From: Hyphomicrobiales bacterium
Lineage (GTDB): Bacteria; Pseudomonadota; Alphaproteobacteria; Rhizobiales; Aestuariivirgaceae
Direction: 5' to 3'
Length of the DNA: 57,230 nt
Assembly: GCA_025363755.1 (NCBI GenBank)
Contig: JANYLQ010000034.1
Coordinates: 1 to 57,230, forward strand
The position numbers and the translations under genes are program-made. The notes under the pieces are model-generated. The model did no database searches. It was given only the letters and a program-made list of their open reading frames with translations, and was not told the DNA's origin. Below are positions 1 to 57,230 of the stretch, piece by piece. Position 1 is the first letter of the stretch, and each line of letters starts with the position of its first letter.

Positions 1-160
1 CCACCTTGTAGGTCACAAGGTCCCCCGCCGAAATCAAGTCATCGAGCGCTTTAATGTCGCGATAGATGCGGCGGAATTCACTCAGCCGCTTGGTGTACTC
101 ACCGGTGCTCGGTGTGACTGCACCAGTGAGCGCATTGATAGTGACACCTTCAGGAAACAT
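1..160 (-). CDS. Cupin-type glucose-6-phosphate isomerase, N-terminal part (runs off the window)
   Basis: Only about 53 codons are visible, and the frame is open to the window edge. The product reads MFPEGVTINALTG, then a region with RLSEFRRIYRD and ending SAGDLVTYKV. This matches, by recalled family pattern, the start of archaeal and rhizobial cupin-type phosphoglucose isomerases: an FGVxVDxxTG opening, an RRLSDM helix and a DPVVYEV strand. The enzyme interconverts glucose-6-phosphate and fructose-6-phosphate with a metal held by a later cupin motif that lies outside the window. The ATG at 160 is preferred because AAAGG lies just upstream. An in-frame ATG at 196 would add 12 residues without a clear ribosome site. 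The identification rests on a short segment and is moderate. Confidence 0.5.
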   Translation of the reverse strand, partial: MFPEGVTINALTGAVTPSTGEYTKRLSEFRRIYRDIKALDDLISAGDLVTYKV

Positions 161-487
161 GGTTTGGCCTTTCAGTTCGTAGATATTTCTGTTCATAGAT
201 ACATTAGTGGGACAAGCAAAGGAAGTTGGTGCTTTTCCTTCTTCGTACAGGTCCGCATCGGCGGATCTCATGGGATCGGACGTCAGGTTAGGGTCATGAT
301 CGTTGGTTTTATCATATCCGAGTTCTGTCTGCTTTCGATAGTGCTGCGTCACTCCTGATGTGCATAACCAAACATTTCGCTTCCACGAATTTTGCAAAGT
401 GGACTTCAAACACAGCATGTAACTTGCATCGACTTTGATGCGGGCAATCACGCTGGTATATGAAGTGAAAGACTATGGAAGAGATCA
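161..487. other. Gene-poor stretch left of the integrase remnant
   Basis: I see no convincing gene here. The open frames are short and lack family resemblance or ribosome sites. The only structure noted is the left copy of a 15-bp direct repeat at 400-414, described separately. The sequence just before 488 (GGAAGAG) serves as a ribosome site for the integrase fragment. Confidence 0.5.
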
Positions 488-834
488 ATGAAGAAGCTCC
501 AATTGTCGAAGGCAAGCCCCCGCCACCCTTGGAACAAAGTCAAATTGATTGGCGCCAAGCCGCCTCCGCGGGCCAAACATGTCTGGTCAATTCGGACGAT
601 GTTGCAGATCGAAGGGCGCAAACGTGATCTGCCTTTGTTTAATTTGTCTATCGATAGCAAACTGCGACGTTGTGACGTTGTCGGGGTGAAGGTCGAAGAT
701 GTTGCACCGAGGGGCTACGCTCTGCGCTTCGACAATTCGCAGGTTGGCGCGTCAACTTGCGACAATTCTGGCATTTTTTACTACACAAGCCAGCAATAAA
801 CATTCTTGGCACAATAGACTGGACTTCAAACACA
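400..834. repeat. 15-bp direct repeats bracketing the integrase remnant
   Basis: The sequence TGGACTTCAAACACA occurs exactly at 400-414 and again at 820-834 in the same orientation, 420 bp apart. The truncated tyrosine integrase lies between the two copies. The flanking bases differ, so this is a discrete repeat rather than a long duplication. It could be a pair of attachment-site cores left by an integrative element, a deletion scar, or part of a larger old duplication. The sequence alone does not decide. Confidence 0.6.
488..799 (+). pseudogene. Truncated tyrosine-recombinase (phage-type integrase) fragment
   Basis: The first ~75 residues resemble the core of a family of short alphaproteobacterial tyrosine integrases. 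There is a KPPPRAKHVW segment, IRTMLQIEGRKRDL, then LFNLSIDSKLRRCDVV with the first catalytic arginine (the LRRCD box), followed by VKVEDVAP. After about position 720 the similarity stops. The remaining ~28 residues are unrelated, and the second catalytic box (HxxRH) and the tyrosine are missing. The frame ends at 799, so the protein is about half the usual length and should be inactive. GGAAGAG precedes the ATG. It lies between two exact 15-bp repeats and upstream of a serine-recombinase cassette, which suggests a decayed mobile element. Confidence 0.7.
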
Positions 835-966
835 AAGCACGCATTGGTGTTACAACAACACAGCCAAAAGAATTGCCGCGCCGAACTTAAATGACTTGCC
901 CGCAACCTGCGGGCTTCTGGGGGTACAAGGGCCAGATTGGCTGGTCCTATCGAGAGAACCACTCGC

Positions 967-1209
967 ATGGCAAACAAGTCCGGTAAGTTTAAAACGGTCG
1001 TCACAACCACAAAATCCCAAATCCTGATTGCACTGCTGAAACGCCCGAAAGGCGCATCTGTCCCCGAACTGGCTAAGGCCGCAGGTTGGCAGGCTCATAG
1101 CGTGCGCGGCTTTCTGTCGGGCACTTTAAAGAAGCGACATGGATTGGCTATCGGCAGCACATGTGATGATGGCAAAGATCGGCGTTACCGGATTGAAGGG
1201 GTGCAATGA
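967..1209 (+). CDS. DUF3489 family small protein
   Basis: An 80-residue basic protein. The core contains SQILIALLKRPKGAS, then ELAKAAGWQAHSVRGFLSGT and a closing RRYRI, which is the pattern of the DUF3489 family as I know it. The fold looks like a compact winged-helix DNA-binding module, but the biochemical role is unknown. The ATG at 967 follows GAGAG. A TTG at 937 would add ten residues and is less likely. Its stop overlaps the next start as ATGA, so it is probably translated together with the DUF2924 gene. In alphaproteobacterial prophages and islands this gene commonly precedes a DUF2924 gene and a large serine recombinase, as here, so a role in that element's recombination or control is inferred. 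Confidence 0.75.
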   Translation: MANKSGKFKTVVTTTKSQILIALLKRPKGASVPELAKAAGWQAHSVRGFLSGTLKKRHGLAIGSTCDDGKDRRYRIEGVQ

Positions 1210-1733
1210 TGGATCAGCAATCGTCCCATCAGGCAAGTGCTCCTTCCGCAACGACCGAGATTGCGCGGCGGGTTCTTGATGATATTGGCCGTCTCAATAC
1301 CATGACCGTTGCAGGGCTCAAACACAAATGGCGCGAACTGCTTGGCATAGATGTACCACCCTTTGCCAAGCGCGGCCTGCTCACACAAGTCTTGGCCTGG
1401 GAGCTCCAGGCCAAGACCTTCGGCGGATTGACACCAGCACTGCACCGAAAGCTTGTGTCTCTCGGAAGTGGTAATAGTTTAGAAGCGCGTCAAACTGAAA
1501 CTATGCAAAGTCCTGCCTTGCGCCCCGGCGTTAAACTGCTCCGTGTCTGGAAAGGGGTAACTCATCAGGTGATGGTAACAGAAGATGGGTATGAATGGCA
1601 GAATAAGCCGTGCAAAAGCCTGTCTGCCATCGCTCGCGAGATCACAGGAACGCCATGGTCAGGACCGGTGTTCTTTGGATTGAAAAAGTCAAAGACAAAG
1701 CGGGTTGTTTCGGAAGAACGCGTCGATGGCTAA
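1206..1733 (+). CDS. DUF2924 family protein
   Basis: A 175-residue protein with the DUF2924 layout. An N-terminal helix pair (DIGRLNTMTVAGLKHKWREL) is followed by LLTQVLAWELQAKTFGGL. A C-terminal half carries RPGVKLLRVWKG, HQVMVTEDGYEW and SLSAIAREITGTPWSGPVFFGL. The C-terminal part resembles the small beta-rich module found in proteins paired with large serine recombinases. It may assist or regulate the recombinase, but no activity has been assigned that I can name. It overlaps the upstream DUF3489 gene by 4 bp and the recombinase gene by 8 bp, a tightly coupled three-gene unit. Confidence 0.8.
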   Translation: MMDQQSSHQASAPSATTEIARRVLDDIGRLNTMTVAGLKHKWRELLGIDVPPFAKRGLLTQVLAWELQAKTFGGLTPALHRKLVSLGSGNSLEARQTETMQSPALRPGVKLLRVWKGVTHQVMVTEDGYEWQNKPCKSLSAIAREITGTPWSGPVFFGLKKSKTKRVVSEERVDG

Positions 1734-3417
1734 TGCTCTAAAAACCATACGTTGTGCCATCTATACCCGCAAATCCTCAGAAGAAGGCTTGGAGCAAGAG
1801 TTCAACTCGCTGGATGCCCAGCGTGAAGCTTGTGAGGCCTATATCAAAAGCCAGAAGCACGAGGGCTGGGAAGCACTGCCCGACACTTATAACGACGGCG
1901 GCTATTCGGGCGGAACGCTGCAGCGCCCTGCCCTTGATGAGCTTCTAAATCGTATCAAACAGAAAAAGATTGATGTTGTCGTCGTCTATAAAATCGACCG
2001 GTTAACACGCTCCCTGATGGATTTTTCCAAGATCGTGGAGATTTTTGATGTAGGCGGCGTGTCCTTTGTCTCTGTGACCCAGCAGTTTAACACCACCACG
2101 TCGATGGGCAGACTGACCCTCAACGTTCTCCTCTCATTTGCCCAGTTCGAACGTGAGGTTACGGGCGAGCGCATCCGCGACAAGATCGCTGCCTCCAAAA
2201 AGAAGGGCATGTGGATGGGAGGACACGTCCCGCTAGGCTATGAGGCTGTCAAGCGCGAACTGTTCATCAAAGAACGCGAAGCACAAATGGTTCGGATGAT
2301 TTATGAGCTTTACCTCGAACTTGGAACAGTGAAAGCTGTCAAATGCACGATTGATGAGCAACGCATCACAGCAGTCCAACACCCAGATGCCATTGGCAAA
2401 AGCTTTAGCCGAGGCCACCTCTATCGGATTTTAACCAATCCCATTTACATGGGCAAGATCTCGCATAAGGGCGTTTTGAGTGATGGACTGCACGACGCCG
2501 TCATTTCAGCCAAGCAATGGCTTGCGGTTCAAAGTAAACTGAAAGACGGTGCCGCCCGAGAGCGAGATCATCCCAGTGCGGCAGAGCCCAGCCCACTAGC
2601 TAGCATTCTGTTTGATCACAACAACAAGCGCATAACGCCGAGCCATGCGGTGAAAGCCGGTAAGCGATATCGCTATTACATCTCAAACTGCCTGATAGAG
2701 AACCCAAGCACCGCGTCCGGCATTAGAATATCAGCACCCGAAGTAGAGAGCGCTGTCTGTGTCCTCATTCACGATCTCCTGGCCGACGAACAGAAACTAT
2801 CTGGGCTTGCGCCAGTGTCAGGTCTTAATGCGTCCGAGTTGAAGGCGTTTTTTGCAGCCGCCGATAAATTTGCAGCCCAGCTGAACCAGCAAGCGTCCTA
2901 CGCACAGCTCATGAAACTACGTTCTGCTATTACATGCATCGTCATCGGCCTGGAGCATATCAAGTTGACGCTCGATGTGAATAAGTTTGTTGGCATCATA
3001 ACAAACAAGCCCATTGAAAATGCCGCAGCCTCTACAGATACATCCAACACTCAGCATGAGATCAAAGTTCCCATACGCGTCGGACGACGCGGACAGGAAA
3101 CCCGGCTGATCCTTCAATCTGTCAAGCAGCAACAAAGACCCATTGATCGGGCTCTGCTTACACTAATCGCCAAGGGCTATGTCTGGCGCAATGAGATTGT
3201 CAGCGGCAAGGTCTCCTCCATTCTGAAAATCGCCCAACGAGAGAAAGTGGCTAAATCATATGTTGGCCGCTTGATTGAAACGAGCTTTCTTGCACCTTAT
3301 ATCATTACCGCAATTGGTAATGGGACTGCGCCACCTGATCTGAATATTGCTAAGCTCCGAACCCTCAAAACCATTCCGATGGATTGGCCAAGCCAAAAAG
3401 CTGTGTTCGGTTTCTGA
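1726..3417 (+). CDS. Large serine recombinase (resolvase/invertase family)
   Basis: A 563-residue DNA-cutting recombinase that would integrate or excise a mobile element. The N-terminal resolvase domain (about 7-160) shows the YTRKSS active site with Ser17 as nucleophile, then NSLDAQREAC, YKIDRLTRS and QFEREVTGERIRDKI. The recombinase domain follows with GGHVPLGYE, TNPIYMGKISHKG and a region with RYRYYISNCL that replaces the usual zinc ribbon in this subfamily. The C-terminal 150 residues are a helical DNA-binding tail. The start chosen is the ATG at 1726 inside the DUF2924 stop region; a TTG at 1705 is a longer alternative. The catalytic domain looks intact. It is the last gene before tRNA-Ser, about 280 bp away. 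Confidence 0.88.
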   Translation: MANALKTIRCAIYTRKSSEEGLEQEFNSLDAQREACEAYIKSQKHEGWEALPDTYNDGGYSGGTLQRPALDELLNRIKQKKIDVVVVYKIDRLTRSLMDFSKIVEIFDVGGVSFVSVTQQFNTTTSMGRLTLNVLLSFAQFEREVTGERIRDKIAASKKKGMWMGGHVPLGYEAVKRELFIKEREAQMVRMIYELYLELGTVKAVKCTIDEQRITAVQHPDAIGKSFSRGHLYRILTNPIYMGKISHKGVLSDGLHDAVISAKQWLAVQSKLKDGAARERDHPSAAEPSPLASILFDHNNKRITPSHAVKAGKRYRYYISNCLIENPSTASGIRISAPEVESAVCVLIHDLLADEQKLSGLAPVSGLNASELKAFFAAADKFAAQLNQQASYAQLMKLRSAITCIVIGLEHIKLTLDVNKFVGIITNKPIENAAASTDTSNTQHEIKVPIRVGRRGQETRLILQSVKQQQRPIDRALLTLIAKGYVWRNEIVSGKVSSILKIAQREKVAKSYVGRLIETSFLAPYIITAIGNGTAPPDLNIAKLRTLKTIPMDWPSQKAVFGF

Positions 3418-3693
3418 AACGCCAGTCCTGATCCAAAACCGAAATAATAAACGGCCAGTATTAGCGGCCGATCCTTCATGTTGGTTTACAACAGATCATG
3501 ATTCATAACTAAGGAGGAGTTCACCGCCGAAATGGCAAACTGAGAATCTTCGCTCATTTGGCGCTGCAAACCGAGTTGTCTCAGGTGCACTTCGGGTTTT
3601 ATGTTGGTTGGCGTCGAAAAAGAGGCCCATTTGGCGGTCGCTTTGCGCGTTTTAAGAACACTCAATTACTATTATGCATATCGTAGGAATGAG

Positions 3694-3783
3694 TGGCGGA
3701 GAGGGAGGGATTCGAACCCCCGGAGGGCTTGCACCCCCTACGGTTTTCAAGACCGTCGCAATAGACCACTCTGCCACCTCTCC
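3694..3783 (-). tRNA. tRNA-Ser (anticodon UGA)
   Basis: The minus strand begins GGAGAGGTGGCAGAGTGG and has the long variable arm of a class II tRNA. The anticodon loop CTTGAAA gives UGA, read between CGGT and ACCG stem strands. The T-arm reads GGGTTCGAATCCC. The acceptor strand CCTCTCC pairs with GGAGAGG, followed by discriminator G and an encoded CCA. The length is 90 nt. Its 3' end faces the recombinase cassette, a typical position for an integration site, although no repeat of the tRNA end was found to the left within the window. Confidence 0.95.
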
Positions 3784-3866
3784 GTTCGGTTGCTTCGTTA
3801 CTCTGGTCTTGGCCGCTCAATTAGCATTATGGGGGACTATGGCAAGCCCCCGCCCTTAAAAAAACA

Positions 3867-3902
3867 ATCCCGCAGCCATTTCTGGCCACGGGATGCTTTT
3901 TG
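3867..3902 (-). terminator. Intrinsic terminator downstream of ldtR
   Basis: The minus strand reads ATCCCGTGGCCA, loop GAAA, TGGCTGCGGGAT, then TG and seven T. The stem is about 12 bp with a mismatch. It lies ~75 bp past the ldtR stop. On the plus strand the same hairpin is followed by GCTTTTT, so it could also act weakly in that direction. Confidence 0.7.
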
Positions 3903-3974
3903 CAGGGTATAGCATTTTTAGTATGCGCAAATCCTTTTCGCAAAAGTCTTCAACTTTTGCGGGATGCACTGGAA

Positions 3975-4493
3975 TTAGAGCCGATACAGAATTTGGTCTG
4001 TCCAGAAGCGTTCCAAACGGCCCAAAGCTTTGTTCAGGCGATCAAATTCATCGGTTGACAAACCAACCACCTCTTCAATGGCGTGGAGTTGGCGGTTATA
4101 AAGCGCGTCAACACGACCGCGAATGGCATCGCCTTTTTCGGTGAGGCTGATGCGGACTGAACGCTTATCAGCATTCGAACGTTCGTGCTTTACAAAACCT
4201 TGTTCAACCAATTTCTTGAGATTGTAAGAAACGTTTGAACCTTGATAATGGCCGCGGGTTTTGAGTTCGCCTGCGGTGAGTTCAGCATCACTGATGTTGA
4301 ACAGCAACAAGGCTTGAACTGGATTGACTTCCTTGTCGCCGGAACGTTCAAAATCGTCCTTGATCACGTCAAGAAGGCGGCGGTGAAGGCGCTCAATCAG
4401 CGTTAATGACTCTAAATAACGACCTTTAATGTCAGCGCGCTTGTTATCGACTGGCGCTTGACGGGTTTCCCCCAAAACAACTGCTGTATTCAT
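3975..4493 (-). CDS. ldtR: MarR-family transcriptional regulator, LdtR type
   Basis: A 172-residue winged-helix protein. After a ~20-residue leader come a dimerisation helix (YLESLTLIERLHRRLLDVIKDDFER), then NPVQALLLFNIS and the helix-turn-helix region GELKTRGHYQGSNVSYNLKKLVEQGF. The wing is HERSNADKRSVRISLTEKG. The GxYQGSNVSYNLKKL recognition helix and length fit LdtR, the alphaproteobacterial MarR protein first described in Liberibacter and Sinorhizobium, where it controls an L,D-transpeptidase and stress tolerance. The L,D-transpeptidase partner is not adjacent here. Instead a secreted protein of unknown function lies upstream on the same strand. A terminator follows the gene. Confidence 0.75.
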   Translation of the reverse strand: MNTAVVLGETRQAPVDNKRADIKGRYLESLTLIERLHRRLLDVIKDDFERSGDKEVNPVQALLLFNISDAELTAGELKTRGHYQGSNVSYNLKKLVEQGFVKHERSNADKRSVRISLTEKGDAIRGRVDALYNRQLHAIEEVVGLSTDEFDRLNKALGRLERFWTDQILYRL

Positions 4494-4722
4494 GTTTTTT
4501 AACCTCTGTTTTTTCCTGTTTCTTGAAGTCGGCCTCTTATTGGATCCGTTCTTCTTGATAGGTTCAACCTAGGCGATGGGGTTTAAAAGGAGCTAAAGAG
4601 TCTCGGTAAATTTGTCGTTATATTTTAGAAAAATTGAACCGAGTTTGAACACAGTTTATGTCTCGTTTTTTTCCAATGTAAATAAAGTGAGTCTGAAGGC
4701 GGTTAATAAATGGTCGCAAATT

Positions 4723-5394
4723 TTAACTGCAATGCGTGGCGCTTGCCTGGTGTTCGGACTGTTGCATCACGGCGCGAACCGCTGGCACGCCAAAACTGGC
4801 GACAACATTGCGGTGTGTTGAAACCACATTTTTATAGAGATTGTTGATTGATCCATAGGACATCGAATTGCAGCGGTGTGCCAGATAGTAACGCTGTGTG
4901 AGTTGGGCATATTGGCCGAGGCCAGATTTGACTGGATTGGATTTTGTATCAATAACTGTCTTATTAAATTTTGGATTATCAACCTGGGCCGCCACGACAA
5001 TTGGCCTATTGGGGCTTGGTGTTTGAGCGACTTGAACTTTGCGAGATGTGGCCTGCTGCGCTGCACTTATAATATCAAGGATATCCATCCGTTCAGCGTC
5101 ATTGCATGAGGCACCTATTGCTTGTGCTCTGCCGCTGCTGATGAGAGACTTTGTGGCTTTGACCGAAGATTTTGCAACCATGGCCACTTCGGCTCTGGCC
5201 ACAAACGTTGAAAGTTCATCGCGCTGCGCGCTGGTCAGGAACTTGCATTTTTCTTCTACAGCTTGAGAACGGGCCAAAAGTTGGGTGGCTTGTTCAGCGG
5301 CAATTGGTTCTGCTGAAGCTGTTAATGGCGTTGCTAATATAATTGTGGTGCATAGAAGCGAAGTTAGAATGGCAGTACGGTAAGTCGAAAACAT
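4723..5394 (-). CDS. Secreted protein of unknown function
   Basis: A 223-residue protein with a clear signal peptide: MFSTYRTAILTSLLC, a hydrophobic core and a probable cut after LTASA. The mature part starts with a helical region holding CKFLTSAQRDELSTFVARAE, followed by a second cysteine in ASCNDAERMDIL. A flexible Pro/Val linker leads to a C-terminal helix region with RCNSMSYGSINNLYKNVV and a terminal THC. I do not recognise the family by function. Proteins with this cysteine-helix pattern occur near ldtR and hemB in related bacteria, as far as I recall. The four cysteines would suit periplasmic disulphides. It points the same way as ldtR, 229 bp upstream of it, and may share envelope-related control. 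Confidence 0.6.
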   Translation of the reverse strand: MFSTYRTAILTSLLCTTIILATPLTASAEPIAAEQATQLLARSQAVEEKCKFLTSAQRDELSTFVARAEVAMVAKSSVKATKSLISSGRAQAIGASCNDAERMDILDIISAAQQATSRKVQVAQTPSPNRPIVVAAQVDNPKFNKTVIDTKSNPVKSGLGQYAQLTQRYYLAHRCNSMSYGSINNLYKNVVSTHRNVVASFGVPAVRAVMQQSEHQASATHCS

Positions 5395-5550
5395 TGGCTG
5401 AAAAAATCCTGTCGCTGAGAATCTTCTGGTTTTTGCATGCGAGACCCAAAAAAATTGTTAAAATTTTAGGGATAGCTGCCAAGATTGGGTTTAACAGTGA
5501 CAAATTGTGCAACGCTACAATTTGCAAAGCTTTGATTAGCGCGTTATTGA

Positions 5551-7418
<1,868 letters not shown>

Positions 7419-7524
7419 GCTCATCTCCTGTTCTGGCGGTGGTCTAATTGATCATACCTTAAATTACCAGAAGCCCTTGCGTGATTGCGCATGGCGTTGG
7501 ATAATGTGATTTGGAGATTTGATA

Positions 7525-8256
7525 TTGACGATCGAGCGCCGCAACTTTCCGCAGTTCTTTATCACTGCGCCAACCCCCTGCCCGTACTTGCCTGGCAAGT
7601 TTGAGCGCAAGGTGTTTACGCATTTGGTTGGCGCTGATTCAAGGGGTCTCAACACCATGCTTTCACAGGGTGGGTTCAGGCGCAGTCAGAATATTGCTTA
7701 TCGCCCGGCTTGCGATCATTGTCAGGCCTGCACATCGGTGCGCGTGCCGGTTAATGATTTCGTGCTTTCGAAAAATTTCAAGCGCGTGCTGCGGCGGAAT
7801 GCAGATCTTATTTCTGAAGTCATAAAGGCCCGTGCGACGAGCGAACATTACTCGTTGTTTCGCGGTTACATTGATACCAGGCATTCCGAAGGGGGCATGG
7901 CGGATATGTCAGTTCTTGATTTTGCAGCGATGGTTGATGATACGGTGGCAGATAGCCGGATTGTTGAATATCGCTTCGACGAGAGTTGTTCGAACGCTGG
8001 CGAAATGGCTTGTGCAGTTTTGATGGACGTTTTGGGTGACGGCATTTCCATGATCTATAGTTTTTATGAACCCAGCTATGAAGTGCGTAGTCTTGGAACA
8101 TTAATGGTTCTGGACGCTATTGCCCGTGCCCAGAGAATGGGGCTGCCTTATGTTTATCTGGGCTACTTTGTCCATGGTTCGCGTAAAATGGAATATAAAG
8201 CACGGTTTACGCCGCAACAAAGATTGACGCCGGACGGCTGGCAGCTTGTTGAGTAA
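7525..8256 (+). CDS. bpt: Aspartate/glutamate leucyltransferase (Bpt; arginyltransferase family)
   Basis: A ~243-residue enzyme that transfers an amino acid from aminoacyl-tRNA to proteins with exposed acidic N-termini, tagging them for ClpAP-type degradation (bacterial N-degron pathway). Family marks are FPQFFITAPTPCPYLPG, the GFRRSQNIAYRPACDHCQACTSVRVPV cysteine region, FKRVLRRN, and the C-terminal GLPYVYLGYFVHGSRKMEYK with PDGW. Bacterial members of this branch are Bpt; older annotation calls them arginyl-tRNA-protein transferases (Ate). A TGGAG at 7512 is best spaced from the TTG at 7525. A TTG two codons upstream is possible. Confidence 0.9.
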   Translation: MTIERRNFPQFFITAPTPCPYLPGKFERKVFTHLVGADSRGLNTMLSQGGFRRSQNIAYRPACDHCQACTSVRVPVNDFVLSKNFKRVLRRNADLISEVIKARATSEHYSLFRGYIDTRHSEGGMADMSVLDFAAMVDDTVADSRIVEYRFDESCSNAGEMACAVLMDVLGDGISMIYSFYEPSYEVRSLGTLMVLDAIARAQRMGLPYVYLGYFVHGSRKMEYKARFTPQQRLTPDGWQLVE

Positions 8257-8377
8257 ATTTTAGACATACCATTCTCGGTTGTGTCACACCCATTAATACT
8301 CGTCTATAATTTAGAGGGTTAATTGTTGACAGAACATCCATTGGCCCGCACAGAATAAGACTGGGTTTGGGGCGTTG

Positions 8378-9109
8378 ATGAGTAAGCTTGGTATTAAAAA
8401 TCCGCTGGGGATCACAAATCTCGTTACAGATTTGATCGCGGAATTGCGTAAAAATGGATACTCCGTTTCAGTTAGCAGTGACATGGGCAAACTGGATATT
8501 ACCAAGCAGGCTGTCCGTGGTTACCGGGTTGGGCCAATGCATGATGCGCAGGTTTGTAATTTTGACGGTGAACGCGCATTTTGGATGCAACTGGAAGACA
8601 GCGAAGGCACATCAGTTGGTCTGCAAGCTTTTCGGCATGATCACATTGATACGAATTTAGCTGATTGGCTGCCCAATTATATGATCGGCGTTTATATGCG
8701 CAGGCAAGAGCTGATGGTACCTAGCCACTCAAATGCGCCCATGGGCAGTGTTGCTGAGAGTTTAAGCGGCAATCTAGTCTATCACGGTGAACTATGGCTC
8801 GCTAAACATGTTAAGGCACGCAATGTTTTCGACAGCTTTACCAGGCTTGGATTATTTCTTTCAGTGATTAAGTGGAATCCTGATGCTATCTGGGCGCTGA
8901 CCAGCGAGCAGATGGCGCGGCATGGGCATTTAGGCCGGATTGGTTATACGACCATTGAGCGCGGTATTTTGCGCTGGCAATGGGCCTCGCGCGATGTTGA
9001 CAGCGTTGAGTATCTGGCGTTGGTGGATCAAAAAGCGTTGGAAAATATTGTTGATGAAATGCTTTCTAGAATACCGGAATATCTACCGGCGCCAACGCAC
9101 AATTTATAG
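8378..9109 (+). CDS. Uncharacterised 243-residue protein
   Basis: I do not recognise this family. The start MSKLGIKNPLG is an ATG directly after an in-frame TTG. The protein looks soluble with no signal peptide or membrane segment. Notable stretches are LVTDLIAELRKNGYSVSV, WLPNYMIGVYMRRQEL, a middle part with FDSFTRLGLFLSVIKWNPDAIWALTSEQMARHG, and IERGILRWQWASRDV. The later region has the feel of an acetyltransferase-like or host-factor fold, but I cannot claim this. The last 44 bp overlap the end of the convergent gene at 9066-9830, which is unusual. Codon use looks ordinary, and it may form an accessory block with the next two genes. Confidence 0.6.
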   Translation: MSKLGIKNPLGITNLVTDLIAELRKNGYSVSVSSDMGKLDITKQAVRGYRVGPMHDAQVCNFDGERAFWMQLEDSEGTSVGLQAFRHDHIDTNLADWLPNYMIGVYMRRQELMVPSHSNAPMGSVAESLSGNLVYHGELWLAKHVKARNVFDSFTRLGLFLSVIKWNPDAIWALTSEQMARHGHLGRIGYTTIERGILRWQWASRDVDSVEYLALVDQKALENIVDEMLSRIPEYLPAPTHNL

Positions 9110-9830
9110 TAACGTGGTTTGACTTTGTGAATTTGTTTTGGCGTGGAAATATGACGCGTTGATAGCTTATCCAATGAATGTTGCCATTTGGCTTTACCAT
9201 CGACGCCAACACCTGATCATAGATCGGGCGGTTTTCAGCTAATGCCCGGTGATAGGCTTTCGACACGATTTTATCGTAGCTATGCCCCGTTTGGCACGGG
9301 TATGACATGCGGGCCTCGCCCCAAATGCCAGCAAGTACCGATTCCTTACCGATATGCTGAACCTCAACCGTTCCGCGATCTGAATTAACCTCGCAGATCA
9401 CGGCTTTATCTTCATCGGGCCGACCTTGTTTCAACAGTTCAACCAACTCCATAGCGACAGGTGATGACGATCCCAGAAAATCACGCGTGAAAACGCGCGA
9501 CGAAAGCCGGACATCACTCTTTGCGATAAGCTGCTCAATGCGTTGACCAGCTTTACTGGCGGATGCGTAACTCTCTTCAAACCACCCCGCATTGAAAAAG
9601 ACTAATTTGAACGGGCCTTCAAAATTACTGATCCAATTGCTGATAAAAAACAATGACGCCCAATTGGCCGATGACATAAACCATTGAATCGTGATTGCCG
9701 ACTTGTCGGCTTCGATTTTCACGTGATTCTTCTGTTGCAGCAGACTACGGTCGGTGCAAATCACGCCTTGCTCGTCCGATGGTCGAGGAACGATGCGGCC
9801 CTCGCATACCCAAAACTCTTGTTGTACCAT
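9066..9830 (-). CDS. Uncharacterised protein, tandem paralogue A
   Basis: A 254-residue soluble protein of unknown function, clearly related to its neighbour at 9942-10703. Shared features in order are an aromatic N-terminus (EFWVCEGRI here, RRYWVDAGKI there), IQWFMSSANWASLFF against IKWHVQSPCHASLY, FFNAGWFEESY against FYVSGWFEEFH, and a C-terminal block with YDKIVSKAYHRALAENRPIYD, WISYQRVIFP. The last block (two-strand aromatic pattern ending Y-x-R-x-x-x-P) resembles the end of PAS-like sensor folds in rhizobia, which is inference only. It overlaps the 3' end of the convergent gene by 44 bp. Confidence 0.6.
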   Translation of the reverse strand: MVQQEFWVCEGRIVPRPSDEQGVICTDRSLLQQKNHVKIEADKSAITIQWFMSSANWASLFFISNWISNFEGPFKLVFFNAGWFEESYASASKAGQRIEQLIAKSDVRLSSRVFTRDFLGSSSPVAMELVELLKQGRPDEDKAVICEVNSDRGTVEVQHIGKESVLAGIWGEARMSYPCQTGHSYDKIVSKAYHRALAENRPIYDQVLASMVKPNGNIHWISYQRVIFPRQNKFTKSNHVTINCALAPVDIPVF

Positions 9831-9941
9831 TCTATTTTACGTTCCATATCGCCTCAGTGCTGGGCAACAGGTAAATGGTATATAGTCAAGTTACGAATAA
9901 GTGGTAAATCCTCAGATGGAATTCATTTCCCTCTATGGTTG

Positions 9942-10703
9942 TTATATCAATTTGATATCAACCTTACTGAGTTCTGAGATTACAAGCACGGACGGCTTTT
10001 GGCTCTTGGCGATCTTTGGAAGCACTAAGCGGTGATATGGAACCCAGAACAGCACATTGTCCGGCATACGCATGGCCGCCAGAACATGATCATACCGCGG
10101 CTTACCCGTTTCAGAAACTTCATGATAAGCCTTGCTGACAACCCGACCATATTGACTTGTGGGCAAGCAAGGGAAAGAGGACGGGAACGGGCCCCAAACT
10201 TGATTGATCACCGACTTCGGGCCAATTTTTTGGACAGCAAACTGCTCTGTGCTTTCTTCATATGCACACTCAACAGCGTAATCCAAAGCGGAGCTTGGCC
10301 TATTCAAACACTCTGTTATCAACGCGGGTAGTGGTTTTTCATGAAGTTCAAACTGTTGCACAAGTGTGCGCGTTGTAAAATGGCGATCACCGCGTGCCAC
10401 AATATCTTCAAGTCGACGCATGACTTCGATATAGGATTTATGAAATTCTTCAAACCAGCCAGAAACATAAAATCGCAACACAAACGGAGTTTTAGCGGTC
10501 GCCAGCCATTCAATCGCAGCATAAAGAGAGGCATGACAGGGTGATTGCACATGCCATTTGATCTCTGTGCCAAGATCACCTGTAGTCAGGCGAACTTGGC
10601 CTGAATCAAACCTCCTGCGTTCTTCTATTAGAGAATAAGTCGCGTCGTCATTGGCAACATTGCCAATTTTACCCGCATCTACCCAATATCGCCGCCCAAT
10701 CAT
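9942..10703 (-). CDS. Uncharacterised protein, tandem paralogue B
   Basis: A 253-residue partner of paralogue A, placed 111 bp upstream of it on the same strand. The strongest match is the C-terminal block YGRVVSKAYHEVSETGKPRYD followed by VPYHRLVLP. The middle GWFEEFHKSY and RTLVQQFEL regions also align. The start is taken at the ATG 10703 because it lines up with the start of A; the GTG one codon upstream is possible. No signal peptide or membrane segment is visible. The pair probably arose by local duplication and has diverged to well under half identity by eye. Function is unknown; a PAS-like ligand-sensing role is a guess from the C-terminal pattern. Confidence 0.6.
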   Translation of the reverse strand: MIGRRYWVDAGKIGNVANDDATYSLIEERRRFDSGQVRLTTGDLGTEIKWHVQSPCHASLYAAIEWLATAKTPFVLRFYVSGWFEEFHKSYIEVMRRLEDIVARGDRHFTTRTLVQQFELHEKPLPALITECLNRPSSALDYAVECAYEESTEQFAVQKIGPKSVINQVWGPFPSSFPCLPTSQYGRVVSKAYHEVSETGKPRYDHVLAAMRMPDNVLFWVPYHRLVLPKIAKSQKPSVLVISELSKVDIKLI

Positions 10704-10886
10704 CACTTGCCGCCTTGTTTGACAATTCAGCCATGTTTTTTCAGGTACAATTGTTAATTCACATTTGCTGCCGAAAAATACAGGAATTGTCTAAAAACCA
10801 AACTTCTATAGTCGGCTGAAAGTTTCACTCAATCCACAGCTTCATCACAAGATGACAAAGATTTGGTTTACAAAGACTGGGGCAGT

Positions 10887-13133
10887 TTATGAAAATTTGT
10901 TGTTCTTTGGAAACCCTTTGGGTGGCAGGCGTCCAGCCTGGGCGCGTTCGCCGATCCATTCGGCAAGCTCTGTCACCGTCCAGTTGCGGCCCGAACTGTC
11001 AAGCCAGGTCAGGCCCTCCTTCAAATTGAACGACACGGCATCGGATAATCCGCCATCTTTAAACTTCTGCAAGCGCACGCCTTTGCCGCGTGACATCTCT
11101 GGCAGCTCGGCAGATTTGAAAATTAGGAGTTTGCGGTTGTCGCCCACTGTAGCCACATGATCAGCATTTGCGAGATAAGGTGCGCAGACCAAAGCCTCAA
11201 CAGGGGCTTTTACATTCAACACTTGTTTGCCTTTGCGCGTGTTAGCGATGCATTCGTCCTCGGCGACGACAAAGCCATCGCCATCGGTTGAGGCCAGTAA
11301 GCGCTTGGCTCCGGCCTGATAGATGAAAAGTGCGACAATGGAATCTGCTGCGTCGATTTCGGCCAACAATCGCACGGGTTCACCATGGCCGCGGCCACCG
11401 GGGAGTTTGTTGGCGTCAAGCGTGAAGAATTTGCCTGAGGACGAGAACAGCATCACCTTATCGGTGGTTGAGGCTTTGACGACAAATTTTTCTTTATCAC
11501 CATCTTTGTATGTCAGCGTGGAGGCATCCTCCACATGGCCCTTCATGGCGCGGATCCAGCCTTTTTCGGAATATACAATTGTGACGGGTTCTTTCTCGAT
11601 CATCGCTTCATCGAGATCAACATCGATGGTTGGGGCTTCGGCAAAGTCAGTGCGACGGGCACCCAGTTTGGTTTTTTTGGAGAAGGTTTCTTTGATTGAT
11701 TTAACTTCAGTTGAAACCACATCCCATTGCTCGTCGTCTGACTTCAGAAGCTTGTTCAGCTCGCCCTGCTCTTTCGTGAGCTTATCATGCTCCGTGCGGA
11801 TTTCCATTTCTTCAAGCTTGCGCAAGGCTCGCAGGCGCATATTGAGGATGGCTTCGGCTTGGGTGTCGTTGAGCTTGAAGCGCTTCATCAGTGAAGGCTT
11901 TGGCTCGTCCTCCTCGCGGATGATGCGGATCACTTCGTCCAAGTTAAGATAGGCAATCAGATAGCCGCCAAGGATTTCTAGGCGACGCGCAATTTCAGCA
12001 AGGCGGAAATTTGATTTGCGTTGCAGAACTTCTTTGCGGTGATCAAGCCATTCGCGGATCACATCGCGCAGAGACATAACGCGCGGCACTTTGCCTTTAC
12101 TCAAAACATTCATGTTGAGCGGAATACGTGCTTCAAGTTCGGTGTTGCGGAACATTTGCTCCATCAACACTTCAGGATCGATGTTGCGAGTTTTGGGTTC
12201 CAGCACCACGCGCACATCTTCAGCAGATTCGTCACGCACATCACCAAGCAGTGTCAGCTTCTTGTCGTTCAGCAGCTCTGCCATTTTTTCGATGAGGCGG
12301 CTTTTTTGTACAAGGTATGGAATTTCCGTGATGACGATTTGCCATGCGCCTTTGGGTAACTCTTCTTTCTCCCAGCGCGCGCGTATGCTGAAACTGCCGC
12401 GGCCTGTGGTGTAAGCCTGAACGATTTCTTCGCGTTTGTTGATGATGATGCCGCCCGTTGGAAAATCTGGGCCGACAACAAATTGCGTTAGTTTTTCAAC
12501 GCCTGCATTGGGCGTCTTGATCAAATAAAGCGCTGCATCACAAATCTCGGCGGCGTTATGGGGCGGGATGGATGTGGCCATGCCCACGGCGATGCCGGTT
12601 GAACCATTGGCGAGCAGATTGGGGAATGCGCCGGGCAGAACTGTTGGTTCGCTTTTGTTACCGTCATAGTTCGGACGGAAATCAACGGTGCCCTCTTCGA
12701 GATTGTCCGCTAGCAATACGGATACCGCAGTCAATCTTGCTTCGGTATAACGATCAGCAGCAGCATTGTCGCCGTCAATATTGCCGAAGTTACCTTGACC
12801 ATCGACTAATGGATAGCGTGTGCTGAAGTCCTGCGCCATGCGCACAAGGGAATCATAGATCGCCACGTTGCCATGCGGATGAAAGTCACCCATCACGTCG
12901 CCTACGATCTTTGCAGATTTTCTAAATCCACTTGGCGGTTCAAGCTTGAGCAGTCGCATCGCGTATATTATGCGACGATGTACGGGTTTCAAGCCGTCGC
13001 GCACATCGGGGAGAGCACGGTGCATAATGGTGGATAATGCATAGGCGAGATAACGCTGTTCTAAAGCGTCTTTGAGTTCAACACCCTCAATTTCGCGTGG
13101 TGGCTGGGGCGGTTCGATTGGCTTTTTGGACAT
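10887..13133 (-). CDS. parC: DNA topoisomerase IV subunit A
   Basis: A 748-residue type IIA topoisomerase subunit that cuts and reseals DNA to separate daughter chromosomes, acting with ParE (not in the window). The catalytic tyrosine is Tyr129 in [10 protein letters not shown]. The quinolone-determining region reads [17 protein letters not shown]. GyrA-box-type sequence is absent from the C-terminal beta-pinwheel, as expected for ParC rather than GyrA. The winged-helix opening [20 protein letters not shown] is typical. Residues equivalent to E. coli ParC Ser80 and Glu84 are Val90 and Asp94 here; variation at these positions exists between lineages, so no drug phenotype is claimed. It lies downstream of rnj beyond a large inverted repeat. 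Confidence 0.96.
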
Positions 13134-13188
13134 GGTGGGGGGGATTATAGCAGGCGGAGGGATTCGGGTAGTCTCGTCCTCTCAATGT

Positions 13189-13337
13189 CCTCTACCGCTT
13201 CGCGGGAGAGGAAAGGGGCCCGCCGCATAGCGGCGGGATAGGTGAGGGGCAGTCAGACTCCGAACCTGCGGTCCCTCATCTATCCCGTTCCGCTATCGCG
13301 AAATGGGCCCCTTTCTTCTCCCGTTTCACGGGAGAAG
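13189..13337. repeat. Large imperfect inverted repeat (palindromic intergenic element)
   Basis: Two ~60-nt arms, 13189-13249 and 13273-13337, are inverted relative to each other. Shared blocks in order are CGGGAGA, GAAAGGGGCCC, ATAGCGG, CGGGATAG and TGAGGG. Each arm also has its own small hairpin (CCGCTTCGCGG; TCCCGTTTCACGGGA). The layout resembles the palindromic repeats scattered through rhizobial genomes. It fills the gap between rnj and parC, both on the minus strand, and could fold into a long hairpin that ends or processes transcripts. Confidence 0.75.
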
Positions 13338-13344
13338 ACAAGAA

Positions 13345-15012
13345 CTAAACCCGTACCACCACAACCTTACAAACTGGCTTCTTGCCCCAAATATTATCGG
13401 CCTCGCGTCTAATCGCAGTACGCACCACTTCTTCTACCGTTGAGTCATCTTTACGCTTTGCACGCGGCATGGAGTCGAAGGCTTTTTCGGCGGCTTCTGC
13501 GAAGTCTTCATCTAAACCCTCGGGCACGCCGTCGGCGATTACTACCATGTCTTCGGCCAGTTCGAGTTTTTCGGTAATCACGACAGTGGCAAACACGATG
13601 CCTGCGAAGGATAATTTGCGGCGGTGTTTGGCGGGACCGTCTTCGCTGTTCACAATCAGCTTGCCATCTACATGCAAACGGCCACCGGGGGCTTCGTCGA
13701 TGATCTCGGCGGGGCCTGGGCAGAGCCTCGCAATTTTCAGATCTTCGAGGATCAGGGTTTCTTTGATGCCTTGGGCTTTGGCAAAGGCGGCGTGGGCGCG
13801 GAGGTGACGCGGTTCACCATGCATCGGCACCACGATGCGCGGGCGCACCCATTCATACATCAGTTTGAGTTCACCTTGGCGCGGGTGGCCCGAGGAATGA
13901 ACCAGTGCATCATCGGCCGTGATGATTTCCACATCCAGCTGCGCCAGATTGTTATGCACGGCAGAGACGACCTTTTCATTGCCCGGAATGGTGCGGGCGG
14001 AGAAGATAACCATATCGCCATCTTCCAGCGCAATATTGGGGTGGGAGTCTTCACCGATGCGAGCGATGGCGGCGCGGGGTTCGCCTTGGCTGCCCGTGCA
14101 AAGCAGCATGATTTTTTCACGTGGCAGATAACCAAATGCATCTTCGTCAAGGAACTTGCCTGCGTCTTTCAGGTAACCGCAAATGCGCGCGGCTTCGATG
14201 GTGTTGCGCATGGCCCTGCCCGCAATCACAATCTCACGGCCCGCAGAACGCGCGGCTTTGACGGCAGATGCGATGCGCTCAACATGCGACGCGAAGGTGG
14301 TGACGGCCACGCGACCTGTGGCGTTGGTGATGATGTCAGTTAATGTGGCTGCAACGTCTTTCTCGGAGGGCGACATGCCTTCGCGCAACACATTGGTTGA
14401 ATCGCAAACCAGAACGTCAATGCCTTTGTCGCCCAATTCGCGGAAGCGCTTTTCATTTATTGTTGGCCCCAGCAAAGGCGTGCGATCTATTTTCCAATCG
14501 CCGGAATGCAACACTTTGCCGAATTCCGTTTCGATATAAAGCGCACAAGACTCTGGAATGGAATGGGTGACGTTTACGAACTCAAGCGTGAATGAGCCGA
14601 GGGTGAAGGGCTTCAGCGGCTTGTGGATGATGACCGGAACATCATCTTCAATGCCATGCTCACGGAACTTCATTTTCATTAATTCAGCAGCGAATGCCGT
14701 GCAATGCACTTCACATTTCAGTTGCGGCCAGAGGCGCGCGACTGCGCCGATATGATCTTCATGGGCGTGGGTGATGACGAGGCCGGAAAGGCGTTTGCGG
14801 TTTTTAGAAATGAAGCCGACGTCAGGCAGGATCACATCAACACCAGGTTCATTTTCATCGCCGAATTTGACGCCCAGATCGACCATCAACCACTCGCGGG
14901 TGTTGGCGGGACCAACGCCATAGCAATAACAGTTCATGCCAATTTCGCCTGTGCCGCCCAGTGGCAGGATGACGAGATCGTTTAAAGGTTCGTGTTTCTT
15001 TTTGGCGTTCAT
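13345..15012 (-). CDS. rnj: Ribonuclease J
   Basis: A 555-residue metallo-beta-lactamase/beta-CASP nuclease that degrades and matures RNA (5'-to-3' exonuclease and endonuclease). The metal motif THAHEDHIGA gives His82, His84, Asp86 and His87. Further ligands sit in VTHSIPES and LHSGDWK, and the beta-CASP motifs include ALVHSSGHPRQGE and PMHGEPRHLRAH. Length matches alphaproteobacterial RNase J. The ATG overlaps the birA stop (ATGA), so it is the last coupled gene of the nuo-birA-rnj run. RNase J next to birA and nuo is a conserved order in Hyphomicrobiales, as far as I recall. Confidence 0.95.
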   Translation of the reverse strand: MNAKKKHEPLNDLVILPLGGTGEIGMNCYCYGVGPANTREWLMVDLGVKFGDENEPGVDVILPDVGFISKNRKRLSGLVITHAHEDHIGAVARLWPQLKCEVHCTAFAAELMKMKFREHGIEDDVPVIIHKPLKPFTLGSFTLEFVNVTHSIPESCALYIETEFGKVLHSGDWKIDRTPLLGPTINEKRFRELGDKGIDVLVCDSTNVLREGMSPSEKDVAATLTDIITNATGRVAVTTFASHVERIASAVKAARSAGREIVIAGRAMRNTIEAARICGYLKDAGKFLDEDAFGYLPREKIMLLCTGSQGEPRAAIARIGEDSHPNIALEDGDMVIFSARTIPGNEKVVSAVHNNLAQLDVEIITADDALVHSSGHPRQGELKLMYEWVRPRIVVPMHGEPRHLRAHAAFAKAQGIKETLILEDLKIARLCPGPAEIIDEAPGGRLHVDGKLIVNSEDGPAKHRRKLSFAGIVFATVVITEKLELAEDMVVIADGVPEGLDEDFAEAAEKAFDSMPRAKRKDDSTVEEVVRTAIRREADNIWGKKPVCKVVVVRV

Positions 15013-15743
15013 GCCGTGTGGTTCTCTTTTGTTTGAAATGTTACGCGGACATCGCCCGCGTGGATTGTGATTTCTGTGTCGTCAGATTGTATGAGGATCA
15101 TTGCGCCATCATCATCCAGACCTTTGAACGTGCCTTGCCTGATTGCGCGGCCAGTGTCCACTGAAACGGCTTTGCCAAGGTTCATGGCTTTGGACTCCCA
15201 TGCGAATTTTATGGTCTCAAAGTCTCGGGCGTTGTTCCAGATTTTAAGCCAGTTTTTGAGGCTTGCAGACAAAACTTCATGTGCTGCTTTAACTGTCGTG
15301 CCTTTGAGATGGGTTGCGGCATAAGGGGTGTTTTTGGGCGCATGGGCGATGTTCATGCCGATGCCTAAAGCAATTTGCGATGGAGCAATGACTTCTGAAA
15401 GAATCCCGCAAAATTTTGCACCATCAATTAAACAATCATTTGGCCATTTTAATTGGATGGGCGCATTTTTGATGAAAGTGCTTGCGACGTCATGGACTGC
15501 CAAGGCGGCGACAAAACTTATCTGCGCCAATTTAGTTGGGGGGGCTGAGCATGGAAACAGCAGAGTGGAATAGAGATTGCCGGGTTCTGAATGCCATGTT
15601 CTCCCCATGCGGCCCCTACCTGCTTTTTGTTCATCCGCCACGATCCAAATCGGCCCGCGCTCACCCTGCTCATACAGTCTGCGCGCTTCGGTGTTGGTGC
15701 TGTCAATCGTATCGTAGTGGAGGATTTGGATTGGCTTAATCAA
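15009..15743 (-). CDS. birA: Biotin--[acetyl-CoA-carboxylase] ligase
   Basis: A ~244-residue biotin protein ligase that makes biotinyl-AMP and attaches biotin to carboxylase carrier domains. Visible motifs are TIDSTNTEARRL, the biotin/ATP loop AGRGRMGRTWHS, LKWPNDCLIDGAKFCGIL and the ALGIGMNI strand. There is no N-terminal repressor helix-turn-helix, so it is a monofunctional class I ligase. The open frame extends back inside nuoN, but the family start lies near LIKPIQILHYDTIDS. I chose the TTG one base after the nuoN stop; a GTG at 15767 inside nuoN is an alternative. Its stop overlaps the rnj start. Confidence 0.9.
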   Translation of the reverse strand: MIKPIQILHYDTIDSTNTEARRLYEQGERGPIWIVADEQKAGRGRMGRTWHSEPGNLYSTLLFPCSAPPTKLAQISFVAALAVHDVASTFIKNAPIQLKWPNDCLIDGAKFCGILSEVIAPSQIALGIGMNIAHAPKNTPYAATHLKGTTVKAAHEVLSASLKNWLKIWNNARDFETIKFAWESKAMNLGKAVSVDTGRAIRQGTFKGLDDDGAMILIQSDDTEITIHAGDVRVTFQTKENHTA

Positions 15744-15744
15744 C

Positions 15745-17190
15745 TTAATACAATGATGCGGCGGCACCCGCTGCGAGTTGCAATAAGGGTTGGGCGAATA
15801 CGGCAAACAGAAGTGCGAATGCGCCCGCTGCATAGATTACCCAGTTCACTTCCGTATCAGTCTGATCGAAGGCTTCGGCTGGTGAATCAAAATACATGAT
15901 CTTGATAATGCGCAGATAGTAATATGCACCGACCACACTCGCCAGAACGCCGATTACGGCAAGAGCAAAGAGGCCAGAATGAATGGCGGCAAGGAACACA
16001 AAATATTTCCCGAAGAATCCGGCGAGCGGCGGGATGCCGGTGAGTGAGAACATTAACATGGCCAGCACGAAAGCATGGCCCTTGTTGTTACGGGCAAGGC
16101 CAGAGAGATCAGAAATATTTTCGACGTAAACACCTTTGCGGCGCATGGCGATGACGCAGGCAAATACGCCCAATGTGGTGACCAGATAGATCAACATATA
16201 AACGATGACGCCCTGAATGCCTTCGACAGAACCGCTGGCCAAGCCCACCAATGCAAAGCCCATATTGGCGATGGATGAATAAGCCAGCAGGCGCTTGATG
16301 TTGGTCTGGCCGATTGCCGCGAATGCGCCGAGCACCATGGAGGCGATGGAAACGAACACCACAATCTGCTGCCAATCGTGGCTGATGGCGGAGAATGGCC
16401 CGACCATAACGCGGCAGAAAAGTGCTATGGCTGCAATTTTTGGGGCGGCGGCAAAGAAAGCTGTGACGGGCGATGGTGCGCCTTCATAAACATCAGGTGT
16501 CCACATGTGGAACGGCACGGCGCTGACTTTGAATGCAAGGCCAGCGATGATAAATACAATACCGAAGATGATGCCGAGGTTGGAGCCTGATACGGCTAAT
16601 GCTGTTCCAATATCGGTGAAGCCTGTGTGCCCTGTCAGCCCGTAAACCAGTGACGCGCCATAAAGCAACATGCCCGATGAAAGCGAGCCAAGGATGAAAT
16701 ATTTGAGGCCTGCTTCGGATGATTTGGCACTGTCGCGGTTGATGGCTGCCACCACATACAGGGCCAGTGATTGCATTTCGAGGCCCATATAAAGTGTGAT
16801 CAAATCATTCGCTGAGATCATGATCAACATGCCCACTGTGGCCAGCATGATGAGGACTGGATATTCATTCGAGTCCATTTTGGTGCGGGCGAGGAAGCGG
16901 CCAGACATGGCGAGAGCTACGGCGGAACCGAGCAGCGCCAATACTTTCATAAAACGTGCAAACGGATCAGCTACGAATGCGCCGCCGAACGCTGTGACAG
17001 TTCCAGTGCCTGATGTCCAAACGATCATGCCCGCAACAACGATGAAGGCGGCAATGGCTGCAACACGGATGGCACCCGGCGTGATCGATTTCGAGAACAC
17101 GCCTTCCATCAACAAGATCATTGCCAATAGAGCGAGAACGATTTCAGGAAGTGCGGCGGCTGCGCCGATTTGCTGGAACAAGGGTATCAT
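15745..17190 (-). CDS. nuoN: NADH-quinone oxidoreductase subunit N
   Basis: A 481-residue antiporter-like membrane subunit of complex I, with about 14 transmembrane segments. It carries the conserved [18 protein letters not shown] region with the key glutamate, the proton-path lysine region [19 protein letters not shown], and [14 protein letters not shown]. The C-terminus [13 protein letters not shown] ends at the last helix. It helps move protons across the inner membrane while NADH is oxidised. The start overlaps the nuoM stop by 4 bp. It is the last nuo gene and leads straight into birA. Confidence 0.96.
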
Positions 17191-18671
17191 TTTATCACCG
17201 CGTGAAAAGTTTTGAGTATGGCTTCAACGGGTGTGCCGAACACATCCAAAAGCGGCGAAGGATAGATGCCGAAGAAAATCGTCAGGATGACTAGTGGCCC
17301 AAGCAAAGCAAGTTCGCGCGGCGTTATGTCGGGCAGATGCATCAAGGATGGTTTGTCGAGCACGCCGAATGCGACGCGGCGATAAAGCCACAGGGCATAA
17401 CAGGCCGAGAGGATCACGCCCGTGGTCGCGAAGAAGGCAACCCATGTGTTGGCTTGGAATGAACCGAGCAGTGTCAGGAATTCGCCTACGAAACCAGACG
17501 TGCCGGGCAGACCGACGTTTGCCATGGTGAAGAGCATGAAGATGAAGGCATAAAGCGGCATGCGTTTTACGAGGCCGCCGTAAGCTGCGATGTCACGCGT
17601 GTGCATGCGGTCATACACCACGCCGACGCAAAGAAAGAGCGCACCGGAGACTAGGCCGTGGCTGATCATTTGGAACAAGGCCCCATCCATACCCTGACGG
17701 GTGAAAGTGAAGATGCCCATGGTGACAAAACCCATATGTGCGACAGACGAATAAGCAATCAGCTTTTTCATATCTTCCTGCACCAGCGCCACCAGCGATG
17801 TGTAAATGATGGCGATGACTGAGAGCGTGAACACCAGTGGTTGGAAATAATGGCTGGCGTCTGGAAACATGGGCAGCGAGAAGCGCAAGAAACCATAACC
17901 ACCCATTTTCAAAAGGATTGCCGCAAGGATGACTGAGCCTGCGGTTGGCGCTTCGACGTGGGCATCAGGCAACCATGTGTGCACCGGCCACATTGGCATC
18001 TTCACTGCGAAGGATGCAAAGAACGCGAGCCAGAGCCATGTTTGCATTTGTGCAGGAAAGCCGGGGCTACGGGTTAGGAGCTCTGCAATGTCTGTTGTGC
18101 CTGATTGCCAATACATGGCCATGATGGCAAGCAGCATGAGCACTGAACCGAGCAAAGTGTAGAGGAAGAATTTGAAGCTTGCATAGACGCGGCGCGGGCC
18201 GCCCCATACGCCGATGATCAAGAACATGGGGATTAGACCTGCTTCAAAGAACAGGTAGAACAGCACCAAGTCAAGCGCACAGAACACGCCAATCATCAAG
18301 GTTTCGAGAACCAGAAACGCGATCATATATTCGCGGACGCGCGATTTCACGAACCATGATGCACCGATGCAGATGGGCATCAGGAATGTGGTGAGGATGA
18401 CGAAGGGCATGGAAATGCCGTCAACGCCCATGCGGTAGCCAGCGATGTTACCCAGCCATGCGTGGTTTTCGACGAGTTGAAATCCCGCTTGTGTCGCGTT
18501 GAAATTTTTCAAGATCAACAATGAAACCAAGAATGTTATAATTGTCGTCCATAACGCCGCCCAACGGGCATAACGCGCGGCGGCTTCATCTTCGCCACGG
18601 GCCAATACGATGAATGCTGCGCCAAGAAGCGGCAGGAAGGTGACAACAGAGAGCAAGGGCCAATTCGACAT
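17187..18671 (-). CDS. nuoM: NADH-quinone oxidoreductase subunit M
   Basis: A 494-residue proton-pumping membrane subunit. Family marks include the conserved glutamate helix [63 protein letters not shown] and the discontinuous helix [15 protein letters not shown]. The order within the operon (L-M-N) and the ATGA overlap with nuoN fit a co-translated block. Full length; nothing missing. Confidence 0.97.
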
Positions 18672-20720
18672 TTAGTGTGCGCCCCCGAACGAGAACCAAG
18701 AGATGATTGCAGCCAAGCCAATCAACATGACGAAGGCATAGTGATAAACATAACCGGTTTGCAGGCGCACGACTTGGGTGGTGATGCCGCCCACGCTGGC
18801 CGCCACTCCATCAGGCCCGAAACCATCGATGACAGCCCCATCACCTTGCTTCCAGAACAAGCGGCCGATCCAGAATGCGGGACGCACAAAAAGGAAATTA
18901 TACAGCTCATCAAAATACCATTTGTTGAGCAGGAATTGATAAGCGGGTTGGTTCATATCTGCGATGCGCTTTGGCAGTGTTTTATCGCGGATGTAGAATA
19001 TGTAAGCTAGTGCGAGGCCGGCGAGCATGGCTATTGTGGCTGACCATTTGACCAGCACTGGAACCTCTTCCATTTTGGTCAAGATTTCATTGCGAGCCAG
19101 CGCCTTGCCCCAAAATTCAGCTTGGCCTTCGCCCATAAACCAATGTTGGAAAATGAAACCAGCAACAATCGCGCCCGCTGCCAAGACATAAAGCGGGATC
19201 AGCATGACTGGCGGGCTTTCGTGAATGTGAGAAACAGTTTCTGCATCAGCATTGGTGTTGCCATTGAAGGTCATGAAGGCCAGACGCCATGAATAGAACG
19301 ACGTGCAGAAGGCGGCGATAACGAGCAAGAAAAACGCGAAGGTAGCCGGTGACGAACCGTAAGCGAATGCCGCCTCGATGATAGCATCCTTCGAATGGAA
19401 ACCGGCAAAGCCGCCGATGCCTGGAATGCCAACACCTGTGAGTGCAAATGTGCCAATCAGCATCATCGCCCATGTGATGCGAATATGCGGAGCAAGACCG
19501 CCCATCTTGCGCATGTCCTGTTCGCCTGACATGGCGTGGATGACTGAGCCTGCGCCGAGGAACAACAAGGCTTTAAAGAACGCATGGGTGAAGAGATGGA
19601 AAATGCCGACACCATAAGCCCCTACTCCCATGGCCACAAACATATAGCCGAGCTGCGAACAGGTTGAATAAGCAATCACGCGCTTGATGTCGTTTTGCAC
19701 GAGTCCCACGGTGGCGGCGAAGAAAGCGGTGATGCCGCCGACGATGATGACCAACGAGCGGGCATCTGGGGAAAGTTCAAACAAGGGCGACATGCGGGCG
19801 ACGAGGAATACGCCTGCGGTCACCATGGTGGCAGCATGAATCAATGCTGAAACGGGTGTTGGGCCTTCCATCGCGTCCGGCAACCATGTGTGGAGCAGGA
19901 ACTGCGCGGATTTGCCCATGGCACCCATGAACAGGAGCAGACAAAGCGTCGTCAACGTGTCCCAATCATGGCCGAGGAAGTGCATGGTTTTGCCGACGGC
20001 ATCTGGCGCGTGCATGAAAATGGTTTCGAATTCAACTGAACCAAAAACCATATAAACGCCGAAGATGCCTAAAGCGAAACCAAAGTCACCCACGCGGTTG
20101 ACCACGAAGGCCTTGATGGCGGCGGCGTTGGCGCTTTCGCGGGTGTACCAAAAACCGATCAGAAGATAAGACGCGAGGCCCACACCTTCCCAGCCAAAGA
20201 ACATTTGAATGAGATTATCGGATGTAACCAACATCAACATCGCGAAAGTAAAGAGCGAGAGATAAGCAAAGAAGCGCGGCTGATGCTCGTCGTGGCTCAT
20301 GTAGCCGAGTGAATAGACATGCACGAGTGCCGAGACTGTGTTCACGACGACAAGCATGACGGCGGTTAACGCATCAAGCCGGATTGCCCATGGGGCCTTC
20401 AGTGTGCCCGATGTGATCCAGCTTAAAAGTTCTACGCGGCTGTCGTGGCCCTCGTGGAGGAAGCCCCAAAAGATGATCCATGAAAAGATCGCGCCAAGGC
20501 AGAGCAAACCTGTGGTCAAATACATCGGCCAAGCTGGGCCGTCATAATGGCCGTGATGGTCATCATGGGCATGGTCATCATGGGCATGGTCACCCGAATG
20601 TGTGTCGTGATGATCAGCATACACATCGATATCGCGCCCCAGATTTTGGAACGCTTTTGTGCCGAACAGGCCAGCGATTAAAGCGCCCAGCAATGGCAGG
20701 AAGAGAATTGCCTGAGCCAT
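18672..20720 (-). CDS. nuoL: NADH-quinone oxidoreductase subunit L
   Basis: A 682-residue distal proton-pumping subunit with a long lateral helix at the C-terminus. Conserved parts include [70 protein letters not shown] and [18 protein letters not shown]. Unusual is a histidine/aspartate-rich loop at about residues 34-61, just after the first helix, made of repeated DHAHDD-type units. The loop faces outside the first helix and is encoded by short near-repeats at about 20555-20640. The stop codon directly abuts the nuoM start. Confidence 0.97.
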
Positions 20721-20725
20721 CTGGG

Positions 20726-21031
20726 TTAGCCTTTCATCAAGTTGATATCCTCAACCGCAATCGAGCCGCGGTTGCGGAAATAGGTTACGAGAATGGCAAG
20801 GCCAATGGCGGCTTCACCTGCAGCAACAGTGAGAATGAGAAGTGCGAAAATCTGGCCTACAAGATCATGCAGATAAGATGAGAAGGCCACGAGGTTGATG
20901 TTCACTGACAGCAAGATCAACTCAATCGACATCATGATGATGATAACGTTTTTGCGATTGAGGAATATGCCGAACACGCCGATGGTGAATATGATGGCGG
21001 CGACGATGAGATAATGTGTGAGGCCGATCAT
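20726..21031 (-). CDS. nuoK: NADH-quinone oxidoreductase subunit K
   Basis: A 101-residue membrane subunit with three transmembrane helices. It has the conserved glutamates in [18 protein letters not shown] and [16 protein letters not shown], which form part of the central proton path. The start [20 protein letters not shown] is typical. It overlaps nuoJ by 4 bp and is followed 5 bp later by nuoL. Confidence 0.97.
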
Positions 21032-21636
21032 TGAAGGCCCTCCCCCGATTTTACATTTTTGATTTCAACAGCAGTGGCTGGCCCACGCGCTACTTGATCG
21101 GCAATCACCTGGCGCTTCAGGTTGGGCTTGTGGCGCATGGTGAGCACGATAGCGCCGATCATGGCGACGAGCAAAATAAGGCCCGCCATTTGGAAGAAGA
21201 AAACGTATTTAGTGTAAAGCACTTGGCCGATGGCTTGGGTGTTAGATATGTCGCCAATGGTTGGTGTGGACGTATGCGCAATGAGATCAGGTGCAATTGT
21301 CCATGTGCCGACCAGCAAGATCATTTCAACCAACAGGATCAGACCGATCACGCCGCCGATGGGCAGATAATCGAGGAAGCCTTCGCGCAGTTCTACAAAA
21401 TCAACGTCGAGCATCATAACGACGAAGAGGAACAACACGGCCACAGCGCCCACATAAACCACCACCAAAATCATGGCGAGAAATTCGGCACCCAACAGCA
21501 CGAACAAACCAGCTGCGTTGAAAAAGCACAGGATCAGGAACAATACTGAATGTACAGGGTTGCGCGCGGTGATCACCAGCATGGCCGAGGCGATGGCCGC
21601 CAGTGAGAAAAGGTAGAAGAAAAATGTGATTGCCAT
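21028..21636 (-). CDS. nuoJ: NADH-quinone oxidoreductase subunit J
   Basis: A 202-residue membrane subunit with five predicted helices. The pi-bulge helix region [29 protein letters not shown], needed for coupling, is complete, as is [24 protein letters not shown]. The C-terminal tail after this is short and polar. It lies 12 bp after nuoI and overlaps nuoK. Confidence 0.97.
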
Positions 21637-21648
21637 GTTGCCAGCCCC

Positions 21649-22137
21649 TTAGCGATATGGCGCATCAAGCGCGATGTTTTGGGCCAGTTCGCGCTCCCAA
21701 CGATCGCCATTGGCCAACAGTTTTTCTTTGTTGAACAGAAGCTCTTCGCGGGTTTCGGTGGCATATTCAAAATTCGGGCCTTCGACAATGGCATCAACCG
21801 GGCAAGCCTCTTGGCAGAAGCCGCAGTAAATGCATTTCACCATATCAATATCATAGCGTGTGGTGCGGCGTGTGCCGACATTGCGGCGTGGGCCAGCTTC
21901 GATGGTGATGGCTTGGGCGGGGCAAATGGCTTCGCACAGTTTGCAGGCGATGCAGCGCTCTTCACCATTTGGATAACGACGCAAAGCGTGTTCGCCACGG
22001 AAGCGTGGGGAGAGCATCCCTTTCTCGTGCGGGTAGTTCAACGTCGCTTTTGGCGCGAATAAATATTTCATGCCGAGCATAAAGGCTGACACGAATTCAG
22101 CGAGGAAAAGCGAACGCGCGGTTTGAGATAATTTCAT
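21649..22137 (-). CDS. nuoI: NADH-quinone oxidoreductase subunit I
   Basis: A 162-residue peripheral-arm subunit that binds two [4Fe-4S] clusters (N6a and N6b). The two ferredoxin motifs are [12 protein letters not shown] and [12 protein letters not shown], in the order expected. The region [13 protein letters not shown] and the tail [16 protein letters not shown] are conserved. The ATG at 22137 overlaps the nuoH stop as ATGA and gives the family's usual length; upstream starts would only read nuoH out of frame. Confidence 0.97.
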
Positions 22138-23171
22138 GATGGCAACCATCCCATATAAACGAGTACGCCAGAGGTGATGACCACCCAAGCCAGCGATATT
22201 GGCAAAAACACTTTCCAGCCGAGGCGCATCAATTGGTCATAGCGATAGCGCGGTACGATGGCTTTCACCATGGCAAACATGAAGAACACGAAGACCAGCT
22301 TGATCAGAAACCAGATGATACCCGGCACCCAGTTTAATACTGGAATGTCGATCAGCGGCAACCAACCGCCGAGGAAGAAGATTGATGTCATCGCACACAT
22401 GGCTGTGATGGCCACATATTCGCCGAGCATGAAAAGCAGATAAGGCGTGGACGAATATTCGACCATGAAGCCCGCGACGAGTTCGGATTCTGCTTCGACC
22501 AAATCAAATGGAGGCCGATTGGTTTCGGCCAATGCTGAGATGAAGAAGATCACAAACATTGGGAAGAGCGGGATGAAATACCAATCGAGGAACGATGCTG
22601 GCAGACCGAGTTTGGTTCCCAAACCGTGATGTTGAGCGTGTACAATATCCGTCAAGTTCAATGAACCAGCGCAGAGCAGAACTGTTATGATCACAAAACC
22701 AATCGAGACTTCATAAGACACCATTTGCGCGGCAGAACGCAGCGCTGAGAGGAACGGGTACTTCGAATTCGAGGCCCAGCCACCCATGATGGTGCCGTAG
22801 ACCATCAGTGATGATATGGCGAAAAGATAAAGCACGCCGACATTGATGTTGGCCACGCGCCAACCTTCATTGATCGGTATTACAACCCATGCTGAAAGTG
22901 CAAGCAGAGCCGTGACGATGGGCGCAATCACGAAGACGCCTTTGTTGGCACCATCGGGGATGATGACTTCTTTCAACGCAAATTTTATCAAGTCAGCAAA
23001 TGATTGCAAAATGCCCCAAGGGCCTACAACGTTGGGGCCACGGCGCATCTGCACAGCGGCCCACACTTTGCGGTCGAAATAAATCAGGAAGGCAACTGAA
23101 ATCAGAACAGCAATAATCAGCGCCACGCTTTCGAGCAAAATCAAACCGAGGAAGAGAGCTAATTCAACCAT
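22134..23171 (-). CDS. nuoH: NADH-quinone oxidoreductase subunit H
   Basis: A 345-residue membrane subunit that joins the membrane and peripheral arms and forms part of the quinone chamber. Conserved segments are [41 protein letters not shown], the loop [21 protein letters not shown] and [18 protein letters not shown]. Start and length are normal. It lies 4 bp after the nuoG stop and overlaps nuoI. Confidence 0.97.
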
Positions 23172-23175
23172 GAGT

Positions 23176-25254
23176 TTACTCCGCCGCCTGCATTTTGCGT
23201 TCGTTCTTCAGCGCCGAACATTCCGCCATGGTGCGCGAGGCACGGGCGATGGGGTTGGTGAAATAGAAATCTTTCACGGGAGATTGGAATGGCGCTGAGG
23301 TGGTTTTGCCACCGCCTTGGTGAAGCTCGACCAGAGCAGTCGCATCGGCTTTGTGCACCTGATCGAGGCTGGCGAGTTGCGGTGCAATTGCGTACATAGC
23401 CGCGCGCAATTCTTCCAAATTATTCCAAGTTAAAGTGGCACCCAATGAATCCGAGAGTGCGCGGATGATGGCCCAATCTTCTTTGGCATCGCCCGGTGGA
23501 AACGCAGCGCGGGCTGTCATCTGAGCGCGACCTTCGGTGTTGACATAGGTTGCGGATTTTTCAGTGTAGGCAGCGCCCGGCAAAATAACATCGGCGCGTG
23601 CAGCGCCCGCGTCGCCATGACTGCCCATGTAAACGACGAATGCGTTGCCGAGATTCTTGGTGTCAATTTCATCAGCACCCGCAAGGAAAAGCATGTCGAG
23701 TGATTTGTTCGCAGCAGCATTGAGCATCGCGGTCGTGTTCATGCCGCCGTCTCCGGGCAAGGCGCAAACATCAAGCGCACCCACGCGGCCAGCCGCAGTG
23801 TGGAGAATGTTGAAACCATTCCAGCCTTCTTTGACCACGCCGAGTGCGGCGGCAGCTTTATAGGCCATGGCCAAGATTGCGGCACCGTCAGCGCGGGCCA
23901 ATGCACCCTGCCCGATGATGAACATTGGTTTGGTTTTGTTGGCTGGTGGATGATCGGTGAACACGCTCAAGCTTTCAGGGCCAGCGCCGAGATAATTGTA
24001 GGGATAGGTGAGGTCGGCTTGTTCGCCCACGACGCCAATCAAACAACCACCCTTCAGCGCACGCTTACGAATGCGGGCGTTGAGTACAGGGGCTTCAAGG
24101 CGTGGATTGCAGCCGATCAGCATGATGGCGTCGGCTTCTTCAATACCAGCGATGGACGAGTTAAACAAATAACCTGCGCGGCCACCATGTTCGCCCAGCG
24201 GGGTGCCATCTTGGCGGCAGTCGATATTATTAATCTTTAAATTCATCGCCAAGGTTTTGAGCGAGAATGCTTCTTCAGCCGAAACCAGATCACCGAGCAA
24301 AATGCCGACCTTGTCTGGTGTGGTTGATTTCATTTTCGATGCGATACGCGAGAAGGCTTCGGCCCATGTGGCTGGGCGCAGTTTGCCAATGTCGCGCACG
24401 AAGGGTTGATCGAGGCGCTGGGTTTTCAAACCATCCCAAACGAAGCGGGTTTTATCGGAAATCCACTCTTCATTCACGTCTTCATGGGTGCGCGGCAAAA
24501 TGCGCATCACTTCGCGGCCACGCGCATCCACGCGAATGTTGGAGCCCACAGCATCCATCACATCGATGGTTTCAGTTTTGCGGAGTTCCCATGGTCGCGC
24601 CTTGAATTCGTAAGGAAGCGAGGTAAGTGCACCTACGGGGCAAAGATCGATGATGTTGCCCTGAAGCTCAGAACTAATCGCTTTGTCGAGATAGGTGGTG
24701 ATTTCCATATCTTCGCCGCGGCCCGTGGCGCCCATTTCTTCGACACCCGCGACCTCGGTTGTAAAGCGCACACAGCGCGTGCACTGAATGCAACGGTTCA
24801 TTTCAGTCTTGACCAATGGGCCTAGATATTTGTTTTCGACTGCGCGCTTGTTTTCAGCAAAGCGGTTGTGATCCATACCATAAGCCATGGCTTGGTCTTG
24901 CAGATCGCACTCGCCGCCTTGGTCACAAATCGGGCAATCAAGCGGGTGGTTGATCAGCAAAAATTCCATCACGCCTTCGCGGGCTTTTTTGACCATCGGG
25001 CTTGTGGTGAACACTTCTGGTGGCTCACCATTTGGGCCGGGGCGCAGATCATTAACCGACATGGCGCAAGAGGCCGTGGGCTTTGGCGGGCCGCCCTTCA
25101 CTTCAACAAGGCACATGCGGCAATTGCCAGCAATTGATAAGCGTTCATGGAAACAAAAGCGCGGCACTTCAGCGCCAGCTTGCTCACAAGCCTGTAAGAG
25201 CGAGAGGCCATTCTCGACTTCAATTTCCACGCCGTCTATTTTTAGCTTTGGCAT
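23176..25254 (-). CDS. nuoG: NADH-quinone oxidoreductase subunit G
   Basis: A 692-residue iron-sulphur subunit. The N-terminal [2Fe-2S] fold shows [20 protein letters not shown], followed by the histidine-type cluster region [18 protein letters not shown] and [10 protein letters not shown]. The rest is the molybdopterin-like domain ([25 protein letters not shown]), which has lost cofactor in this branch. The ATG at 25254 is chosen because it starts the family sequence [13 protein letters not shown]. That ATG overlaps the upstream DUF3291 stop as TAATG, so translation of nuoG is tied to that non-nuo gene. Confidence 0.96.
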
Positions 25255-25709
25255 TATGCGCACCTCAGGGAGCGCATGCGCTCCACGTCCATCACTTCGG
25301 CCCAACCAAACGCATGTTCGGTTGCACCATTTTTTTCATAATCAGCCAAACGATCCATCGCCTCGGTGAGCGTCGGTTGGTGGCTTTCGGGCACAGGCCA
25401 AAACACCATGTGCGGTTTTTCCATCAGGTCAAACCATTCGGCTTTGCGTTTATAGAACTGCGCATGAGCAGTTTTGAAAACGTAATTCTCGAGCGATTTT
25501 GCATCAGTCCAGACCGACATGTTCACGGCATAATCATCGCCGACGCGCAGATCGGTAGCGTTATTATTGTCACCCTTTAAGCGCCAGACGAATCCTTCGC
25601 TGCGTTCTGCCAAAGCATTCACGCGATCAAGATTGGCCATGAACCCAGCCATCCGCGTATCCGTGGTCGGATATTTGAATTTGCCAATATTGAGTTCAGC
25701 GAGGTGCAT
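25254..25709 (-). CDS. DUF3291 domain protein inside the nuo operon
   Basis: A 151-residue soluble protein. The sequence [61 protein letters not shown], and [21 protein letters not shown] fits the DUF3291 family, a dimeric alpha/beta-barrel fold related to small monooxygenases. No catalytic role is established that I can name. It sits between nuoF and nuoG, and its stop overlaps the nuoG start (TAATG). Because it is embedded in a coupled operon, it should be expressed with complex I. Whether it contributes to assembly or is a passenger cannot be told. Confidence 0.75.
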
Positions 25710-25712
25710 GGT

Positions 25713-25826
25713 TCATTTCCCCACTTGACTGATTGCACCGTCGCTGTAGGAACGATAGGTGTACTGATCAATAAGTTTCAATAAGACACTAACGCTCGCT
25801 GCTGCGAATTTTTTTGTAGAAAACAT
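25713..25826 (-). pseudogene. Short ORF resembling a duplicated NuoF C-terminus
   Basis: A 37-codon ORF starts ATG two bases after the stop of the upstream unknown gene and ends 4 bp before the DUF3291 ATG. Its second half, LIDQYTYRSYSDGAI, is close to the NuoF C-terminus [15 protein letters not shown], and the DNA aligns over about 50 bp (ATTGA, CCTATCG, GACGG blocks). The first half does not match NuoF. The simplest reading is a decayed copy of the nuoF 3' end left when sequence was inserted or duplicated here. It might instead be a translated small protein. Confidence 0.5.
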
Positions 25827-25828
25827 CG

Positions 25829-26266
25829 TTACAAATACCCCCATTTTTGGAGTTTTGCGATTAGCAATTTTCTCTGCTGTTCCGCTTTTTGCATGAGTGC
25901 AATCTGAATATGCCCATTTTCTGCCATGTAATTCACGGAATCAAGGCCAACCGATTTTCCAGAGTTATTAAATTCACTGCTTAGTTTATCTAAAACTATC
26001 TGCTCTTGGTTAGTTATCTGTACAAAGTTCCCTAATGAAACAAACCCAACTTTCAGCGTTTCATAAAGATCAGCATCAGTGCACTGGCTTAATGCTGCCA
26101 ATATCGTTGCCTCTAAAGTTTCTTTGTCTATAGGGAGAACATTCGCGTTAGTTACTGGTTCACCAGCAGTTGCTTCGAGAATTGCGCCATAAGAACGTAA
26201 CAAATTATTGTAATCAATTTGCGGTGTTGCTTGCTTAGGGGATAATATTTTGCTGAGCCAACCCAT
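25829..26266 (-). CDS. Unknown small protein between nuoF and the NuoF-like remnant
   Basis: A 145-residue protein of unknown family. It starts MGWLSKILSPKQA (membrane-proximal amphipathic start), then mostly helical sequence: DYNNLLRSYGAILEAT, KETLEATILAALSQCTDADLY, VSLGNFVQITNQEQIVLDKL and a terminal LMQKAEQQRKLLIAKLQKWGYL. No signal peptide. The DNA looks A+T richer than the surrounding nuo genes by eye, which suggests later arrival. The ATG at 26266 follows a GGGG stretch and is preferred over a GTG one codon earlier. It begins 5 bp after the nuoF stop. Confidence 0.6.
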   Translation of the reverse strand: MGWLSKILSPKQATPQIDYNNLLRSYGAILEATAGEPVTNANVLPIDKETLEATILAALSQCTDADLYETLKVGFVSLGNFVQITNQEQIVLDKLSSEFNNSGKSVGLDSVNYMAENGHIQIALMQKAEQQRKLLIAKLQKWGYL

Positions 26267-26271
26267 CACCC

Positions 26272-27576
26272 CTACTCCGCCGCATGGCGCACGGCGCCGT
26301 CTGGATCAGAGCGATAGGTATATGCGTCAATCCGCGCTTCAATCACGGGTCTGAAATGCGTGATCAAGCCCTGCACCGGCCAAGCCGCAGCATCGCCCAA
26401 TGCGCAAATTGTATGGCCTTCGATTTGTTTGGTCACGTCGAGCAACATATCAATCTCGCGCTTTTCGGCGCGGCCTTCGACCATGCGGTTGAGCACGCGC
26501 ATCATCCAGCCTGTGCCTTCGCGGCACGGCGTACATTGACCACAAGATTCATGTTTGTAGAAAGCGGCAAGCCTAGCGATGGCGCGGATGAGATCAGTTG
26601 ATTTATCCATCACGATTACTGCCGCTGTGCCAAGGCCGGAGCGGAGTTTTGAAAGCGAGTCAAAATCCATCGGCGTGTCGATAATTTGCGCAGCTGGCAC
26701 CATGCGCACCGACGAACCGCCGGGAATGACAGCCAACAAATTATCCCAACCGCCACGAATGCCGCCAGCATGTTTGTCAATCAATTCGCGGAAGGTGATG
26801 CCCAGCTCTTCTTCCACATTGCACGGCGTGTTCACATGGCCGGAGATGCAGAATAATTTTGTGCCAACATTATTTGGGCGACCCATGGAGTTAAACCACG
26901 TTGCGCCACGGCGGAGAATTGTTCCGGTGACGGCGATGGATTCCACATTGTTCACTGTGGTGGGTGCACCATAGAGGCCGACATTGGCAGGGAATGGTGG
27001 CTTCATGCGCGGCTGACCTTTTTTGCCTTCCAAGCTTTCAAGCATGGCGGTTTCTTCGCCGCAAATATACGCGCCTGCGCCGTGGGCGATGTAGATATCG
27101 CAATCCCAACCATGGATGTTATTTTTGCCAATGAGCTTTGCTTCATAGGCTTGATCGATGGCGGCTTGCAGATGTTCCCGTTCACGGATGTATTCGCCGC
27201 GCACGTAGATATATGCCACGTTGCATGCCATGCCCATGCAGGCAATCAGGCAGCCTTCGACCAGCAAATGTGGATCATGGCGCATGATCTCACGGTCTTT
27301 GCAGGTGCCGGGTTCGGATTCGTCAGCATTGACCACGAGGTAATGCGGACGCTCGCCAACAACCTTGGGCATGAAGGACCATTTTAGCCCCGTCGGAAAA
27401 CCAGCGCCACCACGGCCACGCAGGCCAGAGGCTTTGACTTCGTTCACAATCCAGTCGCGACCCTTGTCGATGAAGAACTTGGTATCAAGCCAGCAGCCTC
27501 GTTGTTTAGCGCCAGCTAGGCCCCAATCGTGGAGGCCATAGAGATTTGTGAAAATGCGGTCTTTATCAGCGAGCAT
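26272..27576 (-). CDS. nuoF: NADH-quinone oxidoreductase subunit F
   Basis: A 434-residue subunit that binds NADH, FMN and a [4Fe-4S] cluster (N3), where electrons enter complex I. The NADH-binding glycine motif [17 protein letters not shown] and the FMN region [18 protein letters not shown] are present. The cluster motif [14 protein letters not shown] and a later cysteine in [14 protein letters not shown] complete the site. The C-terminus [16 protein letters not shown] is the segment echoed by the small ORF at 25713-25826. Confidence 0.97.
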
Positions 27577-27579
27577 GGT

Positions 27580-28710
27580 TTACTTTCTCCCCGGCTTATC
27601 GCCGACGGAATTTTCAGGTCGCCAGCCTTTGGCCAACTTTTTGGCTTGCTTCACCCATTCGTCACGGGCGATGCGGCCTTGGAAGCCTTTCAGCAAGGCG
27701 TCGACATGTTTGATGTCAGCAGCAGACCACGATGCGATTTGGTCAAAGTGCCACACGCCAGTTTTGTTCAACAGTTTTTCAAATGCAGGGCCGACACCCC
27801 AGATCAGTTTTAGATCATCAGCCTTGCCGCGTGGCTTCTTCAGCAATTCTGGTGCAACCGGTTTGGCAGCAGGTACAGCTTTCTTGGCTGGAGCTTTTTC
27901 AATTTTCGCGACGCGCGAAATGACTGGAGCATTCACAGAGGCAGCGACCGGAGCTGGTGCAGTTGCTACCACTGGAGCAACAGCAACTGCCACCACTGGA
28001 GCCACAGCAACTGCCACCACTGGAGCCGGAGCCACGGCAACAGGTGCGGGCGGCGGAGGCGGCGGAGCTTCAACGCGTTTGAACGTGCGTGGCTTGCTGT
28101 AAAGTGATTTGTCGGTGAGCGAAGTCGCGTCGCCAACAGCCATGGATTGCTGACGGTCGATTTGTGGGCCGGGCTTGACTGGCCTTCCCGCTTGCAAATC
28201 ATCAATCAGTTTTTCGAAAGTGGCAAGGGTTAAATCTTCGTACGTGTCTTTCCACACTTGCACCATCGGCGCATTCACACATGCGCCTAAGCATTCGACC
28301 TCCTCCCAAGACAACGAACCATCTGCATTCAGGTGATGCGGCTCAGGGTGGATTTTCTTGCGGCAGAGCGAGAGCAGTTCTTCAGAGCCGCGCAACATGC
28401 AGGGCGTTGTTCCACACACTTGAATATGCGCTTTTTTACCGACCGGAGATAGCTGGAACATGGTATAGAACGTGGCGATTTCATAAACACGGATGAAAGC
28501 CATATTGAGCATCTCGCCCACATATTCCATGGCAGGCCGCGACACCCAACCTTCATTCTGCTCCTGCGCACGCCAGAGGAGTGCGATCACAGCAGATGCC
28601 TGTTTGCCATTTGGATATTGCGCAATGGTCTTCTTGGCCCAAGACGCATTTTCGGCGTTGAACTTGAAAGGCGTAGTCGGTTGGACGGGATCTAAACGAC
28701 GGACGGACAT
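27580..28710 (-). CDS. nuoE: NADH-quinone oxidoreductase subunit E with C-terminal extension
   Basis: The N-terminal ~170 residues are a thioredoxin-like NuoE with the [2Fe-2S] (N1a) cysteines Cys99, Cys104, Cys140 and Cys144 in VCGTTPC and CLGACVNAP. The protein then continues to 376 residues: a Pro/Ala/Val linker (about 215-270) coded by tandem DNA repeats, and a helix-hairpin-helix-like domain with KLIWGVGPAFEKLLNKTGVWHFDQIASW. The extension is common in Hyphomicrobiales NuoE, as far as I recall, and is absent from E. coli NuoE. Its role is not known; a structural or nucleotide-binding task is inferred only from the fold pattern. It lies 3 bp upstream of nuoF and overlaps nuoD by one base. 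Confidence 0.95.
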   Translation of the reverse strand: MSVRRLDPVQPTTPFKFNAENASWAKKTIAQYPNGKQASAVIALLWRAQEQNEGWVSRPAMEYVGEMLNMAFIRVYEIATFYTMFQLSPVGKKAHIQVCGTTPCMLRGSEELLSLCRKKIHPEPHHLNADGSLSWEEVECLGACVNAPMVQVWKDTYEDLTLATFEKLIDDLQAGRPVKPGPQIDRQQSMAVGDATSLTDKSLYSKPRTFKRVEAPPPPPPAPVAVAPAPVVAVAVAPVVAVAVAPVVATAPAPVAASVNAPVISRVAKIEKAPAKKAVPAAKPVAPELLKKPRGKADDLKLIWGVGPAFEKLLNKTGVWHFDQIASWSAADIKHVDALLKGFQGRIARDEWVKQAKKLAKGWRPENSVGDKPGRK

Positions 28711-29900
28711 CAGCGATCAACCTCACCAAACACAATATCAAGCGAACCCAACACGGCAGAAACGTCGGCCAATTGGTGCCCGCGGCACATAAAGTCCATG
28801 GCTTGTAAGTGCGCAAAACCTGGCGCGCGGAGTTTGCAGCGATAGGGTTTGTTGCTGCCGTCGCTCACCAGATAAACACCGAACTCGCCCTTGGGGGCTT
28901 CGACGGCGGCGTAGACTTCGCCAGCAGGAACCTTATAGCCCTCAGTATAAAGTTTGAAATGATGGATCAAGGCTTCCATCGAACGTTTCATTTCGCCACG
29001 CTTTGGTGGAACTACTTTGCCATCGGTAGACGATATTGGCCCCTGCCCAGCGCTCGACGAAAGCATGTTCACGCATTGCTTCATGATGCGCACCGACTGG
29101 TGCATTTCCAGAACGCGGATTAAATAGCGATCATAGTTATCGCCATTCTTGCCGATGGGAATATCAAATTCCATTTCGGAATAGCATTCATAAGGCTGGC
29201 TCTTGCGCAAATCCCATGCGGCGCCTGAGCCACGCACCATTACGCCGGAGAAGCCCCATTTGAAGCAATCTTCGAGCGACACTACACCAATATCAACATT
29301 GCGTTGTTTGAAGATGCGGTTTTCGGTGAGCAGTGTTTCAATGTCGTTCAAACGCGCTGGATGCGTGTCGCAGAAATGGCCGATGTCATCGATTAGTTTT
29401 TGCGGCAAATCCTGGTGCACGCCACCGGGCCTTATGTATGCGGCGTGCATGCGGCTGCCCGATGCGCGCTCATAAAACACCATCAATTTTTCACGCTCTT
29501 CAAAGCCCCAAACGGGCGGCGTTAACGCACCCACATCCAACGCCTGCGTGGTGATGTTGAGCATATGGGAAAGAATGCGGCCAATTTCGGAGTAAAGAAT
29601 TCGGATTAATTGCCCACGCTTAGGCACTGTAATCCCAAGCAATTTTTCAACTGCCAGAGCATAAGCATGCTCTTGGTTCATTGGAGCAACATAGTCCAGG
29701 CGGTCAAAATAAGGCACGGCTTGAAGATAGGTTTTTTGCTCAATCAGCTTTTCTGTGCCACGGTGGAGAAGACCAATATGTGGATCGACGCGAGTTACGA
29801 CTTCGCCGTCAAGATCAAGAATCAAACGCAAAACACCATGTGCAGCGGGGTGCTGCGGGCCGAAGTTGATCGAAAAGTCGCGGGTGGAATGTTCGGTCAT
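28710..29900 (-). CDS. nuoD: NADH-quinone oxidoreductase subunit D
   Basis: A 396-residue subunit related to NiFe hydrogenase large subunits, forming the quinone site with NuoB. Conserved parts are [56 protein letters not shown] and the closing DIVFGEVDR. No metal cysteines remain, as expected. NuoC and NuoD are separate genes here, not fused as in E. coli. Confidence 0.97.
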
Positions 29901-30484
29901 AACTTCGCTTTCTCATCGCCGGGCAATACATACTCTGTGCCTTCCCACGGCGATAAATAATCAAACTGTCTCATTTCCTGAACCAGCTTCACAGGCTCAT
30001 AAACCACGCGTTTGGCTTCATCGTCATAGCGCACTTCAACATGGCCTGTGACGGGGAAATCTTTGCGCAACGGATGACCGGAGAAACCATAGTCTGTGAG
30101 GATGCGGCGCAAATCAGGATGGCCAGAAAACAAAATACCGTAAAGATCAAAGGTCTCGCGCTCATACCAATTAGCTGCGGGGAACACTGAAATTGCTGAT
30201 GGCACTTGGGTTTCTTCGTCGGCTTGCACTTTCACACGGATGCGGGTGTTCTTGTAAGGGCTGAGCATATGATAGACCACGTCAAAGCGCATTTCTCGGG
30301 TGGGATAATCCGCCCCGCAAATATCGATAAAGCAGACGAACTTGCATTCGGCGTCATCGCGCAAGAAAGTCAGTACTTCGATAATTGTTGCCGCTTCAGC
30401 ATGCAGCGTGAGTTCGCCGAACGACGTTTCATTGGTAACGTTCAGTTTGCCTGAAATATAAGTCCCTAATTCTGAAAGATTCAT
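29897..30484 (-). CDS. nuoC: NADH-quinone oxidoreductase subunit C
   Basis: A 195-residue peripheral subunit without cofactors. The signature [40 protein letters not shown] is split across residues 128-165 and is intact. The C-terminus [15 protein letters not shown] is typical. It overlaps nuoD by 4 bp and follows nuoB after 2 bp. Confidence 0.97.
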
Positions 30485-30486
30485 GA

Positions 30487-31011
30487 TCAGCGCTCAATCG
30501 TTCCGGTGCGGCGGATTTTCTTCTGCAACATCAGAATGCCATAAAGCAAAGCCTCAGCGGTGGGTGGGCAGCCTGGAATGTAAATATCTACAGGAACAAT
30601 TCGGTCACAGCCGCGCACCACTGAATATGAATAATGATAATAGCCGCCACCATTGGCGCAAGAACCCATAGAGATCACATAACGCGGCTCTGGCATTTGG
30701 TCATAAACCTTGCGCAGCGCTGGGGCCATTTTGTTGGTCAACGTGCCAGCCACAATCATCACATCCGATTGGCGGGGCGAACCGCGCGGTGCAAAACCGA
30801 ATCGTTCCACGTCATAACGCGGCATCGATGTGTGCATCATTTCAACTGCGCAACATGCAAGGCCGAAGGTCATCCACATCAGCGAACCGGTGCGAGCCCA
30901 GTTGATTAGGTCATCAGTTGATGTGACCAGAAAGCCCTTGTCAGCAAGCTCGGCATTAATGTCTGTGAAATAAGCTCTGGTGTCGGCTTTGGCCGCTTCG
31001 ATCAATCCCAT
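30487..31011 (-). CDS. nuoB: NADH-quinone oxidoreductase subunit B
   Basis: A 174-residue subunit holding the terminal [4Fe-4S] cluster N2 that reduces quinone. Cluster cysteines lie in [33 protein letters not shown] and [12 protein letters not shown]. The ATG at 31011 has a strong AAGGAG seven bases upstream and is preferred over a GTG at 31032. It overlaps the end of nuoA by 10 bp. Confidence 0.97.
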
Positions 31012-31367
31012 TCCAAAGCTCCTTTGCGCCACTCATAAATAAAGCCCACGGTGAGCACGGCTAAAAACACAATCATCGACCAAAAGCCAAAAAGACCAAT
31101 CTTTCCAAGACTTATTGCCCACGGAAACAGGAAGGCAACTTCAAGATCGAAAATGATAAACAAAATTGAAACCAGATAAAACCGCACGTCGAATTTCATA
31201 CGTGCATCGTCGAATGCATCAAAACCACATTCATAAGCCGAAAGTTTTTCGGGGGTCGGATTCTTATAGGCAATCAAAATAGGTGTGATCATCAGGATGA
31301 GGGTGATTGCCGCTGCAACACCCATGAAGATCACAACTGGCAGGTAGCTTAAAGCTAAATCTTGCAT
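31002..31367 (-). CDS. nuoA: NADH-quinone oxidoreductase subunit A
   Basis: A 121-residue membrane subunit with three helices. The loop between helices one and two reads [26 protein letters not shown], where the cysteine gates quinone reduction, followed by [21 protein letters not shown] lies six bases upstream of the ATG at 31367; a TTG at 31379 is unlikely. It is the first gene of nuoA-N, and the promoter should lie just upstream, at 31370-31490. Confidence 0.97.
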
Positions 31368-31488
31368 AACGCCCCTCAATTTATCAAGGCAAGTCTATGA
31401 CCGCCTTGTGACGAATTAACGGCGTTCGTAGCGCAGTGCAACACGCTTCGCAAGGCTTCCAGATGTCGCTATCCATGCTTTTTGGAAC

Positions 31489-31520
31489 GAAAAAGCCATC
31501 CCCAAAGGAATGGCTTTTTT
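31489..31520 (-). terminator. Bidirectional intrinsic terminator after tRNA-Asp
   Basis: The plus strand reads AAAAAGCCATCCC, short loop, GGAATGGCTTTTTT. The stem is about 12 bp with A and T tracts on each side, so it works on either strand. It lies directly past the 3' end of tRNA-Asp and upstream of nuoA. Confidence 0.8.
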
Positions 31521-31531
31521 CTTGCAATAAA

Positions 31532-31608
31532 TGGCGCGAAAGACGGGGCTCGAACCCGCGACCTTCGCCGTGACAGGGCGACGCTCTAACCAACTGAGCT
31601 ACTTCCGC
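31532..31608 (-). tRNA. tRNA-Asp (anticodon GUC)
   Basis: The minus strand begins GCGGAAGTAGCTCAGTTGG, has the anticodon stem-loop CGCCCTGTCACGGCG with GUC, a T-arm GCGGGTTCGAGCCCCGT and an acceptor CTTTCGC. Discriminator G and an encoded CCA follow. The length is 77 nt. Confidence 0.95.
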
Positions 31609-31706
31609 ACATTTAATAATCGGCTGGATAGATGAGCCACCCTGCCCTGTCAAGCTTTCCGTCTTGGTGATTGGCGGCTCGGTTAAAACCAGCTAGTGCA
31701 GCACTC

Positions 31707-32864
31707 ATGGCCTTCTTCAAGAATCGCGATTTCAATCTGATTTATGTTCACAGCGCTTTGCAATCCATCGTGATGTATGGCGGCGAAGCTTTTGAGTTTG
31801 TCTATCTGCTCAAAGCTGGCATTGCGCCTTGGATTGTTTTGCTGGTCATTGGTCTGATGTTTGGCAGTCGGATTTTATTTCGAGGTGGCGTGCTGCCTTT
31901 GGCAAAGCGCTTTGGACTGCGGAACGCTTTGGTCTTTGGTATTCTGCTCGAAGCCATCACCTATCCAATTTTGTCGCAAGTGACTGGCGTTGGGCCATTG
32001 CTGTTTATCCACATCACCACTGTTGCGATCAGTAGTTCGTTCTATTGGACCAGTTACCACGCTTATGTTTCTTTGATCGGCGATGCTGAGCACCGGGGCA
32101 AGCAATCAAGTGCTATGGAATTTATCGGCATGATGATGGGTATTGTGGCGCCAATAATGACTGGCACACTGCTCACTTTCTTTAGTCCGTTGGTGGCTTT
32201 TGGCACTGTCGGGGTGATTATGGCGTGTTCGGCCATTCCCCTTTTATATGCACCCAACCTCACTATTTCACCTGATGCGGTCGTATCGGCCGAGACCCGA
32301 CGACAGGCGAGGCGTATTATGTTTGCCGATGGCTTGCGCGCTGGGTCATTTCATTTCACGTGGTTGATTGCTTTGTTCATCACCTTGGGCAGCAGCTTTG
32401 CGGCGTTCGGCGGTGCCATGTCGTTGGCCGGGATTGCTGGCGCAATGATGGGACTCATGACTGGCAAATTAGTCGATCTTGGCAAGGGCAAACGCGCTTT
32501 GCAAATTGGCTTCATGGTACTCGCAATTGCAATTCTAGCACGGGCCTTTGGTTATGCCGCCGTTTGGAGTGCTGTCGCTGCCAATGTGATCGCGGTGATT
32601 GTTTGGCCAATTTATGCGACGGCCACCAATTCGAGGATTTATGATCTGGCGCGGCAATCACCCTGCCCGCTGCGCTATCATGTGGTGGCGGAAGGTGGCT
32701 GGGATTTGGGAACAGCAATAGGTTGCTTGGTATCGGCTGTTTTGGTTTATCTTGGCTTCAGCTATTTTGTGCCCTTACTTGTGGCCCTTTTCGGCTGCGG
32801 CATGGGCTATTGGTTTTTAACCAACTCCTTCGACGTTAAAACGCACTCCCGTCCTTCGTCGTAA
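31707..32864 (+). CDS. Major-facilitator-like membrane transporter
   Basis: A 385-residue protein with about 12 hydrophobic helices and short loops, typical of the major facilitator superfamily. Visible marks include GGEAFEFVYLLKAGIAPW, the cytoplasmic basic turn PLAKRFGLRNALVFG after helix 2, and LVDLGKGKRALQIG at the matching point in the second half. The substrate cannot be told. The ATG at 31707 starts the family-like sequence; upstream in-frame TTG codons lie close to tRNA-Asp. The last 29 bp overlap the end of the convergent cupin gene. Confidence 0.8.
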   Translation: MAFFKNRDFNLIYVHSALQSIVMYGGEAFEFVYLLKAGIAPWIVLLVIGLMFGSRILFRGGVLPLAKRFGLRNALVFGILLEAITYPILSQVTGVGPLLFIHITTVAISSSFYWTSYHAYVSLIGDAEHRGKQSSAMEFIGMMMGIVAPIMTGTLLTFFSPLVAFGTVGVIMACSAIPLLYAPNLTISPDAVVSAETRRQARRIMFADGLRAGSFHFTWLIALFITLGSSFAAFGGAMSLAGIAGAMMGLMTGKLVDLGKGKRALQIGFMVLAIAILARAFGYAAVWSAVAANVIAVIVWPIYATATNSRIYDLARQSPCPLRYHVVAEGGWDLGTAIGCLVSAVLVYLGFSYFVPLLVALFGCGMGYWFLTNSFDVKTHSRPSS

Positions 32865-33306
32865 AACGCATGCCTTTTTCATCGCGGCGATATTTCATAT
32901 CAACATCAGGAAAATGAGCTTCTTCAACAGGAGCCCTTGTGCCAACAACCAAAAACTTTGCAGCCTTGTCGCTTTCGTTAATTATATGATGAGCGTTTGG
33001 CGTGTTGGCTTTCCAACCCGCACATTGGCCGAGCGTAAAAGCGTGGCGGCCAGCCTCGTCCACAATCACCATTTCGCCTTCCAGCGCGTAAACCAACTCA
33101 TCTTCATTCAAGTGCCAGTGACGCTGTGATGACCATGCACCAGGTTCAAGTGTTATAATATTCGCACCAAATTGCGTGAGGCCAAATGGAGTTCCGAGTG
33201 CCACACTGCTACGGCCCTTTACCGCTTTGGCATAATGTTCAGGATATCCAGAGCCGGTACGCACTGGCAGTTCAACAACATTGAAGACTCTTTTTTGATC
33301 ACTCAC
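32836..33306 (-). CDS. Cupin domain protein
   Basis: A 156-residue single-domain cupin. The first metal motif is HWHLNEDELVYALEGEMVIV, with the histidines and glutamate in place; the second is NTPNAHHIINES. The N-terminal region has GTPFGLTQFGANIITLEPGAWSSQ. Such proteins bind a divalent metal and serve as small enzymes or sugar/ligand binders; the specific function is not clear. The start overlaps the stop of the NifU-like gene (ATGA), so the two are co-translated. Confidence 0.85.
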   Translation of the reverse strand: MSDQKRVFNVVELPVRTGSGYPEHYAKAVKGRSSVALGTPFGLTQFGANIITLEPGAWSSQRHWHLNEDELVYALEGEMVIVDEAGRHAFTLGQCAGWKANTPNAHHIINESDKAAKFLVVGTRAPVEEAHFPDVDMKYRRDEKGMRFTTKDGSAF

Positions 33307-33743
33307 GCAGGCACCTTTTCAATTTGGTTTACAGCATCAACAACCGCATCAAATGTGAGGAGTGTTGAAGCATGACGTGCCTTATAGTCGCGCACCGGAA
33401 GCAATGCTTCTAAATCGGCCCATTTGCCGGTCGGAGCATCGCCATTTTCTTTCAACATTTTATACATCTGTTCACGCAATGCGCGCAGCTCATGCGGTGT
33501 TGAACCCACAACATGACGTGCCATAATGGATGATGAGGCCTGACCCAAGGCGCAGGCTTTTATATCTTGTCCGAATTCAGAAACGACGCCGTCTTTCATG
33601 GTCAGATCGACAGTTACCTTTGAGCCGCAAAGCCTTGAATGCGCAACAGCCGTTGCACCGGGATGCTCTAAACGTTGCAGTAATGGAATATCTGCTGCAA
33701 ACTCTAAAATCTTTCGGTTGTAAATCTCGTTTATCATGTCCAT
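33303..33743 (-). CDS. NifU/IscU-like iron-sulphur cluster scaffold protein
   Basis: A ~146-residue protein with the IscU/SufU core. It has INEIYNRKILEFA, AVAHSRLCGSKVTVDLTMKDG with the first cysteine, FGQDIKACALGQASSSIMARHV with the second, and a late region RHASTLLTFDAVVDAV where the third cysteine of SufU-type proteins would fall but is not seen. Rhizobial members of this family sit beside folE, as here. It may support iron-sulphur or metal handling. The ATG at 33743 (or 33737) fits the family; a much longer frame back to 34043 is rejected because it lies over folE on the opposite strand. Confidence 0.82.
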   Translation of the reverse strand: MDMINEIYNRKILEFAADIPLLQRLEHPGATAVAHSRLCGSKVTVDLTMKDGVVSEFGQDIKACALGQASSSIMARHVVGSTPHELRALREQMYKMLKENGDAPTGKWADLEALLPVRDYKARHASTLLTFDAVVDAVNQIEKVPA

Positions 33744-33882
33744 ATCCACGTCTGTCTGCTGTGATCTGAATATGGTATGTTGCTGACAAAATTGAAAGGG
33801 GTGGAATGTTATGCAATCCGCCCGCGTACTATCTCCGTAATGCAAGACTGTAATGTGCAAACCCTCAACGTGAGTTCGCCCC

Positions 33883-34512
33883 ATGGATGTCAAAGTGTAT
33901 CCCAAGCAAGTTCTAAAGCCGGCCCCTACTCCAACCGAAGAAGAAGCGCAGGAAGCCGTTCGTGTGCTACTCAGCTGGGCTGGGGATAATCCTAACCGTG
34001 AAGGTTTGCTCGAAACGCCTAAGCGTGTGACCAAGGCGTTCAAAGAGTATTATGCAGGCTATGCACAAGACCCTGCTGATGTTCTCGACCGCGTATTTGA
34101 TGAAGTTGGTGGGTATGATGATATGGTCATGCTGCGAGACATAAGCTTTACGTCACATTGCGAACATCATATGGCACCGTTTTTCGGGCGTGTTCACATC
34201 GCTTATTTGCCAAATGGCGGCGTCGTGGGCATTTCGAAACTTGCGCGCGTTGTAGAGATTTATGCTCGTCGTTTGCAAACTCAAGAAACCATGACCGCTC
34301 AAATTGCAAATGCGGTGTTTGAAGGCCTCGGTGCTCGCGGCGTTGCGGTGTTTGTTGAAGCCTTGCACACTTGCATGTCAATGCGTGGTGTTCAGAAACA
34401 TGGCGTTGCTACAATAACGACGCAGTTCACAGGCGAGTTTAAAACAAATCCTGTGCTCCAAGCTCGGTTTATGGATATGGTGCGCGCACCTCACCGGGAA
34501 TTCACCATCTAA
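33883..34512 (+). CDS. folE: GTP cyclohydrolase I
   Basis: A 209-residue enzyme that converts GTP to 7,8-dihydroneopterin triphosphate, the first step of folate and queuosine synthesis. The zinc ligands Cys93, His96 and Cys164 are seen in [12 protein letters not shown] and [31 protein letters not shown] and the substrate loop [18 protein letters not shown] are conserved. It is followed 3 bp later by hisI, a pairing common in this order as far as I recall. It is divergent from the NifU-like gene. Confidence 0.97.
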
Positions 34513-34515
34513 TCC

Positions 34516-34884
34516 ATGTCTAACGCAAACGATGAAACTTTAGAATTGGGCCTTCGCTTTGATGCGCAAGGCCTAATTCCGGCTATCATAATCGATCAGT
34601 CTGATAACGCCGTTTTGATGTTTGCTTTTATGAACGCAGAGGCTTTTGCCGAAACCCAGCGCACTGGGGTTGTTCATTTTTACAGTCGCTCGCGCGCCAA
34701 ATTGTGGATGAAAGGTGAAACGTCAGGCGAGACGTTTGAAGTAGTAGAAATGCTGGTCGATTGTGATCAAGATGTTTTATTGGTTCGCGTAAAACCACAA
34801 GGCGTAGGCAATGCTTGTCACACGGGGCGACGCAGTTGTTTCTACCGTGAAATCAAAGACAAAGTTCTCGTCTTTAAAAACTAA
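34516..34884 (+). CDS. hisI: Phosphoribosyl-AMP cyclohydrolase
   Basis: A 122-residue zinc enzyme of histidine synthesis that opens the adenine ring of phosphoribosyl-AMP. Conserved segments are VLMFAFMNAEAFAETQRTG, HFYSRSRAKLWMKGETSG, the metal region DCDQDVLLVRV and ACHTGRRSCFYR with its two cysteines. The HisE pyrophosphohydrolase domain is not fused, as usual in alphaproteobacteria. It lies 3 bp after folE. Confidence 0.96.
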   Translation: MSNANDETLELGLRFDAQGLIPAIIIDQSDNAVLMFAFMNAEAFAETQRTGVVHFYSRSRAKLWMKGETSGETFEVVEMLVDCDQDVLLVRVKPQGVGNACHTGRRSCFYREIKDKVLVFKN

Positions 34885-34886
34885 GA

Positions 34887-35315
34887 TTAACCTGCAATAT
34901 AGGCTTTCATTTCAGCCGCCTCGCGTTCAATCGCTTCAATCCTGAACTTCACCACGTCACCAATTGAAATCATCCCAGTCAGTTTACCCTTGTCGACAAC
35001 AGGCAAATGGCGGATACGATTTTCAGTCATCAATGCCATGAGCTCAGTCTCGCTATCATCTTCTGAACAGGTTTTAACACCTTTGGTCATGATTTTTGCA
35101 ACTGGAACATCAAGGGCTTTAGCTCCTTCTGCTGCCAAGCACCGCACCACATCACGCTCAGACACAATGCCTTCGATCTCTCCGCTTTCGCTTAATACAA
35201 CAATGGCACCAATGCGGTTGGCGGCCAGAGTTTGTGCGATTGAACCAAGGGTATCTTTCGGCGAGGCTGTAATCACGTCACGGCCTTTAGACTTTAGTAT
35301 ATGCGAAACACTCAT
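34887..35315 (-). CDS. CBS-domain pair protein
   Basis: A 142-residue protein made of two CBS motifs. The first has GSIAQTLAANRIGAIVVLSESGEIEGIVSERDVVRCL; the second has ELMALMTENRIRHLPVVDKGKLTGMISIGDVVKFRI. Such stand-alone pairs bind adenine nucleotides or similar ligands and tune partner proteins. The partner is not identifiable. It converges on hisI with a 2-bp gap. Confidence 0.92.
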   Translation of the reverse strand: MSVSHILKSKGRDVITASPKDTLGSIAQTLAANRIGAIVVLSESGEIEGIVSERDVVRCLAAEGAKALDVPVAKIMTKGVKTCSEDDSETELMALMTENRIRHLPVVDKGKLTGMISIGDVVKFRIEAIEREAAEMKAYIAG

Positions 35316-35363
35316 GTGACCCTCCCGCAGTTTTGAACAAGGCTAACACAGAAATAGAAAAGC

Positions 35364-36107
35364 CTAAACTCTTTTGCTGTCCAAAAGATAAAACGCAATA
35401 AGTCCAACAAAAAAACCGCCGAGGTGAGATTCCCAAGCTATCACGCGTTCCTCCAAGAATGCAGTGCCCGTCATATACTGGCTGGTGGCTGTGAGCATGG
35501 TTAATCCGAGCCAGATCGCCGTGAAGCTGAGAGCGCGTTTATTGGTGAGCAATTGTTTAAAAGTAAGCGGCCTGAAACGAGACATGATGCCAACTGGCAC
35601 ACCGGGGCTGTAATTATCACCGCCATACATAATTGGTATCGCAGCGCCCAAAATGCCGGAAACGCCGGCTGAGGCACCAATCAAAATGACCGTCTCTCCC
35701 CAATGAACAGCTAGACCCGCCACTGCACCTGCAATAACCGAAACCCAAAAGATGGTGAGGTAGCGCCACCACCCCATCCAAGTCGCTACTGGTTTTGAGA
35801 AAATGGCCAGCCACAGACAGTTTGAGCCCAAATGAAAAGCGTCTGCATGCAGAAGCGCATAGGTTAACATCGTCCAATAGGCTTGAAAAGGCAGATCAGG
35901 CCGGACGATCACTTCAAATCGCCTCGTATCAAACGCCAGATAGGCTTGCGCAATCAGCTGTGTATTCGAACCGGCGACCCACAACCCGAGATGTACTACG
36001 ACCAAAACGGCGATCAAACCCCACACGGCGGGGGGCAAATTTATAATTGGCTCGGCCTTTTCAGCTGGAACTTGTTCATCTGAGTTGAGTTCTGGTTGGT
36101 CCGTCAC
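35364..36107 (-). CDS. Rhomboid-family intramembrane serine protease
   Basis: A 247-residue membrane protease with about six helices. The catalytic serine lies in LIGASAGVSGILGA (Ser146 from this start) and the histidine in WESHLGGFFVG (His228). The HADAFHLGSN motif with conserved His and Asn of rhomboids is present. It would cleave substrates within the membrane; no partner is visible. The GTG at 36107 is chosen because CCGGAG lies 6-7 bases upstream. An ATG 14 codons earlier lacks such a site. Confidence 0.9.
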   Translation of the reverse strand: MTDQPELNSDEQVPAEKAEPIINLPPAVWGLIAVLVVVHLGLWVAGSNTQLIAQAYLAFDTRRFEVIVRPDLPFQAYWTMLTYALLHADAFHLGSNCLWLAIFSKPVATWMGWWRYLTIFWVSVIAGAVAGLAVHWGETVILIGASAGVSGILGAAIPIMYGGDNYSPGVPVGIMSRFRPLTFKQLLTNKRALSFTAIWLGLTMLTATSQYMTGTAFLEERVIAWESHLGGFFVGLIAFYLLDSKRV

Positions 36108-36197
36108 ACTGTTCTCCGGCTGGCACGCGATGTGCAACCTTACCACCATACGTTCATGAATGGGACAGGAATTGCTGTCTCTCCCGGAGTTTGGCTT

Positions 36198-36827
36198 ATG
36201 GTGATGTCTAATAATTCAGAAGCTTCTCAATCAGGTGTACAAATGTTGCACCCCGGAAGTCGCAAACTTTTCCGCTATTGGGAAGCTTTAAGGGCCGAGC
36301 GCCCATGCCCCAATCGCAGCGATATCGATCTGCGCCAGATTGTTGAAATAATGCCCAATCTTGCCATTCTTGAATCGGATAGTTTGCAAAACCGGTGGGT
36401 TTACCGATTAGCCGGTACCGAAATTTGTACATTGATGGGCAGCAGCCAAACGGGCAAAAATGCTTTGGCAGGCTGGGATAATTTTGAAAAAGATGCTGTT
36501 TCAAAGTCTTTAATCATCGCACAGGATCGCGCTCAGCCTTGTTTGGTTAGGATGCGACTGATCTATGAACGCACGCCCATTTTGCCAGTCGAAATGGTGG
36601 TTTTACCGTTCTACGACGAAAAATCAGTGAAAACTCAGTTATTTGCTGGCATTTTCCCCCTTCTGGGCGGGCGCACCTTCTTGCCTGCGTATTTGCTGCG
36701 CAGGGAACTGGTTTCAACCCGGACGATTTGGACTGAACATGAGAACGGCGATAGCTTGCTTGAACAAGTTGGTCGTACAGCGACACCCATGCTCCGCGTC
36801 ATTCAAGGTGGACTGGCTTCACATTAA
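36198..36827 (+). CDS. PAS-domain protein (PAS_5-like)
   Basis: A 209-residue cytoplasmic protein without a kinase or other output domain. The PAS_5 pattern as I know it is visible: LFRYWEALRAERPCPNRSDIDLRQIVEIMPNLAILE, RWVYRLAGTEICTLMGSSQTGK, and a late strand VEMVVLPFYDE. This family is frequent in Hyphomicrobiales. A ligand-sensing or scaffold role is likely but unspecified. GGAG lies about 8 bases upstream of the ATG at 36198; a start at 36204 is possible. It is divergent from the rhomboid gene. Confidence 0.85.
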   Translation: MVMSNNSEASQSGVQMLHPGSRKLFRYWEALRAERPCPNRSDIDLRQIVEIMPNLAILESDSLQNRWVYRLAGTEICTLMGSSQTGKNALAGWDNFEKDAVSKSLIIAQDRAQPCLVRMRLIYERTPILPVEMVVLPFYDEKSVKTQLFAGIFPLLGGRTFLPAYLLRRELVSTRTIWTEHENGDSLLEQVGRTATPMLRVIQGGLASH

Positions 36828-36967
36828 ACTGTTCTTACCCAGGTCTAAGTGACATTTTCTTAACTCTGCCTTTACCCAAGCGTCCTTAGATGGGATCAAG
36901 GTCGATTTACATTCGGCCATGGCACTTCGGGGCAATTACAGAAGTGACACAATTTTAGGGGTTAAAT

Positions 36968-37564
36968 GTGAACGGGTTGAGTATCGAAAGCGCGACAAGT
37001 ACTGAAAGCGTAAATTCACTCGGAATTATCTTCGGGCGCTTCATGCTGCCTGATATGTCGGAGCATCCGTGCCAAGTCGTCGACCTCACTGGCACAGGTG
37101 CAACCTTTCTGACTCAATTTGTTCCGGCAAAAGGTCTTGCCATTGTCGCTTATCTTGAAGAGGTTGGACGCGTCGAGGCGATCACTTCTGGGACTGTAGA
37201 TGGTGGTTTCAGTGTTGTGTTCAGTCTCACAGGTTCACGACTGGAGCGCTTGCAACAACGCATTGAATGGCTGCAAAAGCGTCAAGTGGGTGAAGAGCCG
37301 GATGGCCGCCGCCATGCGCGTTATGAGCCCACTGAGAAAACCTCACAAATTTCATTGCCAGATGGACGAATTTATAATTGCGAAGTAATTGATATTTCAC
37401 TTTCTGGCGCTGCTATCAAAACTGAAGTGATGCCGAGTGTTGGTACATTTTTAATGTTGGGAAAAATGCGTGGCCGTGTCGTGCGCTATCTTGAACATGG
37501 TGTGGCCATTGAATTTGTAAAGCAACTCGACCGTAGTAATGTGCAGCCCAACACTCCCCTATAA
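36968..37564 (+). CDS. Tandem PilZ-domain protein (c-di-GMP receptor)
   Basis: A 198-residue protein with two PilZ-type barrels. The second (about 112-190) holds the cyclic-di-GMP motifs RRHAR and DISLSGAA in the right spacing. The first (about 17-95) keeps VDLTGTGATF but lacks the RxxxR part, so it should not bind on its own. AGGGG lies 6 bases upstream of a GTG start. Binding of cyclic di-GMP, with effects on motility or polysaccharide, is expected from the family. It converges on dnaE, overlapping by 6 bp. Confidence 0.88.
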   Translation: MNGLSIESATSTESVNSLGIIFGRFMLPDMSEHPCQVVDLTGTGATFLTQFVPAKGLAIVAYLEEVGRVEAITSGTVDGGFSVVFSLTGSRLERLQQRIEWLQKRQVGEEPDGRRHARYEPTEKTSQISLPDGRIYNCEVIDISLSGAAIKTEVMPSVGTFLMLGKMRGRVVRYLEHGVAIEFVKQLDRSNVQPNTPL

Positions 37565-40500
37565 ATCTTGAACATCTAAAACGCCGTTGATTGCTTTGAT
37601 GGCACCCTTAATTTGGGGAGTGATCGCAAATTTCGAACCTAACCCAATCTCAACTTCACGGCCATGATCTTGCAGAAGAGTCAGTCGCACAGGTGCTCTG
37701 CCGCCCGGTGTCAAGCGTTTGGAAATTGAGTCCAGCGATGATGTGTCACGCACAAAAATCTGAATTCCTTGAACGATAGCAGCCGCTGCCTTATCCAAAA
37801 CCTCGAGCCCTTGAAGGCGCAGCTTAATGTCTTCGCCGTCCACATCAGCTTCAACCCGTGCGATAACGGCTTTGCCCGGTTCAAGCATTTCTCTGACTGC
37901 ATTTAAGGTATCAGAAAATACGATGGTTTCAAATTGGCCCGTGGGATCAGAAAAACCCACAAAGGCGAATTTGTTTCCGGTCTTTGAACGGCGCTCTTGT
38001 TTGTAAGTTATCGTGCCCGCAAGTTTTGCCGCCGTAGCACCCTTGGTCATGATTTTCTCTTGGAATGATACCCAGGTTTCGACACCTAAGCGCTGCAGCG
38101 GCTTGGTGTATTCATCAAGAGGATGGCCTGACAGATAAAAGCCGACAGCCTCAAATTCTTGTGCCAGCTTTTCCATTGGCAACCACGCATCACGGCGCGG
38201 CATTACGATATCATCACTGGGTGATTGCAGTGCGCCAAACATATCATTTTGCCCTGCGGCTTCCTCCGACGCGGTGCGATTGGCAATTCCAACGATACTA
38301 TCGATACCGTCAAACACTTGGGCGCGGTTGGGATTGAGACTATCAAACGCTCCGGCTTTTGTCATGCTTTCCATAGCGCGCTTGTTCAGAGCGCGTGGGT
38401 CAACACGTCTTGCAAAATCACCGAGTGATTTGAACTGGCCGCCCCGCTCTCTGGCTTCGACAATTTGAGCAACAGCACCTTGCCCAACATTTTTCAGTGC
38501 GGCGAGCGAATAAAGAATGGTGCCATCCTTCACAGCAAAATCAATACCGCTTGCATTGACAGACGGGGGAACAACATTGATGCCATAACGCTGTGCATCG
38601 CGTTTAAACAACATCAACTTATCAGCATTTCCCAAATCAAGAGACATCGAAGCGGCAAGGAATTCAACTGGGAAGTTGGCTTTCAAATAGGCGGTTTGGT
38701 AGGCCACAACAGCATAACCTGCCGCGTGGGATTTGTTGAAGCCGTAGCCCGCAAACTTTGCTACAAGCTCAAAAATGCTAGCAGCTCTTTCAGATTCAAT
38801 ATTCTTAGCAACTGCGCCTTGAACAAACCTTTCCTTTTGAGCGTCCATTTCCTTTTTGATTTTCTTACCCATGGCACGTCGGAGTAGGTCTGCTTCGCCA
38901 AGCGAATAGCCCGAAAGAACTTGGGCAATTTGCATCACTTGTTCTTGATAAACCATAACGCCGTAAGTTTCTTTGAGAAGCGGCTCAAGCAAGGGGTGCA
39001 GATAGTCAGGCTGCTCATCGCCTTTTTTGCAGGCAATAAAGCGTGGAATATTATCCATGGGGCCTGGACGATAGAGCGCTACGATTGCGATGATGTCCTC
39101 AATGCAATTAGCGTGCATTTTTTTCAACACATCGCGCATGCCTGAACTTTCCAGCTGGAATATACCAATCGTATCGCCTTGCCCCAGCATTTCGAAAGTT
39201 TTCACATCATTATCTGGAATTTTCTCCAGATCAAATTCGGGTTGACGCACCCGAATGAGTTTTTGCGCTTTGTCCAAAACGGTTAACGTTTTGAGGCCCA
39301 AAAAATCGAACTTCACCAAGCCTGCCATCTCAACATATTTCATGTTGAATTGGGTTGCGGGTAAAGTCGAACGCGGGTCGCGGTATAGCGGAACCAACTG
39401 CTCAAGGGGCCTATCACCAATAACGATGCCTGCGGCGTGCGTTGATGCGTTGCGGTTCAGGCCTTCCAGCCGCAATGCGATATCAAATAACGTTTTGACA
39501 TTTACATCTCGGTCACGTTCCTCTTGCAGACGCGGCTCTGAATCGATTGCCTGCTGCAATGTCATGGGATTAGCCGGGTTCATGGGGATGAGTTTTGAAA
39601 GCCGGTCAACTTGCCCGTAAGGCATTTGCAAAACGCGCCCAACATCGCGGGTCACCATGCGGGCTTGAAGTTTACCAAAGGTGATAATCTGCGCTACGCG
39701 GTCTTCACCAAAACGGCTTTGAACATAGTTGATGACTTCATCGCGCCGTTCTTGACAAAAATCGATATCAAAATCGGGCATCGAAACGCGCTCAGGATTG
39801 AGAAACCGCTCAAACAGAAGATTGAACCTAAACGGATCAATATCAACGATTTGTAGCGCATAGGCGACCATTGAGCCTGCCCCTGACCCACGGCCAGGGC
39901 CTACGGGAATGAGATGATCTTTTGACCATTTTATAAAATCATGAACGATCAGAAAGTAACCTGGAAAGTTCATCCGAATAATAACATCGAGTTCAAACTC
40001 AAGGCGCTTTGTATAAGCCTCCTCGTCAAAGCCATCCACGCGCCCGCGCGTTGCCAGGCGGTGCTCTAAACCCTTTGCTGCGAGCTTGCGCAATTCCATT
40101 GCCTCGTCACCATCAGCAAAACGCGGCAAAATTGGCTTTCTTCCTTTAACCCAAAAAGCACAGCGCCGTGCAATCTCGACGGTGTTTTCGAGTGCCTCCG
40201 GCAAGTCGGCAAACAGAGCTGCCATTTCTTCTTGCGATTTGAAATAGTGCTCGGGTGTCAAACGCCTACGATCTTCTGTAGCGATAACTTCACCCGCTGC
40301 AATGCAGATCAGCGCGTCGTGGGCCACATAATCATCTGGCGTTGCGAAGTAGCATTGATTGGTGGCCACCAAAGGAATTTCATATTCATAAGCGATTGCA
40401 ATCAAGCCGGTTTCGGCTGCCTGCTCTGCCTCAGTGCCGTGGCGTTGGAGTTCAATATAGAGCCGGTCTCCGAACAAATTTTTCAGTTGGAGCGCTTGCT

Positions 40501-40990
40501 GGGTTGCCAGGGTAACTTGGTTTTGAACAAGACTTTCATTCAAAGGGCCTTCAGGGCCACCCGTCAAACAGATGAGGCCATCGGCGCAGGCTTCTAGCTT
40601 CGCCCATGTCACATGCGGTTCTGCATTGTCTGGTACCTCCAGAAACGAACTTGAGGACAACTTTAAAAGATTTTTATAGCCCGGCTCGTTTTTTGCCAGA
40701 AGCACGATCGTGCGATGATGTTTTAGTCCGGTTTGGGCGGACTTACTGGAATCGCCCGGTGACGCGAGATCGATGCGCAACCGTAATCCGATGATGGGTT
40801 GAATTCCCTTTTCAACAAGCGCCTCAGAAAACTCCAATGCGCCAAACAGATTGCTGGTGTCGGTTGCAGCCAAAGCTGGCATTTTTAGCGTCTTGGCCAT
40901 GCCAGCAAGCTTCTTAATTGGCAATGCCCCCTCTGACAGCGAGTAGGCCGTGTGGACGTGCAAATGGATAAATTTGGGTTCGGACATCAT
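37559..40990 (-). CDS. dnaE: DNA polymerase III alpha subunit
   Basis: A 1143-residue replicative polymerase. The N-terminal PHP domain starts HLHVHTAYSLSEGALP. The palm shows GPGRGSGAGS (about 364-373) and the catalytic aspartates in PDFDIDF (Asp406, Asp408). Further motifs are KFDFLGLKTLTVLDKA, RPGPMDNIP, GKKIKKEMD and the fingers region GYGFNKSHAAGYAVVAYQTAYLK. The C-terminal OB fold has KLAGTITYKQERRSKTGNKFAFVGFSD. The context near lolD-lolC-proS is that of the main dnaE, not the mutagenic dnaE2 cassette. Length is slightly under the E. coli protein but complete. Confidence 0.97.
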   Translation of the reverse strand: MMSEPKFIHLHVHTAYSLSEGALPIKKLAGMAKTLKMPALAATDTSNLFGALEFSEALVEKGIQPIIGLRLRIDLASPGDSSKSAQTGLKHHRTIVLLAKNEPGYKNLLKLSSSSFLEVPDNAEPHVTWAKLEACADGLICLTGGPEGPLNESLVQNQVTLATQQALQLKNLFGDRLYIELQRHGTEAEQAAETGLIAIAYEYEIPLVATNQCYFATPDDYVAHDALICIAAGEVIATEDRRRLTPEHYFKSQEEMAALFADLPEALENTVEIARRCAFWVKGRKPILPRFADGDEAMELRKLAAKGLEHRLATRGRVDGFDEEAYTKRLEFELDVIIRMNFPGYFLIVHDFIKWSKDHLIPVGPGRGSGAGSMVAYALQIVDIDPFRFNLLFERFLNPERVSMPDFDIDFCQERRDEVINYVQSRFGEDRVAQIITFGKLQARMVTRDVGRVLQMPYGQVDRLSKLIPMNPANPMTLQQAIDSEPRLQEERDRDVNVKTLFDIALRLEGLNRNASTHAAGIVIGDRPLEQLVPLYRDPRSTLPATQFNMKYVEMAGLVKFDFLGLKTLTVLDKAQKLIRVRQPEFDLEKIPDNDVKTFEMLGQGDTIGIFQLESSGMRDVLKKMHANCIEDIIAIVALYRPGPMDNIPRFIACKKGDEQPDYLHPLLEPLLKETYGVMVYQEQVMQIAQVLSGYSLGEADLLRRAMGKKIKKEMDAQKERFVQGAVAKNIESERAASIFELVAKFAGYGFNKSHAAGYAVVAYQTAYLKANFPVEFLAASMSLDLGNADKLMLFKRDAQRYGINVVPPSVNASGIDFAVKDGTILYSLAALKNVGQGAVAQIVEARERGGQFKSLGDFARRVDPRALNKRAMESMTKAGAFDSLNPNRAQVFDGIDSIVGIANRTASEEAAGQNDMFGALQSPSDDIVMPRRDAWLPMEKLAQEFEAVGFYLSGHPLDEYTKPLQRLGVETWVSFQEKIMTKGATAAKLAGTITYKQERRSKTGNKFAFVGFSDPTGQFETIVFSDTLNAVREMLEPGKAVIARVEADVDGEDIKLRLQGLEVLDKAAAAIVQGIQIFVRDTSSLDSISKRLTPGGRAPVRLTLLQDHGREVEIGLGSKFAITPQIKGAIKAINGVLDVQDL

Positions 40991-41141
40991 TTGAGTCTAA
41001 ACTGTTATTAATGTATTGGGAATTGCCGATCTGTGGATGACGCGGCTAAGATCAAATAGTTTTTATGCGTTGAGTCCTGATACCGCCTTATTTCCAGATC
41101 ACATCTCGCTTTTGTCGAAAGCCACTTTGTCGGAGACCGCC

Positions 41142-42005
41142 ATGACCAAAACATCAATTTCGTTATCAGCCGCATTTTTGCTTTCTGCTGGCATTATGCT
41201 TTCCTCACCTGCAGCTTTTGCCACAACAGATGCGATGATGAAAGACTGCACGGCTCAATGGAAAAAGATGGAGGTAGATAAAACGACGCCTGCGGGCGAG
41301 ACGTTGGAGACATTCCTGAAAACCTGCAAACCTACTGCAGAAACCACGATGAAAAAACCTGTTGATAAAAAGATGAAGAAGCCAGCTGAGGCAATGTCGA
41401 AGAAACCTGTTGTTCCGGCTGATGCGACGATGAAAAAGGTCGAGGCCCCAGCTGACCCAACATTGGAAAAGCCGGTCGATCCAACGATGAAGAAGCCCGC
41501 CGTTGCAATGAAGAAGAAAAAGATGGCACCGATTGATGCCGCGATGAAGAAACCAGAAGTTCCAGCTGATACCACGGTAAATACACCAGAGGCTCCTGCT
41601 GATGTTGCGATGAAGAAACCAGCAGAAAAGAAGATGAAGAAAAAAATAATGGCACCAGCTGATGCTGCAACGAAGACGCCAGAGGCTCCAGCCGATACGA
41701 CGATGAAAACGCCAGAAGCTCCGGCAGACGTCGCGGTGAAGAAGCCTGTAATTAAAACGATGAAGAAAGCTGCTGCTCCTGCTGATGCCGCCATGGTAAA
41801 ACCAGTTGAAAAAACCATGAAGAACCCCGCAGTTGTTGCAGCGAAAAAACCTGCGGTGACGGTTGATCCCGTGCAGCAAGCACGTGTCACCGAATGTGGC
41901 AATCAATGGAAAGCTATTAAAATATCTAACAAAGTGCCTGCTGGTCAAACTTGGCCAAAGTTCTGGGGTCAATGTGTTGCCAAAATGAAAGCAGCTGGAA
42001 AATAA
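41142..42005 (+). CDS. Secreted Lys/Pro/Ala-repeat protein with paired Cys-Trp end modules
   Basis: A 287-residue protein. A signal peptide (MTKTSISLSAAFLLSAG, cut near AAFA) leads to a short module DCTAQWKKMEVDKTTPAG, FLKTC. Then about 185 residues of low-complexity sequence follow, built from MKKP and APAD-type units. The C-terminal module ECGNQWKAIKISNKVPAGQTWPKFWGQC closely echoes the first. The two modules share the spacing Cys-x4-Trp-Lys, Pro-Ala-Gly and a final Phe-x3-Cys. Such Cys-Trp modules occur in short rhizobial periplasmic proteins of unknown role. GGAG precedes the ATG at 41142. The highly basic linker might bind polyanions or cell wall; this is inference. Confidence 0.75.
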   Translation: MTKTSISLSAAFLLSAGIMLSSPAAFATTDAMMKDCTAQWKKMEVDKTTPAGETLETFLKTCKPTAETTMKKPVDKKMKKPAEAMSKKPVVPADATMKKVEAPADPTLEKPVDPTMKKPAVAMKKKKMAPIDAAMKKPEVPADTTVNTPEAPADVAMKKPAEKKMKKKIMAPADAATKTPEAPADTTMKTPEAPADVAVKKPVIKTMKKAAAPADAAMVKPVEKTMKNPAVVAAKKPAVTVDPVQQARVTECGNQWKAIKISNKVPAGQTWPKFWGQCVAKMKAAGK

Positions 42006-42066
42006 GATTCAGTTAGCCTGAACATTAAGAGTTTGATCAGTTTGAGGTGAACCCCTTACATTTCAT

Positions 42067-42142
42067 CGTCATGCCCGCGAAGGCGGGCATCTGCGTTTGG
42101 TAGTGAATAAAACAGAGATTCCCGCCTTCGCGGGAATGACAG
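42067..42142. repeat. Inverted pair of REP-like palindromes
   Basis: The left arm reads GTCATGCCCGCGAAGGCGGG with CATCTG (42068-42093). The right arm, read on the other strand, is GTCATTCCCGCGAAGGCGGG with AATCTC. Each unit is itself a hairpin around GCGAAGGC. The pair lies between the convergent Lys/Pro-repeat gene and the lytic transglycosylase, where it may also end transcription. Confidence 0.85.
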
Positions 42143-42178
42143 TTGTCGGTGAATGGATCAACTCCAACTTGTCAGACA

Positions 42179-43030
42179 CTAATTTCGTCTCACAATGCAG
42201 GGCGCACCAGCAGAGCTCAAGTTTTCGCAGGTGGCCTGTGCCGCCGCTGCTGTGTTTTCACCCAGCATCACAAAAACCATTCGGCGTGTTCCGCGTGATA
42301 AGTTCTTCTTCCGCGTAATCATCGGTTGGCGGTTGGCGATCAATTTGGGAAATCGAAGTTTTAATCTTTGAAATATGTTGAGCGCCGCGTGTTCATTGAA
42401 GTTCACTGCTAAAACCACACCCCAGGGCTGGCGCGGCGCAGACTGGGTTGCAGTGTCACTCAACGTCGTCTTGCGTAAAGCCAGCGTCACACAGTCAGTG
42501 GTGAAATCCCCCGCCTTGCCAATTGCTGGTATCGCAAAACTGGCATTGGGTTCTTTCCAATCACTCACGTCCCTGCCGGTGATGAATTGAACATAATCTT
42601 GGGTCTCAAGGGGCATTGAGCCTCTGCCCTGCTGCCAGTCGCCCACGCGTTTTTCACCTGCGTTATAGGCTGCCGCTGCCAGCCCCAAATTGCCAAATTG
42701 ATCACGCAGATCACTGAGAAAAGCAGCAGATGCTTTTACCGCACTGATTGGCTCAAACGGATCCGCAAGACCGCGAAGCTTGGCGGTTTCAGGCATAAAT
42801 TGGGCGATGCCTTGAGCGCCTTTAGGACTAACCACATTGGGATCAAACAGGCTTTCTTTCCAAAGCAGCCTTGCAAAAAAGGCGGGATCGAGTTTGTTGG
42901 CTTCTGCTTCTTGACCTGCCGTAGAACAGATCGAAGCGGCCAAAACATTGCGGTCAACCGTTGCTGCTAACGCAGGTGAAGATATCGCGCAAAAAGCCAC
43001 AAGGCAACTAACTCTCCACCAAAGCGCCAT
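42179..43030 (-). CDS. Lytic transglycosylase (SLT family)
   Basis: A 283-residue periplasmic enzyme that cleaves peptidoglycan strands. A signal peptide ends at SSPALA. The SLT catalytic domain shows the glutamate Glu59 in LLWKESLFDPNVVS, then PKGAQGIAQFMPETA, and NLGLAAAAYNAGEKRVGDW. The C-terminal ~90 residues (GVVLAVNFNEHAALNIFQRL to GAPCIVRRN) look like a SPOR-type peptidoglycan-binding domain. Its start overlaps the end of lolD by 23 bp, so it is likely part of the proS-lolC-lolD operon. Confidence 0.9.
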   Translation of the reverse strand: MALWWRVSCLVAFCAISSPALAATVDRNVLAASICSTAGQEAEANKLDPAFFARLLWKESLFDPNVVSPKGAQGIAQFMPETAKLRGLADPFEPISAVKASAAFLSDLRDQFGNLGLAAAAYNAGEKRVGDWQQGRGSMPLETQDYVQFITGRDVSDWKEPNASFAIPAIGKAGDFTTDCVTLALRKTTLSDTATQSAPRQPWGVVLAVNFNEHAALNIFQRLKLRFPKLIANRQPMITRKKNLSRGTRRMVFVMLGENTAAAAQATCENLSSAGAPCIVRRN

Positions 43031-43691
43031 TGTGTAATCTCATCACTCGGGTCATGCGGTTGGCAAAATCTATATTGTGGGTTGCAATCAACGCACCCAA
43101 ACCTTCTTCTTGTATCAGCCTTGTAAACTCATGATGCACCAATTCGCCAGTTGGTGGATCGAGATTTCCAGTTGGTTCATCCGCCAGCAAAAGCAATGGT
43201 CGATTGGCAATGGCACGGGCAATGGCCACACGTTGCTTCTCACCACCTGAAAGTTCAGATGGGCGGTGGCTAATGCGGTGGCTGAGGCCAAGTCGCCCAA
43301 GTAAATCCTTGGCGCGCTTTTCAGCTTCGGCCTTTGGTGTTGCGGCTATCAATTGCGGAATCACCACATTTTCTAGCGCAGAGAATTCCGGCAGCAGATG
43401 ATGGAACTGATAAACGAACCCCACACCAATGCGTCTTATTCTCGTACGCGCTTCGTCATCCAGATGATTGCATCGTTGGCCTGCAATAACCACTTGCCCT
43501 TCTGTCGGCTTTTCCAACAACCCTGCAATATGAAGCAGCGATGATTTGCCAGCACCTGATGGGCCAACAAGGCCCACGATTTCTCCCGGCATAATGGTCA
43601 ATGACAAGTCTTTGAAAATCTCAAGCCTGTTATCACCCTCGCCGTAAACCCGAGAGATGCTTTGCAATTCAAGTGCTGGGCGAAAATTCAT
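43008..43691 (-). CDS. lolD: Lipoprotein-releasing ABC transporter ATP-binding protein LolD
   Basis: A 227-residue ATPase of the LolCDE complex that extracts outer-membrane lipoproteins from the inner membrane. Walker [10 protein letters not shown] (43-51), the Q-loop region [16 protein letters not shown], signature [14 protein letters not shown] and Walker [14 protein letters not shown] are all present. It overlaps lolC by 4 bp, which confirms the pairing. Confidence 0.96.
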
Positions 43692-44998
43692 TCGTAACGC
43701 AATGCCTCAACAGGGTCGAGTTTGGCTGCCTTCCATGCTGGGTAAAGAGTGGCCAGAAATGAAATCACAAGCGCTGCAATAACGATATAGACCGTTTGCT
43801 TCGCGTCAACTTTTGCGGGCAACTGCGCCAGATAATAAATTTCAGAATTGAAAGGATCGACGCCTGAAAACCATTGAATAACGTCACGAATATTGTTGGC
43901 GTTAGCACAAACCAAAAGGCCCAATAATAATCCAACAAAGGTTCCGATCGTTCCAATTGCAGCACCCGTTATGAAAAATATGCGCATAATCGAACCGCTG
44001 GTCGCACCTATCGTACGCAGTATAGCTATGTTGCTGCTTTTATCTTTCACCAGCATGAACAGGCCTGAAATAATATTAAGCGCTGCAACCAATACCACGA
44101 GAAACACAACCATAATCACCACATTGCGTTCAACAGCGAGTGCATTGAAAAACGCCACGTTGCGGGTTTGCCACGTTTGCAACATCATGTCAGGGGTCAT
44201 GGCTTGCAGTAGGCCTGGCTGTTTGGCGACAATAGAATCTGGGTCATCAACCATAATTTCAAGGCTGGTCGCACCATCATTCGTCGAAAAAAAATCTTGA
44301 GCCTCTACGATCGGCATGTAGACAACATTATCATCATAATCTGACATGCCGATTTTAAAAATCGCTACGACTTTGTAGTCTCTGATGCGAGGCGTATTGC
44401 CCAGCACAGTGTCAGGCCCATTGGGCGCAATCAGTGTTATCGTGGAACCTAGGGCCACTTGATGGCGGCGCGCCATGCCATCACCAATTGCTATGCCATC
44501 AGATTTGTCAAAGCCTTTGAAGCTGGGCGTTGCGTCTTCAACATTGGGAGTTTGGATTGCAGTGTGCAAATCCTTGTTATTCAAATTACTGAGTTTCAGC
44601 AAATCATCTTCGCTAATGCCGCGCACCAACGATCCCGTTGCTTGCTTCAGTGATGACACCATGGCTTGACCTTCGACCAACGCAATGACGCGTATGACAC
44701 CGGGCACTTTTTCAAGCTTTCCCTGCACTACTTTATAATTTGCAATCGGCTCTTGATCAGACCGAAAAACAGCAGCGTGGCCCGAAAAACCCAAAATTTT
44801 GCTCAGAAGTTCCTCGTGAAATCCGTTAAAGATCGACATCACGACGATCAATGTCGCCACGCCCAAGGCAATCCCCAAAAATGAAAGCAGTGAGATCACC
44901 GAGATAAAACCCTCGCGCCTACGGGCGCGCAGATAGCGCAGAGCAATCTGCCATTCAAAGCCGGCAAAGGGTTTTGTGTCTGGCAGACCTTGCGTCAT
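43688..44998 (-). CDS. lolC: Lipoprotein-releasing ABC transporter membrane protein LolC/LolE
   Basis: A 436-residue inner-membrane protein with one N-terminal and three C-terminal helices around a large periplasmic domain. The N-terminus has EWQIALRYLRARRREGFISVISLLSFLGIALGVATLIVVMSIFNGF in family order. The C-terminal half has IAILRTIGATSGSIMRIFF and [19 protein letters not shown]. Alphaproteobacteria use one such subunit twice in place of LolC and LolE. The start overlaps the proS stop by one base (TAATG). Confidence 0.96.
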   Translation of the reverse strand: MTQGLPDTKPFAGFEWQIALRYLRARRREGFISVISLLSFLGIALGVATLIVVMSIFNGFHEELLSKILGFSGHAAVFRSDQEPIANYKVVQGKLEKVPGVIRVIALVEGQAMVSSLKQATGSLVRGISEDDLLKLSNLNNKDLHTAIQTPNVEDATPSFKGFDKSDGIAIGDGMARRHQVALGSTITLIAPNGPDTVLGNTPRIRDYKVVAIFKIGMSDYDDNVVYMPIVEAQDFFSTNDGATSLEIMVDDPDSIVAKQPGLLQAMTPDMMLQTWQTRNVAFFNALAVERNVVIMVVFLVVLVAALNIISGLFMLVKDKSSNIAILRTIGATSGSIMRIFFITGAAIGTIGTFVGLLLGLLVCANANNIRDVIQWFSGVDPFNSEIYYLAQLPAKVDAKQTVYIVIAALVISFLATLYPAWKAAKLDPVEALRYE

Positions 44999-46323
44999 TA
45001 TTTTGTAAAGCGCCCGACGATTTGATCAAGCGCCACATTTTCACGAGCGCCCGTTTTGCGGTTTTTCACTTCGGCGATGCCTTCTTTCAAGCCACGTGGG
45101 CCAATGATAATTTGCCAAGGTAGGCCAATCAAATCCATGGCCGCAAACTTAGCACCACCTGGCTGATTGCGATCATCATACAGAACATCGACGCCCTTGC
45201 CTTGCAGCGCCTTATAAATCTTGTCAGACGTCGCATCTGCCTCGGCGTCGCCAACTTTGATATTGATGAGGCCTACATGAAATGGTGCAACCGCTTCTGG
45301 CCAGATGATTCCATCCTTATCGTGGGAAGCTTCGATTATACCGCCAACGAGGCGCGAAACACCGATGCCGTATGAACCTGACTGCAGCGTCACTTTCTTG
45401 CCATCAGCCCCCTGCACTTCGCAGCCCAGTGGCTTTGAATATTTATCGCCAAAGAAGAAAATGTGCCCCACTTCAATACCACGACCTGAAAGCTGTTTAT
45501 CTTTCGGCACACGAGAATCAAATTCTACCGCATCATGTTTTTCGTCTGTGGCCGAATATTTCGACGTGAACGTTGTCACCACTTTTTCAACAGCCGCCAC
45601 ATCATCATAATCAATATCAAAGGCTGACCAATCCATATCGTGGAAGTCACGGTCAAAAAACACGCCGCTTTCGCCGGTTTCAGCCAGAATCAAAAATTCA
45701 TGGCTGCTGTCGCCACCGATGGGGCCTGTATCAGCGCGCATCGGTACGGCTTTCAATCCAAGTCTGGCAAAAGTGCGCAGGTAAGCAACGAACATTTTAT
45801 TGTAAGAGTGCTGCCCAGCTTCCGCCGTCAGATCAAACGAATAAGCATCCTTCATCAAGAACTCGCGGCCCCGCATCACGCCAAAGCGCGGGCGCACTTC
45901 ATCGCGGAACTTCCATTGAATGTGGTAAAGATTGCGCGGCACATCTTTGTAAGACTGAATACCCGAACGGAAAATATCGGTGATCATTTCTTCATTGGTG
46001 GGTCCAAATAACATGTCGCGGTCTTGGCGATCCTTGATGCGCAGCATCTCCTTGCCATAGTCATCATAGCGACCAGACTTGCGCCACAGGTCAGCCGATT
46101 GCAACGTAGGCATCAACACTTCGATGGCCCCAGCCCGGTCTTGTTCTTCGCGAACAATTTGCTCAATCTTTTTGAGAACCCGAAACCCAGTCGGCAACCA
46201 TGAGTAGCTGCCTGCCGCTTCCTGGCGGATCATGCCTGCGCGCAGCATCAAGCGGTGCGAAACGATTTCCGCTTCCTTGGGGTCATCGCGGAGGACAGGC
46301 ATGAAATATTGCGAGAGGCGCAT
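44998..46323 (-). CDS. proS: Prolyl-tRNA synthetase
   Basis: A 441-residue class II synthetase. Motif 1 region [27 protein letters not shown], motif 2 [29 protein letters not shown] and motif 3 [15 protein letters not shown] are intact. The C-terminal anticodon-binding domain ends the protein. The large editing insertion of E. coli ProRS is missing, as normal for the short alphaproteobacterial type, so misacylated Ala-tRNA(Pro) would need another editor. It heads the operon with lolC and lolD. Confidence 0.97.
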
Positions 46324-46425
46324 CGAGAATCCTTAATTCAGATTGATTTTGCGCTCTTTTAAGCGATTGGGTGATTTAGGCAAGGTGAACGAATTTCGTT
46401 TTGCCACAAGTTCGTTATATTTAAC

Positions 46426-46454
46426 TTGGCAAACCACAATTTTTCTGATTAATC
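46426..46454 (+). promoter_or_regulatory. Candidate promoter for the intergenic transcript
   Basis: TTGGCA at 46426-46431 and TTAATC at 46449-46454 are separated by 17 bases, close to a vegetative sigma consensus for this group. It points into the candidate small RNA that ends at the terminator near 46603. Confidence 0.35.
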
Positions 46455-46459
46455 TCCGG

Positions 46460-46606
46460 CTCTGAGACGAAGGCTGTTTGCCCGGGTCCGGGGAGGAAGA
46501 ATTGAGTGGCGCTTTAAAGCTGCCGCCGATCTGGCATCCTTAAGAGTGCCAGTTTAAACGAGAGAAACCCAAAATTGGCGGAGCCTTATGGTTCCGCCTT
46601 TTTCGT
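46460..46606 (+). ncRNA. Candidate small RNA between proS and the RidA-like gene
   Basis: The 285-bp gap between two minus-strand genes holds a plus-strand unit with a promoter-like pair, internal hairpins and a strong terminator (GGCGGAGCC, TTAT, GGTTCCGCC, TTTTT at 46577-46603). One internal hairpin is CTGGCA...TGCCAG around 46530-46555. There is no convincing ORF. The terminator cannot serve either neighbour, since both run on the minus strand. I cannot assign it to a named family such as 6S. Confidence 0.5.
46577..46603 (+). terminator. Intrinsic terminator of the candidate small RNA
   Basis: A nine-pair stem GGCGGAGCC/GGTTCCGCC with loop TTAT and a run of five T. It lies just past the stop of the convergent RidA-like gene. 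Confidence 0.8.
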
Positions 46607-46607
46607 T

Positions 46608-46991
46608 CTAAACTCGCTTGGTTGCCGTCACTTCAATTTCAATTTTCATGCGTGGATCAGCAAGCCCTGCCACAAACATGGTGGCCGCAGGGCGCACTTC
46701 GCCCAGATATTTTTTCATGACAGGCCAGCAGGGTTTAAAATCATCCACATTGGGGAAAAGATAATGCACGCGCACAACATCTGCCATTGCAAATCCAGCC
46801 TTCTCCAAAGCCGAAGCGATATTCCGAAACGTCTGATCAGCTTGCACCGCCACGTCGTCTGAAATTGTCATATTGGAATAGTCAAAACCCGTAGTGCCGG
46901 AAACGAAGCACCACTCGCCAGCCACCACCGCGCGGGAATAGCCAATGTCAGCTTCAAATGTTGATCCCGATGAAATAAGTTTACGCATCAT
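46608..46991 (-). CDS. RidA-like (YjgF/UK114 family) protein
   Basis: A 127-residue protein of the RidA superfamily, small trimeric proteins, some of which deaminate reactive enamines and imines. The sequence RKLISSGSTFEADIGYSRAVVAGEWCFVSGTTGFDYSN, QTFRNIASALEKAGFAMADVVRVHYLFP and the end region VRPAATMFVAGLADPRMKIEIEVTA follow the fold. The arginine of the canonical active site (in PxRxxx) is replaced by the VRPAATM context, where R is kept before PA. The exact branch is not fixed. The ATG at 46991 overlaps the mscS stop, so it follows that gene by coupling. Confidence 0.85.
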   Translation of the reverse strand: MMRKLISSGSTFEADIGYSRAVVAGEWCFVSGTTGFDYSNMTISDDVAVQADQTFRNIASALEKAGFAMADVVRVHYLFPNVDDFKPCWPVMKKYLGEVRPAATMFVAGLADPRMKIEIEVTATKRV

Positions 46992-48292
46992 TTTTCCTTT
47001 TTCCCTGGCGTATCGACCAAGTTCACCTGTCGCGCTGGCATCTTCATATCGATCCCTGCTGATTTCAGCGCGTCCCAAACCGCATACATCACATCTGAAC
47101 AATATGAATTCTTGCCGTCGTCAATACCATTCACCCAAAACTTCACGGCAAATTTCACGCCATTATCGCCAAAGCTTTTCAGCTCGCATTCAGGCTTTTC
47201 GGGTTCCTGCAAAAGGGCCGGAAGCTTGGCCATGGCCTTTGCTATCAAAGGCGCAACTTTGTGAATGTCGGTATCATAGCTCACCGTGAATGGCACTTCA
47301 TAGCGCTGGCGTGGATCATCATGCGTCCAGTTTACAAAGCGGGTCGTCACAAACCGCTCATTGGGAACCATAATATCTTTGCCATCATAGGTGGTCAAAA
47401 TGGAGGATCGCATGCGAATCTCGCGAAGGGTTCCGCTTCGACCGTCCTCAAGCTCAATGAAATCGCCAATCTTCAGCGAGCGTTCGAGCAAAATAATAAT
47501 GCCGGAAATAAAGTTTGAAGCGATTTGTTGGAGGCCAAAGCCAAGTCCCACACCCAGTGCGCCACCAAACACGGCCAGTGCACCCAGATCCATGCCCAAC
47601 ACATTGAACAACAACAAAGCAGCAACGCCAAATACCACAAGTTCCAGGGCTTTTGCCGCCAGTTCACGGGTTTGCATATCAACGGTTTCTTGATCGCGGA
47701 TTACTTTTTGTCCCGCATTGGAGGACACCCGCCCGACCCAGAAGAACATGGCACCGAACACGCCAGCCTTGATCAGCGTCAGAGCCGAAATGCGGATATT
47801 GCCCGCTTGCAAGGCCACGGATTCTAGCCATGCAATCAAATTATCCATCTGGCCAAACATATAAATCGCCGCCAGTGGCATGCCGATCCAACGCGCGGCG
47901 GCATTAAACAACGGGTTCGAGATGAACCTGTTGATCACAGCATAAAGTAGCGAAACAACGGCTACCGTTCCGCCAATACGCACCAGCCAAGATGAACCGA
48001 TGGCAGCATCACAGACCGAAGCCGCCACAGCCAAAAACGCCACAACGAGAACAGGCCGCAACAAATCACGACACGAATAAAGCAGTTTGCGATATCGCAG
48101 CAGTTTGCCCTCAGCGGGTTCCGTGTTGAACAGCCAAAGCTTGGCGAGCATTTGTTTGGCGGCGATGCGAGCGATCAACACAGCCGCAATGATAGCAATC
48201 ACTTGCGCATAAAACTGCGGGCTGGAAAGCCAACCAACCAGAACGTCGAGATAGTGTTGGGCTTGAAGTTTCAGAGCGTTGATATCTGGCAT
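46988..48292 (-). CDS. MscS-family mechanosensitive ion channel
   Basis: A 434-residue inner-membrane protein with about five helices. The pore helix and following beta domain are typical: LAVFGGALGVGLGFGLQQIASNFISGIIILLERSLKIGDFIEL, GTLREIRMRSSILTTYDGKDIMVPNE, and VNWTHDDPRQRYEVPFTVSYDTD in order. It would open under membrane tension and release solutes. The start is at the ATG 48292 (MPDINALKLQ), since the longer frame runs back through the neighbouring gene. It is coupled to the RidA-like gene. Confidence 0.92.
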   Translation of the reverse strand: MPDINALKLQAQHYLDVLVGWLSSPQFYAQVIAIIAAVLIARIAAKQMLAKLWLFNTEPAEGKLLRYRKLLYSCRDLLRPVLVVAFLAVAASVCDAAIGSSWLVRIGGTVAVVSLLYAVINRFISNPLFNAAARWIGMPLAAIYMFGQMDNLIAWLESVALQAGNIRISALTLIKAGVFGAMFFWVGRVSSNAGQKVIRDQETVDMQTRELAAKALELVVFGVAALLLFNVLGMDLGALAVFGGALGVGLGFGLQQIASNFISGIIILLERSLKIGDFIELEDGRSGTLREIRMRSSILTTYDGKDIMVPNERFVTTRFVNWTHDDPRQRYEVPFTVSYDTDIHKVAPLIAKAMAKLPALLQEPEKPECELKSFGDNGVKFAVKFWVNGIDDGKNSYCSDVMYAVWDALKSAGIDMKMPARQVNLVDTPGKKEK

Positions 48293-48308
48293 ATTCTGTT
48301 CCGGGTGT

Positions 48309-49259
48309 TTAGACCACGTCTCCCCACGCGGTCTTTCGGTGTTGCTTGTATGCCGCCTTGTCGCGCCGCGCAATCACGCGGTCAGCTAAGCCCTGCTCGC
48401 TACAAATTTTAAATGTCATTGAATGTTTGTCATGTTCCGGCGGCCTGATCACCCGCGCGCCGACCAGTGGCACAGGCTGGCGGCTCACAGCGATCCAGCT
48501 GAATGGCTCATCCTCGAATGGCACAGTGGCTTGTTTGGCGTGCATATGTTCGCGGCTGCGGGCCAATCGCACAGTGAAATGGCACCAGTCGTTGCCGCGC
48601 ATCGGGCATAGGGCTGCGTGCGTGCATGGGCCGAGGATATGTGCACCTGCTTTGATTAACATCTGTCGCGCCGCATGAATTCGCGTAAAGCCGCGGGGCG
48701 TTCCGGGTTCGATGATGACTAATGTGTTTTCAGTTTGCGCCCAAAGTTTAAGCGCCGCCTCGCCAGCGTCTTTCTCCGCCAGTTCGGCAAACACATAAGC
48801 AGCAATCACTAAATCTGCTTTCGCTTTGGCTTCGTTCATCTTGGCGCGGATAATGTTGGCTTTAGCGAGTGCCTCTAACGCAGAGCTTTTGGCCAAACCA
48901 CCCGCCAATTCCACAAAACGGGCATCGGTTTCAATCATCGTGACCGTTGAAAGCTCAGGCCACTCCACAAGTGCTGCCCAACTCGCCGTGCCCGGCCCTG
49001 CTCCAACGTCCACGATGGAAGTTGGCGCAAACTCAGGATTAACCCGCGCCACCTCGCCCAACACGTTGCGCACCGCCGCATAAGTGGCTGGCATGCGGGT
49101 GGTGAGATATGCGGCCAAGTCAACACGCGCCGAACTCTGCCCCGCCCGGTAACGCTCCGTCAGCTGATCGGCATTAGCCCGCAGCAAAGCACCGTCTTGG
49201 TCTTGCAACCAATTGGCGATTGCGAGGTCGAGATCACCGGGGAGCACGGAAAGTGACAA
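48309..49259 (-). CDS. Rsm22-like ribosome-associated methyltransferase-fold protein
   Basis: A protein of about 316 residues. It has the SAM-binding glycine motif VDVGAGPGTASWAAL and the Rsm22 cysteine cluster GPCTHAALCPMRGNDWCHF, which in mitochondrial relatives holds an iron-sulphur cluster and helps small-ribosomal-subunit assembly. The C-terminal part with RQPVPLVGARVIRPPEHDKH fits the family too. The start is uncertain. No ATG exists at the front. A TTG at 49259 or GTG at 49247 puts the start near LPGDLDLAI, where the family starts; the frame can extend to a TTG at 49343, only 5 bp from the divergent bacA ATG, which seems too close. Confidence 0.82.
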   Translation of the reverse strand: MSLSVLPGDLDLAIANWLQDQDGALLRANADQLTERYRAGQSSARVDLAAYLTTRMPATYAAVRNVLGEVARVNPEFAPTSIVDVGAGPGTASWAALVEWPELSTVTMIETDARFVELAGGLAKSSALEALAKANIIRAKMNEAKAKADLVIAAYVFAELAEKDAGEAALKLWAQTENTLVIIEPGTPRGFTRIHAARQMLIKAGAHILGPCTHAALCPMRGNDWCHFTVRLARSREHMHAKQATVPFEDEPFSWIAVSRQPVPLVGARVIRPPEHDKHSMTFKICSEQGLADRVIARRDKAAYKQHRKTAWGDVV

Positions 49260-49348
49260 GTTATTTATCCCATAAACTGTTGTTCTTGTTTGCTCGTAAA
49301 GACTAAGCTTACGCGAATCTAGAGCCAACCGAAGAAAGTCCAAATAAG

Positions 49349-50590
49349 ATGTTCAAATCATTCTTTCCGTCGCCACGTTTGTTTTTTTGGTCGGCAGCGT
49401 TATGGTCGTTGGCAGCAGTGTTGTTCTGGTTTTTTGTCGCTCGAGAATTTGGCGGAAAAATTGGCTTGCCCAACCCCGCAGAGGGAACTCCCCAAATTAT
49501 CGGCGTTCAAGTGTTTTGGTCTGCGCCATTTATTTGGTTTTATATTTACTATGCAATCGTCGTTGCCATCTTTGCTAGTTTTTGGAAGGTCTACTCTCCA
49601 AGCCCTTGGTTCAACTGGTCCGTTATAGGCTCTTCATTCATAATATTTTTAACCTATTATTCTGTTCAAGTTGGTGTGGCGATCAATAATTGGTACGGCC
49701 CGTTTTATGATCTTGTCCAAGCGGCGTTAGGCAAGACAAGACCTGTAACAGCGAACGAATTTTGGCTTGGGATTGGACAGTTTCTCGGGATAGCTTTGGT
49801 CTATGTGGTTATCCGCGCCTTCATGCTTTTCTTTATAAATCACTATGTGTTCCGCTGGCGGACCGCAATGAACAATTATTATGTAAGTCATTGGGCAACT
49901 GTGCGGAAAGTGGAGGGTGCGTCACAACGTGTTCAAGATGACACCATGCGCTTTTCCACTGGTTTGGAAGATTTGGGCGGGAACCTCATAGAGTCGGTCA
50001 TGACTCTCATTGCGTTTTTTCCGATACTTCTCAGTTATTCCAAACATGTAACTGAAATTCCAGTTTTTGGAGCAGTCCCCTATCCACTCGTCGTCACGGC
50101 AATATTATGGGCGGTTTTTGGTACAGTATTTCTTTCAGTAATCGGCATTAAACTTCCAGGTCTTGAGTTCCGCAACCAACGTGTTGAGGCCGCTTATAGA
50201 AAAGAGTTGGTGCTTGGTGAAGATGATGAAAGCCGTGCCGATGCAATGACGCTTTCTGATCTTTTTTTAATCGTAAGAAAAAATTATTTCCGACTTTATT
50301 TCCACTATATATATTTCAATGTCGGCCGTTTCCTATATCTCCAAACAGATAATATATTTGCTTACATCATCTTAGTCCCAACATTAGTCGCTGGTGCTAT
50401 AACTCTCGGGTTGCTGCAGCAAATTACAAATGCAATGGATCAAGTGAGAGGTTCGTTCCAGTATTTAATAAATTCATGGCCTTCAATCGTCAGAATGCTC
50501 TCAATTTTCAAACGGCTTCGCGCATTTGAAGCAATCATTGAAGGTGGCAGCCTTGAATCGATTAACTTAGAGCCACTTGAGAAGGTTTAG
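49349..50590 (+). CDS. bacA: BacA/SbmA peptide transporter
   Basis: A 413-residue inner-membrane protein with about seven or eight helices and no ATP-binding domain, matching the SbmA/BacA family that takes up peptides using the proton gradient. Marks include FYDLVQAALGKTRPVTANEFW, FRWRTAMNNYYVSHWATVRKVEGASQRVQDDTMRFS and GLEFRNQRVEAAYRKELVLGEDDESRA. In rhizobia this transporter protects against host antimicrobial peptides and affects very-long-chain lipid A. It is monocistronic and followed closely by tRNA-Val. Confidence 0.93.
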   Translation: MFKSFFPSPRLFFWSAALWSLAAVLFWFFVAREFGGKIGLPNPAEGTPQIIGVQVFWSAPFIWFYIYYAIVVAIFASFWKVYSPSPWFNWSVIGSSFIIFLTYYSVQVGVAINNWYGPFYDLVQAALGKTRPVTANEFWLGIGQFLGIALVYVVIRAFMLFFINHYVFRWRTAMNNYYVSHWATVRKVEGASQRVQDDTMRFSTGLEDLGGNLIESVMTLIAFFPILLSYSKHVTEIPVFGAVPYPLVVTAILWAVFGTVFLSVIGIKLPGLEFRNQRVEAAYRKELVLGEDDESRADAMTLSDLFLIVRKNYFRLYFHYIYFNVGRFLYLQTDNIFAYIILVPTLVAGAITLGLLQQITNAMDQVRGSFQYLINSWPSIVRMLSIFKRLRAFEAIIEGGSLESINLEPLEKV

Positions 50591-50596
50591 GGAAGA

Positions 50597-50672
<76 letters not shown>

Positions 50673-50790
50673 ATGGTCACCGTACTGACATGACTTGCGT
50701 GAGGGCTAGATAGCTAGAGTTAGTGGCGATTGCAAGCGTGGTTTTTGGAAAAATGGAATGTTTGTTTATGTCAGAACGTCCCCCAAAATC

Positions 50791-50879
50791 CGTCATGCCA
50801 GCGAAGACTGGCATCCCGCTTTCCTTTTAAAAGTTGTGCTCGTTGCTAGCTGGACCCCAGCCTTCGCTGGGGTGACGGG
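50791..50879. repeat. Inverted pair of REP-like palindromes
   Basis: The left unit CGTCATGCCAGCGAAGACTGG (from 50791) and the right unit, which reads CGTCACCCCAGCGAAGGCTGG on the other strand (up to 50879), face each other about 25 bp apart. Both continue into TCCAGCT- or TCCCGCT-type ends. They belong to the same family as those at 42067, 56584 and 57039. Confidence 0.85.
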
Positions 50880-50908
50880 TGATATATGAATCGATTCCCC
50901 AAAACATC

Positions 50909-50946
50909 AAAAAACCCTGCGGCACTTACTGAGGGTGCGCGCAGGG
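50909..50946 (-). terminator. Intrinsic terminator of a minus-strand transcript
   Basis: The minus strand reads CCCTGCGCGC, a 13-base loop, GCCGCAGGG and TTTTTT. The stem is at least seven pairs, G+C rich, with a clear T tract. No minus-strand protein gene lies just upstream. Confidence 0.75.
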
Positions 50947-51060
50947 CTGATTTGAATTTAGTATCTTAAAACCGTTCTGGGTTGCCCGTGCTCCGTTAAA
51001 GTTCAGGTTGATCTAAACTCAAAACTAATACAGACCCCGTCACCGTGAGTTGAGAATGTC
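50909..51060 (-). ncRNA. Candidate small RNA ending at the 50909 terminator
   Basis: On the minus strand, about 110 bases of non-coding sequence between the lysE start region and the terminator could form a ~150-nt transcript. The 5' end is a guess near 51060; a weak TTGCGA element lies upstream at about 51095. There is no ORF of note. I do not recognise the RNA family. Confidence 0.42.
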
Positions 51061-51127
51061 CGATTGTGCCATAGATTCGCAATAGAATTCGGTTGCTTGC
51101 GAATTACAAATGCGATTAATTCGTAGC

Positions 51128-51772
51128 ATGAACTTCCTGCCTGAAACCTCGACCTTGCTTGCCTATTCGGTCGCCTCCGTCATTCTCTTCATCACGCCCG
51201 GGCCGGATATGAGTTTGTTTTTGGCGCGCACCATGGCTTCTGGTCGCAAGGCAGGCATATCCTCGGTTATGGGAGCTAATCTGGGCTGCGTGATCCACAC
51301 ATTTCTGGCCGCTTTTGGCATTTCGGCACTCGTTGCTGCCTCGCATACAGGCTTTCTTATCCTAAAAATCGTCGGTGCTGGCTATTTGCTCTGGCTTGCA
51401 GTGGATGCCATTCGCAATGGTTCGTCGCTTAATGTTGGGGATGTCAAACCCAAGGCCGTGTCATCTTGGTCAAGCTTCGTAATGGGCATCACCGTCAACC
51501 TCACCAACCCCAAAGTGGTGCTGTTCTTCATCACCTTCCTGCCCCAGTTTGTAAGCGCCACGGATCCCAACGTCACAGCCAAGATGCTTTTCCTTGGTAT
51601 TTACTTTGTGGTGATCAATATCCCACTTTCAATTGTGATGATCTGGGGGGCGGAGAAGTTGGTGAATTGGCTGAAAGCGCGGCCCCGCGTGATGCGCGGC
51701 ATTGATTTTACATTTGCTGGAGTGTTTGCATTTTTCGCGCTGAAGATCGCGCTCACGCAGGGAAAGAGTTGA
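51128..51772 (+). CDS. LysE/RhtB-family amino-acid exporter
   Basis: A 214-residue membrane protein with six helices. The family start FLPETSTLLAYSVASVILFITPGPDMSLFLARTMASGRKAGI in pieces, GAGYLLWLAVDAIR and GITVNLTNPKVVLFFITFLPQFV are clear. It would export an amino acid or related compound; substrate unknown. The ATG at 51128 starts the family sequence; an in-frame ATG at 51110 would add six residues. A palindromic terminator follows, shared with convergent lon. Confidence 0.92.
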   Translation: MNFLPETSTLLAYSVASVILFITPGPDMSLFLARTMASGRKAGISSVMGANLGCVIHTFLAAFGISALVAASHTGFLILKIVGAGYLLWLAVDAIRNGSSLNVGDVKPKAVSSWSSFVMGITVNLTNPKVVLFFITFLPQFVSATDPNVTAKMLFLGIYFVVINIPLSIVMIWGAEKLVNWLKARPRVMRGIDFTFAGVFAFFALKIALTQGKS

Positions 51773-51779
51773 GCAGAAA

Positions 51780-51804
51780 TTCCTCCCCTATTTTAGGGGA
51801 GGAA
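51780..51804. terminator. Palindromic terminator between lysE-type gene and lon
   Basis: TTCCTCCCCTA, loop TTT, TAGGGGAGGAA forms a perfect 11-pair hairpin. It sits between convergent stops at 51772 and 51816 and probably serves both, although the T tract is weak on either strand. Confidence 0.6.
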
Positions 51805-51815
51805 CTATTCGTTGT

Positions 51816-54236
51816 TTAATGCGCCCTTGCACCCTCGCCTGCTTTATCGGCGAGTGCGCGTGCGGCGGCTGCGGCTTCCTCGGCCACTTCATCCCACACG
51901 ATTGCTACGGGTTGGCGCACAAGAGCGTGCTTCAACACATCATCCATCATGGCAACTGGAATGATTTCCATGCCGTTCTTCACGGAGTCTGGAATATCAG
52001 CCAAGTCCTTCACGTTCTCTTCGGGAATCATCACAGTCTTGATGCCACCGCGCAGAGCCGCCAAAAGCTTTTCTTTCAGTCCACCAATTGGCAACACGCG
52101 TCCACGCAAGGTGATCTCACCTGTCATGGCAACGTCTTTGCGCACCGGAATGCCCGTCATCACAGATACAATGGCGGTCACCATTGCAATGCCTGCTGAT
52201 GGGCCATCTTTCGGCGTTGCACCTTCCGGCACATGCACGTGGATGTCCTTCTTGTCAAACACTGGTGGCTTCACGCCAATTGAGGGTGCGCGTGAGCGAA
52301 CATAAGACGAGGCGGCAGAAATGGACTCTTTCATCACATCTTTCAGATTGCCCGTCACGGTCATCTTGCCACGGCCTGGCATCATCAAGGCTTCAATGGT
52401 CAGCAACTCGCCGCCCACTTCTGTCCAGGCCAGACCCGTTACAACACCAACTTGGTCCACACCATCCACAGCACCATGCTTATATTTCTGCACGCCGAGA
52501 TATTTCTTGGCCAGTTCAGCATCAACCTTGATCTTCTTTTTCTTGTGGATCATCAGGTCTTTCACGGCCTTGCGTGCCAGCGTGCTGATTTCGCGTTCAA
52601 GACTACGAACACCCGCTTCGCGCGTATAATTCTCAATCACCACTTTAATTGCATCGGCGGTGACTTCAAATTCTTTCTTGTCCAGTCCATGGTTTTCCAT
52701 AGCCTTGGGCACAAGGTGGCGCTTGGCGATTTCAGCCTTCTCTTCTTCTGTGTAACCAGCAAGGCGAATAATTTCCATGCGGTCGAGAAGAGCTGGCGGA
52801 ATGTTCAACGTGTTAGATGTGGTCACGAACATGACGTTCGACAAATCATATTCCACTTCCATATAGTGGTCCATGAATGTGCCGTTTTGTTCAGGGTCGA
52901 GCACTTCCAACAATGCAGCCGATGGATCGCCACGGAAATCCATACCCATCTTGTCGATTTCGTCGAGCAGGAAAAGCGGGTTAGATTTCTTGGCTTTCTT
53001 CATCGATTGGATAATCTTGCCGGGCATTGAGCCAATATAAGTACGGCGATGACCACGGATTTCAGATTCGTCGCGCACACCACCAAGTGACATGCGCACA
53101 AATTCGCGGCCTGTTGCCTTGGCAATGGATTTGCCGAGCGAAGTTTTGCCAACACCTGGAGGGCCAACGAGGCACAAGATAGGCCCACGCAATTTGGCGG
53201 TGCGGCTTTGCACTGCCAAATATTCGACAATACGTTCCTTGACCTTCTCCAAGCCAAAGTGATCAGTGTCCAGAACATTTTGGGCAAAATCCAAATCGGT
53301 TTTCACCTTGCTCGGGTTCTTCCACGGAATGTTCAGCAACCAATCAAGATAGTTGCGCACAACTGTAGCTTCAGCCGACATCGGGCTCATCTGGCGCAGC
53401 TTTTTAATTTCTGCATCAGCACGTTCACGCGCTTCCTTCGAGAACTTGGTTTTCTCGATGCGGGCTTCGAGTTCGCCGATCTCGTCTTTCTCGCCTTCGC
53501 CATCGCCCAATTCTTTTTGAATGGCCTTCATCTGCTCATTCAAATAATATTCGCGCTGGGTCTTTTCCATCTGACGTTTTACACGGCTGCGGATGCGTTT
53601 TTCAACCTGCAGAACCGAGATTTCGCCTTCCATCAGGCCAAAGCATTTTTCAAACCGCTCTTCAACCGATAGGGTTTCGAGTAGCGTTTGCTTGTCTTGA
53701 ATCTTCACAGCCAAATGCGCGGCGATTGTATCTGCAAGTTTGGCATGATCAGTGATCTGGCCAATTGTGGCCAAAACTTCCTGCGGCACTTTCTTGTTGA
53801 GTTTCACATATGATTCAAATTGCGTTACAGCCGTGCGTGCCAATGCATCAGCATCGGCCTTCATGATGTTGGGCAACAACGAAATTTCAGCTTCGAAGAA
53901 ATCTGTGCGGTCGGTGAAACGTTCCACCTTGGCGCGCTCAGTGCCTTCAACCAACACTTTTACAGTGCCGTCAGGCAACTTCAACAGCTGCATCACTTGG
54001 GCAAGTGTACCCACTTCATAAATTGTATCAACCGCCGGATCATCATCACCAGCGTTTTTTTGCGCCACAAGCATAATGCGCTTGTCTTCGCGCATCACTT
54101 CTTCAAGTGCCTTGATAGATTTTTCGCGGCCCACAAACAGCGGCACGATCATGTGCGGAAACACAACAATGTCACGCAAAGGCAGAACGGGAAGAATTTC
54201 CGTTACGCTTGAAACTTCAGCAGGTTTTTTTGCCAT
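51816..54236 (-). CDS. lon: ATP-dependent protease Lon
   Basis: An 806-residue cytoplasmic protease that removes damaged and regulatory proteins. It has the N-terminal LON domain ([26 protein letters not shown] in part), Walker [16 protein letters not shown], Walker [14 protein letters not shown] and the catalytic Ser in [11 protein letters not shown], with the Lys in the later [12 protein letters not shown] region. [11 protein letters not shown] and [17 protein letters not shown] are intact. AAGGA precedes the ATG. The C-terminal Ala-rich tail is common in alphaproteobacteria. It lies downstream of clpX with a hairpin between. Confidence 0.97.
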
Positions 54237-54298
54237 TTACTTTTCCTTCATCGGCCCTTCAAAGAAGCAGCCATTTATTATGATGGGCTTGATGTGGA

Positions 54299-54320
54299 GT
54301 TGAAACGGCGCAGTTTCAAC
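54299..54320. promoter_or_regulatory. Hairpin and possible heat-shock promoter upstream of lon
   Basis: GTTGAAAC, GGCGCA, GTTTCAAC is a perfect 8-pair stem in the clpX-lon gap. On the minus strand it starts TTGAAA, and CCACAT follows 16 bases later, which resembles a sigma-32-type promoter for lon. It may instead be a weak attenuator. Both readings are tentative. Confidence 0.35.
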
Positions 54321-54330
54321 CCCTTGTCCT

Positions 54331-55611
54331 TCAAGCTGATGCCGGCAATTTCTTTTCCATTTTCTCTGCTGCACGATCTGCATAAATCAAAAGCGGCTTG
54401 GCTTCGCCATCCACAACCTCTTTCGAGATCACCACTTCTTCTACGCCGTCCATGCCAGGCAGATCATACATTGTATCGAGCAAAATTGTTTCCATGATCG
54501 AGCGCAAACCACGCGCACCAGTCTTGCGCTCAATAGCTTTGCGGGCGATAGACCTCAGTGCTTCATCAGCAAGGGTCAGCTTCACGCCTTCCATTTCAAA
54601 CAAGCGTTGATACTGCTTCACGATCGCGTTCTTTGGCCCGGTGAGAATTTCAACAAGTGCCACTTCGTCCAAATCTTCCAGCGTTGCCACAACAGGCAGG
54701 CGGCCTACAAATTCGGGGATCAAACCAAAGCGCAACAAATCTTCTGGCTCAAGCTCGCGCAACACTGCACCCATGCGCCGATCGTCAGGCCCACGCACTG
54801 TGGCCGCAAAGCCCATGCCTGTGCCTTTTGAGCGCTGGGAAATAATCCGCTCTAAGCCAGCAAATGCGCCGCCGCAGATAAACAGAATGTTTGAAGTATC
54901 GACCTGCAGGAATTCTTGTTGCGGGTGTTTGCGTCCGCCTTGTGGTGGCACAGAAGCAACCGTGCCTTCCATGATTTTCAGCAAAGCCTGTTGCACGCCT
55001 TCGCCCGACACATCGCGGGTGATCGATGGGTTATCAGACTTGCGGCTAATCTTGTCGATCTCGTCGATGTAAACAATGCCGCGCTGCGCACGCTCAACAT
55101 TATAATCGGCCGACTGCAACAATTTCAAAATGATGTTTTCAACATCTTCACCCACATAGCCTGCTTCTGTCAGCGTCGTCGCATCAGACATTGTGAACGG
55201 CACATCAAGAATGCGCGCCAGTGTTTGCGCCAGCAAAGTTTTACCAGTGCCGGTCGGCCCCACCAACAAGATGTTAGATTTTGCCAATTCCACATCACCA
55301 TTCTTGGTGCCGTGGTTCAGGCGCTTGTAATGATTGTGAACCGCTACAGAAAGTACGCGCTTGGCGTGATCTTGGCCGATTACATAATCGTCGAGCACTT
55401 TGCGAATTTCTTTTGGCGTTGGCACACCATCTTTGGATTTGGTGAGCGATGTCTTATTCTCTTCACGAATAATATCCATGCAGAGCTCAACGCATTCATC
55501 GCAAATGAAAACGGTTGGGCCAGCGATCAGCTTGCGCACTTCATGTTGGCTCTTGCCGCAGAAGGAGCAATACAGCGTATTTTTACTATCAGTTACGGGT
55601 GCCTTGCTCAT
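54331..55611 (-). CDS. clpX: ATP-dependent Clp protease ATP-binding subunit ClpX
   Basis: A 426-residue AAA+ unfoldase that feeds proteins to ClpP. The zinc-binding domain has Cys15, Cys18, Cys37 and Cys40 (CSFCGK, CDEC). Walker A is GPTGTGKT (118-125), Walker B is [11 protein letters not shown], and the pore loop GYVGED and the ClpP-binding IGF-type loop ([14 protein letters not shown] region) are intact. The gene lies 160 bp downstream of clpP. Confidence 0.97.
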
Positions 55612-55772
55612 CGTCTCTCCTAATTCAGTCCACGCGGACTCATAATCACTTAAACGTTGCTAAATATAGCCCGGTTTTGCGACTCAAAGCCAGCTTGCGC
55701 CTGTGAGTATTAATCATTCCTTGCGATAATTTCGGCAAGTAATTTATGTGATTTCTGAACGAACCGTTCCAA

Positions 55773-56405
55773 CTATTTGGAATCACTCGGTTCTGGGCGT
55801 TTATCCAGAATTTTATCGACGAGACCAAAGGCCACAGCCTGTTCGGCCGTCATGAAATTATCGCGCTCCAAAGCGTCCTCAATCTCTTTAATAGTGCGGC
55901 CCGTGTGCTTTACATAGATCTCGTTGAGGCGCCCCTTCATGGCTTCCACATTGCGCGCATGGATCATGATATCAGTCACTTGGCCTTGGTAACCGCCTGA
56001 CGGTTGGTGCACCATCACAGAAGCATGCGGCAACGCAAAGCGCATATCTTTGTCGCCAGCGCACAGCAACAGCGAGCCCATAGACGCCGCCTGCCCCATC
56101 ACGGTTGTCGAAATCTTCGGACGGATGAACTGCATCGTATCATAAATCGCCATGCCAGACGTTACCGAGCCACCCGGCGAATTGATATAAATCGCAATCT
56201 CTTTCTTGGGGTTTTCGGCCTCCAAGAACATCAGCTGCATGCAGATCGAGGCAGAAACCTGATCATCAATTGCGCTGTTAATAAAGATAATCCGCTCGCG
56301 CAGAAGCCGCGACGGCAAATCATAAACTCGCTCACCACGGCTCTCCTGCTGAATAACAGAAGGCCAGAAAGATGCGTGCGGAGCGTTGTGGATAGGATCA
56401 AACAT
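55773..56405 (-). CDS. clpP: ATP-dependent Clp protease proteolytic subunit
   Basis: A 210-residue serine peptidase that forms the two-ring chamber. The catalytic triad is Ser108 in [11 protein letters not shown], His133 in [10 protein letters not shown] and Asp182 in ERDNFM. The front [12 protein letters not shown] and [19 protein letters not shown] regions are normal. It heads the clpP-clpX-lon series; its own promoter should lie in the 180 bp before it. Confidence 0.97.
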
Positions 56406-56583
56406 GGAAGAACCTCGGGTGGGAGTGAATCAGATTGCAAATATTTAGCATATGTAGGGAGGCCAAAGGTTAATGGGAAGGGGGTGGTCAATGATTGGTT
56501 ATGGTAATGGTACCGCACCCACCCTTCCCTCGTCGGCAAAGACTCTAAAACACCCACTAAACTCTGTGACCACCCCCTAGGCT

Positions 56584-56616
56584 CCGTCACCCTTGCGAAG
56601 GCAAGGGTCCAGCTTT
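56584..56616 (+). repeat. Left 33-nt inverted repeat of the GIY-YIG unit (REP-like)
   Basis: The unit starts CCGTCACCCTTGCGAAGGCA and continues to CCAGCTTT. It is identical over 33 nt to the complement of 57091-57123. Internally it is a hairpin around TGCGAAGGCA. It covers the last codons and stop of the GIY-YIG gene. Confidence 0.9.
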
Positions 56617-56934
56617 TGGTTCAACGAGTGTGGCTGTTGCATCGATAGTTTCATGTAAATCTAACCAATCAGGGTTCATTTCTTCGATCTGCCGGAATTT
56701 CCAATCGCGTTTCCACACTTTCAATTGCTTCTCGCGCTTGATGGCATCGAGCATGCCATGGTGGTATTCGTACCAGACCAGGAGACTGAGTTTGTATTTT
56801 GAAGTAAAGCCCGGAGTGGTTCCATTTTTATGATCCCAAACCCGGCTCCATAAAGCACTAGTGACACCGATATAGATTGTTCCGCGATAACGGTTTGCCA
56901 CGATATAGACTGCAGGGTGTTTTTCTTGGGACAT
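56587..56934 (-). CDS. GIY-YIG nuclease-family protein ending in a REP-like repeat
   Basis: A 115-residue single-domain protein. The GIY-YIG pair appears as VYIVANRYRGTIYIG (Tyr10, Tyr21). The catalytic arginine is Arg31 in SRVWDHK and the metal glutamate is Glu69 in IKREKQLK. The family sequence ends near NPDWLDLHE. The final residues (KAGPLPSQG and the TGA stop) come from the adjoining palindromic repeat. Such small GIY-YIG proteins are widespread and of unknown function; related domains cut DNA in homing endonucleases and repair. Nothing else is coupled to it. Confidence 0.88.
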   Translation of the reverse strand: MSQEKHPAVYIVANRYRGTIYIGVTSALWSRVWDHKNGTTPGFTSKYKLSLLVWYEYHHGMLDAIKREKQLKVWKRDWKFRQIEEMNPDWLDLHETIDATATLVEPKAGPLPSQG

Positions 56935-57038
56935 GACCCGAGCCTATGGCCACGGTGAATGCGGTTCAAGAAGAAGCTGGACCTTTGCCTCTCGCTTCGG
57001 GCTAGCCACGTCGCAAGGGTGACGACACCCACCAATTT

Positions 57039-57123
57039 CGTCATTCCTGCGAAGGCAGGAATCCAGCTTTTTTAAACCGTTCCAACGCCCAAAGCTGGAC
57101 CCTTGCCTTCGCAAGGGTGACGG
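57039..57123. repeat. REP-like pair, including the right inverted repeat of the GIY-YIG unit
   Basis: The unit CGTCATTCCTGCGAAGGCAG plus GAATCCAGCTTTT (57039-57071) faces an inverted unit at 57091-57123. The latter is the exact complement of the 56584-56616 repeat. A partial copy of the right half (CGCAAGGGTGACG) also occurs near 57012-57024. The remaining 107 bp to the window edge hold no gene that I can support. Confidence 0.88.
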
Positions 57124-57164
57124 GAATGGGTGTGAGGACTGAATTTCAGTAGCAACCACTCCTG

Positions 57165-57203
57165 AGTATAAAAATAACTTCACCTATTATGTGATTTTAT
57201 ACT
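57165..57203. other. A+T-rich dyad at the right edge
   Basis: AGTATAAAA at 57165-57173 and its exact complement TTTTATACT at 57195-57203 form 9-bp arms 21 bp apart. It could be an operator or part of a promoter for a gene beyond the edge. No further evidence is visible. Confidence 0.3.
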
Positions 57204-57230
57204 GAATAACTCACTGAGTTCGAGATGTGG

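Follow-up and report, generated by a model that had tools for sequence, protein, structure and literature searches.

The stretch of DNA analysed here (the window) comprises 57,230 nt from a Hyphomicrobiales bacterium and closes with a 540-bp unit (56584-57123) consisting of a REP-type palindrome (R1), a gene for a GIY-YIG nuclease, a second palindrome with a split loop (R2) and an inverted pair of palindromes (R3-R4), the unit lying upstream of clpP and clpX (both identified by NCBIfam; Table 1). The initial annotation had pictured a compact GIY-YIG gene packaged between perfect inverted repeats, the left of which supplies the end of the reading frame. The outer arms (56584-56616 and 57091-57123) are indeed exact reverse complements, with an extended match of 36 nt at 97% identity, and R1 encodes the final nine codons of the gene (KAGPLPSQG) together with its TGA stop. 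The repeats also enclose a single gene, but the unit proved more complex than described in that it contains four REPs, and the perfect inverted partner of R1, which does exist, is R4, the far half of the inverted pair, and not R2, the repeat at the gene start. R1, R3 and R4 each possess the tag CGTC, an 8-bp stem, a GAAG loop and a CCA tail and hence belong to CGTC REP family 1. The hairpin of R1 has a folding energy of -8.7 kcal/mol (z -3.4), and R2 folds no better than shuffled sequences (z -0.4 over 56970-57030).

Table 1. Features discussed in the text, with their positions in the window
Feature	Position	Strand	Description
GIY-YIG nuclease gene	56587..56934	-	ORF of 115 aa; Y10, Y21, R31, H35, E68 and N87 present
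R1	56584..56616	+	CGTC-type REP: CGTC, stem ACCCTTGC/GCAAGGGT, loop GAAG, tail CCA; tag outward
R2	56974..57024	-	REP adjoining the gene start; loop split by ~20 nt; direct-repeat families D2 and D3
R3	57039..57071	+	REP, first half of the inverted REP pair; 82% identity to R1
R4	57091..57123	-	REP, second half of the inverted pair; exact reverse complement of R1; folds as a hairpin
R3-R4 inverted REP pair (REPIN-like)	57039..57122		84 nt; tags outward; z -5.4 as single-stranded DNA
Gene-less REP pair	42067..42141		75 nt; core pattern; fold z -9.0 as single-stranded DNA
Gene-less REP pair, one half with altered core GCGAAGAC	50791..50877		Core pattern; pairing judged by eye
Stretch without counterpart in the relative G017	56487..57170		684 nt, containing the whole unit

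Related palindromes had been claimed elsewhere in the window as well, and the core GTCAN{2,6}GCGAAGGC was found there six times against 0.02 expected. Throughout the genome, GTCAYNNNNGCGAARGC occurs 91 times and the reversed pattern not once. Whenever two GTCAN{2,6}GCGAAGGC cores lie less than 120 nt apart in this genome, they are inverted with their tags outward (18/18 pairs), and such pairs fall into two size classes, 68-73 and 80-85 nt from core to core; 33 of the 69 cores found with the pattern lie outside any such pair. These figures come from a pattern-based recount, since a scan requiring a CC tail recovered no more than 36 REPs, with 11 pairs of 83-87 nt. The gene-less pairs and the gene-bearing units have a common architecture, in which outward-facing tags enclose either a short spacer or a gene.

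The protein scores 39.9 bits against the Pfam GIY-YIG model (cut-off 22.6), and the same domain was detected in all 63 homologues that were aligned. In this alignment, Y10, Y21, G23, R31, H35 and N87 are invariant and E68 is conserved in 90% or more of the sequences; thus, the catalytic residues named at first are confirmed for Tyr10, Tyr21 and Arg31, whereas the catalytic Glu is E68 and not Glu69. An AlphaFold2 model (pLDDT 89.4, pTM 0.82) was most similar to the small GIY-YIG folds of 1zg2 (UPF0213; probability 0.99), 1ywl (0.96) and the GIY-YIG domain of UvrC (1yd6; 0.89), at a low identity of 21-25% and with E-values of 0.045 to 0.16, none of them at or below 0.001. Both the Pfam domain and the fold matches indicate that the gene encodes a GIY-YIG protein and not an HUH tyrosine transposase. 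No NCBIfam family was assigned to it, and it was rejected as a defence or phage gene since it matched no PADLOC family, no PHROGs family and nothing in phage records.

Three homologues are present in this genome (G000), namely the window copy and copies on contigs C16 (82% identity) and C61 (69% identity), and all three carry CGTC REPs. The C16 copy (C16:282-608) carries an in-frame deletion of 33 nt between two CTATA repeats, so that 11 residues forming the first half of the catalytic motif are gone. It differs from the window copy by a dN of 0.029 and a dS of 0.136, which together with the conserved catalytic residues suggests constraint, although the two values rest on only 8 synonymous and 7 other changes. 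The only other GIY-YIG gene found in the genome reads like the start of UvrC, and no CGTC REP was detected around it within the 3.2 kb examined, which cover one flank. The end of the window (57090-57230) is identical over 141 nt to the start of contig C16 (1-141), where the assembly breaks, and contigs C19 and C20 of the related genome G017 end alike at both corresponding loci. One copy may therefore stem from a larger duplicated segment, and, given the shared contig end and the same break in G017, we set aside the notion that clean transposition gave rise to both the window copy and the C16 copy. The assembly was probably broken by a multi-copy neighbour beside the window end and the C16 start; a search of the assembly for such a repeated neighbour of the shared 141 nt did not find it. 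A TTGACA-N15-TACTAT motif was seen beside the shared break sequence in G017 and in contig C20 of G000.

Comparison with relatives revealed that units and pairs are present or absent at matched sites as blocks. G017 is the nearest relative in the genus set, with a ClpP that is 100% identical, and its contig C19 is colinear with window positions 4557-56486 in blocks at 85-90% identity (one short piece at 69%). The REP core has no match in this colinear contig compared with six in the window. The gene-less pair at 42 kb sits in a stretch of 156 nt where G017 has 34 nt, and the pair at 50.8 kb in a stretch of 128 nt where G017 has 13 nt. At the clpP site, G017 has 156 non-aligning nt in place of the 684 nt of the window, as judged from a short right-hand anchor (33 nt at 82%) at which its contig ends. 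Neither a REP nor such a gene occurs in the 300 nt of G017 that reach up to the contig end at this site, or in the 206 nt that do so at the C16 site. The initial annotation had also allowed that the palindrome might just tolerate insertion near it, which is disfavoured because, as far as the contigs go, REPs and gene are absent together from G017 at the compared sites. Among 30 clpP loci surveyed from the 33 genomes with a ClpP match, no GIY-YIG gene was found upstream of clpP at any of the 29 other genus loci, four of which (G017 included) cover less than 700 nt upstream. Two further stretches of the window, 13222-13297 and 25710-26272, are also absent from the colinear contig, and both are devoid of the CGTC REP core. 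Inspection by eye revealed no clear target-site duplication.

A site of the opposite kind lies between hslV and hslU (identified by NCBIfam), where G017 has a REP-gene-REP stretch of 440 nt and the genomes G000, G018, G020 and G016 have an ATGA stop/start overlap. Related units precede hslU at the same junction and in the same direction at 3 of the 30 genus loci surveyed (G017, G007 and G026), hslV not being found in the stretch examined at six of the 30. Homology between the G017 and G007 copies runs from REP to REP and resumes in hslU, that between the G026 and G017 copies continues through the spacer into hslU, and the DNA outside the left REPs differs among these units, which argues that the unit varies as a REP-bounded block. 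Since three related units share one junction and the homology of the G026 copy extends through the spacer, the difference at this site may reflect loss of an old insertion in the line of G000 just as well as gain in G017, and a clean gain in G017 was dropped as an explanation in view of the related units in G007 and G026. The junction is variable within the genus (L284-L313), showing the overlap, a GIY-YIG unit, a likely acetyltransferase gene (as in G022) or a gap of ~1 kb.

The association of this nuclease family with flanking repeats was examined at 168 loci, 161 of which are distinct (7 GTDB loci duplicating family loci were removed). The set comprises 88 family loci and the best 80 of 95 confirmed loci from a GTDB scan, which come from several phyla according to the record titles; 48 of the 69 family genomes have a match, with 1 to 6 matches each, fragments included. 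Inverted repeats were sought within 250 nt on each side of the gene (score 14 or more), with positions in the same loci as controls, and 9 of the 161 loci whose flank is shorter than 250 nt at a contig end were retained in the counts. Of the 168 loci, 132 have an inverted repeat on both sides (2 of 656 control positions), 90 are flanked on both sides by CGTC REPs (none of 630 control positions) and 116 have a CGTC REP on at least one side (13 of 630 control positions). Counting distinct loci, the corresponding figures are 125/161, 85/161 and 111/161; 147 of the 161 have an inverted repeat or a CGTC REP and 14 have neither. A stricter REP scan, in which the outermost base had to be paired, missed many copies (58/168 loci on both sides and 82/168 on at least one, with 2 and 38 of 641 control positions, respectively). 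Therefore, homologues are usually flanked by palindromes, far beyond the near-zero level of the controls, which answers the question of chance raised at the outset. The outermost tags face outward at 59 of 85 distinct loci, and the gene-proximal REPs share this orientation at just 44 of 90 loci.

Five distant GIY-YIG hits (~30-36% identity, one of them, L231, also among the 168 loci) were considered in addition, and three of them have flanking repeats above the inverted-repeat threshold, with no CGTC REP at any of the five. Two of these distant genes, L231 and L322 (~30-33% identity), clearly exceed the threshold and are flanked by a CCTTCGAG..CTCAGG palindrome (scores 22 and 39), perhaps a third enzyme-repeat pair. 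In a Sphingomonas clade (L144, L149, L153, L154, L157, L158, L160, L161 and L163), both REP types occur around one gene, and at L149 a loop-GAAA REP is nested within a loop-CTTGA REP on each side.

The REPs adjoining these genes have either an 8-bp stem with a loop of 4 nt or a 9-bp stem with a loop of 5 nt, and the two structures were compared between gene lineages at the 88 family loci, 16 of which were assigned to a clade by best blastp hit (partial or weak matches were excluded from the clade and trans counts). Clade A has 41 loci with loop-4 REPs, 3 with loop-5 REPs and 16 with none, and clade B has no loop-4 locus, 21 with loop-5 REPs, 1 mixed and 6 with none. The same division is seen within single cells: in the 15 genomes with both clades, clade A genes adjoin loop-4 REPs in 16 cases and loop-5 REPs in 1 (8 without a scored REP), and clade B genes adjoin loop-5 REPs in 11 cases and loop-4 REPs in none (1 mixed, 4 without a scored REP). 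On a tree of 135 proteins, built from 96 columns and with 64 of 132 inner branches open, the two structures require 6 changes over the rows having either. Moreover, protein identity correlates with REP distance (rho -0.63 over the 66 loci with a scored REP, with 0/999 permutations as low; -0.48 over the 44 loci within clade A; -0.70 over 31 same-genome pairs). Both the counts in two-clade genomes and these correlations indicate that gene lineage, more than host, sets REP type. Such a match would be expected both of an enzyme that co-evolves with its site and of REPs and gene inherited as one block, and since the flanking REPs are linked to the gene, it is in part a result of the latter.

Lineage specificity is thus observed for the gene-adjacent REPs, and for genome-wide counts it is visible only weakly. 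The number of loop-4 REPs rises with that of clade A genes (rho 0.44 in 69 genomes and 0.60 in the 37 of the genus), and loop-5 REPs are weakly related to clade B genes (0.21, p 0.09, and 0.33, p 0.05, respectively). In the cross-comparisons, loop-4 REPs and clade B genes gave 0.27 (p 0.02) over the 69 genomes and 0.21 within the genus, and loop-5 REPs and clade A genes gave 0.01 in either set. Hence, the expectation that palindrome number tracks the gene holds for clade A, but it is weak for clade B and has exceptions in 11 of 69 genomes, which have at least 20 loop-4 REPs (the largest number being 143) and no assigned clade A gene.

On balance, we lean slightly towards the view that the nuclease gene and its REPs form a mobile REP-nuclease-REP unit, that the enzyme recognises the REP hairpin and that the REP pairs are gene-less derivatives of the unit. 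The target of the GIY-YIG enzyme would be the CGTC REP hairpin beside its own gene, which it would recognise in folded form and cut when replication, repair or uptake leaves this DNA single-stranded; host repair or replication might then copy the cut units or re-insert them elsewhere, which is the weakest step. Inverted REP pairs with a short spacer would be the gene-less derivatives of such units, as REPINs are for RAYT transposases. GIY-YIG enzymes hydrolyse DNA and alone cannot rejoin the ends as an HUH transposase does, so that completion of the cycle would depend on host functions. We infer that the window protein recognises and cuts the REP hairpin and, with less assurance, that cutting by the nuclease drives REP movement. 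On that supposition, to which we give somewhat less than even confidence, GIY-YIG nucleases would mobilise CGTC REPs in a second, chemically different form of REP mobility, in which REP-nuclease-REP units are the autonomous elements and REP pairs the miniature ones, and the single-stranded hairpin is nicked without a covalent intermediate. The initial annotation had suggested that the GIY-YIG protein might be a non-RAYT REP partner, and this suggestion is partly supported: the association with palindromes stands, and movement of the REPs by the enzyme is its putative part.

A different role for the same kind of enzyme, credible and in our judgement rather unlikely, is that an Ssn-type nuclease polices single-stranded DNA, cutting it at the repeats when it is incoming or exposed, and thereby tunes natural transformation and recombination, the repeats and the gene having spread mainly through recombination with taken-up DNA and not by transposition. 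Ssn is reportedly, according to a 2025 paper, a family of site-specific single-strand GIY-YIG nucleases acting on Neisseria repeats. A homologue 53% identical to the window protein, which may be Ssn itself, is found in N. gonorrhoeae (a 2.17-Mb record filed as a plasmid in PLSDB) and lies among CGTCATTCCCGCGCAGGC repeats. The CGTC-1 elements of Neisseria are the dRS3 repeats, according to the available portion of a 2013 survey (PMC3733652). Policing would likewise require specificity between gene and repeat. What sits less well with it is the block-wise variation between close relatives, namely REP-gene-REP blocks and gene-less pairs at sites that are REP-free in G017, although recombination with taken-up DNA could equally produce variation of this kind.

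It is improbable that a RAYT or other transposase moves the REPs and that the GIY-YIG gene is carried along or present for some other reason. The resemblance of the REP pairs to REPINs would agree with such a passenger role, as would the genomes that are rich in loop-4 REPs and have no assigned clade A gene, but neither a separate REP type for each gene lineage within one genome nor flanking repeats across several phyla, as seen at 147 of the 161 loci, would be expected of it. In addition, the available portion of the 2013 survey (PMC3733652) records no case of CGTC REPs on the flanks of a tyrosine transposase gene, and associations with transposases of other classes are described there as few and fortuitous. 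Still less probable, and disfavoured, is that the nuclease gene invaded existing REPs by cutting followed by repair copying, in the manner of a homing endonuclease gene. GIY-YIG enzymes do include homing endonucleases, according to the accessible part of a 2006 survey (PMC1564403), and the stop and last nine codons of the gene lie inside a REP; against this, the compared gene-less sites are REP-free too, so that REPs and gene go together, and homing into existing REPs was rejected since the empty sites hold no intact recognition site, if the REP is that site. A chance neighbourhood in a repeat-rich genome with 91 REP cores is refuted by the control positions (0/630 and 2/656 against 90/168 and 132/168 loci).

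The data, in which we favour the mobile REP-nuclease-REP unit, point to a missing partner for a large bacterial repeat family. According to the part of the 2013 survey available (PMC3733652), no agent for the spread of CGTC REPs was known at that time, and a nuclease partner specific to gene lineage puts this question within reach of a test. The loci assembled here provide dozens of natural enzyme-hairpin pairs, often with two types per cell, as well as occupied and empty sites for comparison between close relatives. REPs would be mobile without an HUH transposase if the nuclease drives the spread; otherwise, the collection remains a rich source of candidate enzymes that cut single strands in a sequence-specific manner. 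No literature link between GIY-YIG proteins and CGTC REPs was found among the matches listed. Term searches of the accessible text found no mention of nuclease, transposase or RAYT in RepRanger (2025; PMC12306157) and none of 'palindrom' in the 2006 GIY-YIG survey (PMC1564403).

As described in the available portion of Di Nocera (2013; PMC3733652), CGTC REPs are defined by the tag CGTC, a stem/loop of 8/4 or 9/5 and the tail CCA, occur mostly as inverted dimers, are widespread in Alphaproteobacteria, their main hosts, include the Neisseria dRS3 repeats, and are said to lack a dedicated transposase. The REPs of the window genome match this superfamily in tag, stem/loop, tail and inverted-dimer arrangement; what differs is that a single nuclease family has, next to most of its homologues, a CGTC REP (on one side or both at 111 of 161 loci) or another inverted repeat. 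In the REPIN-RAYT system, as presented in the accessible part of Bertels and Rainey (2011; PMC3116915), RAYT genes are accompanied by REPs paired in inverted orientation across a short spacer, each gene lineage has its REP type, several lineages may occur in one genome, and the RAYT is described as a single-copy gene that apparently cannot mobilise itself. Inverted pairs with a short spacer and several lineages per genome are likewise seen here, as is a REP type tied to gene lineage for the REPs adjoining the genes (only weakly so in genome-wide counts), whereas the protein is a GIY-YIG enzyme in place of an HUH tyrosine transposase, matches number 1 to 6 (fragments included) in 48 of 69 genomes, and the sites vary between close relatives.

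Judging from the 53% identical gonococcal homologue among CGTCATTCCCGCGCAGGC repeats and the equivalence of CGTC-1 and dRS3, the window gene looks like an alphaproteobacterial member of the Ssn family as reported. Both are small stand-alone GIY-YIG proteins whose genes lie among palindromes of the CGTC-1/dRS3 type; the difference is that the repeats here enclose the gene as one block, which is present or absent at matched sites. Relative to Ssn as reported there, the present analysis would add an enclosed unit that varies as a block, REP pairs as its derivatives and the test provided by two types in one genome.
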